DNA from: an uncultured Candidatus Saccharibacteria bacterium
GTDB taxonomy: Bacteria; Patescibacteriota; Saccharimonadia; Saccharimonadales; Saccharimonadaceae
Assembly (NCBI GenBank): GCA_946537195.1
Contig: CAMNFE010000002.1
Coordinates: forward strand, 1-57,689
Length of the DNA: 57,689 nt
Direction: 5' to 3'
A model generated the notes under the pieces. That model was not told the DNA's origin. It saw nothing but the letters and a program-made list of their open reading frames with translations, and ran no database searches. A program made the position numbers and the translations under genes. Below, in pieces: positions 1-57,689 of the stretch. Numbering within the stretch: the first letter of the stretch is position 1; the number at the start of each line of letters is the position of its first letter.

Positions 1-55
1 GAGCGACTGGTTCGCAATCAGTAGGTCAGGAGTTCGAATCTCCTACACTCCACCA
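1..55 (+). tRNA. tRNA-Ala (anticodon CGC), 3' part only, CCA encoded
   Basis: Anticodon stem-loop ACTGG-TTCGCAA-TCAGT, T arm AGGAG-TTCGAAT-CTCCT, 3' ACACTCC-A-CCA; 5' end lies outside the window. U70 is compatible with G3:U70 of tRNA-Ala. Confidence 0.8.
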
Positions 56-59
56 TTTA

Positions 60-85
60 TAAAGGCCATCTGGCCTTATTTTTAT
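60..85 (+). terminator. rho-independent terminator
   Basis: AAGGCC-atct-GGCCTT followed by ATTTTTA. Confidence 0.6.
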
Positions 86-147
86 ATCCATAAAGCTTCT
101 GCGAATACTTCTTTTGCTATAATAGTAATAGATAATAGGAGCATCTC

Positions 148-705
148 ATGTCGATAGAATTCAAAAGAAGAAAAACTGACACTGACGAGCATACCCACAT
201 TTCAGATGATTACGAAAAAAATACTTTTATCCCTCCATTCAACGCCGATCAAGCCAGAAGATTATCTGACGAAAAACGGGCTCTGATGGAAGCTCAAAGC
301 AGAGACGTAATTGAAGAAAGCAAACGCCGAACTATGGCAGATCTAGAGGCTATTACAGCCGCCTCCGAAGACGAAATGCGAGAACGGCAATTAAAAGCTG
401 AAAAAGACCAAATCGCTACCCAACAATCTCTCGGTAATAGAGGATTAGAAACACTCATAAAGCAAAGTCAAGCACCTTCATTCGTGGAGTTGATGACGCA
501 ACGCGGCATTCAAAGAGACAAAGAGCGCGAACAAGAACAGCAGCATAGAAACGAAGAAGAGAGTCACCGACAAGCAGAAGAAGCACACATGCGCCAAGAG
601 CGCGCCTCCGCACAACATCGCAATATGTACGACGATTTGACGCCATTCGAAAAATTGATGATGCAGCGCGCAAAAGAATCCGATAAATCCGAATTTGACT
701 CTTAA
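148..705 (+). CDS. hypothetical charged, E/R/Q-rich (coiled-coil-like) protein
   Basis: 185-aa ORF with SD (aggag) and upstream TATAAT. Confidence 0.7.
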   Translation: MSIEFKRRKTDTDEHTHISDDYEKNTFIPPFNADQARRLSDEKRALMEAQSRDVIEESKRRTMADLEAITAASEDEMRERQLKAEKDQIATQQSLGNRGLETLIKQSQAPSFVELMTQRGIQRDKEREQEQQHRNEEESHRQAEEAHMRQERASAQHRNMYDDLTPFEKLMMQRAKESDKSEFDS

Positions 706-709
706 ATCG

Positions 710-1411
710 CTATACTCCGTCAGCCTTCAAAAGCAACACATCTCTCCTATTTTTTATAGCCCCATCGCAAGTAGACAACATCACATATTTTTCTGCACCA
801 GTATTTTCTCTTTTTATTAGGGCATTATCAATTATCTTTTTAATAACGCTCATGCGATTGTGGCTATATTCTAGGTTATAAATTTCCCAATCATTCGCCT
901 TAACCTCGGCGTAAGCTATTATCGAATAATGTATCGTTTCTTGTGTTCTTTTTATTATTGCCTTCCTATGCTCATCGAAAAACTGACGATTAGCAAATTT
1001 TTGTATGTTCGAAAACATTTCGCCATTCCCCATCCTGTGCCCATAAATTACCGAGAAAGTGTCACTAAAATCATTATTGTTCCGATAATCCAAGAATAAG
1101 CTGCCTGCTGTAGCAAAATCTCCTTTATAATTCCGATTTAAAAACCAGCTATTGTCATTACTTTGTACCACAGGATAATTTATATTCGTATCCATAACTT
1201 CTAGTCATGCAATCGTATATTCACTATCTTCACTAATTTCCTCAAACAGCGCCTCGTTGTTATCATCGCCTACTAGCTCAATCAAACCTCTATCTATTAC
1301 TGAGCTATTTGATACTAATAGTAGATCCACAATCGCATACATACCAATAAATAAGATCGGAAATAATATCGAAAATAATAAAAGGTCTAAAAACCTATCA
1401 ATCCAGCGCAT
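710..1411 (-). pseudogene. class B-like sortase interrupted by one in-frame TGA (1205..1207)
   Basis: ORFs 1205..1411 (TM anchor) and 710..1195 (catalytic domain) are in the same frame, separated by TGA CTA GAA GTT ATG. Catalytic His (YGHRM), Cys (LSTC) and Arg (RRDVLL) are retained. Paralog of 18813..19535. Confidence 0.75.
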
Positions 1412-1695
1412 TAAAAACCTCGTACGCTTAGTTCGGCTATTACTTTTCCTCGAATCTCACCGCTATAGCCATCACCATATATAAACGTCTCTCCATCCAT
1501 CTTCAAGAGCACATCACCCGCTCCGTAATCTTTACAAACCCTACAAAACAAGAGTAAATCGCCGTCAACATTGCCGTAACCACGCATAACGCCAAACAAT
1601 ATTCCGAATAATACATATCCAGCTAAAGTGATGAAAATACCTTTCAAAAGAAGGCGCACCCACCCGCGCCATTTTTGTTCTTTTATTTTGAGCAT
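1411..1695 (-). CDS. short signal-peptidase-I-like (SipA-like) pilus accessory protein, no catalytic boxes
   Basis: TM segment plus DGDLLLFCRVCKDYGAGDVLLKMDGE and GEIRGKVI, resembling 19525..20058. Confidence 0.5.
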   Translation of the reverse strand: MLKIKEQKWRGWVRLLLKGIFITLAGYVLFGILFGVMRGYGNVDGDLLLFCRVCKDYGAGDVLLKMDGETFIYGDGYSGEIRGKVIAELSVRGF

Positions 1696-2765
1696 TTTGT
1701 TTTTCGTTGTTTTTTCTTATTTACATGAACTATTGCCAAAATCATTCCCGCTACACCTAAAGCCAATACGTACGGCATCACATTCGTTACTATACCAGTT
1801 AATACGTTTCCTTCCTTATGATTCAAGAAATCGACCTTATTGCTCGATGCGCCTACTTCGGCCGAAATAGTTTTAGTCTCCGAAGTATTACCCGCAGTTC
1901 CGTCAACATATTGCGTATAACCGTTCGCGTCTACTTCTTCGATACTGTACTTAACCCCAATTGGCATCTGGTTATTATTACCGTCATACCCAATATAAAC
2001 CGTCTGGCCGTGTTTTAGATAAATATAGTCGTCTTTACCTCCTACCGTGATTGTATTGTCTGTTGTAATAGAAGCGCCATTATAGTCGACTACACTATCC
2101 TGACCAAATACCGTAAAGCTATCGCCTTCTTTCGCCCCATTAATGACGACTTTATATTTAAAATAATCGTTTACGTTTGCTAAATTACCACTAACCGTAT
2201 TAGTTACTTCTATTCGATTCCTCTGCGCAGCCGATTCAAACACAGCATTAGTTTTATCTCCAGTATCGTGATTTCTAACTTGCTCTGCCATCGTTGCAAT
2301 ATATTCATTAGTTGGCCTTCCGTCGCTATCGAGTTTATTTCTCACGCTTACATAAAAGTAATACTCTTTTTCACCGTCTATTGGATAATTAATCGGATCT
2401 TCGGAATCAATTTCGCGTACAATGAACTTATAGTCACCCAATGCCGAAAACACTGCGTCCGTCAAATGCACTCCTCCGGTAGATGATACGTCGCCATTAG
2501 TGTCAGGAGCCCCAGAAACGGCTATCCAAAAATTGTTCGATAATCCATTAATAACCGCCGGATTACTACTATCTTGGGTTAAAGAATATTGGAACATATT
2601 ATCGACTTCATTTGCGGCACCATGCACAATACGCTCCACCTTCATTCAGCTAGTCGTATCTGGATTGCTTCCCAATGTTGTTTCGATTGCATTAGCCCGA
2701 AAAGGCGCCATTAATGCGGCCATCATAAAGCTACACAATGCACCATACTTAATAATCTTTTTCAT
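1683..2765 (-). pseudogene. Gram-positive (Spy0128/FctA-like) pilin interrupted by one in-frame TGA (2646..2648)
   Basis: SD cggaggtaaaATG, signal peptide MKKIIKYGALCSFMMAALMAPFRANA, TGA, then 320 open codons ending with sorting signal NVLTGIVTNVMPYVLALG...KKKQRK. Confidence 0.7.
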
Positions 2766-2856
2766 TTTACCTCCGTTATTTTTGTATTTTTTCATCAAAA
2801 AATCATGGTCCAGATTTCATATTTACCTCCAGTTAATTAATACCTTAAATTTAGAA

Positions 2857-2886
2857 CAAAAAAGCACCCTGCTAAAGCATGAGTGC
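2857..2886 (-). terminator. terminator downstream of the GT2 gene
   Basis: GCAC..GTGC hairpin followed by TTTTTT on the minus strand. Confidence 0.5.
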
Positions 2887-2888
2887 GT

Positions 2889-4511
2889 TTATTTCTTGAC
2901 TGCTTTTTCTGTCACGTCAAACTTTTCCATATATAATGCCAGCAACAATCTCGTCTGCGAATAAAATGCACAAGCTGACGAATAGATAATTGCTATCAAC
3001 GGCGCAATTATCCACTGCACTGCCATCCATATCTTTTTACTCTTCCGATAGCGCTTCGGCCTTGGCGGCAACATTTTCAACGAAAGAATTAACGAAATAA
3101 ATAAGCCAATCGCAGCAATTGTCTGAATAATACTTACCACTTGCGGCAAACTATGCGACAGTAAATCTCTTGAATAATAATGGAAGATCAGCGGTATCCA
3201 ACCACCGAATGCAATGATCGGCGCCATCGCGGCCAAGGTTACGTGGCCATCAAGCAAGCGAATAAACTTCGGAATAATCACGCTCCATTTTACCGTCCTC
3301 TTCTTCGAGAACATATAGCTACCGACATACGCAACATCACTCGCGCCGTAATCCCATCGTCTCAACTGTACCCACTGCGCCTTCAGTGTTCTCCATAAAG
3401 TACTCGACAGTACCGCATCCTGGTAGATTGGTGCTCGAATCGGTAATACTTCATAGTCTCCATCAAAATAGAACAGACTGCGCCAATATTGATGGCCATC
3501 CTCTACAATCGTGCGTACACTCCAGAAATCCATTTCCACTAATGCATCAAGCGACTGAGAGTGAGAAGCAAAATTACGCAACATATGCGGACGCATCGTA
3601 CAAATTAAATTCCAAAACGAGTTCGTTGATGCTACCACGCGCGTTACTGCCGGAGCATCCCAAATATTATTCGTAAACAAAGAAATTGGCTGGTAGCTTA
3701 GACGCTTTCTGTCTTCATGCACAATATATTCATAAGCCACAACATCGAAATAGCACTTATCTGGCTTATTATCGCAGTCCAGCGTCGTTACAATTACATC
3801 GCTAAATTTAATACCCTTTTCTTTTACGTAATCTTTCAAAATACGTCCAGCATTCGTAATATTACCGCCCTTACCGATAACTTCATTTTTTATTCCATCT
3901 GGATGTTTTGCTAAAATAAAGTGCCCAAACTTGTTTTTGTAGTTTTTCTCTAGGGTTTTCGCGACATTTTCCGCTTCCGGACCACCTCTCTCTTCGTAGG
4001 CAATCATCACTATCATTTGATCCTTTGGGTAAGTCGTCTTGAGCAAACATTCCATTGTTGGCACCAAAACATCCAAAGTTTCATTGTACATTGTGACTAT
4101 TACGGCATGATAGATATCTTTAGGCTTAGGAAAATAACCGTCCTCCGCTGCTGCCACCATGCATAAATTGCGCAGATGCTGGTCATATTCATAGGCATCG
4201 CTTTTTGTGCCCGCTAATCTATCGTAACTATCCTGCGCATTGCCAAGCTCCTCTACGCGTTTTCGCCAATTCACGCGTTGGCATCTTTTCGTCATATTGA
4301 AACCCTGAACCGTTCTAAAAGCAATTCCAACGGCCTTTACGAGATTAATAATAACAATCAATAAAATATAGCACGCTCCTAACGCCGAATTAATGGCCGA
4401 AAGGACAAACATCAAAATCAACATGCTATAGCTTAGCAGCGCAGGCAAAACTTCGAAGAAACGATACAGTGGCTTACGTTTGCCCACCGGTATCTCAACA
4501 ACTTTCGACAT
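2889..4511 (-). CDS. membrane family 2 glycosyltransferase
   Basis: N- and C-terminal TM helices, DCDNKPD and QLRRW (QxxRW) motifs. Confidence 0.8.
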   Translation of the reverse strand: MSKVVEIPVGKRKPLYRFFEVLPALLSYSMLILMFVLSAINSALGACYILLIVIINLVKAVGIAFRTVQGFNMTKRCQRVNWRKRVEELGNAQDSYDRLAGTKSDAYEYDQHLRNLCMVAAAEDGYFPKPKDIYHAVIVTMYNETLDVLVPTMECLLKTTYPKDQMIVMIAYEERGGPEAENVAKTLEKNYKNKFGHFILAKHPDGIKNEVIGKGGNITNAGRILKDYVKEKGIKFSDVIVTTLDCDNKPDKCYFDVVAYEYIVHEDRKRLSYQPISLFTNNIWDAPAVTRVVASTNSFWNLICTMRPHMLRNFASHSQSLDALVEMDFWSVRTIVEDGHQYWRSLFYFDGDYEVLPIRAPIYQDAVLSSTLWRTLKAQWVQLRRWDYGASDVAYVGSYMFSKKRTVKWSVIIPKFIRLLDGHVTLAAMAPIIAFGGWIPLIFHYYSRDLLSHSLPQVVSIIQTIAAIGLFISLILSLKMLPPRPKRYRKSKKIWMAVQWIIAPLIAIIYSSACAFYSQTRLLLALYMEKFDVTEKAVKK

Positions 4512-4877
4512 CTATCCTTCTCCGAGAATGCTCATCAAGAAGCGCAATGCGATAATTGTAATCACCATGCTTACCCCCAAAAACAATCTAGCAATGTCTT
4601 TTCCACGTTTAGTAAATAATCTTGCACATAGTAGCGTGTGGCCCACACCTAACGCTACCGCGATAATCGAAAAAGAAATCAAATACCACCAATCGCTCTG
4701 TTCGTAACCGTTACTAATATCCGAGTAGCGAGCCCAAATTTTTGGACGTGAAGAATTCAAATTTACAATCGGCGTCAAAAACAACCACAAATTAAGCAGA
4801 AAATTAACTGCCATCCACCATAACAAGCCGCGGTCTTTTTTCCAGATCGCCTTATAATCTTCGGCTAACTCTTTCAT
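4512..4877 (-). CDS. small multi-TM membrane protein
   Basis: 121 aa, several hydrophobic helices, abuts the GT2 gene. Confidence 0.65.
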   Translation of the reverse strand: MKELAEDYKAIWKKDRGLLWWMAVNFLLNLWLFLTPIVNLNSSRPKIWARYSDISNGYEQSDWWYLISFSIIAVALGVGHTLLCARLFTKRGKDIARLFLGVSMVITIIALRFLMSILGEG

Positions 4878-4927
4878 AGCTTTGTTCTATTCTACCATAA
4901 ACGGCAAAAACTCGCACGATTCAAGCG

Positions 4928-6148
4928 TTAATATCTTTTGATAACACTGAAAGCAACTAATCCACCAATTGCAGCAATAACGCCGCCAGAAATACATCCC
5001 CACATTACAGCGTCTTTATCGATTTCGTCGGCTTCTTGTTCTGGATTATCTGCAAGTTTAGTGTCAGAAAGAATGTTTTCCCCTTTTGCCTCATCTTCAT
5101 CGACGTCACCATTTTCAAGAATACGTACAGCTTTGCTCACAGTGACAACATTGTCGGATGTATTATTAGCGCCATTGCCAATATTTGTTGCGCCCCAACC
5201 AGCAGTCGCATTCTTAATCTTTCCGTCTGAAATCTTAATATTAAGTTTTGCAGCGGAACTGTAACCGCTCTTATCCGATCCAGTGCCAATTGCTGCACCG
5301 CCCAGCTTTTCTTCCTCACTACTTTCGTAGCCGTGAATATTTTCAAAGCTGCCGCCAGTTATAGTAATGTCAACACTTGCGCTACCTCTACCGCCGCCGA
5401 TACCAGCTGCGAAAGCACCGCCCTGCACTTCATTAAGTTTTCCGCCAGAAACCTCAATATTTGCACTAATATTATTACCACCACCAATACCGGCGCTGCC
5501 ATTACCGCCTGTTGCCGATATGTCACCACCTTTAATCACGATTTTTCCTGGCTGCTGTTTGAAAATATCAAGGTTCTCTTCGCCCATACCGCCGCCAATA
5601 CCAGCACCACCATTTTGCGCCTTTGCAATAATTGTGCCACCTTCAATCATAATTTCGCCATTCATTGCGTTAGCATTTTTCGTGCCATTACCGCCAATAC
5701 CGGCACCACCCTCAGCGCCACCCGTAACATTAAGAGTGCCATCACCAGAAAGCTTTAAGATGGCCATATTAGAATCACTCTTATAGCCAACGCTAATTCC
5801 AGCTCCCGTACCGTATCCAGCAACTGTATTATCGCCCTCTAATACAATCTCCGCTTTTACGCCGCTATCAATAATAATAGCCGAACCAGTCTTCGACTTT
5901 ATACTTACGTCCTTTAATACAATTTTAGAATCACCGTTAATAATGATTGGCGCAGACGATTCTCCTGAAAAGATTACTTCACCACCACTTACAACTATCG
6001 TATCGTCTACCGAAAGAAAGCTTCCACCACTTTCGCCACTTGTAATCTCATATCCTTTAACCGAATCAGCATTTACATTAGTAGCAAATGCAGTCGCAGC
6101 AAAAACGGTAAATAGTACACCGTAAAAAGCCCTAGAACTTCTTAACAT
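4928..6148 (-). CDS. secreted, membrane-anchored repeat protein (likely beta-helix/beta-solenoid)
   Basis: Signal peptide, repeated GGAGIGG units, C-terminal TM AVMWGCISGGVIAAIGGLVAFSVIKRY; ATG at 6148 preferred. Confidence 0.7.
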   Translation of the reverse strand: MLRSSRAFYGVLFTVFAATAFATNVNADSVKGYEITSGESGGSFLSVDDTIVVSGGEVIFSGESSAPIIINGDSKIVLKDVSIKSKTGSAIIIDSGVKAEIVLEGDNTVAGYGTGAGISVGYKSDSNMAILKLSGDGTLNVTGGAEGGAGIGGNGTKNANAMNGEIMIEGGTIIAKAQNGGAGIGGGMGEENLDIFKQQPGKIVIKGGDISATGGNGSAGIGGGNNISANIEVSGGKLNEVQGGAFAAGIGGGRGSASVDITITGGSFENIHGYESSEEEKLGGAAIGTGSDKSGYSSAAKLNIKISDGKIKNATAGWGATNIGNGANNTSDNVVTVSKAVRILENGDVDEDEAKGENILSDTKLADNPEQEADEIDKDAVMWGCISGGVIAAIGGLVAFSVIKRY

Positions 6149-6251
6149 ATACTCACACACTCCTTTTCCTAATAGCTATTTAAGCACAAGCCAATATAAA
6201 AAACAAGCAAACATTCCTATTTACATTTAAGTCCAAAAGCTATAAAATAAA

Positions 6252-6274
6252 TTGAAAATCATTCCCAAATTCAA
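6252..6274 (+). promoter_or_regulatory. candidate Fur/Zur operator
   Basis: TTGAAaatcattcccaaaTTCAA dyad between a TATAAA box and the regulator start. Confidence 0.35.
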
Positions 6275-6279
6275 GAGAT

Positions 6280-6684
6280 ATGACAAAGCAAAATAAGTAT
6301 CATACAATTAATCGAGACTACTTTCTCCAAACAGCTCAATCTTTTCGCAAGCCTTTTACCGCTAAAGATATAGCCGCAAAACTAGAAGACAACGAAAACC
6401 CAATGGGAACAAGCACTATTTATCGCTTTCTCGAAGAATTCTGTGCCGACGGTACGCTTCGAAAGACCATCGGTAGCGATAATACGGCTGAATATTTCTA
6501 CCTTAAACCGTGCGAAAACGATAATCACTGTTATTTAGAATGCGAAAAGTGTCATCATATTTACCACGTCGACTGCAAGCATCTACGTGGTTTCTCTAAA
6601 CATATCGCCAAAAAACACTTTTTTGAGCTATCCAGCAATAACCTTACTCTAACCGGTATCTGTGAGCATTGTCGGGAATCTTAA
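6280..6684 (+). CDS. Fur family metal regulator (probably Zur)
   Basis: Winged-helix STIYRFLEEF, CEKCHH and CEHC zinc motifs, adjacent znu operon. Confidence 0.85.
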   Translation: MTKQNKYHTINRDYFLQTAQSFRKPFTAKDIAAKLEDNENPMGTSTIYRFLEEFCADGTLRKTIGSDNTAEYFYLKPCENDNHCYLECEKCHHIYHVDCKHLRGFSKHIAKKHFFELSSNNLTLTGICEHCRES

Positions 6685-6686
6685 TC

Positions 6687-7664
6687 ATGAAAACCATTCT
6701 TAGAATAATCTTTATTTTAGCGCTTCTCGGAATCTTCTCGACCATCTTTTTCTTCCCTATCAGCGAACAGCAACCCGAGCAAAAGGAAATCAAAATTGTA
6801 ACTACCATTTTTCCTGCGTATGATTTCACTAGAACTCTCAGCCAAGACACCAATGTAAACGTCTCCATGCTTTTGAAACCCGGGTCTGATCTACATAGCT
6901 ATGAGCCTAGCCCTCAAGATATTATTAAAATCAAAGAGGCTGATATCTTCATTTATAACGGTGGCGAATCCGAATCGTGGATCGACGACATTCTAAAAGA
7001 AATTGATCAAGACAATGTTGTAACTTTGCGCATGATGGACGCCGTAGAGCTAAGGCCCGAATCTTCAAATAATATCATTGACGCCGAAAAAGAAGAGAAA
7101 GAATCGGAATCCATCGAGTATGACGAGCATATTTGGACGAGCCCCAAAAATACCATTAAAATCTCCGAAAAAATAGCTCAGGCTCTTATTAATCGTAGCC
7201 CTGACGATACTTCCGTCATCCAGCGTAATCTCGATAAGTTCAAAGAAGAACTCAATGCTCTTCATAAAGATTTTAAAAAATTAGCAAAAGAAAAAACTGG
7301 CACTCTGATTGTAGCAGATCGTTTTCCTTTCTCTTACTTCGTAGCTGATTACGACCTCGACTATCTAGCCGCCTTCCCTGGCTGCGCCGAACAAGCGGAA
7401 GCGTCCGCAAAAACAATCGCAGAGCTTGATAAGGCAATCAAGCAAAACCCCGAAAAAGTCATATTCACCCTTGAGTTGTCTAATGCGAAAATAGCTCAAA
7501 CTCTCGCTAAGAATAATAAAGCTAAAATTCTAACCTGGCATTCCGCGCACAACATATCACAAAAAGATTTTGACGATAACATTACTTATCTCGAAATAAT
7601 GAAAAACAATCTAAATAACCTAAGTGAGGCGCTACATGACCGTCCTGAAAGTAACGAATCTTAG
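6687..7664 (+). CDS. znuA: zinc/manganese ABC transporter substrate-binding protein
   Basis: LKPGSDLHSYEPSPQDI, EAEASAKTIAEL; N-terminal TM. Confidence 0.85.
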   Translation: MKTILRIIFILALLGIFSTIFFFPISEQQPEQKEIKIVTTIFPAYDFTRTLSQDTNVNVSMLLKPGSDLHSYEPSPQDIIKIKEADIFIYNGGESESWIDDILKEIDQDNVVTLRMMDAVELRPESSNNIIDAEKEEKESESIEYDEHIWTSPKNTIKISEKIAQALINRSPDDTSVIQRNLDKFKEELNALHKDFKKLAKEKTGTLIVADRFPFSYFVADYDLDYLAAFPGCAEQAEASAKTIAELDKAIKQNPEKVIFTLELSNAKIAQTLAKNNKAKILTWHSAHNISQKDFDDNITYLEIMKNNLNNLSEALHDRPESNES

Positions 7665-8301
7665 CCTCAAACATGGCCAGCACTATGTCTTCCAAAATAT
7701 CAATTTCGAGCTCAACCAAAACGATTTCCTATGTATTGTAGGCCCAAACGGATCAGGCAAAACTACTCTCTTGAAGTGCCTTCTTGGAGAAATTAAGCCC
7801 AACACCGGAAAGGTCATCTTCGACAATCATCAAAGCCAGCATATTGGCTATTTACCTCAAAGTCAGGTCAACAATCCGATTTTCCCTGCCTCAGTTTATG
7901 AAATTGTTGCTTCCGGCACCCTAAATCAAATTGGACTCTTTGCGCCATACCCAAAACAAAAAATCGCTAGTATCCTAAAGACCTTGCATATTGATGACTT
8001 TGCAAAAAGACAATACAATACCCTCTCCGGTGGTCAACGCCAACGCGTACTATTAGCTAGAGCTTTAGCGGCGAGCGAAGGCCTACTTATTCTCGATGAG
8101 CCATCAAATAATCTCGATTATTCTTCACGCCAAGACTTCTATGCCACTCTTAAAAAACTCAACAAGACCACTACTATCATCATGGTTACACACGACCTCG
8201 ACCACAAGAATCTCCTCGGAAACAAAATTCTTTCCCTAGATCCAAAGCACGCCTTCTTTGGCGACACTAATGAATATGTCAGGAGAATCCATGCTCACTA
8301 G
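7636..8301 (+). CDS. znuC: zinc ABC transporter ATP-binding protein
   Basis: Walker A GPNGSGKTT, signature LSGGQRQR, Walker B LLILDEP; ATG at 7636. Confidence 0.88.
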   Translation: MTVLKVTNLSLKHGQHYVFQNINFELNQNDFLCIVGPNGSGKTTLLKCLLGEIKPNTGKVIFDNHQSQHIGYLPQSQVNNPIFPASVYEIVASGTLNQIGLFAPYPKQKIASILKTLHIDDFAKRQYNTLSGGQRQRVLLARALAASEGLLILDEPSNNLDYSSRQDFYATLKKLNKTTTIIMVTHDLDHKNLLGNKILSLDPKHAFFGDTNEYVRRIHAH

Positions 8302-9103
8302 TCTTTTCGAAATGCTCAGCTATACATTCCTACTTCGCGCATTTATAGCAGGCATAGTCATTGCTCTCTGCGCCGCCTTAATTGGATCAAGCATAGTCTT
8401 ACGCAGACAATCTATGATTGGCGACGGCTTGTCCCATGTTGCCTTTGGATCCGCCGCCATCGCAGTCGTACTTGGTTTTTCTCCTTTAGAATTTTCTATT
8501 CCAATCGTAGTATTGGCATCGATATTTATTCTTCGACTCAATCAAAATGTCAAAATCAATGGCGATGCCGCCATAGCTGTTCTATCCGCTTCTGCTCTCG
8601 CTCTCGGAACATTTTTAATATCCATCAATCAAGGTACTAATATTGATCTGAACGCATATCTCTTCGGCAGTATTTTAGCCATTGATTCTCATGACCTCAT
8701 TCTTTGTCTTATTCTCGGAACGGCTATCCTCTTCACTTTCCTTCTTTTCCGTCGTCAAATTTTTGCTATTACTTTTGACGAAAATTTTGCCAAAGCCATT
8801 GGCATTAAAACCAATCTCTATAACACCATTCTTGCCATTTTATGTTCATTGGTAGTTGTTATTGGCATGCGCATGCTGGGTGCTCTTTTAATCTCAAGCC
8901 TTATTATCTTTCCATGCTTATCAGCGCTATATCTTAGCAAAAGTTTTCGAGCTAATTTAATTATTTCATCATTAATATCAATCATTGCATTTATTATTGG
9001 TTTCACCTTATCTTATGCGTTTAGTACTCCAACTGGCGCCACAATTGTACTCGTCAATCTTTTAATCCTAATACTCTGTTGGATATATAATAAAATAAGA
9101 TGA
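8291..9103 (+). CDS. znuB: zinc ABC transporter permease
   Basis: ABC-3 permease-like multi-TM protein; start with SD AGGAG; ends with TGA overlapping the next ATG. Confidence 0.85.
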   Translation: MLTSLFEMLSYTFLLRAFIAGIVIALCAALIGSSIVLRRQSMIGDGLSHVAFGSAAIAVVLGFSPLEFSIPIVVLASIFILRLNQNVKINGDAAIAVLSASALALGTFLISINQGTNIDLNAYLFGSILAIDSHDLILCLILGTAILFTFLLFRRQIFAITFDENFAKAIGIKTNLYNTILAILCSLVVVIGMRMLGALLISSLIIFPCLSALYLSKSFRANLIISSLISIIAFIIGFTLSYAFSTPTGATIVLVNLLILILCWIYNKIR

Positions 9104-9864
9104 CTAGCATTAAATATTACAGTTCATTCGATCAGGATTTCTCGGAAAGCAAACAGCAAGATTACAAACTCCCGAATGATTACGAATGGATAAATCGAAA
9201 AATATCGCATCGCATTGCGTCTGCTATTCTTTATCTGTTTATCATTATATTTGTTTTTTGTTACCAAAAAATCTACGCTCGCGTCAAGATCATAAACAAA
9301 AAAGCGCTCAAAAAAGCCAAAAAAAGCGGCTATTTCATTTATTCTAGCCACACTCAAGTATTTGGCGACGTCGTTAACCACTTTATAACAACCTTTCCGA
9401 AACGACCATACTTAATATGTAGTCCTGCCAATCTCGGCATCGTAGCAGTAGGAAAATATCTTCCACTTGCCGGCGCTCTTCCTATTCCAGACAATCTCCA
9501 TCAGCTACAATCCTTTAACGCCGCAGTTAAAACCAGAATTGAGCAAGGTAGCCCCGTCATTACTTACCCCGAAGCCCACGTTTGGCCATGGTATACCGGA
9601 ATTCGCCCAATGAGTCTTGCTGCTTTTCATTTTCCCGCAACAATCGATGCACCAGTTTTTGTTGCAACCACGACATACCAAAAATCAACCTTCCGCAAAA
9701 AGCCAAAAATAACTATATATATTGACGGCCCAATTCAATATGACCATTCCCTGTCACGCAAAGAAAAAATGCAAACCATCAAACAAAAAGTCGAAAAAAC
9801 AATGAAAAATTGTGCCACTAAATACAATACCTATACTTATATAGAATATAAACCTAAAGATTAG
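9100..9864 (+). CDS. PlsC-like acyltransferase, divergent
   Basis: SSHTQVFGD, YPEAHVW; overall PlsC layout. Confidence 0.6.
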   Translation: MTSIKYYSSFDQDFSESKQQDYKLPNDYEWINRKISHRIASAILYLFIIIFVFCYQKIYARVKIINKKALKKAKKSGYFIYSSHTQVFGDVVNHFITTFPKRPYLICSPANLGIVAVGKYLPLAGALPIPDNLHQLQSFNAAVKTRIEQGSPVITYPEAHVWPWYTGIRPMSLAAFHFPATIDAPVFVATTTYQKSTFRKKPKITIYIDGPIQYDHSLSRKEKMQTIKQKVEKTMKNCATKYNTYTYIEYKPKD

Positions 9865-10724
9865 CTTTCTCTGAGCCCTGCAATATCATCTTTCGAAAAA
9901 CTATAATCCAATTTTTTGCCATAGGCTTTCTCATAGGCCTCAACTCTCTGAGCATAATCCTTCGCTGCCATTTCTTTACTATTCTCTTTCACGCTTTTAT
10001 GCTCATCCGGATAAATCGGATCCAACACGTGTGCTACGAATTTTAACAAGTTAAATTGATCGTTGTCTTTCTTGCCAGTATCAATTATCTCTACGAAAAT
10101 CGGCACAACCGGCGCTTTCGCCATTGCTGCAAACATATATGAACCCCTCTTGCATGGACGAGGCTTGCGATAGTTGTACCACATTTCTTCTTCCGGATAT
10201 ATCAAAACAAACTCACCATTATCAGTTAATTCTTTCAATTCTGGCACAAATTCCTTCGTAATATAATTTGGCCCTTTGCGCAGCGGCAAAGTATTAACAT
10301 TGTTCATAAAGTAGCCAATCAGACCTGGCATAGCAACGTTAGTTTCTTGAATTACAATATATGGAGTTTTATGGAATTTCTTTTTAATCACTTTTCGCGG
10401 AATCATACTGTCGCAGTGATTAAAATGATTACACGTTACAATTGCACCTTTTTTAATTTTATTGAGTTTCTCTAATCCCTCAATTTTAATTGAAGAACTC
10501 ATTATAGCGCCCATCATTGATTGCATTGCTACGGCGCCTCGACTTCTCAAAAAAAACTTAACTTTATGATTCTTACGAAAATCTTTAAAGTTATTGATCG
10601 CCTGCTCTGCTTCTTCGTCCGACATTGTCGGATCGTCAACTTCAACTTTCTTGTTGTATTCTTCGTTTTTTAAATTTTTCTGAATATTTTTAATTACAGG
10701 AGTCTTATCGCCGCCAATTACCAT
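9861..10724 (-). CDS. PlsC family 1-acylglycerol-3-phosphate acyltransferase
   Basis: CNHFNHCDSM (HX4D), YPEEEMW. Confidence 0.8.
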   Translation of the reverse strand: MVIGGDKTPVIKNIQKNLKNEEYNKKVEVDDPTMSDEEAEQAINNFKDFRKNHKVKFFLRSRGAVAMQSMMGAIMSSSIKIEGLEKLNKIKKGAIVTCNHFNHCDSMIPRKVIKKKFHKTPYIVIQETNVAMPGLIGYFMNNVNTLPLRKGPNYITKEFVPELKELTDNGEFVLIYPEEEMWYNYRKPRPCKRGSYMFAAMAKAPVVPIFVEIIDTGKKDNDQFNLLKFVAHVLDPIYPDEHKSVKENSKEMAAKDYAQRVEAYEKAYGKKLDYSFSKDDIAGLRES

Positions 10725-10725
10725 A

Positions 10726-11673
10726 TTAATTTTCCTTCATTACGGTCTTAAAAGTAACTTCATTTCCTAATATCTCCGTCACGCGGTCTGCCATTTGTTG
10801 CAATCTTTTTTCGTCACCTTTTTTATCCCAGCGCGAAAAAGCTTTCTTCTCGCGTTGAATGTCTCTCAAAAATGCCGATTCGTTCGCATACTTCCAGAAA
10901 TGCTCTTCATACATCGTTCCATCATAATGCCATGGCTTAAAGAATAAGTTAAAGTGAACTATCATTGGATTGCGAATCCTCTCCTGAGTTGGCGTTGGCA
11001 TAGCATTCCAAATTGCATCAAGAAAAACAATCCTTCCACGGCACATCGCATTTAAATAATCCTGATCTGGCGCAACGGTATCAAAATCAAAAGTGTTCAA
11101 AAGATACAAGAAATGCTCAACAAACTCTTCTTCGCGCATCTTTTCAAAGTTCATCAACAGCACGCCTGAATTAATATATTTGAAACGATTTATGCCCACA
11201 ACTTGTTCAAAATAATCGCCAAACAATCTATTATCGTAAGTCGACATGTCTGGACAAGCCGCTATGAGATTGTTGTCTAGATTTATTTTAAATAACTCTG
11301 CTACATCTCCTAGCACAACGATATCACTATCTAAATAAATGCCCTTATCATAGTCTTTAAACATTTCTGGCAAGAATATACGATAATAGATAGTCGGAGT
11401 AAAATAGTCTCCCTTCAAACGCGTTTCTTTACGGTCTGAAATGCCGCTCAATTTGTCCTTCATTTCCGTCATGAATATCTTTACATTCTCATGACCTTCT
11501 CCTAAAGCTTTCAGGCGATTAATCGTCTTTTTACGCATGTCATGGTACACAACATGAATATGGTAGTCATATTCTTTATTAGTATGATCTATCAAGGATG
11601 TTATAGCGATTGCGAGATAAGGCGCATATTTTTCATCGGCCGAAAAGAACACCGGAACAGTCAGTTTACTCAT
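10726..11673 (-). CDS. family 8 glycosyltransferase
   Basis: YLDSDIVVLGD (DxD), YINSGVLLMN, HFNLFFKPW. Confidence 0.85.
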   Translation of the reverse strand: MSKLTVPVFFSADEKYAPYLAIAITSLIDHTNKEYDYHIHVVYHDMRKKTINRLKALGEGHENVKIFMTEMKDKLSGISDRKETRLKGDYFTPTIYYRIFLPEMFKDYDKGIYLDSDIVVLGDVAELFKINLDNNLIAACPDMSTYDNRLFGDYFEQVVGINRFKYINSGVLLMNFEKMREEEFVEHFLYLLNTFDFDTVAPDQDYLNAMCRGRIVFLDAIWNAMPTPTQERIRNPMIVHFNLFFKPWHYDGTMYEEHFWKYANESAFLRDIQREKKAFSRWDKKGDEKRLQQMADRVTEILGNEVTFKTVMKEN

Positions 11674-11677
11674 TTTT

Positions 11678-12490
11678 TTATTTAACCCTACCCTTAACTT
11701 TCAAATATTCATCTAACACATCATCAAATGCGTGGCACTTAAGTACGCTATGCAGTTTGTCGATATTCCAAGGTTTAATTTTCTGCGTATGAAAAATCGG
11801 CCAAAATCTGAACGTGGTTGAAAAATGCCTGAATACCGTTTCGTCAGTTTCGCGTTTTTGTTCGTTAAACTTTCGATCAACAATTTTCTTCTTGCGCGAA
11901 TAGATATTTAAAGAAGTTTGATCTGGAAGTAGCATTTTAGTACGTGCAATGCGTCGACGAGTACGCCAAAACAGTCCCGTTTTTCGAATTAAATCTAGGT
12001 TCAACAAAAGTACGCCTGAATTCATATATGTTTTTTGGAAAATACTCGTACGAATCCAATGCTGCCCATAATAGTCGACTGCCCCAACCAGTTCGTAATC
12101 ATCATTATTGATTTTATAAAGCTCATATGGATCTTTTAGCGCTACCACATCAGAATCAAGATATAATATCTTTTTTGGCAATTCTTTTACCTTGTCGGCA
12201 TATAGTCGCAATAAACAATACGGCGTAAAAAATGTTTTTATATTTGCCTTTGGTACATCTGCATTAAACGCTTCCGTCGCATCAATAAGTTTTACTGAAT
12301 GGCGTTCATCTTTAGTCTTTAAAATCTTTTCCAAGTTCTTTATTGCACTTTCCGGAATATCTTTATATCCTCTCAAGCGCATCGTCATAACATAAATATT
12401 TAGCGGCCTAGATGTATGTTTCGCTAAAGATAAGGTCGAAATAATCAACCCATCAATGATATTTTTGTCACCACAATACAAAATATTCAT
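11678..12490 (-). CDS. family 8 glycosyltransferase
   Basis: YLDSDVVALKD, YMNSGVLLLN, KPWN. Confidence 0.85.
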   Translation of the reverse strand: MNILYCGDKNIIDGLIISTLSLAKHTSRPLNIYVMTMRLRGYKDIPESAIKNLEKILKTKDERHSVKLIDATEAFNADVPKANIKTFFTPYCLLRLYADKVKELPKKILYLDSDVVALKDPYELYKINNDDYELVGAVDYYGQHWIRTSIFQKTYMNSGVLLLNLDLIRKTGLFWRTRRRIARTKMLLPDQTSLNIYSRKKKIVDRKFNEQKRETDETVFRHFSTTFRFWPIFHTQKIKPWNIDKLHSVLKCHAFDDVLDEYLKVKGRVK

Positions 12491-12529
12491 AATAGCTATT
12501 CTAATTATATCAAAAAGCCAGTTAGCTCG

Positions 12530-12754
12530 CTATTGGTGGCTCTCGATATATTCAACAATATCGCCTACTGTATGCAAATCTTTAACATCTTTATCGGCGA
12601 TTTCGACTTTATACTCATCTTCAAAAGCCGTCACTAAATCAACTAGATCTAGCGATTCGATGTCTAAATCATTTAATAGATTCGTTTCTTTATTAATTTT
12701 GCTCGCATCTATTTCTAGAGTATTAGCAATTATTTCAATAACCTTCTTTTCCAT
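12530..12754 (-). CDS. acpP: acyl carrier protein
   Basis: DIESLDLVDLVTAFEDEY with phosphopantetheine Ser. Confidence 0.85.
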   Translation of the reverse strand: MEKKVIEIIANTLEIDASKINKETNLLNDLDIESLDLVDLVTAFEDEYKVEIADKDVKDLHTVGDIVEYIESHQ

Positions 12755-14327
12755 CTTTTTCTTCCCTTATTGTTTTGTCTCTTAAAATCTTTCCGTTATT
12801 ATTCCTCGGAAACTCACTTGTTCGAAGTCTCACAAAAGCTATTTGGCGATTCTTTGGTTTTCCTTTATTATACTCTCCTATCAATTCATCGAAATATTCT
12901 TGATCACCCATGTATTTTCTATTTGGATATACCGAAACAATTATCCTATTGTCGTCCTGATAGGCAATCACTTCTACCACACCTATGTCGCGCGCTAGTT
13001 CTGTCTCAATTTCCTCTGGGCTGACGTTTTCGCCATTGCTCAAAATGATAAGGTTCTTTTTCCTACCAGTAATATACAAAAATCCATCTTCATCTAATCT
13101 TCCTAAATCACCAGTAAAGAAATGTCCATTTCGCAATACTTGTTCCGTAGCCTTGCGATCTTTATAATACTCATTCATCACAACATCGCCCGATACAACA
13201 ATCTCGCCATCGATTATCGAAACATTTACATCGCGACATATCTGCCCCACACTGCCATCACGTTTATAATGATTTCGATTCACGGCAACCACAGGGGAAC
13301 ATTCCGTAATTCCATATCCAACCAATACTTCAATCCCGATACTGCGGAACCACTCAACATACTTAACATCTAGCGCAGCTCCGCCACAGATAATATAGTT
13401 TACGTTTCCGCCAAATTCTTCCAGAATTGACTTGAAAAACTTTTTTCTCCAATCGATACCAATTTTTTGCAATGCATTACTGATTTTAATACCGCGCTCA
13501 AGTCTTTTGTCTCTCTTCTCTCTGCGCGCCGTACGCCATATTTGGCGGTACATCGTCTCGACTACCATTGGCACCGCAAAAATCGTATCTGGTCTTCCGT
13601 CCTTAAAATCATCCATCAAATGTTTTAAACTGCCAGAAATAAAAGTATCGCAACCGTAATAGAAAGGCATTAATAGTGAAGTGACAAAACCGAAAGCATG
13701 GTGATAAGGCAAGAAACTAGCCGCCCTACCCGCCGGACTATACAACGAAGCTGCACCGTACAAATCCGCCATAATACTTTTTTGCGATAGCATTACAGCT
13801 TTTCCGTAACCCGTAGTACCAGAAGTAAAGAAAATCATCGCACACTTTTCTACGTCTTGAACATTTTTATTATGTACTTTTTTGCCAATCTTCAAATAAT
13901 CATCCATCTCCTCAAGAGGATAGCTTTCACGAAATATCTCGCCCATTTTTTCGCAATAGTTCAAAGAATAATAGACGGCTGAAACGTGGGTCTGTTTTAA
14001 TTCTTTACTTATCAACTCTAGATCGGAATCTTTATCTAGGGCCACACAGATATTACCGCTCACTATAATAGCAAGAGCCGTAATAAACCATTCGTAAGAG
14101 TTCTCGCCAATTACCGCAATATTTTTATTCTGGTAATTAGCATAAAAATATCCGCTTAATAGTTTTATATCTTTATAAACATCTGCAAAGCTTTTATGGA
14201 AAATCTTGCCGTCTTCCCTCCAAGATATAGCAGTTTTCTTCGTTTCCTTTCTCAGCTCAATCAATTCCGCCAAACTTGTTAATTTTGGCACATCATAATA
14301 ATCGTAATTAGTTTCTAGTTGTTTCAC
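12735..14327 (-). CDS. AMP-dependent acyl-CoA/acyl-ACP synthetase
   Basis: FFTSGTTGYGKAVMLSQ, GYGITECSP, GRKKNLIILSNGENVSPEEIE; GTG start at 14327. Confidence 0.85.
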   Translation of the reverse strand: MKQLETNYDYYDVPKLTSLAELIELRKETKKTAISWREDGKIFHKSFADVYKDIKLLSGYFYANYQNKNIAVIGENSYEWFITALAIIVSGNICVALDKDSDLELISKELKQTHVSAVYYSLNYCEKMGEIFRESYPLEEMDDYLKIGKKVHNKNVQDVEKCAMIFFTSGTTGYGKAVMLSQKSIMADLYGAASLYSPAGRAASFLPYHHAFGFVTSLLMPFYYGCDTFISGSLKHLMDDFKDGRPDTIFAVPMVVETMYRQIWRTARREKRDKRLERGIKISNALQKIGIDWRKKFFKSILEEFGGNVNYIICGGAALDVKYVEWFRSIGIEVLVGYGITECSPVVAVNRNHYKRDGSVGQICRDVNVSIIDGEIVVSGDVVMNEYYKDRKATEQVLRNGHFFTGDLGRLDEDGFLYITGRKKNLIILSNGENVSPEEIETELARDIGVVEVIAYQDDNRIIVSVYPNRKYMGDQEYFDELIGEYNKGKPKNRQIAFVRLRTSEFPRNNNGKILRDKTIREEKDGKEGY

Positions 14328-14439
14328 AGTACTTATATTATATAATAAACACCTGTTATAGGGGGTAATTTTCGATATGCTTATGCTAAAATATAAACAT
14401 ATGAACAATAAAAAACAGCGTCTTAGGAGAAGTTAAGCA

Positions 14440-16338
14440 ATGTTTCTTCCCGATAAAAGACAGGTGATTGTTTTTATTGTTCCGATGCTTTCCCTTGTAG
14501 GTATTCTTCTCGCCGTAGCTATAGTCATCAATACGACCGACCAAACAGTCCCGACCGTCCCGCAGCCTAATCAGACTGCCCATCTTGAGTGCACCAAAGA
14601 AGAAGATTATTGCACCTACACACACGAAAACAAAGAGTATCTCGTATATAATGGCCCATACAAAAAAGAATACGACCTTCAGTTTTTTAATCTCAACATC
14701 CCTTATCAACGCGGTGACTTTGGAAGCGCTTACGATATCATACAAAAATCAATTACAGATAAATTCATTATCGCTAACTATGCCGAATATCAAGATTTTT
14801 GCAAAAATAATAATCTCAAACAAAAATATACCGACAACAACAAAAAATATCTCATTTACTACTACAATACTAAGATTACCGACGACTTAAGCACCAAAGA
14901 AGACGACTATCCCTATAACATAAACGCCGACTTAGGTGCACTTACAATCAAAGACCAAAAAGCTACTCTATTCATTTGGGATATTGCCGAAACGTATACT
15001 GGAGCCAACAGGCAAATCTATGCAGATGAGTCTGTAGCTAAAACCGTTGCATACTCCATCATAGTGCCAACCGATGAAGAAGTAGATAGCCACGAAATAA
15101 AACCATTAATGTATCGCACCGACTACAACGAAATGCTCAATCGAAATCCAATGAGTGGATATAGCTTTACATACGACGACAATAAACAGTTAGCCTCCAA
15201 ACTCTACATTAATAGCAAAAACAAAGAGTTGAATACTATCATCAATAACTCGATCGACGCGCTTTCGTCCCAACATACAGTAGAAATCGCCAACCCATAT
15301 TACTTAGAAGACGAAAAGCAAGAAATTACCGAAACAAGAACCTTCGATTTTATTAGCTCTATCCAAAAGGAACAATCCCATCATCAAAAGATACATTATG
15401 TAGCATATACCCCTAAATTAACTGTCCATTATGATCGACAAAAATACGGCAAAAAAGATATAACAACAATAACCCATTCCAAGGCAAATGACAGATCAGA
15501 AATATTTAAGGACTTTTTAGACAGTGCAGGTATCAGTTACGTAACCTCACTCAATGACCACCGTATTTCTATAGACAAAACATCAGAAAGCTTCATTATT
15601 AAAGCGAACCCTACTAAGAAAGATGAAGAGTCAGACCTAAAGCACATTAGTCTTTATATTGATAACCGAAATTTTCTTATCCAAAAGGCCGTTTATAGCT
15701 ATAGCGACGAAGAAGTCATATACTCCTTTAACTATTCCCAAGAAGTCATTACTATGCCCGACGGAATCTACGAGGAAACGATGCAACCAGCTTTTGCAAA
15801 ACCGATTATTTACCTCTACCCTACCAAAACGACAAATGTGACAGTTAAACTTGGCCATCCGGAGCTCCTTTCAACTAGTTATCCAAAGTACAATAACGGT
15901 TGGACCGTTCGCGCAGAACCATCCGGAAAACTTATCGACAAGAAGACTGGACGCGAGCTATATTCGCTATATTGGGAAGGAAACAATAGCAATGCTAAAG
16001 TCGAAAAAGACGGTTTTATTATAAAAGGCAAAGATACTGCCAAATTTCTCGAAGAAAAACTAGCTAAACTCGGTTTAACTGCTCGTGAGGCCGAAGAATT
16101 TATCATCTACTGGCTTCCAAAAATGGAAAAGAATAAATATAACTACATTCGTTTCCAAACTAGCGAACAAATCAACAGCTACATGCCATTAAACGTATCG
16201 CCAAAACCAGACACCGTCATCCGCGTTTTTATGGCTTTTAAGCCTCTTCAATATAAAATTAATGTTACTGAACAAAAGTTACCTACTGCAGAACGTAAGG
16301 GTTTCACCGTTGTGGAGTGGGGAGGTACGGAGTTATAA
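14440..16338 (+). CDS. membrane-anchored extracytoplasmic protein with conserved IYLYP...FTVVEWGGT C-terminal domain
   Basis: N-terminal TM; last ~180 aa strongly similar to 34142..35014. Confidence 0.7.
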   Translation: MFLPDKRQVIVFIVPMLSLVGILLAVAIVINTTDQTVPTVPQPNQTAHLECTKEEDYCTYTHENKEYLVYNGPYKKEYDLQFFNLNIPYQRGDFGSAYDIIQKSITDKFIIANYAEYQDFCKNNNLKQKYTDNNKKYLIYYYNTKITDDLSTKEDDYPYNINADLGALTIKDQKATLFIWDIAETYTGANRQIYADESVAKTVAYSIIVPTDEEVDSHEIKPLMYRTDYNEMLNRNPMSGYSFTYDDNKQLASKLYINSKNKELNTIINNSIDALSSQHTVEIANPYYLEDEKQEITETRTFDFISSIQKEQSHHQKIHYVAYTPKLTVHYDRQKYGKKDITTITHSKANDRSEIFKDFLDSAGISYVTSLNDHRISIDKTSESFIIKANPTKKDEESDLKHISLYIDNRNFLIQKAVYSYSDEEVIYSFNYSQEVITMPDGIYEETMQPAFAKPIIYLYPTKTTNVTVKLGHPELLSTSYPKYNNGWTVRAEPSGKLIDKKTGRELYSLYWEGNNSNAKVEKDGFIIKGKDTAKFLEEKLAKLGLTAREAEEFIIYWLPKMEKNKYNYIRFQTSEQINSYMPLNVSPKPDTVIRVFMAFKPLQYKINVTEQKLPTAERKGFTVVEWGGTEL

Positions 16339-16341
16339 ATT

Positions 16342-16869
16342 ATGCGCCCTACTTTTTCAGCTAAACTTTCAATCATAGCTGCCATCTTATTGCTACTCGT
16401 CATTGGCGGAGGAGCATATTGGCTTTATTCCAACGGCAATTTTTCGCACGAGCAAAATACTGAATCAAGCGAAATTGCCATCAAATACGAGCTGCAAACA
16501 CATGAATATTACCCCCTCGACAAACTTAACCATCGGCAATTCCATATTGAATCCGAAAGTGATTTAGAAGCATTTTATTCCCTTTTTTCTGATAAGTTAG
16601 AAGTCAATCCTGAATATCTAAAAGGTAATGATATTTTTATTAAAGTAGCCCCCGCAAGCTCAGGAAGTATTAAGCATACTCTTAAAGACGTTAATTTCGA
16701 TAACAATACCGTAAACTTCATAATTAGCACTGAGTCTCCAGAAGTCGGAACGGACGATATGGCTTTTTGGTATTTTGTTGCAGTTATTCCAAGAGATAAA
16801 CTCAAAAATATTGACACATCCGATTGGATAAAACCATCTACAATAGACAACAAAAAATGGAGCCGTTGA
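16342..16869 (+). CDS. membrane-anchored hypothetical protein
   Basis: N-terminal TM; follows 14440..16338 by 3 nt; stop lies within tRNA-Thr. Confidence 0.65.
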   Translation: MRPTFSAKLSIIAAILLLLVIGGGAYWLYSNGNFSHEQNTESSEIAIKYELQTHEYYPLDKLNHRQFHIESESDLEAFYSLFSDKLEVNPEYLKGNDIFIKVAPASSGSIKHTLKDVNFDNNTVNFIISTESPEVGTDDMAFWYFVAVIPRDKLKNIDTSDWIKPSTIDNKKWSR

Positions 16870-16933
16870 CTGGGATCGAACCAGCGACCTGCTCGTTACG
16901 AATGAGCTGCTCTGCCAGCTGAGCTACAACGGC
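16858..16933 (-). tRNA. tRNA-Thr (CGT), CCA encoded
   Basis: GCCGTTG acceptor, loop TTCGTAA, 3' CAACGGC-T-CCA. Confidence 0.9.
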
Positions 16934-16961
16934 GTCCGTAAGCAGTATTATACCACAATAA

Positions 16962-16994
16962 AACAAAAGAGCCCAGCGATACGCTGAGCTCTTT
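16962..16994 (-). terminator. rho-independent terminator
   Basis: AGAGCTCAGCG tat CGCTGGGCTCT TTTGTTTT on the minus strand. Confidence 0.7.
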
Positions 16995-16999
16995 ACCGA

Positions 17000-17974
17000 T
17001 CACTCCAAATCTCGCTCATTAAATAGAATCTTATAAATATAGTAGTAACCATATTTCATTCCACCACCATTGAACAGGACGTAAGCTTCACCATTAATGA
17101 AATAGATGCCTTCCATCTCCATCTTAGGCCGACCAACGATAAATGCGCGCATCGTTTTTGTCTCTAAATCAAATTGATAAATCACGTTCTGATTTTTTCG
17201 TATCCCAACCGCACGCGCTTCGTTTCGACGATATGCCCAATTAACTAAGTATAATTTACCGTTATAATAGGCTATATCTTGATTAGTCAAATCAGTTGCC
17301 ATTTCGCAAGAATCAATAACGTATTCTAAATTACCGTCTATCATAACCAGCACATCATTGTTCCTTATTGCAAAACAGCCAGCATCGTCAATATATGCTA
17401 TACCATTACCAACGCATGGCAATTTTTCCAGACTAATCTGACGAAAATTAGTGGCATCAATTCGCGCAAGACTATCGCATTCGCCATATTCATTACGAAT
17501 TCCCACCACTACAAATTCATTATTTATATCGTCATAGGTCATTCCGTTCGCATGCCCAAGTTCGAAAGTTGTGCTATTGCTAATGAAATGATTGGTTACA
17601 TCTTCCAAACTTTGCCTATCTATAATGATGAGCTTATTGTTAGTTTCTCCTCCCTGCTCTAAAGTGCCAAAAGGTCGCCCAGCAATCACAAAATAGTCAT
17701 CCGTAACCACTAAACTTTGTACCGAACTAACACCTACAGGTTTCGTGCCTTCGAAAACTAATTCTAAGGACAATGATGTCATCTCGTCGACCGTAATCGA
17801 CGCCACTGGTATTGCTTTTTTAATTGCGTTATATCTTCCAGCTACGCAAACAGCAATCAGCAGCAAAATAAACAAAATAGATAATCTTTTTTCCTTCAAA
17901 TGGCATCCCCCCTTACGGAGTGATCGGTTTTTAAGGTGCTCCTTTATTGTCGCATCTTTAACGACAGAGGTCAA
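17000..17974 (-). CDS. membrane-anchored beta-propeller-like extracellular protein
   Basis: N-terminal TM, repeated strands (GNGIAYIDD, IAYYNGKLYLVNW); true start may be TTG near 17898. Confidence 0.6.
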   Translation of the reverse strand: MTSVVKDATIKEHLKNRSLRKGGCHLKEKRLSILFILLLIAVCVAGRYNAIKKAIPVASITVDEMTSLSLELVFEGTKPVGVSSVQSLVVTDDYFVIAGRPFGTLEQGGETNNKLIIIDRQSLEDVTNHFISNSTTFELGHANGMTYDDINNEFVVVGIRNEYGECDSLARIDATNFRQISLEKLPCVGNGIAYIDDAGCFAIRNNDVLVMIDGNLEYVIDSCEMATDLTNQDIAYYNGKLYLVNWAYRRNEARAVGIRKNQNVIYQFDLETKTMRAFIVGRPKMEMEGIYFINGEAYVLFNGGGMKYGYYYIYKILFNERDLE

Positions 17975-18030
17975 ATTAGAGTAAAAGAGCTTGCATTAAT
18001 TGTCATTTTCGTATATACTAATGCTCACAA

Positions 18031-18107
18031 GGGCTCGTAGCTCAGCTGGTTAGAGCGCCTCCCTGTCACGGAGGAGGTCGCGCGTTCGAGTCGCGTCGGG
18101 CCCGCCA
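18031..18107 (+). tRNA. tRNA-Asp (GTC)
   Basis: GGGCTCG/CGGGCCC acceptor, CCTCC-CTGTCAC-GGAGG, CCA. Confidence 0.95.
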
Positions 18108-18109
18108 CA

Positions 18110-18138
18110 AAAAATCTCCATTTGGAGATCTTTTTTTT
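18110..18138 (+). terminator. rho-independent terminator
   Basis: ATCTCCA-tt-TGGAGAT plus TTTTTTTT. Confidence 0.7.
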
Positions 18139-18145
18139 GTGGTTT

Positions 18146-18649
18146 TTAAGAGTTACGCATTTCTTTTAATTTATCTAGGATTACGTCTCTCACTTCTTTA
18201 TAGTTGCTTGGATATTTCATATATCCGTGCGCTTCTATACTCTTTTCGTCATCATATTTCACCCTCAAAGTGAACCCATCGCCATCTAACACACCATCAT
18301 CACTTTGATCAAAACCGTCCCATTTTGCAATTTTATAATCATTAATAATGTTCGCTAGGTCATCAAGATATTTTGCATCTATCTTTTTCTCGACATTCTC
18401 TTCTTCAAAGCAACCCATACATTGGTACTTTAAAATAACGTTATTGTCTTTTTCAAAAACCATATACTCTTCAAATCCGCCCTCCCCACTTCCATGACTA
18501 TATGAAAAACTAATGATTTTCCCGTCACGCGTATTTACTTCATTGCCAATTAACAATATCGCAGCCGCAATTCCGGCCAACAAAACAGCTACTGCCCCAA
18601 TAATTACAACAATTTTATTAAACGACTTTTTAGATTGATTATTAACCAT
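18146..18649 (-). CDS. membrane-anchored hypothetical protein
   Basis: N-terminal TM; 167 aa. Confidence 0.6.
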   Translation of the reverse strand: MVNNQSKKSFNKIVVIIGAVAVLLAGIAAAILLIGNEVNTRDGKIISFSYSHGSGEGGFEEYMVFEKDNNVILKYQCMGCFEEENVEKKIDAKYLDDLANIINDYKIAKWDGFDQSDDGVLDGDGFTLRVKYDDEKSIEAHGYMKYPSNYKEVRDVILDKLKEMRNS

Positions 18650-18700
18650 ATTTTTATAATATCAAAATAGATTGCACATATATGATAAAATAGTTCCAGC

Positions 18701-18775
18701 GCGGGTGTCGTATAACGGCTATTATGTATCCTTCCCAAGGATAAGACGAGAGTTCGACTCTCTCCACCCGCACCA
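18701..18775 (+). tRNA. tRNA-Gly (CCC)
   Basis: GCGGGTG/CACCCGC, TATCC-TTCCCAA-GGATA, CCA. Confidence 0.95.
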
Positions 18776-18777
18776 AC

Positions 18778-18812
18778 AAAAAACAACCCCTTTTGGAGTT
18801 GTTTTTTGTTGT
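18778..18812 (+). terminator. rho-independent terminator
   Basis: AACAAC..GTTGTT hairpin plus TTTT. Confidence 0.5.
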
Positions 18813-19535
18813 CTATTCGTTATAACCCGTCAAGAGCACGACCCTCTTCGAGGTGTCCGAATAACAGGTCGAAAGGAGTAAGAGCCTGTCAGTCTTAACA
18901 TCTCTCGTATACCTGCCGCGCTCTTTGAAAAATTTCAAGACCGCTTCTGGCTTATTCGCATAAGTATCTACGTCATATATCTCTTGCGTATTATTATCAA
19001 TAATAGCGTAAGATAATACTTCTAAGTCATAGACATCATTTTCAAGATAATATTTGCCCTTCGTATGACTATCGAAAAATGTCTTATTGTTAAACATATT
19101 CAAATAGCCAAACATCGAATGACCACTCATGTTGTGACCATAAGCAACGACATATTTATCTTTAGCTAGCTTATTGCGATAATCTGCAAAAATGCTGCCA
19201 GCCAACGATGATTCTTTTTTAAAGTTATGATTCAAATAGAAGGTATTGTTACTAGTCTGTGTTACAGGGTAATCAATATCTGTATTGTCGATTTTAATCC
19301 ATGCTACAACATCCGGATTTGTTTCCTTCAATTTTTTCACACGGTCAAAATCGTCCGCGTCGGCAATTATTTTAGCCGCTTCCTCAATCTCTTTTCCGCT
19401 TTCAATTACGGAAAATGAGTCAAATATGGCATATATTCCAATGATCGCTATTACGGCAAATAGAAGTATAAACAAAACACTCAAACAACTATTGAAGACG
19501 TTTAAAACATCAACAACTTTTATCTTAGATCGCAT
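18813..19535 (-). CDS. class B-like sortase (pilus locus B)
   Basis: NPDVVAWIKIDNTDIDYPVTQ, YGHNMSGHSMF, LLSTCYSDTSKRVVL; ATG at 19535. Confidence 0.88.
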   Translation of the reverse strand: MRSKIKVVDVLNVFNSCLSVLFILLFAVIAIIGIYAIFDSFSVIESGKEIEEAAKIIADADDFDRVKKLKETNPDVVAWIKIDNTDIDYPVTQTSNNTFYLNHNFKKESSLAGSIFADYRNKLAKDKYVVAYGHNMSGHSMFGYLNMFNNKTFFDSHTKGKYYLENDVYDLEVLSYAIIDNNTQEIYDVDTYANKPEAVLKFFKERGRYTRDVKTDRLLLLSTCYSDTSKRVVLLTGYNE

Positions 19536-20058
19536 GAGTACGAAATACCCCAATCACTTTGCCTTTTATATTATCTTTGAAAATACCGCCATACGAACGC
19601 GAATCTCCAAATTCTTCACGATTGTCTCCCAGTATAAAGAATTGATCTTTGCTGAGTTTATAAGGGTACGAAAAATCAATCTTTTCCGGGAAAGCATTCG
19701 TTCCATATGAAGTTACATCCTCTACACCGCCGTTAACCGCGATGTTCTTTTTTTCGTCAACATCTACGACATCGTTATTTTGAGCGACTATACGCCCAAC
19801 ATGATCTACGCCATTTACGGAGTAAATTACTACGTCGCCAATGCCATAGTTGTCATCCAGTCTATAAATTAACGATAAATCACCATCCGATATTCTCGGG
19901 TGCATGATGTTACCATCTACGCGCTCAAAACCAAATAATCTAAAGAGCAATATATACATTACTAGCGTGAATAGAGCAATTTTTATCAAAATTGATATGA
20001 TTACTCTACCCACCCCAGCTTCAATCTTTAAAGATTTTTTGTTTTTAAGGTCATCCAT
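19525..20058 (-). CDS. signal-peptidase-I-like protein lacking catalytic Ser and Lys (SipA-like)
   Basis: Box B VDGNIMHPRI (no Ser), box D HVGRIVA (no Lys), box E GDNREEFGDSRSYG retained. Confidence 0.75.
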   Translation of the reverse strand: MDDLKNKKSLKIEAGVGRVIISILIKIALFTLVMYILLFRLFGFERVDGNIMHPRISDGDLSLIYRLDDNYGIGDVVIYSVNGVDHVGRIVAQNNDVVDVDEKKNIAVNGGVEDVTSYGTNAFPEKIDFSYPYKLSKDQFFILGDNREEFGDSRSYGGIFKDNIKGKVIGVFRTHAI

Positions 20059-20061
20059 GAA

Positions 20062-21036
20062 TTATTTTCTTGCAGACTTAGCATAGAATACTACAGCACC
20101 AGTAGCTACGAATGCTAACAAGATGTATGGCAATACGTTGAGAACTACACCAGTACCAACTGGGCTAGATTTCTTGTTTACATATGCAAACGTATTGTTT
20201 GCTACATCGGACGAAATAGTACGCTGGCCAGTAGATTTAGTGCTGCTCAAGCTGCCATTAATATAGGTCTGATAATCGTTATCTTCCTCAGTAATCGTGA
20301 AAGTAGTACCAGCATCTATCTGTTCAGTACCATTAGTTGCCTGACCAATTGTAACGGTTTCTCCGTGCTTTAAGGACACAGAACAGTCGGTTTGTGCAGC
20401 ACAAGTGCTACCACGACCAGTCGTAACATTTGTTATACGATAGTTAGTTCCACTAGTACCATTAACATTCACCGTAAAGTTGAAAGAAGCGTTCGTATCG
20501 CCACCTTTACCAGCAACGGTCTTCGTAAGCACAATATGGCTTGGAGATGCGCCCTGGTCATAAGCAAACAATAAATCAGAAACCTTATTACCGCCGCTGT
20601 CTTTAATGTATGTCAAATGAGCAATATCGCCAGTAATATTATCATTTCCATCAACCGTATGTTCTACCGCAAAATAAAGATCAAAATATTCAGATCCTAG
20701 CGTACTATAGTTATTGATACCAGAAGTAGTAACTCTTACGACGGATTCTTTTGGCGTAGAGTCGTTAAAGTATAAATTACTAAGGTTTATAGTCTGACAA
20801 GCCCCGTCACCAGTTAACGAGAAACTGGTAATATTTCCGTTCATATTCGAATCTTGTCTTGTAAATGTATACTGCGCTGAATCCGTGCTGGTAGCTGGCG
20901 TGATATCCTGGCAAAGCTGAATCGATTCCGGATCGGTTACATAGACAGTATCAGCATAAGCTGCACCTTGTAGACCGACGACGCCTGCAATTGACGCTAC
21001 AAAGGTCAACCCCGTTAATATTATTCCTTTTTTCAT
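20062..21036 (-). CDS. Gram-positive-type major pilin
   Basis: Signal peptide, isopeptide-type pilin domains, sorting signal SPVGTGVVLNVLPYILLAFVATGAVVFYAKSARK. Confidence 0.8.
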   Translation of the reverse strand: MKKGIILTGLTFVASIAGVVGLQGAAYADTVYVTDPESIQLCQDITPATSTDSAQYTFTRQDSNMNGNITSFSLTGDGACQTINLSNLYFNDSTPKESVVRVTTSGINNYSTLGSEYFDLYFAVEHTVDGNDNITGDIAHLTYIKDSGGNKVSDLLFAYDQGASPSHIVLTKTVAGKGGDTNASFNFTVNVNGTSGTNYRITNVTTGRGSTCAAQTDCSVSLKHGETVTIGQATNGTEQIDAGTTFTITEEDNDYQTYINGSLSSTKSTGQRTISSDVANNTFAYVNKKSSPVGTGVVLNVLPYILLAFVATGAVVFYAKSARK

Positions 21037-21091
21037 TTTATATTTTCCTTTCGTTTATTATTTTTTAACTAAATTAAATATTGTTATTTTT

Positions 21092-23905
21092 TCAACGTCT
21101 ATCTCTATATCGCCTCCTCCTTCGGATATAAATTACGAACGCTGAAAAAATCATAGTAATTATTGCGAACGGCACAGGAGAAAGATTGACTTTAACGCCG
21201 GTACTAATCTGTCCGCTCCTCTTATTTTTAATGTTGACGTACTGCGCAGTATTAGGCGCGATATATCCAACATGATTAACCGTATCGTATCCTGTCGTAG
21301 AACTATACGAAACCTCATAGTCGCCAGATGTGGAAGGATCTTCTATAACCGAATACTGACAATTCGAATCAATATTATTAAACGTATAGCTTTGCCCCGA
21401 CATGAGCGAAACGGTCTGAGTCTCATTCCAACAATAGAATGTTACATTTATATCGAAATATTTATTTGTGTCACCAAGGTTTCCAGCAACAGAGTTTGTC
21501 ACTGTTAATGTGCCTAACTCTTCACTTTGAGCAATTACTTTGTTTGTAATAGTAGTAAACGTCGGATCAGTAGAACTAGTTTCATAATTCGTCTGCTCAT
21601 AATTTTGAATACTTTCCTCGGTCCATGTATAGTTTATTTCTTCGCCGCTGTTATATATCGGCAAATCTGTAACATAGTTATACCAATCGTTCTCCTCGTT
21701 CAATACTACTGGGTTATCATAATTACAGACACCATCCGCACACAAATAAACAAGAATGCTAGTAGGCCTCAATCTTAAAGCATCACTGTCGTCATCCCAA
21801 ACTTTACGTACAGATCGCCAGGTTGTATCCGTTGCATGCGAGTTTGTTACAGTAATGTGCCCATAGCCATCATCACTATATGACACCGTATAGCCATCTG
21901 GCACTACATCCTCCTCGACGGAATACGTATAAGCTGCTCCCTCGCTATCAGTAGAAGGTAAACCATAGAATGTATAGCACCAGTTATCACTCTCAAAAAG
22001 ATCAGCAGATAATAACTCACCCAAGTCATCGTAAACAGTTTGTCCATCTCTCAATAAATTAACCGTCACATAATCAGGCCTTAAGTAATCTTGATTAGAA
22101 TTATCGTCCCATTCTTTACATACTTCGATGTTTATTTCTTCGCTCGTATATGTATTATTAATGATTACCGAATCGCCATCGTTATATATTACTTCCACTA
22201 ACACACCACCATCATCTTCGAGCGAGACATTGACGTAAACATAGTGTGATAAATCATCATAAGTGACGCCAAATAAATAAGTATCATTCTCTACTATGTT
22301 ATAGGTATAACTTCCTACCATATCATCCGTAAATGTTATGCCCTCAAAGAAGAAATTATATGAATTACCGTTCGTCGGTTCAATTTCTACCGTATTTGAC
22401 TCTGGCATCGGAGCTCCTTCCGTTTCAGCTTCAAGTGTAAATCTAAATAGATCACCCGGCATAAACTCGCGTCCTGTAAGATTTTTAACACCACTTATTA
22501 TTGCTACCGCAGAACTGCCTCCGTCGCTATGATCATTCCAGAAAAAGTCAGAACCCGGCATCTCCGATATACGCCCATGAATCACGTAATCATCATCAAC
22601 AGTTTTCGGAAATGCACTTTCGCCTTCGTCTTCAGCCGCTTCAACGCGCGACAAATACCACCCATTTGGAATATTAATTTCCTGAGCCGTATACTGTACA
22701 CCAACTTCCAAACCTTCAATTTCTACACAGCTATCTCCAAGCAATTGAAAATTAGCTACTCCATTTTCAAAAACTATCTCCTCTTCTCTTTCATCTTCCC
22801 ACCAAGCTTGGAATCTTCCCGATGCACCAGCTACGGTAACTTTAAAATCAAACATTTGATCGCCCGAACCTTCACCGTCACCTCCGCCGATGGCACCGCC
22901 CCCTACAATATATTTACAAATAAAAAGCGTGCCAGCATGTGAAACATCGTAAATATTATCAAGCGTCATAGACAGCTCGGCTTCATCCTCACCATCTCCT
23001 TCGTCTTCAACAGTCGTCGAAAAACAATAGTTAATAGTTTCATTTTCAGTATCATTAAAATGGAATTTTGCCTTATGCCCGTAGCCAGATACGCCAGCAT
23101 ACCGTTCGGTAACACAATATTGAACATCCTTTTCGAGCACAATCGAATAATTACTAGTATATGTCCCCGCCTGCGACCCAACATTTGCCGTTGAGATTGG
23201 TATAACTAACCTTGGAAATTCTTCACCGTTTTCATCCGAAAACGTTAATTGCATATCGGGGTTAAATGTTCCATTAAAATTTTCTGGAATTATAAAATTC
23301 TTTTGAATATTTAGAGTAACCGTTTCTTTTCGTTCACAGTTATTTCTCACTTCTACATTGATGTCATCGTCTGTCTTATATTGATATGAAAATTGACTTA
23401 ATCTCGTTTCATAGTGTGGCGGCAGCTCATCATTCTCTCCAATAATGCCTTCGCCAACCTCATCGCCATTCACGGTTGCATAAAAATCAGCCGTACAAAA
23501 CACATCTTCATCCAATTGAGCTTCAGCGATATTTTCTGTAACAGTAGCTAATATATTCGTAGGTATATTTTTAAATGTATATCCTTCGTCGCCCTTTAGA
23601 GAAATATTTAATTTACCATTTTCATCGGTAGTTACGGTAGTATTGCTCCCATTCGGCCTCGTAGCACTAATGGTCTGGTTTGAATATGGCATATACTCAT
23701 CACCATCCATAAATTCAATCGTAAAATTAAAATCTACCCCCTCCCCCTCATTACCAGTCAACTTCTTCGTCACAGTAATATCATAAACACCGTTATCCGC
23801 AAAAGATCCGCGAACAACGGCCGAAGCACCAAAAATAATCAACGCCACAGCCAAGAACAAAACTGCGCGTAGAGACTTATTCGCTCTAGTAAGCCTACGC
23901 CTCAT
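21092..23905 (-). CDS. large Cna-B-repeat pilus adhesin/tip protein
   Basis: Signal peptide, repeated Cna-B/FctA-like domains (KEWDDNSNQDYLRPDYVTVNLLRDG, KVWDDDSDALRLRPTSILVYL), C-term QISTGVKVNLSPVPFAI..RRRR. Confidence 0.85.
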   Translation of the reverse strand: MRRRLTRANKSLRAVLFLAVALIIFGASAVVRGSFADNGVYDITVTKKLTGNEGEGVDFNFTIEFMDGDEYMPYSNQTISATRPNGSNTTVTTDENGKLNISLKGDEGYTFKNIPTNILATVTENIAEAQLDEDVFCTADFYATVNGDEVGEGIIGENDELPPHYETRLSQFSYQYKTDDDINVEVRNNCERKETVTLNIQKNFIIPENFNGTFNPDMQLTFSDENGEEFPRLVIPISTANVGSQAGTYTSNYSIVLEKDVQYCVTERYAGVSGYGHKAKFHFNDTENETINYCFSTTVEDEGDGEDEAELSMTLDNIYDVSHAGTLFICKYIVGGGAIGGGDGEGSGDQMFDFKVTVAGASGRFQAWWEDEREEEIVFENGVANFQLLGDSCVEIEGLEVGVQYTAQEINIPNGWYLSRVEAAEDEGESAFPKTVDDDYVIHGRISEMPGSDFFWNDHSDGGSSAVAIISGVKNLTGREFMPGDLFRFTLEAETEGAPMPESNTVEIEPTNGNSYNFFFEGITFTDDMVGSYTYNIVENDTYLFGVTYDDLSHYVYVNVSLEDDGGVLVEVIYNDGDSVIINNTYTSEEINIEVCKEWDDNSNQDYLRPDYVTVNLLRDGQTVYDDLGELLSADLFESDNWCYTFYGLPSTDSEGAAYTYSVEEDVVPDGYTVSYSDDGYGHITVTNSHATDTTWRSVRKVWDDDSDALRLRPTSILVYLCADGVCNYDNPVVLNEENDWYNYVTDLPIYNSGEEINYTWTEESIQNYEQTNYETSSTDPTFTTITNKVIAQSEELGTLTVTNSVAGNLGDTNKYFDINVTFYCWNETQTVSLMSGQSYTFNNIDSNCQYSVIEDPSTSGDYEVSYSSTTGYDTVNHVGYIAPNTAQYVNIKNKRSGQISTGVKVNLSPVPFAIITMIFSAFVIYIRRRRRYRDRR

Positions 23906-23987
23906 CCCACCCCTTAAGCGTTTGCTTTAGCGTATTTGTTTTTGTTTCGAAGAAAACACCTTGTCTTCCCCGAGTGAGTTGATTCAC
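23895..23987 (-). CDS. putative leader peptide MNQLTRGRQGVFFETKTNTLKQTLKGWDEA
   Basis: SD ggaggtatcagGTG; 30 codons; TAG stop overlaps the start of the adhesin CDS. Confidence 0.35.
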   Translation of the reverse strand: MNQLTRGRQGVFFETKTNTLKQTLKGWDEA

Positions 23988-24114
23988 CTGATACCTCCAT
24001 CAGAATATGAAAATTTATATCAACTCACACATTCCACTTACGTCTATAATATACATATTTTCGAAATAAATCAATATTATTTACATCCCGTTTATGCTAA
24101 AATAATAAGTAATT

Positions 24115-25131
24115 ATGCAACCAAATAACATGCAAGCTCAACCTGCCATAGGCCCAATGCAGGCAAATATGGCAACGCCTCAACCGGCGCCAATGAATTA
24201 TCAAACAACACCCATTCCTCCTGCCCCTAAGAAACAATCTAATCTCGGTATAGTCTTGGCAATCATTTTTGGAGTTCTAGCTCTCGGCCTTATTATTTTC
24301 ATTATTGTCGACAAGCTAGTCTTAAGTAAAACCGACAAACCAGTCGAGAAAGAAGCTACTTCTGCTCCGCTATCAGTTCGATTATCTGAAATTGAAATAC
24401 CAGACGGATCTGCGGCAGACGTACTAAAAAACACACTGGCTGGCCGCACCTTTACCGTAAACTCAGAGTTTGAAGAATACATCACTTTTACAAGCGATAG
24501 TAAATATACCTACTCCTACTTCCGTGAACCGTCTGCCGATAGAGAAAAACTTCAAGCCAGCACACAGTCTGGCACTTATACCGTCAACGACAAGGCTATT
24601 ACTTTAGATAATGAAGAAACCTTTCAAATTACAGGCGATTATCTAGTCAAAACAAGTGAAAAAATAAGCAAAAATAACACCGCAGTTTATTTTGACGCAC
24701 TACAACTAGACACGGTTTTACCTAATATCTCCACTGCTTTCAGTACTTACCTAAATACCAGCAAAGACACAAGTGCGCCAAATTTCGAAAAAGTACGCAT
24801 TGATCGCTATTATTGCCGCGCCGACTACAGCAATAAAAAAATGACCAATGCCGATAGCTATCTCTGCGATACGACCTATAGCTACCTCTTTGATAAAACA
24901 AAAATCGAAACTAAATTTAATGCCGCAAAGGTCAAAAGTTTCCCTGCATATTGCGCTATTAAAAACAGCCCTTACCTAAGCTATACCAAAGACGGCGGTT
25001 CTTGCCAAAACGACTTCACAATCTCAACCTGGAATTTCGTTATCGTGCGTGTCACAGATAATATTAGCTATCGCGTCATGGGCGCTTTCCGTACGCTCGA
25101 CGGTTCCACTGAAATACTCCCTCGTTTCTAA
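24115..25131 (+). CDS. membrane protein with Pro/Gln/Met-rich N-terminus
   Basis: 338 aa, single TM after MQPNNMQAQPA..; TATGCTAAAAT upstream. Confidence 0.7.
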   Translation: MQPNNMQAQPAIGPMQANMATPQPAPMNYQTTPIPPAPKKQSNLGIVLAIIFGVLALGLIIFIIVDKLVLSKTDKPVEKEATSAPLSVRLSEIEIPDGSAADVLKNTLAGRTFTVNSEFEEYITFTSDSKYTYSYFREPSADREKLQASTQSGTYTVNDKAITLDNEETFQITGDYLVKTSEKISKNNTAVYFDALQLDTVLPNISTAFSTYLNTSKDTSAPNFEKVRIDRYYCRADYSNKKMTNADSYLCDTTYSYLFDKTKIETKFNAAKVKSFPAYCAIKNSPYLSYTKDGGSCQNDFTISTWNFVIVRVTDNISYRVMGAFRTLDGSTEILPRF

Positions 25132-25169
25132 CTATTGCAAAATCCACAATTTGTGGCATAATAATATAT

Positions 25170-25937
25170 ATGAAACTGTCACGTTATAAACATGATTCAC
25201 CATTTTCATACGCATTCGGTGCCACTTTAACTTATGAACTGACTCAAACTCACCCACAGTTAATTCAGCGTGTATTTTTACGCCCAAACATCAAGCATGG
25301 CGCTGATCTTGAACAAATACTCACATTATTAAATCGTCTATCAATACAAATAATAGAATCCACAAAAGCCTTTAATATTCTTGGCGCTAAAGACAATTGT
25401 CTTCTAATAACCGAATTCAAAAAAGCTCAAACCGAGCTAAGTTGGACCCCGGAAGCACCACATATCGTACTCGTAAATCCGTCCGATGCTGGAAATCTCG
25501 GCACGATTATACGCACGGCGGCCGCTTTCGGTTATCAAGACCTAGCCATCATTACACCCGCCGTTGATGCTTTCGATCCTAAAACCGTTCGCGCCTCTAT
25601 GGGTTCTATCTTTCATATTAATATCGAAACCTTTGATAGTTTCGAGAAATATTTAACAAAATATGGTCACCTCAAAGAAGAGCCAAACATTATGCGCGCT
25701 TTGTATTCTTTTATGCTTAATCCTAACGCACAAACACTTACCGAAGTTTGCCCCCAAAATACCTACTATGCCCTTATTTTTGGCAACGAAGCGTCCGGTC
25801 TACCAAAAGATTTTGCCACCAAAACGCAACCAATCTACATCCAACAATCTTCAGCGGTTGATAGTCTTAACCTATCAGTTGCCGCCAGTATCGCAATGTT
25901 TGATTTTCGCGAAAAACTACAAAAAATCTCCCCTTAG
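25170..25937 (+). CDS. SpoU/TrmH family RNA 2'-O-methyltransferase
   Basis: NPSDAGNLGTIIRTAAAFG, FGNEASGLP, DSLNLSVAASIAMF. Confidence 0.88.
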   Translation: MKLSRYKHDSPFSYAFGATLTYELTQTHPQLIQRVFLRPNIKHGADLEQILTLLNRLSIQIIESTKAFNILGAKDNCLLITEFKKAQTELSWTPEAPHIVLVNPSDAGNLGTIIRTAAAFGYQDLAIITPAVDAFDPKTVRASMGSIFHINIETFDSFEKYLTKYGHLKEEPNIMRALYSFMLNPNAQTLTEVCPQNTYYALIFGNEASGLPKDFATKTQPIYIQQSSAVDSLNLSVAASIAMFDFREKLQKISP

Positions 25938-25952
25938 GGAGATTTTATAATT
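25926..25952. terminator. rho-independent terminator
   Basis: AAAATCTCCC-ctta-GGGAGATTTT. Confidence 0.65.
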
Positions 25953-27042
25953 ACTCTTCTTCTTTTGCCTCTGGGCTCTCAGAAGCTGACTCTTCGTTAC
26001 TCTTCTCGGTCTCTAATTCTATCTTTTCAATTATTTTTCCTTCGTCACGTAATTTTTGAATATCGTTATCTACTTTAGAAAAACGAATCGAAATTGTTTC
26101 ATAGCTAACTTTATTTTTATCTTTAGCAACCAAACGCACGTAGTAATAGCCATCTCCATTCTTCGAAACAAAACGCTCTGACACGTCACCTTTGTTCTTT
26201 AGTTTCATTGCGACTTCTGCTCGACCATTATCAAGGTTAGATACTTCTACGGCATTACCTACAGGCTCATAACTTACTAAATCGTTATTCTTTAAAGCAT
26301 TTGCTGCTTTCGCGAAATCATTTTTATTTGCCGCCAAAGCTTCTTCAACCTCATTTACTGCTTTTTTAGCCGCTTCATCGGTTTCAATAGATAGTTTTCG
26401 CTTCGCTAAAGACATCATAATCATGCGACGATATTCCGACATGCTTAAACCAAGATTATCTCGTACAATACCTTCGAACGCCTCATCGCTACGTTTTTCA
26501 CCATCAATACTTTTATGACTATCAATTACCTCGTCTATTTCGCTAGCCGAAACCGTCAATTTAAGCTTGTCTAATTCATCCAAGACATAGCTATATGTTT
26601 CAGCATTATTAAGAGCTTGACGCTTATAGAACGCTTTCATATTTGCTGTCGTTTCATCATTCTCGTCTAATTTACCCTGTTGACGCTCGATAGATGTAAT
26701 ACTGCTACGATATAGCATCAAGTAATCGCTATATAATACTTTGCGACCATCTACCTCAGCTACCGGCAATCCTAACACCTTCGTAAAACGATACATTACT
26801 TCACCGGTATTTTGAGCTTTATAAAGCTGATACCAACCTATGCCAATAAAAGTTGCTAAAGCGACGATGATAATAGCAATCGTAGAAATTACAATACGGT
26901 GTTTTGCATGCTGAAAAGGATATTTAAACTTCTTCCCTTTCGTCAAAATCTCGTCACGACTTTCCTCAAGGTTTTGTTGCGTGATATTTATATTCTTTTT
27001 CTTCGCGCGACGCGCTTTAATATTTTCTACAATCTTTTTCAT
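25951..27042 (-). CDS. membrane-anchored SurA/PrsA-like chaperone or peptidyl-prolyl isomerase
   Basis: TM anchor then SurA-N-like helical region and degenerate rotamase-like region. Confidence 0.6.
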   Translation of the reverse strand: MKKIVENIKARRAKKKNINITQQNLEESRDEILTKGKKFKYPFQHAKHRIVISTIAIIIVALATFIGIGWYQLYKAQNTGEVMYRFTKVLGLPVAEVDGRKVLYSDYLMLYRSSITSIERQQGKLDENDETTANMKAFYKRQALNNAETYSYVLDELDKLKLTVSASEIDEVIDSHKSIDGEKRSDEAFEGIVRDNLGLSMSEYRRMIMMSLAKRKLSIETDEAAKKAVNEVEEALAANKNDFAKAANALKNNDLVSYEPVGNAVEVSNLDNGRAEVAMKLKNKGDVSERFVSKNGDGYYYVRLVAKDKNKVSYETISIRFSKVDNDIQKLRDEGKIIEKIELETEKSNEESASESPEAKEEE

Positions 27043-27044
27043 AA

Positions 27045-27533
27045 CTATTCTTGTGGTTGCGCATCGTGACGCGCATTCTCTATTTCATTATACACTGTTT
27101 CAGGATGACTCACCATGCTAAGCACCAGATCACCTGCACTTGTTTGGATTAAAATTGTTCCATAATCAAACATCGATCCAAACATACCTGGAACTCCAAA
27201 CGAGGCGCTTTGCACATTCTCTAAACTCAAATCAACTACCGTTTTCTTAAAAAGACCTTTCTGTCTCGTTTGACGTAAGCGTTGATTAGTCACAATATAA
27301 AAGCTAAAATACCACAACAAATAACTATACCCTACCCCAAGTAGACCCACTATCACAAAACCCATCCAAACAAAAATCATACTTTGATTATCTGGCCATA
27401 TTAGCATTGGCACAAAACCAATAAGCGTCATGAATATAAGAAAAAAGAAGCCCTTTATGGAAGTTAGGATATGACGCCTGAAAACGAAGATTACCTCTTC
27501 ATTCGCACGTTGGCCTTCAAACGTATTTGCCAT
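27045..27533 (-). CDS. bacterial PH-domain membrane protein
   Basis: Two TM helices then YIVTNQRLRQTRQKGLFKKTVVDLSLENVQSAS. Confidence 0.75.
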   Translation of the reverse strand: MANTFEGQRANEEVIFVFRRHILTSIKGFFFLIFMTLIGFVPMLIWPDNQSMIFVWMGFVIVGLLGVGYSYLLWYFSFYIVTNQRLRQTRQKGLFKKTVVDLSLENVQSASFGVPGMFGSMFDYGTILIQTSAGDLVLSMVSHPETVYNEIENARHDAQPQE

Positions 27534-27580
27534 ACCTCTATTCTACCATAAGCGGCTTCCGCCGTCTCTGTTTCTTCTCT

Positions 27581-27656
27581 TGGTAGCCCAGGAGCGAGTC
27601 GAACGCACAACCTTCTCCTTAGGACGGAGCTGCTCTATCCATTGAGCTACTGGGCC
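27581..27656 (-). tRNA. tRNA-Arg (CCT), CCA encoded
   Basis: GGCCCAG/CTGGGCT, loop GTCCTAA. Confidence 0.9.
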
Positions 27657-27717
27657 ACGTATGCTTATTTTACCACAAAAAAGCGCACCCCTAAAGTAGT
27701 GCGCCTCTGTTGTTATC

Positions 27718-28332
27718 TTAGCGGGTAAATTTCTCACTAAGAGTATGATACATTTGAATTTCTTCTGGCTTAAACCAATACGAAACTTCAGCTTCAGCTT
27801 CTTCTGGATTTCCGGAAGCGTGAATCAAGTTTGGCACAGCCTCGTCGTGCGCATCAGCATAGCCGAAGGAAATATGCGCGTAATCACCACGAATCGTACC
27901 CATGTCGGCTGCCATCGGTTCAGTTGAACCAACCATCTTGCGTACAAGCGGTACAGCCTCTACGCCTTCAAGCACCATCGCAATCACTGGACCGGAAGTC
28001 ATAAACTTCAAAGTAATATCAAAGGTCTTTTGGCCACGACGGGAAATCATCTTTGAGATCCCTTCATAGTGCTGGTAATAATGATCTTTATCAGGATTTA
28101 CCATCTTTGCGCCAACAATTTTCAAGCCAACGCGCTCAAAGCGGCTCAAAATTTCGCCAACTATACCACGTTGTACTGCGTCTGGCTTAAATACTATCAA
28201 AGTCCTCTGTACTAAACCGTTCGGGTTATTTTCTTTCGAAAATCCTACATTAGCTGCAGTTACTTTTGATTCTGATGCTACCTTTGCGGTCGCTTTGCCA
28301 ATTTTCTTTTTGGCATCTTTCTTTTCTGCCAT
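27718..28332 (-). CDS. ndk: nucleoside-diphosphate kinase
   Basis: TLIVFKPDAVQRGIVGEIL, GSTEPMAADMGTIRGDY, NLIHASG; ~40-aa basic N-terminal extension. Confidence 0.95.
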   Translation of the reverse strand: MAEKKDAKKKIGKATAKVASESKVTAANVGFSKENNPNGLVQRTLIVFKPDAVQRGIVGEILSRFERVGLKIVGAKMVNPDKDHYYQHYEGISKMISRRGQKTFDITLKFMTSGPVIAMVLEGVEAVPLVRKMVGSTEPMAADMGTIRGDYAHISFGYADAHDEAVPNLIHASGNPEEAEAEVSYWFKPEEIQMYHTLSEKFTR

Positions 28333-28359
28333 GTTTTTCTCCCTTTTCGCTATTATACA

Positions 28360-28390
28360 ACAAAAGAAGCTCCAGGGGGAGCTTCTCTGT
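28360..28390. terminator. rho-independent terminator
   Basis: AGAAGCTCC-agg-GGGAGCTTCT. Confidence 0.55.
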
Positions 28391-28403
28391 TAAAATCCTA
28401 CTT

Positions 28404-29183
28404 TCAATGATTATCGTTGCATACTATGTCGCCGCCCTCTAGGCGCATAAACACAGCAACATCGCGTACGCCAGCACCTTTCACTATTTTAGCCCCATCA
28501 CCACAAGAAGCATAGCTATAACCAGTAAAACCATAAAGGCCATCGTCCGTTTTTGGGATAGTTTCGCTGACATCTAGGCCGCCCTCAGCTATCGACTCCG
28601 CATCGCCACCGTAGCTCACATAATACGAGCCACCAAGCGGATCACTAAACTCGGCACCACAAGAAGAGAAAGTCACATTAGGGGATTTAACGGTCGTCGG
28701 AGCAGCCGTAGCACCGCTACAAGTCCTATCGATATAACGCGTAACAAAGCCTGAAAGGGTATCTGCAGTAGTCGGGTTAGTACCACTACGAAATGGTGTT
28801 TTACCGTTATTGTTTGCTTGATAGTTATTAATCGCGGTAATAACACGAGCCAAATCGTCTTCGCGCTGAGTATTACGCTCGCTGACCTTGTTCTTCTCCG
28901 AAGGATTAATAACCTTATCCGATTCCTCCTTTACCGATTCCGTTTCCTTTTCGCATTCACATTTAGCCGTTTCGCACTTATTATTCATCGACATCACTAG
29001 CGCAATTGTTAATCCAATAATCGCAATTGTTTCTATCACGATAATTACAATTAATAGTTTATTGGTCGTCTTTTTCTCCGGCGGTGTTGCTGCCATATTT
29101 TGCGACGCTTCTGGCGTGGATTGAGCCATTTGTGCTTGACTACTTTGCTGAGTAAATGATGCGCCTATTGTTTCATTTTGCAT
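28404..29183 (-). CDS. type IV pilin head domain on a non-pilin TM anchor
   Basis: C-terminal ~150 aa close to pilin 31002..31583; N-terminus is a Q/P-rich tail, generic TM helix and charged linker. Confidence 0.75.
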   Translation of the reverse strand: MQNETIGASFTQQSSQAQMAQSTPEASQNMAATPPEKKTTNKLLIVIIVIETIAIIGLTIALVMSMNNKCETAKCECEKETESVKEESDKVINPSEKNKVSERNTQREDDLARVITAINNYQANNNGKTPFRSGTNPTTADTLSGFVTRYIDRTCSGATAAPTTVKSPNVTFSSCGAEFSDPLGGSYYVSYGGDAESIAEGGLDVSETIPKTDDGLYGFTGYSYASCGDGAKIVKGAGVRDVAVFMRLEGGDIVCNDNH

Positions 29184-29195
29184 TTTGCCCTCCTT

Positions 29196-30137
29196 TTACT
29201 TACTTTCTACATCACTATGAAACTTTTCGTGAATATCTTTTAAATGCGGGTCCGTCACGTGTGTATAAATTTGCGTTGTCGAAATATTGGAATGACCCAG
29301 TAATGATTGCACCGAACGCAAATCTGCACCATTCATTAATAAATCCGTCGCAAACGAGTGCCTTAGTGTGTGAGGTGTTACGTGCTTCGTTATCCCGGCC
29401 GCCCGCACGTATTTATTAATTATTCGCTCAATACTACGTGGAGATAGACGCCTATAATCACCAGAAGTTCCAGCTGACGGCTGATTTCGAGAATTATTCA
29501 AGAACAAAGCCGGCAAAGAGTCCTTCCGCTCATCTAAATAATCGCGCACCGCATCGGCTGCCGACTGAGACACGAAAACCGGACGATCTTTCTGCCCTTT
29601 TCCGCGCACCATAAACTCTCGTCTCTGTAAATTTACATGGTCACGATTTAAGTTCGTCAATTCCGATACGCGTAAACCAGTAGAAAACAGTAGCTCAAAA
29701 ATCGCCCTGTCCCGCAAACCATCTTCCGTATCGAGTGGAATTTCTGCTAAAATTCGATCGATTTCATCAACATGCAAAAATGTAACTTGAGCCCTATGGG
29801 TCCGTGGCAATTCAACCAACACAGGATCTAAAGACTTAATATTTCTTTTCGCTAAATATTTCAGAAAACCACGCAAGGCAATTAAATGATAGTTCTGCGT
29901 CATTACCGACAAGCCCTTCCCTCTCTCAGTCTGGTAACGATTAAGCCAAAGGCGATACTTTCGCAGCCATTCTGGAGTTAAATCAGCGGGCTTCAAATCT
30001 TCCTCCGGATTCGACTCTTGACTAAATTCAACCACGCGCGCCAAATATAGCTCATAATTTCGCGTCGTATAACGACTACGTCCGCTTTCGACTTCTAATG
30101 ATTCCAAAAACTCATTAATTAAATCAGCGACATACAT
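29196..30137 (-). CDS. XerC/XerD-like tyrosine recombinase
   Basis: TGLRVSELTNL, HTLRHSFATDLL, LLGHSNISTTQIYTHV. Confidence 0.92.
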   Translation of the reverse strand: MYVADLINEFLESLEVESGRSRYTTRNYELYLARVVEFSQESNPEEDLKPADLTPEWLRKYRLWLNRYQTERGKGLSVMTQNYHLIALRGFLKYLAKRNIKSLDPVLVELPRTHRAQVTFLHVDEIDRILAEIPLDTEDGLRDRAIFELLFSTGLRVSELTNLNRDHVNLQRREFMVRGKGQKDRPVFVSQSAADAVRDYLDERKDSLPALFLNNSRNQPSAGTSGDYRRLSPRSIERIINKYVRAAGITKHVTPHTLRHSFATDLLMNGADLRSVQSLLGHSNISTTQIYTHVTDPHLKDIHEKFHSDVESK

Positions 30138-30940
30138 CAAATTGTTACCAAGCTAAGAATTTGCGTTTGCAGGAAAAAGATAACTAAAAATCCAAGTATT
30201 AAGAATGGTCCAAACGGTATTGCTGTCTTTGTACTTTTCTTTTTTAAAAGTAGCGGGAACGAGACGATACTACCAATAATGTTTGCCATAAACAGCGCAA
30301 ACATTGCTAGCCAAAAATCGCCCAGCATTAACGCTAATGGAACACATAATATCCAATCTCCACCCCCGACCCAACTCTCTTTGCTAACTTTGTACATTAA
30401 ATAGTAGAAGCCGGGCAAAATTACAAGCGCACCAGCTATATTTAGCCAATCAACGTTTTGCCCCATCCCATAAGCCATTACTACATTGACTGAAAGGAAA
30501 AACCCGGCCACTATTCCAGCCGCTATCATTAATCCTACCGGCAACTCTTTCCATTTCATATCATATATAAACAAAATCAAAAAGATTGTCGCATTAATCA
30601 AAAACAACACGAATTTCAAGACTTCGGCAAATTCCATTCCTAAAAGCGCTTTTTGATTTGGCCAGCATAAATAACTAATGACAAATAAAGCTCCAAGCCC
30701 AACTTCAGCTAAAAATTCAGACCAGCCAATCGGTTTACGACATTTTCTGCATTTACCGCCTAGCATCAACCAGCTAACTATTGGTATATTATCGTACCAC
30801 TTTAAGCGGTACTTGCAGTTCATACAGTGAGACCATTTAGTTTTATCTTTTTTATGAATGCGCCAAGCCTGACAGCACGCAAATGATCCTAGCGCGGCCC
30901 CAATAATAAATAATGCTATAATTATGCCTACGCTTTCCAT
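30137..30940 (-). CDS. pilD: prepilin peptidase
   Basis: CxxC pairs (CMNC, CRKC), catalytic Asp contexts YDMKWKELP and GGGDWIL. Confidence 0.9.
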   Translation of the reverse strand: MESVGIIIALFIIGAALGSFACCQAWRIHKKDKTKWSHCMNCKYRLKWYDNIPIVSWLMLGGKCRKCRKPIGWSEFLAEVGLGALFVISYLCWPNQKALLGMEFAEVLKFVLFLINATIFLILFIYDMKWKELPVGLMIAAGIVAGFFLSVNVVMAYGMGQNVDWLNIAGALVILPGFYYLMYKVSKESWVGGGDWILCVPLALMLGDFWLAMFALFMANIIGSIVSFPLLLKKKSTKTAIPFGPFLILGFLVIFFLQTQILSLVTI

Positions 30941-30957
30941 ATCTATTATATTATCAC

Positions 30958-30986
30958 AAAAAAGGAGCCCTTTCGGGCTCCTCTTG
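30958..30986. terminator. rho-independent terminator
   Basis: AGGAGCCC-tttc-GGGCTCCT. Confidence 0.7.
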
Positions 30987-31001
30987 AATATCTATTAGAT
31001 A

Positions 31002-31583
31002 TTAGTGGTTATCGTTACAAGCAACGGCACCACCTTCTAGGCGCATGAAGACAGCTACGTCGCGATCACCAGTACCTCTGACAACCCTAGCCTCTTCGCC
31101 ACAGGAAGCGTAGCTATAGCCAGTGAAGCCATAAACACCAGTACTAGTATCTGGAATATCGCTATCAATATCCATACCATCGGCAGGCGCAGTCTCACCG
31201 TCGCCACCATAACCGATATAGTATGGGTTACCTTGTGGATCGCTGAATTCAGCGCCACACGAATCAAACGTAATACCACTTTGTACACCTTGTGGTGCAT
31301 TTGCGCGGTTTTGACAAGTTCTATCAATATAACGTGTTACGAAACTCTCTAACCTATCCGCGTTTCCAGTTCCGCCTTGGAATGGTGTTTTACCACTGTT
31401 ATTTGCTTGGAAGTTATTGACGCCTGTCAAAATACGGGCCAAGTCATCCTCGCGTTGTGTATTGCGCTGAGAACGCTGCAAAGCAGGAAGCGCAATGAAG
31501 ACCATCAAGAAGATAAGACCTGCAATTGCAAGCACCAAGACTACCTCGATGATCGTAAAGCCTTTTTTATTATTTTTTGTCAT
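31002..31583 (-). CDS. type IV major pilin
   Basis: MTKNNKKG/FTIIEVVLVLAIAGLIFLMVFIALPALQ; SD aaggag. Confidence 0.92.
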   Translation of the reverse strand: MTKNNKKGFTIIEVVLVLAIAGLIFLMVFIALPALQRSQRNTQREDDLARILTGVNNFQANNSGKTPFQGGTGNADRLESFVTRYIDRTCQNRANAPQGVQSGITFDSCGAEFSDPQGNPYYIGYGGDGETAPADGMDIDSDIPDTSTGVYGFTGYSYASCGEEARVVRGTGDRDVAVFMRLEGGAVACNDNH

Positions 31584-31740
31584 TTTATGCTCCTTTTTTA
31601 TTTTTGCACCAGCAATCGCCCTTTGGCCACCGGGATACCCACCCAGTATTGCCGAGTGCAAAATTGCATCTAACCTCACTATACATAATTCTTATGCTAA
31701 AATCAAGATTTTTTTACGATAACATATTTTTTATGTTTCT

Positions 31741-32940
31741 CTACCCAATGGAGTTCACCAAAGAGTAAATCGGGAACAAAACACCACCTACCAAGAGACC
31801 AGCCACAATCGCCAACATAATCATCATTAACGGCTCAATCATTGCCGAAATTGTTGCAATTTTTTCATCAAGTTCATCTTCGAAAACCTGAGCTGCCTTA
31901 CCGAGCATTTCGTCCATCTTACCAGATTGCTCACCAATTGCTGCCATCTGGTAGACTAATGGCTCAATATAATCTTGACCTTTCAATGCTTCCGACAGTG
32001 GACGACCAGATTGCACTTTTACCGCAGCGGCTTCAATTTTATCCTGAACTACCACATTAGCTGTTGCTTCACCAGCAATATGCATCGTATCTAGCACCGA
32101 CACACCAGTCGACAATAGAATTTGCGAAATACGCGCAAAACGTGACATGTACAAAGTTCTAAGTAAGCCGTTAAACAATGGCACGTTCAGTTTAAATGTC
32201 GCCAAAGCCCTATCACCCTGCTCTGTTTTGAAATACTGGAAGAAGAACCCGACAATAACCACAATAACGATAATACATACCCACCAGAAATTGATTAAGA
32301 AATCTTTAATCCCCACCATGATAACGGTCAAGATCGGCAACTTCTCGCCAAGGTCGTTATAAAGCGATTCCACATGCGGGACGACCTCGAGCATCATATA
32401 GATAAAGACTACTATAATAACGAATAAAGTAATCAAAGGCATCGTCATCGCGCTTTTGATCTTGCTCATCATCTTCTGGTCTTTTTCCTCTTGCTCCGCA
32501 ATACGTCGTAAACTCTTATCGAGCGTACCCGAAGTTTCACCGGCTTTAATCAAGGATAGATAGACTCTGCTAAACACATCTGGATGTTTCGAAAAACCCG
32601 AACTCAAAGCATGACCTGCCTCAACGTCGGAAAGAATCTCTTCAATGATTGCCTTCATTGACTTATTACTTGTCTGGTCTATCACAGTACGAAGCGCCTG
32701 TGCGATTGGCAAACCTGCACCTACAAGCGTAGCAAACTGACGAGTAAAGTTAATGCGATCTTTCGCCGTAACTTTATTCATTTTATCGGCAAGACCGCCA
32801 CCTTCTTCTTTTAGTACCTCTGGGACATAGCCACGGTCCACCAAAAGTTTACCGGCGACACGTTCAGTCTCGGCCTGAATTGTACCTTTAATAATCTTAC
32901 CAGTACTCTGCTCTTTCGCTTTGTAGGTAAAACGTTTCAT
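31741..32940 (-). CDS. pilC: type IV pilus inner-membrane platform protein
   Basis: GspF/PilC-like; TRQFATLVGAGLPIAQAL, SGTLDKSLRRIAEQ. Confidence 0.92.
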   Translation of the reverse strand: MKRFTYKAKEQSTGKIIKGTIQAETERVAGKLLVDRGYVPEVLKEEGGGLADKMNKVTAKDRINFTRQFATLVGAGLPIAQALRTVIDQTSNKSMKAIIEEILSDVEAGHALSSGFSKHPDVFSRVYLSLIKAGETSGTLDKSLRRIAEQEEKDQKMMSKIKSAMTMPLITLFVIIVVFIYMMLEVVPHVESLYNDLGEKLPILTVIMVGIKDFLINFWWVCIIVIVVIVGFFFQYFKTEQGDRALATFKLNVPLFNGLLRTLYMSRFARISQILLSTGVSVLDTMHIAGEATANVVVQDKIEAAAVKVQSGRPLSEALKGQDYIEPLVYQMAAIGEQSGKMDEMLGKAAQVFEDELDEKIATISAMIEPLMMIMLAIVAGLLVGGVLFPIYSLVNSIG

Positions 32941-34091
32941 CCTCTAGCTAACCTTTCAAATTCTTGCAAATCTACTGCGAACTCACGCGCATTGTCGTAA
33001 GTTACTACACCAGTTTGGATCAATTTAACCAAAGTGCGGTCCATTGTCTGCATGCCTTGATCAGCACCAGTCTGAATAATCGTATCAAGCTGATGCGTCT
33101 TACCTTCACGAATCACCGAACGCACAGCTGGGTTTGCAATCATAATTTCTGCTGCTACTACACGGCCGCCACCGATTGCTGGAACAAGACGTTGTGCACA
33201 AATTGCTTGAAGAATATTAGATAGCTGCGAACGCACCTGTGGCTGCTGATGTGGTGGAAAGACGTCAATCATACGGTCAATACTCTGAGAAGCGGAGTTC
33301 GTGTGAAGTGTCGCAAACACTAAGTGACCAGTTTCCGCAATCGTAATAGCAGCCGAAATTGTCTCAAGGTCGCGCATCTCACCAATAAGCACCACATCCG
33401 GGTCTTCACGGAGTGCCGAACGAAGTGCCGCCGAGAAGGAGTAAGTATCATAGTGAACTTCACGCTGTACTACTACGGAACGTAAAGATTTGTGCGTAAA
33501 CTCAATTGGATCCTCAATTGTAATAATATGGACAGATTTTTCACGGTTAATCTTATCTACTAAAGCGGCAAGTGTCGTAGATTTACCAGAACCGGTTGGG
33601 CCAGTAACTAGCACCAAACCACGTGGAAAATCGGCAAAACTTGATACCACCGACGGCATACCAAGTTCATTGATTGATTGGATCTCATTAGGAATTAAAC
33701 GGAAAGCACCCGCAAGATTACCTTTCTCATGAAAAGCGTTCACGCGGAAGCGTCCTAAATCGCCAAAGGAGAACGAATAGTCGAACTCTTTATCTTTAAT
33801 CAAAATCTGTTTCTGATCTTCCTCTAGCGTCGAGAAGACCAAGCGCTCGACGGTCGGCTCATCTAAGTTTCCGTAACCAGAAACTGGTTGTAAAGCACCA
33901 TCAATACGCAGAATTGGCGGTAAACCTACCTGTAAATGCAAGTCGCTCGCCTTTGTCCTCACGCACTCTTCCAATAAACTCTCAATACGAACCTCTGCAT
34001 TCGTAATAGTCTGTACAGACATCGAAGCAGTATTCGCGGCAGCTGGAGGAGTTGCCGGGACGGAATTATTCACCTGCCCACTTTGTTCCAT
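32937..34091 (-). CDS. pilT: type IV pilus retraction-type ATPase
   Basis: ASDLHLQVGLPPILRIDG, GPTGSGKSTTLAAL, IGEMRDLETISAAI. Confidence 0.92.
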   Translation of the reverse strand: MEQSGQVNNSVPATPPAAANTASMSVQTITNAEVRIESLLEECVRTKASDLHLQVGLPPILRIDGALQPVSGYGNLDEPTVERLVFSTLEEDQKQILIKDKEFDYSFSFGDLGRFRVNAFHEKGNLAGAFRLIPNEIQSINELGMPSVVSSFADFPRGLVLVTGPTGSGKSTTLAALVDKINREKSVHIITIEDPIEFTHKSLRSVVVQREVHYDTYSFSAALRSALREDPDVVLIGEMRDLETISAAITIAETGHLVFATLHTNSASQSIDRMIDVFPPHQQPQVRSQLSNILQAICAQRLVPAIGGGRVVAAEIMIANPAVRSVIREGKTHQLDTIIQTGADQGMQTMDRTLVKLIQTGVVTYDNAREFAVDLQEFERLARG

Positions 34092-34141
34092 AACACTATT
34101 GTACTTATGTTTATTGCAAAAATCAAACTTATTTTAGATTT

Positions 34142-35014
34142 TTATAACCCTAAATCAGTACCGCCCCACTCAATTACCGTAAAGCCTTTCCTTTCAACCG
34201 GAGAAAGTTTTTGTTCTTTTAAGGTCTTTGGTGCCTCTAGTTTTTTCGCCACCATCATAATACGAATCGTCGTATCCGGCTTCGGCGTCACTTCAAGAGG
34301 CATATCTTTTTCAATCTCCGCCGTAGTCGCAAAGCGTACATAGTTATATTCGTTCTTATTCATCTTTGGCAACCAATAAACAATAAACTCTTCCGCCTCC
34401 CGCTCGTTTAATCCTAAAATTGCCAATTTTTCTTCCAAGAACTCCGCAACCTCATCGCCTTTAACGACAAATCCCTCATCCGTCTCTTTGTAGGACCCTT
34501 TTCCTTCCCAATAGAGACCATAATACTCGCGCCCATCCATACCGACCAAAGTACCGCCCGGTTTTGCTGTTACTTTCCAGCCGTCGTTATATTTCGGGTA
34601 GACAGACGTTAACTTCTCTGGATCACCTAATCTGACCGACACTTCAGTTGTTTTCTCTGGGTACAGATAAATCATCGGCTTATACGCGGGCATAGAAAAG
34701 AATACCTTATATTTCACACCATCTTTTTCACAATACATTTCATTAATTTTAAGCGTATCACTTGGCCAGCCACTAAAAGAATCGTATCCTTGCGTTCGGC
34801 ATTGAAGATCTGCCATCTCTTCTAAGTCTTGCTGTGGTTGTTCACCCATCTCAATCTCATTAATAAGTTGGGGAATACCACCAGGATATTTAACAAAAAA
34901 GACTACTACAGCCGCAATTAGTGCTACTAGCAGAACTGCGCCACCACCAATAATCCACATCTTAGTCTTTTTACTTAGTTTTTTCTTATTCTTCGCATCT
35001 TTATTCTCGCTCAT
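34142..35014 (-). CDS. membrane-anchored protein with conserved IYLYP...FTVIEWGGT domain
   Basis: Paralogous C-terminal domain to 14440..16338. Confidence 0.7.
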   Translation of the reverse strand: MSENKDAKNKKKLSKKTKMWIIGGGAVLLVALIAAVVVFFVKYPGGIPQLINEIEMGEQPQQDLEEMADLQCRTQGYDSFSGWPSDTLKINEMYCEKDGVKYKVFFSMPAYKPMIYLYPEKTTEVSVRLGDPEKLTSVYPKYNDGWKVTAKPGGTLVGMDGREYYGLYWEGKGSYKETDEGFVVKGDEVAEFLEEKLAILGLNEREAEEFIVYWLPKMNKNEYNYVRFATTAEIEKDMPLEVTPKPDTTIRIMMVAKKLEAPKTLKEQKLSPVERKGFTVIEWGGTDLGL

Positions 35015-35065
35015 GCTTTCATTCTACCAAACCATCAAAAAACCCGCATCGCTACGGGCTTTTCT

Positions 35066-36034
35066 CTATTTCAAATATTCATGCAACTTCTTTGTTTCTT
35101 TATTCTTGCGAAGTTTTGTTAGGGCTTTCGCCTCAATTTGGCGAATGCGCTCGCGCGTTACTGAAAATTCTGCACCTACCTCCTCAAGTGTATGGCTCTT
35201 GCCGCCACCAATACCAAAACGCATCTTAATAATTTTTTGTTCACGATCAGTTAAGGTCTGCAAAATTGAAGCAATTTGCTCTTTCAACAACTGAGTTGCT
35301 GCTGAATCCTCTGGCGAAATACGCTCTTCGTCTTCGATAAAATCACCAAGCGAAGAATCGTCATCCTCGCCATCGCGTCCAACCGAAGCGTCCAGAGAGG
35401 CAATATCCTGTTTGATCTTCATCACGTATTCAATTTTCTCTGGTTCCATGCCCATCGCTTTAGCAATTTCTTCAGTCGACGGCTCACGATTAAGCTCTTG
35501 CGTTAAACGACGTTGCGTACGCAAAACCTTATTAATCGTCTCAACCATATGGACCGGAATACGAATCGTACGTGCCTGATCGGCAATCGCACGCGTAATA
35601 GCCTGGCGAATCCACCAGGTTGCATAGGTAGAAAATTTAAAACCTTTATCCGGATCAAATTTCTCTACCGCACGCAAAAGGCCGGTATTACCTTCCTGAA
35701 TCAAATCTAGAAAATCCAAGCCACGACCAGAGTAGCGTTTTGCAATTGATACCACGAGACGCATATTTGACTCCGCCATTTTATCTTTGGCTTTTTTCTT
35801 CTCTTTTTCAGTGCCATTTACAATCTTTTGCGCCAGTTCAAACTCTTCTTCGGCCGTCAAAAGCGGAATCTTACCAATTTCACGTAAGTACAACTTAACC
35901 GAATCATCTGCTACTTCATCATAGGTCGTCGACTCGAGGTCGATATTGAGATCTTCCTCGTTCTCTTCGTCCATATCATCAAGCGTTGGCTCTTCATCTT
36001 CATTCAAGCGCAAATCTTTTTCGTCTTCGTCCAT
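35066..36034 (-). CDS. rpoD: primary RNA polymerase sigma factor
   Basis: [44 protein letters not shown] at 36034 with SD. Confidence 0.95.
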
Positions 36035-36198
36035 GTCCTTCCTCTTTTTATTAGCACACAAAAGCCCCGTGCTTTTGCAACTTTTTTGTGTTTAGAAGTT
36101 TTTGTATATCTTTGATCAATCTTATACTTCTCCTGGATGGACTACTAACAAAATTAGTCCGCTTGTCCAGCTGATTTGTATATTTTTATAGCACAGTT

Positions 36199-37821
36199 CT
36201 ATTTCTGACGCAACTTTTTACTCAAATCCCGCATCAATTTCTCTACTAATTCATCATCCCCCGCCGCTTCCGCTTGCCGAATCTGCTCTTCCAGGCTTTT
36301 CCTTTCTGCATCCAGACGCTCAACTTCAGCCTTTTTCATTAAATCATCTGCTTCACGCTGCAAATCCGCTTTTTCCCATTTGCCATATCGCTCATCAAAG
36401 ATAAAACTCAGCTCGTCTTCGTCGTACTTCCGAATTTCAAAATCACCCAAATCCACCTTTCCGGATTGCGCCAAAGCCGCCAAATTCTTCTCAACTCGGC
36501 TTTCAACTGTTGTATTTTTAACAACATTATTCTTTTTTAGTCGTTTCTTCTCTGTTTTAGCGACCTTTTTAGCCCTAAACGCCTCCAGCGAAATGCCCAA
36601 TCGCTCTGCTACGATTCGCTCATATTTCTCACGCAAAACCGTATCCGCTGGATCAATTTGTTCTATCAAACGCTTCGCCTCGGTAGCATATTCTTGAAAG
36701 CCTTTTTCGGTTTTCAGGTTATACTTTGCTACGTATTTTTCGAGTAGCCATTCTAATGCTGGTCGATAGTTCTGCACCGCATCTTCCCACAACTTTGCAT
36801 CTTTCTGGATCAATTCGTCCGCATCTTTACAGCCATGATAGTCATCAATCACCGATAAATAAATTCCAAATTTTGAAGCCATCGAAATTGCACGTTCCGC
36901 CGCTCTTACGCCCGCCTCATCGCCGTCGTAGGCTAAACGTATGTCTTTCGTTAATCTGGCAAAACTCTTTAGGTGCATCTCCGTCATTGCCGTACCCGCC
37001 GTCGCAACAGCCTGGCAAACTCCCGCTTGATGCGAAGAAATCACATCCATATTCCCCTCAACTACCACTACGTAATCCGTTCGACGAATCGCATCTTTTG
37101 CCTGTGAAAGACCAAAAATATGGCGTCCTTTATTGTATAGAATCGTCTCTGGCGTATTCAGATATTTCGGCGAATTATCGTCTTGTTCAATTATCCTACC
37201 CGTAAAACCAATTACCGTACCTGAAACATCCATTAGCGGCACCGTCATGCGCCCCTTAAACAAATCACCGCCAAAACGATTCAAAAGACCAGCATCCTCC
37301 ATCTCTTTATCGGTAAAGCCTCTTTTCTTCAAAAAGTCCACTAAAGCGTGCCCAGACTTTGGCGCATAACCAATTCGAAAATTCTCTACCGTCTTTTTAT
37401 TCAGATTTCGCTTATAGAACACATATTGCATCACACTTTTATTCTTTGTTAAGCAAAACTGAAAATATTTTGTCGCTAGTTCCAAACATTCGCGCAATCT
37501 CTGCTTATGCGCTGCTTGTTTTCGATCATCCGCAGAATATCTTTTTAGCTCTACTCCTGCTTGTCGCGCCAACTTTTCAAGCGCTTCACGGAAGGTGCAG
37601 CCCTCCATTTCCATTACAAAAGTAAAGATATCGCCACCTTTATTACTTGAAAAATCATGCCAAATTCCTTTATCTGGCGAAACCATAAAACTCGGTGTTC
37701 GATCTGTTCCCCAAGGTGAATGCCCCTTAAAATTCCGGCCAGCACGTTTCAGCTCAATATATTGCCCAACAACATCTTCTACTGCCAACCTCGCCCGAAT
37801 TTCCTCTTTCGCATCCTCCAT
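36199..37821 (-). CDS. dnaG: DNA primase
   Basis: FHDFSSNKGGDIFTFVMEM, VEGNMDVISSHQAG, YDGDEAG. Confidence 0.93.
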   Translation of the reverse strand: MEDAKEEIRARLAVEDVVGQYIELKRAGRNFKGHSPWGTDRTPSFMVSPDKGIWHDFSSNKGGDIFTFVMEMEGCTFREALEKLARQAGVELKRYSADDRKQAAHKQRLRECLELATKYFQFCLTKNKSVMQYVFYKRNLNKKTVENFRIGYAPKSGHALVDFLKKRGFTDKEMEDAGLLNRFGGDLFKGRMTVPLMDVSGTVIGFTGRIIEQDDNSPKYLNTPETILYNKGRHIFGLSQAKDAIRRTDYVVVVEGNMDVISSHQAGVCQAVATAGTAMTEMHLKSFARLTKDIRLAYDGDEAGVRAAERAISMASKFGIYLSVIDDYHGCKDADELIQKDAKLWEDAVQNYRPALEWLLEKYVAKYNLKTEKGFQEYATEAKRLIEQIDPADTVLREKYERIVAERLGISLEAFRAKKVAKTEKKRLKKNNVVKNTTVESRVEKNLAALAQSGKVDLGDFEIRKYDEDELSFIFDERYGKWEKADLQREADDLMKKAEVERLDAERKSLEEQIRQAEAAGDDELVEKLMRDLSKKLRQK

Positions 37822-37932
37822 ACAATAAAATTATACCATTCATCTAACAGATATACGACCCCGTTACGACAGATGTCTCCGAACGGTCCAAAAGAATATT
37901 TTCGCTAATTCCGTTTATGTTATAATAACCTC

Positions 37933-38553
37933 ATGGACAACAAATCTTATCTTGACCAAATCGCCGTGAAAGGCAAAAACGCTACTAATAATGAGCCGCT
38001 CCTTAGCCCATTGATGATTAAGCTCTTAATTGCTGGCGTAATTGCTTTAATCACTATCATTGTTGTCGGCGTTATGATTAGCAACACCAATGCTAAACTA
38101 ACCCAATCTTACGAACGTCTCTATCTCCGTATTTCTCAGATGTGCGGCAACAAGGGTCCATACAAAAAATACGGTCGTTTCATTAGCTCTTCTACCCTCG
38201 CCAGCCACGCTCTCAGTCTCGAAACTACCCTCACTACCACCAATAAAACCCTCGAGGGCATGCTCAGTAAGCTCGATGTCGACAAAACCGATATTACCAA
38301 GGAGGTTAAAAGCGAAGAAACTAAAACCTTCAACAATTATATGACTCAGCTCGACAATGCTTCTATTAGTGGTCAAATGGACGCTTATTACTCTAGCCAA
38401 ACCGCTAATCGTATTATGCAAATTGTTACCCTTGAAAAACAAATTCTCAAAAAGACCAAGAGCGAATCTCTGCCAGGCCTCTTAACTACTTCTATTAGCG
38501 ATCTTGAGAGCCTCTATGAGGACTTCAAGAACTTCAACGATTCACTTGAATAG
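37933..38553 (+). CDS. membrane-anchored hypothetical protein
   Basis: TATAAT-N6-ATG; one TM; 206 aa. Confidence 0.65.
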   Translation: MDNKSYLDQIAVKGKNATNNEPLLSPLMIKLLIAGVIALITIIVVGVMISNTNAKLTQSYERLYLRISQMCGNKGPYKKYGRFISSSTLASHALSLETTLTTTNKTLEGMLSKLDVDKTDITKEVKSEETKTFNNYMTQLDNASISGQMDAYYSSQTANRIMQIVTLEKQILKKTKSESLPGLLTTSISDLESLYEDFKNFNDSLE

Positions 38554-38560
38554 ATCAACA

Positions 38561-38590
38561 AAAATATCTCCCTTCGGGGAGATATTTTTT
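38561..38590. terminator. rho-independent terminator
   Basis: AATATCTCCC-ttc-GGGGAGATATT. Confidence 0.65.
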
Positions 38591-38909
38591 ATTCTGCATC
38601 AGGTGTAGATATTTCAAAACTATGTCTAATTAAATCTATCACTTCATCATCTGTTAGTTGACCGCTACAGATGATTTCAATGCCATTTCTGCCCAAAGCA
38701 CGACTTTCCATTACGCTTTCATACTGTTCTTGCAAAGTCTTACTAAGCTTTCGGTCACAACGCGTCTCGATTCTTAGTGGACTAGTTCCAGTTTCTATCA
38801 CGAGAAAAATCTTCTCGCCGCGCAAAAACAGACGCATTTCTCCATTTTTTTGCTCAGAAACACCATCTAATCCAGTTGCGTACTTTACGATATCATCTTC
38901 CGATACCAT
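38589..38909 (-). CDS. hypothetical protein
   Basis: 106 aa, overlaps orn start. Confidence 0.55.
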   Translation of the reverse strand: MVSEDDIVKYATGLDGVSEQKNGEMRLFLRGEKIFLVIETGTSPLRIETRCDRKLSKTLQEQYESVMESRALGRNGIEIICSGQLTDDEVIDLIRHSFEISTPDAE

Positions 38910-39421
38910 TTCAGCTCCTCAATACTTCCCCGAATATCATCTAATGCACGATGATTTTCTGGTTTTGCGAAACTACGATGCAAAGCATTTTCGAAGAAAA
39001 TCTTCCACGCGCTTACATCTAGCATACGATAATGTAATTTTGCGTTCAGTTTTGGCCATTCTCTCTCTATAAATTTGCGATCCTGGTGAATCGAATTTCC
39101 AGCTAAATACACCGTATCGCCAAAGTTTTTCTTTATAAACTTTAGCAACTCTTTTTCAACCTTCTCTGGCGCCATACCATCAGCATTTTGCGCCATCAAA
39201 GCTTCGTAAGATTCACGGTTCTTTTCCCAGAACTCTCCCACCATGCGCTCGCGCATGAGCTTCTCGTCGCATTTTACGACCGCCGTATAGGTATCAAACT
39301 CCTTAAAATCCCAATCTGTCGCGATTGCCGCCACCTCGAGAATTCTGTCCTCTTCCGGCGACAATCCCGTCATTTCAAGATCGACCCACAACAGCGTTGC
39401 TTTTTCTGCAGATTTCGTCAT
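38885..39421 (-). CDS. orn: oligoribonuclease
   Basis: LLWVDLEMTGLSPEEDRILEVA, AGNSIHQDRKFI, HRALDDIRGSIEELKWY. Confidence 0.93.
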   Translation of the reverse strand: MTKSAEKATLLWVDLEMTGLSPEEDRILEVAAIATDWDFKEFDTYTAVVKCDEKLMRERMVGEFWEKNRESYEALMAQNADGMAPEKVEKELLKFIKKNFGDTVYLAGNSIHQDRKFIEREWPKLNAKLHYRMLDVSAWKIFFENALHRSFAKPENHRALDDIRGSIEELKWYRKMIS

Positions 39422-39424
39422 CGA

Positions 39425-39799
39425 TTATTTCTTAATATCGAGCTTCAAAGCCTTTACGACAAAGTAGATTACTAAGGCCAAGACCAAGAAGTTAATTAAA
39501 TCATTGATAAATTCACCGTAGTGTAAAACTGCAACTTCGCCAGATGGAGTCGTACCCATCGTTACTGCAAGACCACGAACACCTTCCGCACTACCAAGTA
39601 AGAAGCCAAGTGGTGGCATGATAATGTTATTAATCAAAGAGTTAACCAGTGCGCTAGCGGCAGTACCAAGTACCAAACCTACAGCTAGACCGACTACGTT
39701 TTGCTCTTTAATGAAATCCATAAAGCCGCTACCGGCACCTTTTACCTTGCTTAGGCCAGCCTTTGCGACTTCTTTATGTTTTGCTTTAATATTAGCCAT
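39425..39799 (-). CDS. mscL: large-conductance mechanosensitive channel
   Basis: FIKEQNVVGLAVGLVLGTAASALVNSLINNIIMPPLG. Confidence 0.9.
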   Translation of the reverse strand: MANIKAKHKEVAKAGLSKVKGAGSGFMDFIKEQNVVGLAVGLVLGTAASALVNSLINNIIMPPLGFLLGSAEGVRGLAVTMGTTPSGEVAVLHYGEFINDLINFLVLALVIYFVVKALKLDIKK

Positions 39800-39846
39800 A
39801 CTATTCCTCTGTTATTTTAATGTTACTATATCACACCTGTAAGATA

Positions 39847-39875
39847 TTGACAAATTTGCAAAAGTATGCTAAAAT
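39847..39875 (+). promoter_or_regulatory. sigma-70-type promoter TTGACA-17-TAAAAT
   Basis: Read directly; shares AAAGTATGCTA with promoters at 41381, 56273 and 56928. Confidence 0.65.
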
Positions 39876-39981
39876 TTAAATACGCAAAATATTGCGCTCA
39901 TATTTTTTGCGTGCATTGAAGCATAAATAAAGTACATTAATAACTCAAGTCTTTTCTCGATCCAAGAAAGGGGGAATCGAA

Positions 39982-40626
39982 GTGGTTAAGAAAGCGCAGA
40001 TTATTCGTCTGCCCGACATACAGAAAATTGGCAAAATGCCAACCGTGCTCAGCTATCTAATAGTCGAGCATTTCATTATCAATAGATACTTCGAGAAATT
40101 GCTGTCGCACTCGACGGACTTCTGCGATTTTCGTCTGCTGAAGGACGGAAAGATCGCCGTGCTCTTCTACGGTTCTTTCGAGAACGAAAACAGTAACATC
40201 TCAGCGTCGGAAGCCGATAAAATCGCCGGACCAGAGCTTAAAAAAGCTCTTCGCAAGTTTGCAACCACCGCCGCCGAAGAGGCGGCAAAGACGAACAAGT
40301 GTGTGGTGAAAAAGGATGGCAACATCTATTTAATCGCCTGCTCTTGCGCTGACGGCGGCACCGTTATCGGTGGCTGGTACAACAGTCGTAACGACGACGA
40401 CATCGCTTTGCAGATGCTCGCCTATTGCATGTATGCTTTTGCGATCTTGAACACTGTTTTCGGCCCCAAAGACATGGTCTTGAAAGAAAAAGCCGTTGAC
40501 AGTATACCGAACGATAGCCGTTTTGCTAAATTCTCTAGCAAAGATGGCGAAGCGGCATTAATCGCCGCACTTTATTCTCGCCGCGAGCGCATGCTCAAAA
40601 GAGCAAAGCGAGAGTCCTATAATTGA
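39982..40626 (+). CDS. orphan hypothetical protein
   Basis: GTG start with SD-like aagggggg; own promoter and terminator. Confidence 0.65.
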   Translation: MVKKAQIIRLPDIQKIGKMPTVLSYLIVEHFIINRYFEKLLSHSTDFCDFRLLKDGKIAVLFYGSFENENSNISASEADKIAGPELKKALRKFATTAAEEAAKTNKCVVKKDGNIYLIACSCADGGTVIGGWYNSRNDDDIALQMLAYCMYAFAILNTVFGPKDMVLKEKAVDSIPNDSRFAKFSSKDGEAALIAALYSRRERMLKRAKRESYN

Positions 40627-40643
40627 TTGGCTTGAGTCGAAAT

Positions 40644-40676
40644 ACCCCCCTCTCTAAGAGAGGGGGGATTTTTCAT
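40644..40676 (+). terminator. rho-independent terminator
   Basis: CCCCCCTCTC-taag-AGAGGGGGG-atttttc. Confidence 0.75.
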
Positions 40677-40705
40677 GCTCAAAAAACGCCTCTCGGCGCA
40701 GCGTT

Positions 40706-40749
40706 CCTAAAAAGAAACGAGCCCTCCCCCATAGAATGGGTTCGGGCTC
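40706..40749 (-). terminator. rho-independent terminator of 40770..41180
   Basis: GAGCCC..GGGCTC with downstream TTTCTTTTT on the minus strand. Confidence 0.55.
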
Positions 40750-40769
40750 TGCGGGTGATGCAAATGATG

Positions 40770-41180
40770 TTACGCGCAGAACGCTTCACGCAGCGCTTCA
40801 AAGTGCTGCGGATAATTCTGCTTGAGGCTGGCGCCGAAGCTTATCGCCTCTGCGAGGTCGCCGTTCTCTACGATCGCCTTGCAGGCAATCTTCAGCATTT
40901 CAAACAGCTGAGGATACGACGTTTCGGCGCAATAAGCGACGATCTCGTCGCGTTTCTCCTTGCTGTCTGCCGACAGGATATCCTGGACAATCCCCAGGAT
41001 TTCGCGGCGTTCTGCCACCGAGTAGTCGAAGTGGTCCAGGTAGGAAACAGGTTCCTCCTCAACCGGCTCGGCGTAAAGCTCTACGCCGAACTCTGCTCTA
41101 AATTGTTCGTTCTGCTGCACGACCCAGTCGTGCTCTTCCTGTAATGTTACTACTGAAAAACCTCTCATATTGCCCTCCAA
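40770..41180 (-). CDS. orphan hypothetical acidic protein
   Basis: SD ggagggcaatATG (start possibly 41168), own promoter, leader and terminator. Confidence 0.7.
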   Translation of the reverse strand: MEGNMRGFSVVTLQEEHDWVVQQNEQFRAEFGVELYAEPVEEEPVSYLDHFDYSVAERREILGIVQDILSADSKEKRDEIVAYCAETSYPQLFEMLKIACKAIVENGDLAEAISFGASLKQNYPQHFEALREAFCA

Positions 41181-41254
41181 TCTGCCGAACTCCCCGAGGT
41201 AGGGAGCGACTACGGTTATTCGCTATCCCTCAAAGAAATCCCGCATTCCTTCGA

Positions 41255-41295
41255 GTTAGCTTCCCAAGCTTTACCCTAAAGCCCAGAAAGCTAAC
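41255..41295 (-). promoter_or_regulatory. nested leader hairpin
   Basis: GTTAGCTT [GCTTTA ggg TAAAGC] AAGCTAAC, read on minus. Confidence 0.55.
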
Positions 41296-41380
41296 CCGAA
41301 GTTAGGAGGTGAGATGGATTCTCATCTATTTTTGCATCACTTAACATACCTCTGTTAGGTTTTTTCTAACAGACGCTTAT

Positions 41381-41409
41381 ATTCTAGCACACTTTCATCA
41401 AAAAGTCAA
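41381..41409 (-). promoter_or_regulatory. strong promoter TTGACT-17-TAGAAT
   Basis: CTATTGACTTTTTGATGAAAGTGTGCTAGAAT. Confidence 0.7.
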
Positions 41410-41454
41410 TAGCATGCTTATGCTTTCCTAGATTGTCAAGCCCAAGAAAGACAA

Positions 41455-43146
41455 TTACATCTTAGAAGGAATTTCAATTCCTAACAAATCAAGCGCTCGC
41501 GCTAAAACAAAGTCCGCGCAGCCAATCATCCATAAGCGCGCCGAGCGCTCAGCGTCGGAAGCCGACGTAATTGGCGTTTTTTCGTAATATCTATTCAATT
41601 CTTGCGCCAATTCGAATGCAAAACCTGCAATCTTATGCATACGAAAATCTTCTACCGACTCAGCTACCACCTTTGGAAACTCTAGTAATAACTGCAAAAC
41701 ATCCTTCTCTGCCTCAAAGTCATAATCTGCAAAATCTACCGCTTTAAAATCAGCATTTTTCTCGAGGATTCTGCGCATTCTTACGCAAGCATACTGGCAG
41801 AATGGCCCAGATTGACCAGTTAGAGCAAAAATCTTATCTGGATCATACAAAATTCCCGTTGTACGGTCAGCCACGAAATCTGAAAACTTAATCGCACCCA
41901 CAGCAATTTTTTTAATATCTTCGTCTGAAACGTCTTTACCAAAATTCTCACGCACACGTTTTTCCGCATCGTCAAGCAAAGACTCCATTAAAACCACACC
42001 CTTACGTGAAGACATCTTTTCACGCTTCCCCTCCGGCGAAATCTGATCAATTGTGCCAAATACTAGGTGATAATTCTCAAATTTAATTCCGATTTTCTTC
42101 GCCATCGCGAAGAGCTGTTCAAAGTAAAACTTCTGCTCGGCACCTACCGCATAAACAATTTTTTCTGGATGGATATTTTCATTACGATAAGTTAAGCAGC
42201 CAAGATCAGTCGTCGCATACAAAGCCGTACCGTTGCTCTTTAACATCAACATCGGTACGTCAATTCCGTATTCATCCAAACGACAAACTACTGAGCCATC
42301 TTCATTTCGCTCAAAAATACCTTCGTCGACATACTTTTCAACCATTTTCTTACCTAGTTCAACGAAGTTACTTTCGCCCATTTCTAGATCGGTAGAAATC
42401 CCCAAACGCCTCATCACTTCATGAGTGTGTTTCATCGAAATTTCACCGAAATGCTTTGACAATTTTACCGCTTCTTCATCCTTAGCTTCCAACTTCTTTA
42501 ACCATTCCTGAACTTCATCCGCTAATTCGTGTTTTCCGGCCTTCTCTTCGGCTTTCAAATCGGCCTTCATCTTAATATAGATGTCGCCAAGATCGTAAAT
42601 CGTCACTTTCTCTTCTGGAATACCTGAGCGCTTATAACCTACCGCCCAAATTCCAAATGGCGTCCCCACATCACCAAGATGGTTATCGGTCAAAACTTTC
42701 CAGCCGTTAGCTTCTAGTACCTTTTTTGCAGCCCACCCCTGTGTCCCAGGGCGTAAATGTCCTACTGAATACGGTTTTGCAATATTTGTACTTGGAAATT
42801 CCGACATCGCAAGACGCCCTTTTCCAGAGTCATTATCACCATAATGATCCGACCATGCTTCTAACAACTGTTCTCGTAACGCCTTCCCTGATACGGTTAC
42901 ATTAATAAAACCAGGACCGGCTACGGATAGACCAAATCCACAGTCACCTAATTTCTCAATAATTTCTTCGGCAATCTGACGGGGAGCTTTACCAGCCTGA
43001 CGCGCAAGACGCATCGCCACATTGGTTGAATAGTCACCTTCAATTTCGCTCGGTACGCTCGCAAAATCAACGACAACGTCATCAACACCATATAAATCGT
43101 TGATAACTCCTTTGATTTGTTCCTTTAGATTGTCCATAATATTCAT
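41455..43146 (-). CDS. argS: arginyl-tRNA synthetase
   Basis: NIAKPYSVGHLR, KMSSRKG, C-terminal DALR-like domain. Confidence 0.95.
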   Translation of the reverse strand: MNIMDNLKEQIKGVINDLYGVDDVVVDFASVPSEIEGDYSTNVAMRLARQAGKAPRQIAEEIIEKLGDCGFGLSVAGPGFINVTVSGKALREQLLEAWSDHYGDNDSGKGRLAMSEFPSTNIAKPYSVGHLRPGTQGWAAKKVLEANGWKVLTDNHLGDVGTPFGIWAVGYKRSGIPEEKVTIYDLGDIYIKMKADLKAEEKAGKHELADEVQEWLKKLEAKDEEAVKLSKHFGEISMKHTHEVMRRLGISTDLEMGESNFVELGKKMVEKYVDEGIFERNEDGSVVCRLDEYGIDVPMLMLKSNGTALYATTDLGCLTYRNENIHPEKIVYAVGAEQKFYFEQLFAMAKKIGIKFENYHLVFGTIDQISPEGKREKMSSRKGVVLMESLLDDAEKRVRENFGKDVSDEDIKKIAVGAIKFSDFVADRTTGILYDPDKIFALTGQSGPFCQYACVRMRRILEKNADFKAVDFADYDFEAEKDVLQLLLEFPKVVAESVEDFRMHKIAGFAFELAQELNRYYEKTPITSASDAERSARLWMIGCADFVLARALDLLGIEIPSKM

Positions 43147-43183
43147 ATTCTACCATCATTTGACCCCTGTTTCAAATATTTAC

Positions 43184-43212
43184 TTGACAAAACAGCAATT
43201 ATTTGATATAGT
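43184..43212 (+). promoter_or_regulatory. promoter TTGACA-17-TATAGT
   Basis: Read directly upstream of 43314. Confidence 0.65.
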
Positions 43213-43313
43213 ATTAACAGTTGAGGCAACAATCTATTTTTGTGTCTCAATGATTCTGTCGATAACAAGGTGGGACTCCACCTTGCGTACATTGAAATGG
43301 AGGAAGTACACAA

Positions 43314-43799
43314 ATGAAGGTTACGAAGAAGGCTATCAGATTCGACGAACTGTCCAAGAAGTCCGAGCTCAACGCCAAGGAGCAGAAGGAAATCGCCTCT
43401 CTCCGCCGTTTTCTCACAGCTAAGGGACTCGACCCTCGCCACAACGGACTCATGGATCGAGCCATCGTTCTCGAGAACATGAGCGTGGTTGAACAGTTCA
43501 TCGAGGCAGCCAAGCGAGCAGAACACACCGACAAGGTGTCCGAGAGCGCTCAGTACACCCTCGACGCTCTGAAGGCACGGCTTAAGAATCTCGGCCTCGA
43601 GAATCTGAACCGCCGTTATCTCCAGAGCCTGATCAAAAACATCAAGCAGAACGCCAGAGAGGCAGATCGCCTCAAGCGTTCCTGCAAGACGCGTGCTCCG
43701 CACAAGGTGTCTTCAACCGACGACGAACTTTTCGTCGACGATGATGAGATCGACGAGGAGGATAGCGCGTTCATGGTGGCTGAAGCCGCCACGATCTAA
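43314..43799 (+). CDS. orphan hypothetical protein, basic body with acidic tail
   Basis: SD ggagg; leader hairpin CAAGGTGG-gact-CCACCTTG; downstream terminator. Confidence 0.65.
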   Translation: MKVTKKAIRFDELSKKSELNAKEQKEIASLRRFLTAKGLDPRHNGLMDRAIVLENMSVVEQFIEAAKRAEHTDKVSESAQYTLDALKARLKNLGLENLNRRYLQSLIKNIKQNAREADRLKRSCKTRAPHKVSSTDDELFVDDDEIDEEDSAFMVAEAATI

Positions 43800-43912
43800 G
43801 CTTACATCGGGCTTAAAAACCCGTTGTAATCCTCCTAACTCGGTCTCTCTTAAGGGACCAAGCCCCTAATGCCACGAGGGGCACGCCGCTTCCACCCGAG
43901 GAGGAGGAAGCA

Positions 43913-43948
43913 CTAGGGCGGCCAGTATTACTGACCGCCCCTTTTTTA
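43913..43948 (+). terminator. rho-independent terminator
   Basis: GGGCGGcCAGTA..TACTGaCCGCCC-CTTTTTT. Confidence 0.75.
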
Positions 43949-43956
43949 TGTCCGAA

Positions 43957-45549
43957 TTATTTACTTGCTGCTTTTAGCAAACCTTCAAACAGTGGATGCG
44001 CCCGATACGGACGACTCTTAAATTCTGGATGCGCTTGCGTAGCTACGAAATAATCACAATCTGGCGCCTCTACAAACTCTACCAGTTTTCCGTCCGGAGA
44101 AGTCCCAGCTACCACTAAGCCACCCTTTTCAATCTCTTTCAAGAATTTCTGATTAACTTCATAACGATGGCGATGGCGTTCCACTACATGATCTGTTCCA
44201 TATAAACCGGCAATCTTACTGCCTTTCACTAACTTGGCAGGATAATCGCCTAAACGCATCGTGCCTCCAGTGCTTTCTTTCCCCTTCTGGCCTTCCATAA
44301 TGTAAACTACATTCGCGTTTGCTGGCGCATCAAACTCTTCGGAATTTGCATTCTTTACGCCACCACGCCGCGCTGCAGCGATTACCGCTGTCTGCAAGCC
44401 TAAACAGAGGCCAAGATATGGCTTATTGTGCTCTAGACAGTATTTTCCAGCCGCAATTTTTCCTTCAATACCTCGAATTCCAAATCCACCAGGGACTACA
44501 ATCCCGTCTACTCCAGCAAAATCCTCGTCTGTGGCCTTTTCCGCATCGATCCAAACCGTATTTAACTTCACTCCCACTTTCCAAGCTGCCGCTTTTAGCG
44601 CTTCCGTTACCGATAAGTATGTATCAGTATTATCGATATACTTCGCTACCAGGCCTATCTTCGTTTCTTTTTTTGGATTAGATTCAATCTTCTTAACCAA
44701 ATCTTCCCACTGGCTCATATCTGGATCACCGTGATCAATAAAGCGTTCAAGCGGCGCTAATACGCCACCCTTAACGGCGTTCAGTGGTACTTCATAGACC
44801 GATTTCGCATCTGGCATCAAAACCACTGCATCTTCACGTACTGCACAAAAAGTCGCCAATTTAGCCGCTACATGCGGAGCTTTAATTACTTTATCGACAT
44901 CCATACGCGCTACTACCATATCTGGAATAATGCCAAATTCACGCAGATCGCGCAGTGAATTTTGTGCTGGTTTCGTCTTGAACTCCTGCGAAGTCGATAG
45001 CCACGGCACGTAGCAAACATGTACATACAGACAATTTTCGCGTCCAACTCGCGTGCCAAATTCACGAATCGCTTCTACAAAATGTGAGCCTTCAAGGTCC
45101 CCAATCGTGCCGCCAATTTCTACAATATGCACATCCGATTTAAAGTGTTTAGCATTATCAAGGAAAGTTTGTTGCACCAAGCCAGTTACATGAGGTACCA
45201 ATTGCACTGTCTTACCGCCAAATTCTCCTGATCGTTCTGCGTCAATCAACTTTTTGTATAGTTTTCCAGAAGTCCAAATCGAGTCGCCCGTCATCTCTTC
45301 ATCGAGGAACCTCTCATAATGCCCCAAATCGAGATCAGTTTCAGCACCATCGTGCGTCACGAAACATTCGCCGTGCTCACGCGGATTTAAAAGACCCGCA
45401 TCGACATTAAAATAAGGGTCACATTTCTGCATCGAAACTTTGAGACCCTTTGCTTTAAGAATTGCGCCGATACTTGCTGCCATGATTCCCTTCCCGACAC
45501 CAGAAATCACGCCCCCTGTTACAAAAATGTATTTCGTGTTTGTTTTCAT
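43957..45549 (-). CDS. pyrG: CTP synthase
   Basis: KYIFVTGGVISGVGKGI, GICLGLQ-type GLCLGLQTAV. Confidence 0.95.
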   Translation of the reverse strand: MKTNTKYIFVTGGVISGVGKGIMAASIGAILKAKGLKVSMQKCDPYFNVDAGLLNPREHGECFVTHDGAETDLDLGHYERFLDEEMTGDSIWTSGKLYKKLIDAERSGEFGGKTVQLVPHVTGLVQQTFLDNAKHFKSDVHIVEIGGTIGDLEGSHFVEAIREFGTRVGRENCLYVHVCYVPWLSTSQEFKTKPAQNSLRDLREFGIIPDMVVARMDVDKVIKAPHVAAKLATFCAVREDAVVLMPDAKSVYEVPLNAVKGGVLAPLERFIDHGDPDMSQWEDLVKKIESNPKKETKIGLVAKYIDNTDTYLSVTEALKAAAWKVGVKLNTVWIDAEKATDEDFAGVDGIVVPGGFGIRGIEGKIAAGKYCLEHNKPYLGLCLGLQTAVIAAARRGGVKNANSEEFDAPANANVVYIMEGQKGKESTGGTMRLGDYPAKLVKGSKIAGLYGTDHVVERHRHRYEVNQKFLKEIEKGGLVVAGTSPDGKLVEFVEAPDCDYFVATQAHPEFKSRPYRAHPLFEGLLKAASK

Positions 45550-45745
45550 TGGGCACCTCCTTAACTAGCCCACCTTAACTTATACTTTTAGCATAAGCTA
45601 ATTTTTTACTCCCTTCAAGTCCTGACTTTTGCTCGTTTTGTGCCTTAATACTTGCACTTGTACGCTATATCTAGCGTAGTATAGGTCGCCTAAGACGCTA
45701 CACTCCTTCATGCTATAATTAAAACAAAATAAAAGGTGACAAAAA

Positions 45746-46633
45746 ATGGGTTTTCTAAAACGTATCGGCGAACGACGCAACAATAAACAAGAACAAACCG
45801 AAAGCGAACCATCCGGCTGGGACAAACTAACCGAAGAAGCTCGTCCTACAGTCGCCGAAGAAGAAATCGTCAGTAACTTAGAAGAGCTCGAAGACGATAT
45901 CGTTTCTGAAGCTGAAGAAACTCAGTTAGACGAAGAACCCCAATCAGTCGAAGAAGCATCCGCTGAAACCGACCCTACAGAAGAAAACGTCGACAAACTC
46001 ATAGGAAACATCTGGATGGGTGGCGAGTATAAAGACCTTAGTCCTCTTGATTCTCCCGAAATGGCCGATCTCCTTCAAGCTGGCATCGCCAAATTAGAAA
46101 AACAAATCGCCGAATATGAAGATAACGGAAAAGGTCCTAATCTCAAATTTCTCGAATACAAAAAGCAAAAACTCCGCGAACGCCTCTTCCGTGTTGCTTT
46201 AAATGAAGAACTTCAAAATGGCGCCAACCCAGACGAAGTGCTTTCTGGCCTCAACCACCGCGAACTTGAACTTGGCGCTGGCCAACTTCTCGAAAGTGGA
46301 GCCAACGTAGACAATGTCCTTGACGCAATTGGCGATGACGTTGAAGCTATAATTGCCCACTTTCCTTCTATTAATAGAGCCGGCATCAGTACAACGAAAG
46401 CTTTATCTAGAATTAAAAAAGGCTGGGAAAGCAGCCCGCAGAATCCCACTGCTCCTATGTCGGATAAAGCCGACACATATACAATGGACCTAATTTCAGC
46501 GGGAGCAAATAGAAAGGAAGTCTTGGCTACACGCTTCGCCAATAATAAATATTTTAGAGATATGCATTTGTATAACGAAGCTAGCAAGGCCTATGATGAA
46601 ATTCAGAATCTACAGAACGGAGAGCAAGAATAG
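45746..46633 (+). CDS. hypothetical acidic protein
   Basis: SD aaaggtg, TATGCTATAAT-type promoter; 295 aa. Confidence 0.65.
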   Translation: MGFLKRIGERRNNKQEQTESEPSGWDKLTEEARPTVAEEEIVSNLEELEDDIVSEAEETQLDEEPQSVEEASAETDPTEENVDKLIGNIWMGGEYKDLSPLDSPEMADLLQAGIAKLEKQIAEYEDNGKGPNLKFLEYKKQKLRERLFRVALNEELQNGANPDEVLSGLNHRELELGAGQLLESGANVDNVLDAIGDDVEAIIAHFPSINRAGISTTKALSRIKKGWESSPQNPTAPMSDKADTYTMDLISAGANRKEVLATRFANNKYFRDMHLYNEASKAYDEIQNLQNGEQE

Positions 46634-47611
46634 GTGAAGTGTTTTTATTATTCCCGTTACAGCTTCTATCACGAAAAAGCTAAACATCCGCTCAGCTTCT
46701 TTCTAATTAGCGACATCCATTTTAGCAATAAAGTCAGTGCCGCCAAGTTGCAGGCTATTACTAAACAAGCCAAGCAAAAAACACCAAATTATATTTTAGT
46801 CGCCGGCGACTTAATTGATTCTCTCGGTACAATTAGCAATGCATCCGATTTCCGCCGTCTCACAAGCTGGCTCGAACAACTCGGCAAAATCGCCCCCGTT
46901 CTCATTGAACTTGGCAACCACGATTTCTATCAGAAAAACCCTAATCACAAAAACATTTTCTCTAAAAAACGCCACTGGTATTCTGAAAGAAGCGAACGCT
47001 ATATCGATACTATTAATAATATCGATAATGTCCAAATCCTCGACGACCAAGTTTACGAAGATAGCAATGTCTATATTTTCGGATTCACCATGTCGCCAGA
47101 ATATTATCAATTCGACCGCGACGAAGCGCACAGCACTTCTCTACTCCATCCTGGTACTGAAGATTTAGATATTCTCCTCTCCGACCTCAACGCACTTGAC
47201 CAAAGCTTAATCTCCAATCTTCCTAAAAACAAAGTCAAGATCGCTTTGATTCATTCGCCAATTTATCTCAGAGATTCTCAAGTTGCCGCCAAATTATACG
47301 AATTCGATTTTATTATTTCAGGACACATGCATAACGGCGTCGTTCCGCCAATTATCCATGATTTCTGGCGCACCGATCGCGGCATCGTTGCCCCGGGCAA
47401 AAAGCTATTTCCTCATGATGCCCGCGCCAAAATCCGCACGCCAGACGATCGAATCATTACACTCGGCCCAGTCTCAACTATCCAGGCCAGCTCTAAACCC
47501 CTCACTTTTCTTGACGCTTTCTACCCTACCCACATTGCCACTCTAGAGCTATCAAAAAACGAACTACTAATTCGTAAACCCGACGTTAAACATCAATACT
47601 TTGGCTATTAA
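46634..47611 (+). CDS. calcineurin-like metallophosphoesterase
   Basis: ISDIHF, VAGDLID, GNHDFY, ISGHMHNG. Confidence 0.88.
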   Translation: MKCFYYSRYSFYHEKAKHPLSFFLISDIHFSNKVSAAKLQAITKQAKQKTPNYILVAGDLIDSLGTISNASDFRRLTSWLEQLGKIAPVLIELGNHDFYQKNPNHKNIFSKKRHWYSERSERYIDTINNIDNVQILDDQVYEDSNVYIFGFTMSPEYYQFDRDEAHSTSLLHPGTEDLDILLSDLNALDQSLISNLPKNKVKIALIHSPIYLRDSQVAAKLYEFDFIISGHMHNGVVPPIIHDFWRTDRGIVAPGKKLFPHDARAKIRTPDDRIITLGPVSTIQASSKPLTFLDAFYPTHIATLELSKNELLIRKPDVKHQYFGY

Positions 47612-48489
47612 AAGATTTTCATACCGCGCACGGATAGCGTTTTGATCTTCCAATTTCTCCAATCAATTTCGCATTTCACGCTGCCAGCATCACGTCGCGT
47701 TTTTTCGTCCAAATACGTCATTTTCCCATACAGCGCGTAAGTTTTATCATTAGTCTCTTTCTTTATGACCGTAATTTTCGCTTCTTTATAGCCAGAATTA
47801 CTATAGCCATATTCGCAAAGCCCTCTTACTTCGCCTTCGCTTATGTCCGTTACTTTTTTGTTCTTTCTTTCCTGAATCTTTTTCTTTGCTTCTTCTGATT
47901 TTTTCTTGCTTTCCGCAAGCTCTTTCGCTTTTTTCTCAGCTTCTTCTTTCGCCTTTTCGTCCGCTATTCTTTTTTGCTCTTTTTGCCACGCCGCATGTAC
48001 GCCATCAAGCATTGCTATATCGTTTTTGTTGAACTTATATTTGACTTTTACCTCTTTTGATACCACGTCCCTATTCAAGTATTCATTTCTAAGGTTAATC
48101 TGCAGCGTTTTTTCAATCCCAGCACTGTATTTTTTAGCATCATACCCTTCGCCTAATTCTTGCTCCGAAATATTCATTTCAGGCGCCGATATCGAAAAAC
48201 CTTGTCCATCTACAATCGCATCACGCACTGTCGTTAATGGATACTCTGAAAACTTTCCTTTTATTTTCTGCTCCCTACATGCAAAATTATTGTTTTCTTT
48301 TTTCTCCAATTTGCAGTCAAAATCAACCGACTCCACAACATCTATCCAATAATCTCTTTTTTCTTCTTCCCCACGCTTTATTAGATCCATCGCAATCGGC
48401 ACCGCAAGCAACACTACAACTAAAAGACTAATCGCAATCAAAAACTTAGGGCTTATTTTTCGCGATCCTCGTCTTTTTCTCGCCATCAT
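47608..48489 (-). CDS. membrane-anchored hypothetical protein with K/E-rich coiled coil
   Basis: N-terminal TM; AKEEAEKKAKELAESKKKSEEAKKK. Confidence 0.65.
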   Translation of the reverse strand: MMARKRRGSRKISPKFLIAISLLVVVLLAVPIAMDLIKRGEEEKRDYWIDVVESVDFDCKLEKKENNNFACREQKIKGKFSEYPLTTVRDAIVDGQGFSISAPEMNISEQELGEGYDAKKYSAGIEKTLQINLRNEYLNRDVVSKEVKVKYKFNKNDIAMLDGVHAAWQKEQKRIADEKAKEEAEKKAKELAESKKKSEEAKKKIQERKNKKVTDISEGEVRGLCEYGYSNSGYKEAKITVIKKETNDKTYALYGKMTYLDEKTRRDAGSVKCEIDWRNWKIKTLSVRGMKIF

Positions 48490-48507
48490 TACTTATATTA
48501 TACAAAA

Positions 48508-49593
48508 TCAATCTGGAAGGGTTGCTTTTAGCAATGGAATCTTCCTAAATATCATCGCCACTATACACGGCAAAATAATTACTACCGGACTCATTACTAA
48601 GAAATAAATTGGTGATGTGTGATTTAACGCGAAGCATTTTTCGAACATGGCCAAAAAGAACCAGTGCAACAAATAGACTGCAAAAGTGTATCTTGCAAAA
48701 CGCGCAAAGAAACGCGCTACCTTCTTATGTTTTTCTAGCTGCAAACGCTCCGTAATATTTTTAATCGCCAAGAACACCGCTGGCGCATACACCATATATG
48801 TAATCATATCGAGACCACGCCAAAAGCCCGTCACATGGCCAACCGCATGCGATCCTACACTTGTTCCTATGATCATCGCAAGTAATGACACCAAGCCTGC
48901 CAAGTAAATAATCATGCGCATTCGCTTTGTTATTTCATAACTTCTAATATAGTAACCAACCACTAAATAATATAAAGCTCCCGAAATAATCGAAATTGTA
49001 TATGGGAACTTCCAATTTATTCCTGCCAATTTCAAAATAAATGGAATCGCAGCATTAACAATCAACCCTAAAAATATCAAATATTTAAAAGTGCTCTTCC
49101 GGTCTTTTTTACGCGTGATCGTAAATAGCGGCATGCTTAAATAGTTCACAAAAAGTGGAATAAAAAACCAGTAAATCGGCACAAATGAGGCACTTAAAAC
49201 TCCCATCATGATATTTAAGAAGCTATACGAACTCTTCGGTAAATCCTTCAGCAATAACGCATGCAACAATACGGCAATCAAACTCCAGAACACAAACGGA
49301 ATTAGCGTCTTCTTAAAACGCTTTTTTAGAAAGGTCTTTGTGTCATAGCGATCAGAATAATCAATTAATGTCGCACCGGAAATCATAAAGAAAACCGGCA
49401 CCGCAAAAATCAACGAACAGTTTATAATATTCGCTATTTCCCAACGTAAACTATCACCGTATTGCCAAAAAGAATTCGTATGCAACAAAACGACAGCCAC
49501 CGCAGAAAGTACACTCGCAACAGTTATAAAATTAAAACGAAGTTCTTTCTTCACACTACCACTCATTTCCTCTATTGTAACACTATTAGCCAC
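48508..49593 (-). CDS. acyltransferase family 3 (OafA-like) membrane protein
   Basis: Multi-TM, VVLLHTNSFW, PVFFMISGATL. Confidence 0.82.
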   Translation of the reverse strand: MANSVTIEEMSGSVKKELRFNFITVASVLSAVAVVLLHTNSFWQYGDSLRWEIANIINCSLIFAVPVFFMISGATLIDYSDRYDTKTFLKKRFKKTLIPFVFWSLIAVLLHALLLKDLPKSSYSFLNIMMGVLSASFVPIYWFFIPLFVNYLSMPLFTITRKKDRKSTFKYLIFLGLIVNAAIPFILKLAGINWKFPYTISIISGALYYLVVGYYIRSYEITKRMRMIIYLAGLVSLLAMIIGTSVGSHAVGHVTGFWRGLDMITYMVYAPAVFLAIKNITERLQLEKHKKVARFFARFARYTFAVYLLHWFFLAMFEKCFALNHTSPIYFLVMSPVVIILPCIVAMIFRKIPLLKATLPD

Positions 49594-49642
49594 AAAAATA
49601 TTTCAGGCATAAACCTGAAATATAAAAGTAATCGCATGATAG

Positions 49643-50065
49643 TTAATTTAGCGGTCGATAATCCCTTATGGTTACTGGACCGTTTTTGCGTAATCACGAA
49701 AATTCGATATCCCATACATGCCAGCCAGTTGCGGAAAAACCACAATTAAAGAAATCATTTCTTTCTAGCCAACTATTTAAATAGTCTCAAATTTGTTTCA
49801 GAATTTCTGGATCAATATCTCTCACCGCACTCTCTTCGACCGGAATCACTCCGCTATTGTCAGCTGGCGTCAGTGCGCCTGTCAAATGTCGACCATTCAC
49901 ATTCATCTGCGCAGTATATGTAAAATCTGGCGCTAAATACCTCTCGGCAAATCTCCTATAATCTGGCGCATACAAACGAAAATCTTTAATGCCATTTATC
50001 TGACACGCAAAAATCACATCGTTTACTAAGCAATATTCTGATGCTTTCGCCCGTAAGCCCGACAT
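49643..50065 (-). pseudogene. unknown protein, frame interrupted by TGA at 49787..49789 and 49694..49696
   Basis: ...DPEILKQI*DYLNSWLERNDFFNCGFSATGWHVWDIEFS*LRKNGPVTIRDYRPLN(TAA), single frame. Confidence 0.45.
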
Positions 50066-50085
50066 TAAACATCAATATCTAAGCT

Positions 50086-52542
50086 TTAATTAGTTCGTCT
50101 TCTTGTATTTTTTATCAAGCCAGCTAAGAAGGATAACACGCTCAATCCAAAGAGTACCAAAATTGTCGGCACAGAATCTCCGGTGTTCGGATTAACTGCT
50201 CCAGTAGTATTGCTAGACGGGGATACCAGTGTCGGGTTATCGTCTTTTTCCCAAGTAGCCTCAATCAAAACATTATCAAATGGCATCATAAATTTACCCG
50301 AACGAATCGAAAATGTTCCATCGCCAGTCTCAATCAAATCATTTTCATTAATTTCTATAGAATTCTCATCGTCTGTAATTAACGATATTTTCTTTAAGCG
50401 AAAACCATCCCGCGCTATCAATCTAAAAGATATTTGCTCACCACCAATAGCACCATCTACAACTTCTATGCTCCCATTATCGTCAGTTTTAGTTTTAATA
50501 TTGTATTTAATTTTAATATCGGATCTCGCAATTGTTATCACTGGGCGAATTCCGCAACCTAAAGTTGTTTCTGGAGCGCACGCCTGAAAACCAGCACCGC
50601 AAAGCTTCCCTTGCTGGGCAACAAACATATAATAGTTGTCCCACATTGTCTTATTCCAGTACGTCGTGCTATATAGCCAATCATATTCTTTCGGAATATA
50701 AGGCTTAATATCGCCAAATATCTTCGTATCCGTTATTGTTGTACCATTATCGCCCGGAAGTCCACCATGATCGCCCGTCCCGGTTCGTAATTCATTCGAC
50801 CACTGCGCCAAAGGCAACCTGTTTCCCGATTTTTCTTCGGCGATTTTATCAATTTCGGAGACCGATAGTAAGTCTATCTTTCTAATTTCATAGCCCATAT
50901 CCATCAAATTTCCACGATATTCGTATATCTTTTCCGCTATACCATTAGTCGCTATCTGTCCAGGATACGTTTTTACGACATAATCCATATATGAATCATC
51001 TTCGTATGTAACAGTTTCATCTTTCTCTCCGTACCATGGAATACCTAAACCGCCCCTAATATAGAAATCTCCAACTTGAGGGTATAAATAATTCAAATCT
51101 TCATCCCAATGTGCGCTTTTTGCTTTCTCATTTTGCAACAACTTTTCGGCTTTTATCTGTACCGCATAGAAGCAATAGCCAGGCGCCCTATAGAAACCAT
51201 CGCTTTTTACATAACCACCCTTAGATGTAGCTAAAGCGCTACAGTATTGTTCATCTGTTCTGTTATCGTCTTCCGCTTTCTCTATTTTTTCTTTATGAAT
51301 CTCGACACCAGTATATAGATTATATTTCGCCAACATCCTTACTTCATTATCATCGCCTTCGAGAACATAAAAGTGCTCGCCATTACACTCTACTTCGCTG
51401 CCGAACTCTAATCCGCCATCAGCTATACAATAATTAAAGTCATCATCTTCTCCATCCGCGACTTCTTCCGTTTCTCCAATCTCATTTTCACCAATTGTTA
51501 TAAGCGGACGTAGCCCATAGTGAGAGAACAAATGCGTATAAGATGCCCCGTACTGGAACCCAATTAAATTCATCGTATTATCATTTTTTACGCCAAAGAA
51601 CATGTCTCCTTCGTATGATTGATATTCGCGCGCAGTTGTACCTAACCAATACGAGACGTCATGCAGCCAGGCATAATCATTCGGAATATACTCATCGAGA
51701 CTGTCTAAGTTCAGGTTGTAAATACATAGCGCATTAGACTGACAACTTCTGCTACCTCCCGTATAACTACTCTGAACGTCTTGTGCAGCTTGGTTCTCTT
51801 TGTCCCTCCATTCGCTATATGGGAATGTTTTATTCGATATCTTATTGACTAAAGCACCCATCTCGGCCAAAGTCATTAATTTAACATCTTGAATCTTAAA
51901 ACCAGATTCTTTCAACTGCGACTCATAATTCGCAAAAATATTAGCCATTTCCTCTTGGGCACTCATATCGTAATCCAAAAAAGTGTTTTCAGGATAGTCC
52001 GGATTTGTTTTTGTACCACTCATGCCACCATAAGTACCATAAATATAAAATATCGGCTGTCTCGTCCTATTCGCCTGGCTATCCGTCCCCATGCCCATAG
52101 AATTAGAAGTCGCTTGTAACACCTTATCGCGCTTCAATCTTGCCGCATATATACATACGTTCGAATTAGTCGTATAGCTGCCCCAAGAATAGCCCTCTTC
52201 ACTAGCCCTCACTTGCCTACATGTAGGCCCCGTTCCTACTGCGCCCGAACTTGTTGAGTTATTTAATAGCATGCTTTTGAACACCCAACCCGCATCCAAG
52301 TTATACTTTGCTAGCATCTTTAGGGTGCCATCAGTATTATCTACTATATAAAAATGCTCACTACCGCAAGCCACTTCGTCACCTATATTCTTTCCCGTGC
52401 CACTTATAGCCACGCAATGTTTGTGTTCAATTTTTGCTTCAGTTTGTGGCGCCGCAATTATTGTCGCTGCCAACCCCAAAACAGCCAACAAAATGCCCAA
52501 AAACATAAAGCTCTTATTTATCCTCATTTTTTCAATTCTCAT
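50086..52542 (-). CDS. large secreted surface protein with NPNTG sorting signal and two repeated domains
   Basis: Signal peptide; repeat xGxEVxCxxEHFYV..MLAKYNL twice; C-term NPNTGDSVPTILVLFGLSVLSFLAGLIKNTRRR. Confidence 0.82.
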   Translation of the reverse strand: MRIEKMRINKSFMFLGILLAVLGLAATIIAAPQTEAKIEHKHCVAISGTGKNIGDEVACGSEHFYIVDNTDGTLKMLAKYNLDAGWVFKSMLLNNSTSSGAVGTGPTCRQVRASEEGYSWGSYTTNSNVCIYAARLKRDKVLQATSNSMGMGTDSQANRTRQPIFYIYGTYGGMSGTKTNPDYPENTFLDYDMSAQEEMANIFANYESQLKESGFKIQDVKLMTLAEMGALVNKISNKTFPYSEWRDKENQAAQDVQSSYTGGSRSCQSNALCIYNLNLDSLDEYIPNDYAWLHDVSYWLGTTAREYQSYEGDMFFGVKNDNTMNLIGFQYGASYTHLFSHYGLRPLITIGENEIGETEEVADGEDDDFNYCIADGGLEFGSEVECNGEHFYVLEGDDNEVRMLAKYNLYTGVEIHKEKIEKAEDDNRTDEQYCSALATSKGGYVKSDGFYRAPGYCFYAVQIKAEKLLQNEKAKSAHWDEDLNYLYPQVGDFYIRGGLGIPWYGEKDETVTYEDDSYMDYVVKTYPGQIATNGIAEKIYEYRGNLMDMGYEIRKIDLLSVSEIDKIAEEKSGNRLPLAQWSNELRTGTGDHGGLPGDNGTTITDTKIFGDIKPYIPKEYDWLYSTTYWNKTMWDNYYMFVAQQGKLCGAGFQACAPETTLGCGIRPVITIARSDIKIKYNIKTKTDDNGSIEVVDGAIGGEQISFRLIARDGFRLKKISLITDDENSIEINENDLIETGDGTFSIRSGKFMMPFDNVLIEATWEKDDNPTLVSPSSNTTGAVNPNTGDSVPTILVLFGLSVLSFLAGLIKNTRRRTN

Positions 52543-52632
52543 ACACCTAAATAATTATGCTTATTTTTATTATACATTATTCGCAAATAAGACCTCAACA
52601 AAAAAGAGTCAATTGCTGACTCTAATTTCAGA

Positions 52633-52707
52633 TGGTAGGCCCAGCTGGAATCGAACCAGCATTGTACCCTTAGAGGGGGTATGTCCTATCCGTTGAACGA
52701 TGGGCCC
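52633..52707 (-). tRNA. tRNA-Arg (TCT), CCA encoded
   Basis: GGGCCCA/TGGGCCT, TACCC-CCTCTAA-GGGTA. Confidence 0.93.
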
Positions 52708-52721
52708 GCCCTTTTTATACT

Positions 52722-54020
52722 CTACATTTTATCATAGAAATCCGACTCTATCCGCGAAGAGGTCAATGCTTCATCTATCGTCGATTCGTCAGTCGGCAAT
52801 AATAACGACAAAAGAGCTCCGGCCAGCACCCAAACCAAAATACCAATCACAATTTCAATCATTCTTTTCTTTGCCTTTGACACTTGCGCCTCATTGTCTC
52901 GTGCCGTCATAATCAAATAACCACAAAAGATAATACCAATCGTTCCTAATACACTAATACCGATAGTCATCATACTAATAACAAAACGAATAATATCATT
53001 CACTGCTTTTTCGCCATCCGTTTTCGCATCATCACAAAAGACTTTCAGAATCGAAGCGCACTCCGCTTCTTTATCCGGCTCAACTTTTATTGGCGACGAC
53101 CCTTCGCTGCCTGATTGTCCAGGCTTACCTGTGCTACTGCCGCCACCACTATGGCCACCACCAGACGAAGACGAGCCGGAGACCAAGTCAATTCCTACAT
53201 CTTTCTTATTGATCTTGTAGAAAGATGCGCCTCCCGCCGCCACGTGACAAAAATTATAAAAGAGATATACATTCCCCTCATTATCTACTGAAACATCTTC
53301 AATTTCCCCATATATCACACCGCGCGGAATATAAAGAGTTCTTTGGATTTTTCCTTTTTTGTTATAAATAAAAACAGCGTTCTCATGCTTATGGAAAGTA
53401 TATCTTTGTCCCCAATCGGACCTTGCTGCGTCCCAGCCTGTCGCCAATACATATTTACTCGTCGCAGCATCGCCTTGATGCGTTAGCTTCATTGCGCCAT
53501 AATTTGACGCTCTCTTGGTTTTACACTTGCTGACGCCAATCATTTTCATCTTACCAAGATCAAGACAGCCATCCTTCGACTTCGATCCGGCTTTAATGCG
53601 TACATGATTACTCCCCCATTTATAATAAGCCGCCCCCATATGCCACCAGTTGCCACGAATTTTTTTCACAATCTTGCCATTGCTACGATTGGCTACATAA
53701 ATGTAATTATTTGGAGAATAGTCGCTTAAATATACCGTAAAGACATAATATTTTTCCGTTACCGTTCCGCCCTGAACGTAGTATCCTCCTGGAATATTCT
53801 TAAAGCGTACCACCTTTTTTACCTGACCACTATTTATTTTCTTGATCTTCCATGCGACCTTCTCTTTTTTTGGCCAGTTATATTTTGTCATTGCGCTTAC
53901 ATCAGTTTTTAAAACAAAGCCATTCAAAAACCATGCACAACCCAGTGCAAAAAATATAAAGATTAAAAAGCGCTTTTTAGGCGTCATTGTACTCCGTACA
54001 TTTAATCTTTTCTTCGCCAA
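52722..54020 (-). CDS. secreted beta-propeller-like domain fused to T4SS-pilin-like two-TM C-terminus
   Basis: Signal/TM, Trp/Tyr-rich repeats, SGGGHSGGGSSTGKPG linker, then IGISVLGTIGIIFCGYLIMTARDNEAQVSKAKKRMIEIVIGILVWVLAGALLSLLLP. Confidence 0.65.
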   Translation of the reverse strand: MAKKRLNVRSTMTPKKRFLIFIFFALGCAWFLNGFVLKTDVSAMTKYNWPKKEKVAWKIKKINSGQVKKVVRFKNIPGGYYVQGGTVTEKYYVFTVYLSDYSPNNYIYVANRSNGKIVKKIRGNWWHMGAAYYKWGSNHVRIKAGSKSKDGCLDLGKMKMIGVSKCKTKRASNYGAMKLTHQGDAATSKYVLATGWDAARSDWGQRYTFHKHENAVFIYNKKGKIQRTLYIPRGVIYGEIEDVSVDNEGNVYLFYNFCHVAAGGASFYKINKKDVGIDLVSGSSSSGGGHSGGGSSTGKPGQSGSEGSSPIKVEPDKEAECASILKVFCDDAKTDGEKAVNDIIRFVISMMTIGISVLGTIGIIFCGYLIMTARDNEAQVSKAKKRMIEIVIGILVWVLAGALLSLLLPTDESTIDEALTSSRIESDFYDKM

Positions 54021-54420
54021 CAGTCAAATAACTGGCTCGATATTCCAATTCATGCGTCTTCCCGCTATTCGACATCAACTTCAACGAAGTACCAGCAATC
54101 GTATAATCTCCATCCTCTATCAATTGATCGGTTGCCGCATCTGTAATCTCGTAAGTATTATTTTTGAAAAAATCATAAAGATACTTATCCGTATCACAAC
54201 CAACTCGCATCGATAGCGCATTGCCGTCATCGTCATATTCGATAGCTGAACTCTGATCCGAATCCGAATCTTCTTCGACAATTCCATCTTCACTCGGAGC
54301 CTGCAGCTTTGTTGCCACTATTACGGCCAAAACCACAATAACAATAAACTCAACTATCGCAACTGCAAGCATAATCACGAATTTTTTATCATTCGCGTTC
54401 GCGCTTAGCCCACTTTCCAT
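53977..54420 (-). CDS. membrane-anchored hypothetical protein
   Basis: TM then extracytoplasmic domain (TDQLIEDGDYTIAGTSLKL). Confidence 0.6.
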   Translation of the reverse strand: MESGLSANANDKKFVIMLAVAIVEFIVIVVLAVIVATKLQAPSEDGIVEEDSDSDQSSAIEYDDDGNALSMRVGCDTDKYLYDFFKNNTYEITDAATDQLIEDGDYTIAGTSLKLMSNSGKTHELEYRASYLTVGEEKIKCTEYNDA

Positions 54421-54425
54421 TTTGG

Positions 54426-54938
54426 TTATTCCCCTTTCGGCGAAAACTTTTCACTTCTCTCGGCTGCTTGTGCTAGTTTCTTTTTTCTTTTTGCCTCTTT
54501 TGCCTCTTCGGCTAAAGCATCCATTTTCTCTTGCCAACTACCTGGATGAAACTCTTTCACTGTTCTACGAATACTATTCGAACCCGCCGAGCTATATTCC
54601 AAAACTTTGACTCTCTCACCCTCTTTTTTGCCATCAATATAAACAGTTACTGTCGAAGGGTCGTCTCCGTCATAGTGCCATTCACCTGGCTCTTCTTCTA
54701 TATAAACACCGTCACCCTCATATTTAGACTTGCCATGTGCATTATGCTTGCCTAAATATTCACTGACTTCTAAAGCTTCTTTTCCGTATTTTCGCCCCTT
54801 TATTCTGGCGCGCATAATTTCAAAAGCCGATAGCGTTTTTTCGACTCCAGCTTCATCTTCATGGCTTGATTCGCTTGTCTTTTCAAGATCATGCCATTTA
54901 TCTTCCACTGGCGCGTCTTCCTTAAGCGTTTCGCTCAT
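54426..54938 (-). CDS. hypothetical soluble charged protein
   Basis: 170 aa, E/K-rich, SD aggagg. Confidence 0.6.
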   Translation of the reverse strand: MSETLKEDAPVEDKWHDLEKTSESSHEDEAGVEKTLSAFEIMRARIKGRKYGKEALEVSEYLGKHNAHGKSKYEGDGVYIEEEPGEWHYDGDDPSTVTVYIDGKKEGERVKVLEYSSAGSNSIRRTVKEFHPGSWQEKMDALAEEAKEAKRKKKLAQAAERSEKFSPKGE

Positions 54939-55045
54939 TTATCCTCCTTTTGAACCTAGTATAACATAAGAGGAGCTTAAAGCCCATTTGCCCACCCCTA
55001 AAACTGATGCTATAATAACAGAGATAACAAACAAAAGGAGTATTC

Positions 55046-56260
55046 ATGAAATTATCCGAAGAACTCCAGTGGCGCGGATTCGTATCCGAGCATACACTGG
55101 CCCAGATATCAGATTTAGACAAAGCTCCGCGTAATTTCTATTGGGGCACCGACCCAAGTGCCGATTCTCTTCATATCGGCCATCTCGCTGCTCTTATGAT
55201 GTGCGCATGCTTCGTTCGTCACGGCTATACTCCTTACTATCTTGTCGGTGGTGCTACTGGCCAAATCGGCGACCCAAAAGACACCGTCGAGCGCGATCTT
55301 AAAGGTCTCGACGAAATCGAGAAAAATAAAGCTGCCCTTGCTAAGCAAATCATTAAGGTTACCCATTCTCCAGAGGGCACACAACTTGTCGATAACAATG
55401 ATTGGTTTAAAGACATCAAGTTCCTTCCTTTTCTGCGCGAAATCGGCAAAGCATTTAGTATGACTCAGCTACTTGATCGCCAATTCGTCCAAAAACGTAT
55501 CGGCGAAGGCGGCTCCGGTATTAGTTATGCCGAATTTAGCTATACCCTCATTCAGGGCTATGATTTCTTGCACTTATTCCGCACTTACAATGTCGACCTA
55601 CAGCTCTGTGGCGCTGACCAGTTTGGCAACTGCACTAGCGGCATTCATCTCATTAAACGCCTTGAAGGGGCTGAAGCTGATTGTTATTCCTGCCCTCTTA
55701 TTATCGACAAGGTAACTGGCCGCAAATTCGGCAAGTCAGAAGGCAACGCTGTCTGGCTCGATGCCGAAAAGACCTCCATTTTCGACTTTTATCAATTCTG
55801 GCTTAATCAGGCCGACGCCGCTCTTGAAGATTACTTTAAATACTTCACTCTTGTCATGCCAGAAGAGCTCGAAAAAATCCTGGCCGAGCATGCTAAAGAT
55901 CCATCCGCTCGTTTTGGTCAAAAACGCCTGGCTCAAGAAGTTACTAAGATTGTTCACGGCGAAGAAGCCGCAAAACAGGCCGAAAAAATCACGACCTTCC
56001 TCTTTGGCGATGGCAAATTCGCCGATTTAGACGACTCTGATCTCGACCTGCTCGCCAAGAGCTTCCCTACCGCAAAAACCGGCAAGAAACTCGTCGATAT
56101 TCTCGCCGAAACCGGACTTGCCTCCAGTAAGGGCGAAGCACGCAAACTTATTACCGCAGGCGCTATCACCATTAATGACACTAAGGCTACAGAAGACCAA
56201 ATTCTTGAAGAAATGACTCTTATCAAGAAGGGTAAAAATAAGTTCGCATTCGTTCGTTAG
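55046..56260 (+). CDS. tyrS: tyrosyl-tRNA synthetase
   Basis: TDPSADSLHIGHLA (HIGH), KFGKSEGN (KMSKS-like), C-terminal S4-like domain. Confidence 0.95.
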   Translation: MKLSEELQWRGFVSEHTLAQISDLDKAPRNFYWGTDPSADSLHIGHLAALMMCACFVRHGYTPYYLVGGATGQIGDPKDTVERDLKGLDEIEKNKAALAKQIIKVTHSPEGTQLVDNNDWFKDIKFLPFLREIGKAFSMTQLLDRQFVQKRIGEGGSGISYAEFSYTLIQGYDFLHLFRTYNVDLQLCGADQFGNCTSGIHLIKRLEGAEADCYSCPLIIDKVTGRKFGKSEGNAVWLDAEKTSIFDFYQFWLNQADAALEDYFKYFTLVMPEELEKILAEHAKDPSARFGQKRLAQEVTKIVHGEEAAKQAEKITTFLFGDGKFADLDDSDLDLLAKSFPTAKTGKKLVDILAETGLASSKGEARKLITAGAITINDTKATEDQILEEMTLIKKGKNKFAFVR

Positions 56261-56272
56261 GTAATTAGCCTA

Positions 56273-56301
56273 TTGACTTTTTCAGCAAAGTGTGCCATAA
56301 T
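56273..56301 (+). promoter_or_regulatory. strong promoter TTGACT-17-CATAAT
   Basis: CTATTGACTTTTTCAGCAAAGTGTGCCATAAT. Confidence 0.7.
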
Positions 56302-56369
56302 AAAAACACCAATCGTTTTAGGCACACTTTTTGCGCCCCAAAAACATCGCACCTTAAGGAGGGTTATAT

Positions 56370-56822
56370 ATGAGTAGTTATTACCAAGAACTTGTCGAAA
56401 ATGAATGCAGACGTATCCGCGAGACCGTTAAGATCAAGGTCCTGATCGGCGCCGAGGCAGTTGCAGATTCAGAACGCGAAAACCGCGAACGCTACGAACG
56501 CTGTTCGATGTTCAAAAAGGCTGTAATCGTCAATCCGGAAACCGGTCGCGCAACCGATATGCCTGCTTTTATTAAGGCGGCAAACGATATTGTCGACATC
56601 CCCTGCAGCGCGCGCCCACTCGACGATGCGCTCTATGAGATAGTTGAAACCGCAAAAGTCAAAGACTATCCCGAGGAAGATCGTCAGGCTCTCATTGCCG
56701 TCTTCGAGCGTCTACGCCTCAAGGGGCATCTCGACAGATGTTTAGAGAATCAGTTTTACAAAGCTGCGTACTCCCTGCAGCGCGCATCGGATTATGCGCG
56801 TAATGGCAGGTACACCATCTAG
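56370..56822 (+). CDS. orphan hypothetical protein
   Basis: SD aaggagg; own promoter and terminator. Confidence 0.68.
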   Translation: MSSYYQELVENECRRIRETVKIKVLIGAEAVADSERENRERYERCSMFKKAVIVNPETGRATDMPAFIKAANDIVDIPCSARPLDDALYEIVETAKVKDYPEEDRQALIAVFERLRLKGHLDRCLENQFYKAAYSLQRASDYARNGRYTI

Positions 56823-56859
56823 TACGCAAGCTTAGGTATATCTTCCCCACCCCGCTTAC

Positions 56860-56895
56860 CCCGTATGGCCACTGGCCCTACGGGGTCTTTTAATA
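56860..56895 (+). terminator. rho-independent terminator
   Basis: ACCCCGTatGGCCactGGCCctACGGGGT-CTTTT. Confidence 0.75.
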
Positions 56896-56927
56896 TTTGA
56901 AAAATAAGCATAATTATATAATTACTA

Positions 56928-56956
56928 TTGACTTTTTTAGTAAAGTATGATAGAAT
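56928..56956 (+). promoter_or_regulatory. strong promoter TTGACT-17-TAGAAT
   Basis: CTATTGACTTTTTTAGTAAAGTATGATAGAAT. Confidence 0.7.
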
Positions 56957-57035
56957 TACACCATACGCTGCATCGGTAGCGTAAGTATGTTAATAGACGC
57001 TATAAATTGATATTTAGTCTATTTTCCTCTGCTTA

Positions 57036-57099
57036 CACTTTTAGTCAGGCATCAAGCACACCACCTTTTTGGGGCGTGTTTAATGCTTGGCTGAAAGTG
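57036..57099 (+). promoter_or_regulatory. long structured 5' leader hairpin
   Basis: 57036-57062 pairs with 57073-57099 with two mismatches. Confidence 0.6.
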
Positions 57100-57162
57100 G
57101 CACAGCCAGCTCTTGTTATCCAAAAGGAGACAAGACAGTCTTGAGTTAGGAGGAAAATAAAT

Positions 57163-57689
57163 ATGAACGAGACAATTATCTACGTGAACAAGAATGGTAA
57201 GAAAATCGAGGAAGAGCTCAACGGTCGCTCCATCGACCAGGCCGTCTTTGACGTCCATAGCATCGACCCCGATGCTTTCATCTGGATGCTCGACAACAAG
57301 GCTCAGGCCTACGTCGTGCCGCCTGTTGGCCGCATCATGACGAAGCGCCAGAAGGATAAGCTGGCCTGCCTGCTGGACGACTATCTCGACAAGCTGAACA
57401 GCCTCAAGTACCGTTCCACCTATGAGAACCCCCAGTTTACCAGGAATCTCGGCGATGGCGGCTGCCTGCTCAGCCCGTGCAAGAAGTCTTTCTTGACCGA
57501 GGGTCTGAAGGCGAAGATGAAGGAGGTGGTCCTTAATTGGGCCGAGCTCGCTGTTGCGCCTGCACCTGCCGTTCCCGATCCTGATCCTGCCGACACTGGC
57601 AAGAAGGATCCCGACCCCGACCCTGCCGACACTGGCAAGAAGGATCCCGACCCCGATCCTGCCGACACTGGCAAGAAGGATCCCGATCC
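57163..57689 (+). CDS. orphan hypothetical protein with 12-aa tandem repeats, runs off the window
   Basis: SD aggagg, MNETIIYVNKNGKK..; repeat DPADTGKKDPDP. Confidence 0.7.
   Translation, partial: MNETIIYVNKNGKKIEEELNGRSIDQAVFDVHSIDPDAFIWMLDNKAQAYVVPPVGRIMTKRQKDKLACLLDDYLDKLNSLKYRSTYENPQFTRNLGDGGCLLSPCKKSFLTEGLKAKMKEVVLNWAELAVAPAPAVPDPDPADTGKKDPDPDPADTGKKDPDPDPADTGKKDPD
57579..57689 (+). repeat. 36-nt coding tandem repeat, at least 3 units, truncated by window end
   Basis: GATCCTGCCGACACTGGCAAGAAGGATCCCGACCCC repeated. Confidence 0.85.

What the first reader, a model, noticed from the sequence alone, without database searches (positions are those of the whole stretch)
710..2820. Sortase pilus locus A carries three in-frame TGA codons and no other lesions
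On the minus strand, leader ORF, pilin and sortase each contain one TGA in an otherwise open frame, with no frameshift, TAA or TAG. Elsewhere TGA is a real stop: pilT, pilD and znuB end in TGA overlapping the next ATG, and 17000..17974 ends in TGA before a terminator. A genome-wide code change is therefore unlikely. This is either a young pseudogene cluster or UGA readthrough/suppression limited to surface genes. Active-site residues and the sorting signal downstream of the TGAs are intact.
Basis: partly seen in the sequence, partly recalled or inferred. Interest (0 to 1): 0.75.

Follow-up and report, generated by a model that had tools for sequence, protein, structure and literature searches.

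The report
UGA-gated competence and pilus genes
A genus of rumen Saccharibacteria keeps the stop codon UGA inside its DNA-uptake and pilus genes, where evolution treats it as tryptophan, while UGA still ends ordinary genes, so a stop codon appears to act as an on/off gate for a whole set of genes.

Summary
Two of the three reported TGAs are real: codon 40 of the pilin and codon 69 of the sortase. The "leader ORF" is spurious. They are neither recent mutations nor decay. The same pilin TGA is present in eight same-genus species at 47-64% protein identity. The sortase carries one TGA at either of two tryptophan sites. The pattern extends beyond the window to ComEC, ComFC (37 of 40 genomes), ComM, a UvrD-type helicase and an LTD surface protein: a natural-transformation and pilus gene set in ruminant-gut Saccharibacteria. 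Across 154 sites, aligned orthologs show UGA as Trp (+301 bits; next best +33). Selection is purifying on both sides of the UGAs; real TAA/TAG interruptions were not found in these genes. UGA remains a genuine stop: about 15% of long ORFs end in it and RF2 is intact. Only tRNA-Trp(CCA) was found. Internal UGAs cluster near the 5' end (all 31 UGA-bearing comEC genes have one in the first 65 codons), and these genes never terminate in UGA. Other genera of the family almost never show this in comEC. Best explanation: a codon-gated regulon, switched by conditional UGA-to-Trp readthrough. The decoding step and its trigger are inferred, not shown.

The parts
1683..2765 (-). pilin-like surface protein (DUF7601 domain, signal peptide, C-terminal membrane anchor) with one internal in-frame TGA
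   Evidence: Translation; Pfam PF24547; eight genomes including this one carry the same TGA
2646..2648 (-). internal TGA, pilin codon 40, context AGC TGA ATG
   Evidence: TGA invariant in 8 genomes
710..1411 (-). class B sortase with one internal in-frame TGA, ends in TAG
   Evidence: TIGR03064 and PF04203
1205..1207 (-). internal TGA, sortase codon 69, at a site that is Trp in all 27 orthologs with a sense codon there; context GCA TGA CTA
1411..1695 (-). 94-aa conserved ORF between pilin and sortase, no family; no TGA here, but TGA at a Trp site in the G030 ortholog

Best explanation
The internal UGAs are functional. In this genus a set of genes for natural transformation (ComEC, ComFC, ComM, a UvrD/HelD-type helicase) and for one sortase pilus, including pilin and sortase in this window, carries in-frame UGA codons that must be read as tryptophan to give full-length protein, while UGA is still the stop codon of ordinary genes. 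The UGA, usually within the first 65 codons, acts as a translational gate: normally ribosomes stop there; when UGA readthrough rises, all these genes are switched on together. The most likely decoder is the ordinary tRNA-Trp(CCA) competing with RF2, helped by a condition (RF2 shortage, tRNA modification state or stress) that is not identified. Shown by comparison: conservation, Trp identity, purifying selection, restriction to this gene set in the DNA examined, early position, avoidance of UGA terminators. Inferred: that UGA is actually translated, the decoder, and the regulation.
For: Conserved TGAs: pilin in 8 genomes, sortase, ComM, ComEC, helicase in 20 of about 24 near-full-length orthologs, ComFC in 37 of 40. 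UGA = Trp: 154 sites, W +300.7 bits, F +33.3, Y -12.9, including sites where every other ortholog has W. dN/dS about 0.05-0.3 in most close pairs, similar up- and downstream. Specificity: in 675 kb of the own genome against 792 kb of G017, mid-gene conserved in-frame stops occur only in comEC, comM, pilin and sortase. Gate position: 31 of 31 UGA-bearing comEC genes have one in the first 65 codons; UGA 36 early/27 late against UGG 16/122, p=3.5e-11; helicase p=4e-4. In one subclade comEC begins Met-Lys-UGA or alike. UGA-bearing genes end in TAA/TAG 50 of 50, against 15% TGA genome-wide. RF2 intact with SPF and GGQ. +4 base A or C in 91/116 internal UGAs against 87/174 terminators, p=1.3e-6. In E. 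coli, UGA readthrough inserts mainly Trp and reaches ~80% in one context under stress (PMC11126739).
Against: No RNA or protein data. Up to five or six UGAs in one comEC (G001, G037) would need efficient decoding, more than ordinary readthrough gives. The UGA +4 bias towards A/C is weak against UGG codons in the same genes (p=0.036), and depletion of +4G is not what PMC11126739 predicts. Orthologs are not independent, so the p values are too small. ComM lacks UGA in G038 and G030, and a few basal species lack it in comEC. DprA, another competence gene, has none in G000. One helicase copy (G010) looks decayed.
Confidence: 0.68

Rival explanations
1. UGA is tolerated, not selected: this genus reads UGA as Trp at a modest constant rate, and weakly expressed genes drift between UGG and UGA with no regulatory meaning.
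For: UGG/UGA interchange between close relatives at the same site; competence genes are expected to be weakly expressed; sites turn over between clades.
Against: Strong 5' bias of UGA relative to UGG in the same genes; 37 of 40 comFC carry at least one; invariant UGA in eight pilins whose UGA-free homologs have S/T/I there; no other weakly expressed gene affected in the DNA surveyed; four to six UGAs per comEC in some species.
Confidence: 0.17
2. A dedicated UGA decoder is switched on: a non-canonical suppressor tRNA, or editing of the tRNA-Trp anticodon from CCA to UCA.
For: Would explain many UGAs per gene and avoidance of UGA terminators in the set; phages gate late genes with suppressor tRNAs (PMC10879173).
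Against: No tRNA(UCA) by ARAGORN in G000 and G017 stretches, by Rfam tRNA model, or by pattern across 45 genomes (control). G017 lacks some expected tRNAs, so its assembly is incomplete; editing cannot be seen in DNA.
Confidence: 0.12
3. A-to-I editing of the mRNA turns UGA into UGI, read as UGG, as in sexual-stage genes of Fusarium.
For: Gives Trp at the right sites and would be stage-specific; functional analogue known in fungi (PMC11156358, PMC5496914).
Against: Editing of UAG would also give UGG, and UAG/UAA dominate in fungi with U at -1 (abstract of PMC11156358); here only UGA occurs, with no fixed neighbours and no conserved hairpin at the pilin site.
Confidence: 0.02
4. The locus is a pseudogene cluster or the TGAs are assembly errors.
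For: MAG data; nonsense codons in otherwise open frames.
Against: Same class of codon, same genes, in dozens of independently assembled species; purifying selection on both sides; no real TAA/TAG in these genes; UGA sits at invariant Trp sites.
Confidence: 0.01

Closest known systems
Stop-codon recoding of late/lytic genes in crAss-like and other phages (Borges et al. 2022, cited in PMC10879173)
   Same: A stop codon is kept as a sense codon in one functional gene set, in a cell where it is otherwise stop, and is proposed to time expression.
   Different: There a phage-encoded suppressor tRNA reads the codon (e.g. UAG as Gln); here a cellular chromosome, UGA as Trp, no suppressor tRNA found, transformation and pilus genes.
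Conditional UGA readthrough by near-cognate tRNA-Trp in bacteria (PMC11126739)
   Same: UGA read as Trp, condition-dependent, RF2 present, ordinary genetic code.
   Different: Known cases are errors or single genes; here conserved UGAs mark a coordinated multi-gene set across a genus.
A-to-I editing of premature stop codons in sexual-stage genes of Fusarium (PMC11156358, PMC5496914)
   Same: Conserved in-frame stops that must become Trp, in stage-specific genes.
   Different: UAG/UAA edited in mRNA by a tRNA deaminase; here only UGA, in bacteria.
Genome-wide UGA = Trp codes (Mycoplasma; patescibacterial family JAKLIH01, PMC13092985)
   Same: UGA = Trp; JAKLIH01 is in the same phylum.
   Different: Here UGA is still a terminator, RF2 is intact, and only a few genes use UGA as Trp.

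Membership tests
Genome-wide UGA=Trp code (table 4) | UGA no longer terminates; in-frame UGA throughout the genome | tested here: not met
   14.6-16.2% of long ORFs end in TGA; only the competence/pilus genes have conserved in-frame TGA
Genome-wide UGA=Trp code (table 4) | tRNA-Trp(UCA), or loss or change of RF2 | tested here: not met
   RF2 model match in all 45 genomes, intact in four read; no tRNA(UCA) found
Programmed UGA readthrough | conserved in-frame UGA with protein-level selection on both sides | tested here: met
Programmed UGA readthrough | amino acid inserted fits a near-cognate tRNA (Trp for UGA) | tested here: met
   profile score W +300.7 bits over 154 sites
Programmed UGA readthrough | weak-termination context or stimulatory RNA structure | tested here: inconclusive
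   +4 A/C enriched; no conserved structure at the pilin UGA; other sites not folded
Programmed UGA readthrough | full-length product shown | not testable with these tools
   needs proteomics or reporters
Phage-type stop recoding by suppressor tRNA | cognate suppressor tRNA encoded | tested here: not met
   control 71; non-canonical tRNAs not excluded
A-to-I stop-codon editing | UAG/UAA sites and U at -1 preferred | tested here: not met
   only UGA at Trp sites; no fixed context
Selenocysteine UGA | Cys/Sec at the site in homologs and a SECIS element | tested here: not met
   Cys scores -199 bits against Trp +301; Rfam found only a tRNA in window 1-8000
Pseudogene | relaxed selection, mixed lesions | tested here: not met
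   low dN/dS; only TGA

The most novel reading that the evidence does not exclude
A codon-gated regulon in a cellular organism: natural transformation and a sortase pilus are switched together not by a sigma factor but by changing the meaning of UGA from stop to tryptophan, with the gate codon placed near the start of the genes and kept for that purpose.
Probability: 0.65. Interest if true: 0.95.

Novelty: new variant of a known kind. Interest (0 to 1): 0.9.

Why it matters
The genetic code is normally described per genome. Here the same codon, in the same cell, appears to be stop for almost all genes and Trp for one functional programme, across many species. That would make decoding itself a regulator of DNA uptake, and gives a testable route to how competence is controlled in Patescibacteria. 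It also means gene callers and genome-wide code predictors may miss or truncate ComEC, ComFC, ComM and pilins in this genus, so these bacteria may be wrongly scored as lacking transformation.

Tried and rejected
Leader ORF as a third TGA: spurious. First six-frame survey was swamped by antisense shadows; replaced by a frame-validated one. L077:4904 TGA near tmRNA: no coding ORF, dropped. Weak tRNA in G017 C2:142403-142473: degenerate Ala(CGC)-like piece, not a suppressor. tRNA(UCA) pattern hits are tRNA-Leu(CAG) and tRNA-Ala(GGC) out of register. Special conservation of tRNA-Trp: identical between G000 and G017, but so are several other tRNAs, so no argument. 4-bp anticodon-stem tRNA-Trp as decoder: the stem has 5 bp, G24 and A9 are normal. 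RNA structure at the pilin UGA: none. Reinitiation at the ATG after the pilin TGA: most orthologs have ATA/ATT there. Genome-contig scan with the pilin: no hits.

Full report
What is in the window. The pilin (1683-2765, minus) and the class B sortase (710-1411, minus) each have one in-frame TGA, at codons 40 and 69, and no other lesion. The supposed leader ORF is not a gene, so there are two TGAs, not three. The genome is an 836-kb MAG, 86% complete, of a ruminant-gut Candidatus Saccharibacteria genus. A second pilus locus (18813-23905) has no internal TGA.

The TGAs are old. In the same genus the pilin TGA is present at the same place in eight genomes including this one; the seven others are 47-64% identical to it in protein. 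The sortase has one TGA either at Trp-69 (this genome, G017) or at Trp-175 (G003, G019, G023, G030, G038, G039), with UGG at the other. A pseudogene would not do this, and sequencing error is excluded by the number of independent assemblies.

Other genes have it. A frame-validated comparison of 675 kb of the own genome with 792 kb of G017 found mid-gene conserved TGAs only in comEC (two), comM, pilin and sortase, and no mid-gene TAA/TAG that were not gene junctions or plain errors. Comparison with G001 added comFC, a UvrD/HelD-type helicase with UGA at the W of GDDWQSIY, and an LTD-domain surface protein. Genus-wide searches gave in-frame TGA in comFC of 37 of 40 genomes, comEC of 27 of 45 by the matched stretch and 31 of the 36 read at base level, the helicase in 20 of about 24 near-full-length orthologs, and comM in about 16 of 37 (a few lie upstream of the true start). 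These are the DNA channel, the single-strand handling protein, a branch-migration ATPase and a helicase: the natural-transformation machinery, which in cultured Saccharibacteria depends on comEC (PMC10633639). DprA of this genome has no TGA. As a control, comEC was searched in other genera of the family: of more than 100 listed matches one (G232) has a TGA. The feature belongs to this genus.

UGA means tryptophan. Scoring 154 internal UGAs against the residues of the other orthologs gave W +300.7 bits, F +33.3, Y -12.9, all others negative. Examples: helicase column 692, UGA in 6 and W in 22 of 22; sortase column 78, UGA in 3 and W in 27 of 27; comEC column 368, UGA in 4 and W in 30 of 32; ComM codon 205, UGA or UGG in close relatives; ComFC PRPP motif DDA[UGA]TTG in G017 against DDVWTTG in G001.

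The proteins are under selection. dN/dS in close pairs is about 0.05-0.3 in most comparisons and similar before and after the UGA. Internal stops counted in the five gene families: 138 TGA; the nine TAA/TAG all lie near or upstream of the real comM start.

UGA is still a stop. It ends 14.6-16.2% of long ORFs in three genomes, sometimes where a relative has TAA, and RF2 is present in all 45 genomes, with SPF and GGQ in the four read. But genes with internal UGA never end in UGA: 50 of 50 end in TAA or TAG, while 6 of 52 orthologs without internal UGA do end in it. That is expected if UGA is read through when these genes are expressed.

Position suggests a gate. All 31 UGA-bearing comEC genes have a UGA in the first 65 codons, and UGA is early far more often than UGG in the same genes (36/27 against 16/122, p=3.5e-11); the helicase is alike (19 of 22 genes; p=4e-4), pilins have it at codon 39 or 40. 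In a subclade with shorter ComEC the protein begins Met-Lys-UGA, Met-Asn-UGA or Met-Ile-UGA. The sortase shows no early bias. Species are not independent, so p values are indicative.

How it may be read. The only Trp tRNA found is an ordinary tRNA-Trp(CCA) with 5-bp anticodon stem. ARAGORN, an Rfam tRNA search and a tRNA(UCA) pattern over 45 genomes found no suppressor (control 71). After internal UGAs the next base is A or C in 91 of 116 cases, against 87 of 174 at genuine UGA terminators (p=1.3e-6), but the difference from UGG codons in the same genes is slight (p=0.036). This fits competition between RF2 and tRNA-Trp(CCA): UGA-C is a weak terminator (PMC5289835), and E. coli UGA readthrough inserts mostly Trp and reached about 80% in one context under stress (PMC11126739). 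The five or six UGAs in some comEC genes need high efficiency in the permissive state, so an unknown helper is likely. mRNA A-to-I editing is unlikely because UAG never occurs at these sites.

Verdict. UGA read as Trp in these genes: about 0.95 likely. A regulatory gate for transformation and pilus genes: about 0.7. Decoding by tRNA-Trp(CCA) against RF2: somewhat better than even. No publication in the library searched combines Saccharibacteria, UGA and readthrough, and genome-wide code screens such as PMC8629427 are, in my judgement, not suited to finding gene-restricted recoding. Limits: no expression or protein data, incomplete MAGs, 81% of the own genome surveyed.

Noticed in passing
window 18813-23905: Second sortase pilus locus (class B sortase, signal peptidase I, DUF7601 pilin, 937-aa Cna_B/FctA pilin ending in TGA) without internal TGA; a natural ungated comparison for locus A.
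   Followed up: partly
L077 5068-5434 (minus), next to comM: tmRNA gene lies directly beside the UGA-bearing comM gene in this genome; ribosome rescue next to a recoded gene may or may not be coincidence.
   Followed up: no
window 1-55 and loci L088, L100-L102, L104, L106: A tRNA-Ala(CGC) gene neighbours pilus locus A in several species, cut by the contig end here.
   Followed up: no
L318 11227-12684 (+): Lamin-tail-domain surface protein with three in-frame TGAs in G001, two in the motif GASYA[TGA]FNDG[TGA]RQSYAVTPG; a further candidate member of the set.
   Followed up: partly
window 1411-1695 (minus): Conserved 94-aa protein of no known family between pilin and sortase; its G030 ortholog has a TGA at a Trp site.
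   Followed up: partly
L124 2403-2473 (minus): Degenerate tRNA-Ala(CGC)-like piece in G017, perhaps an attachment site of an integrated element.
   Followed up: partly
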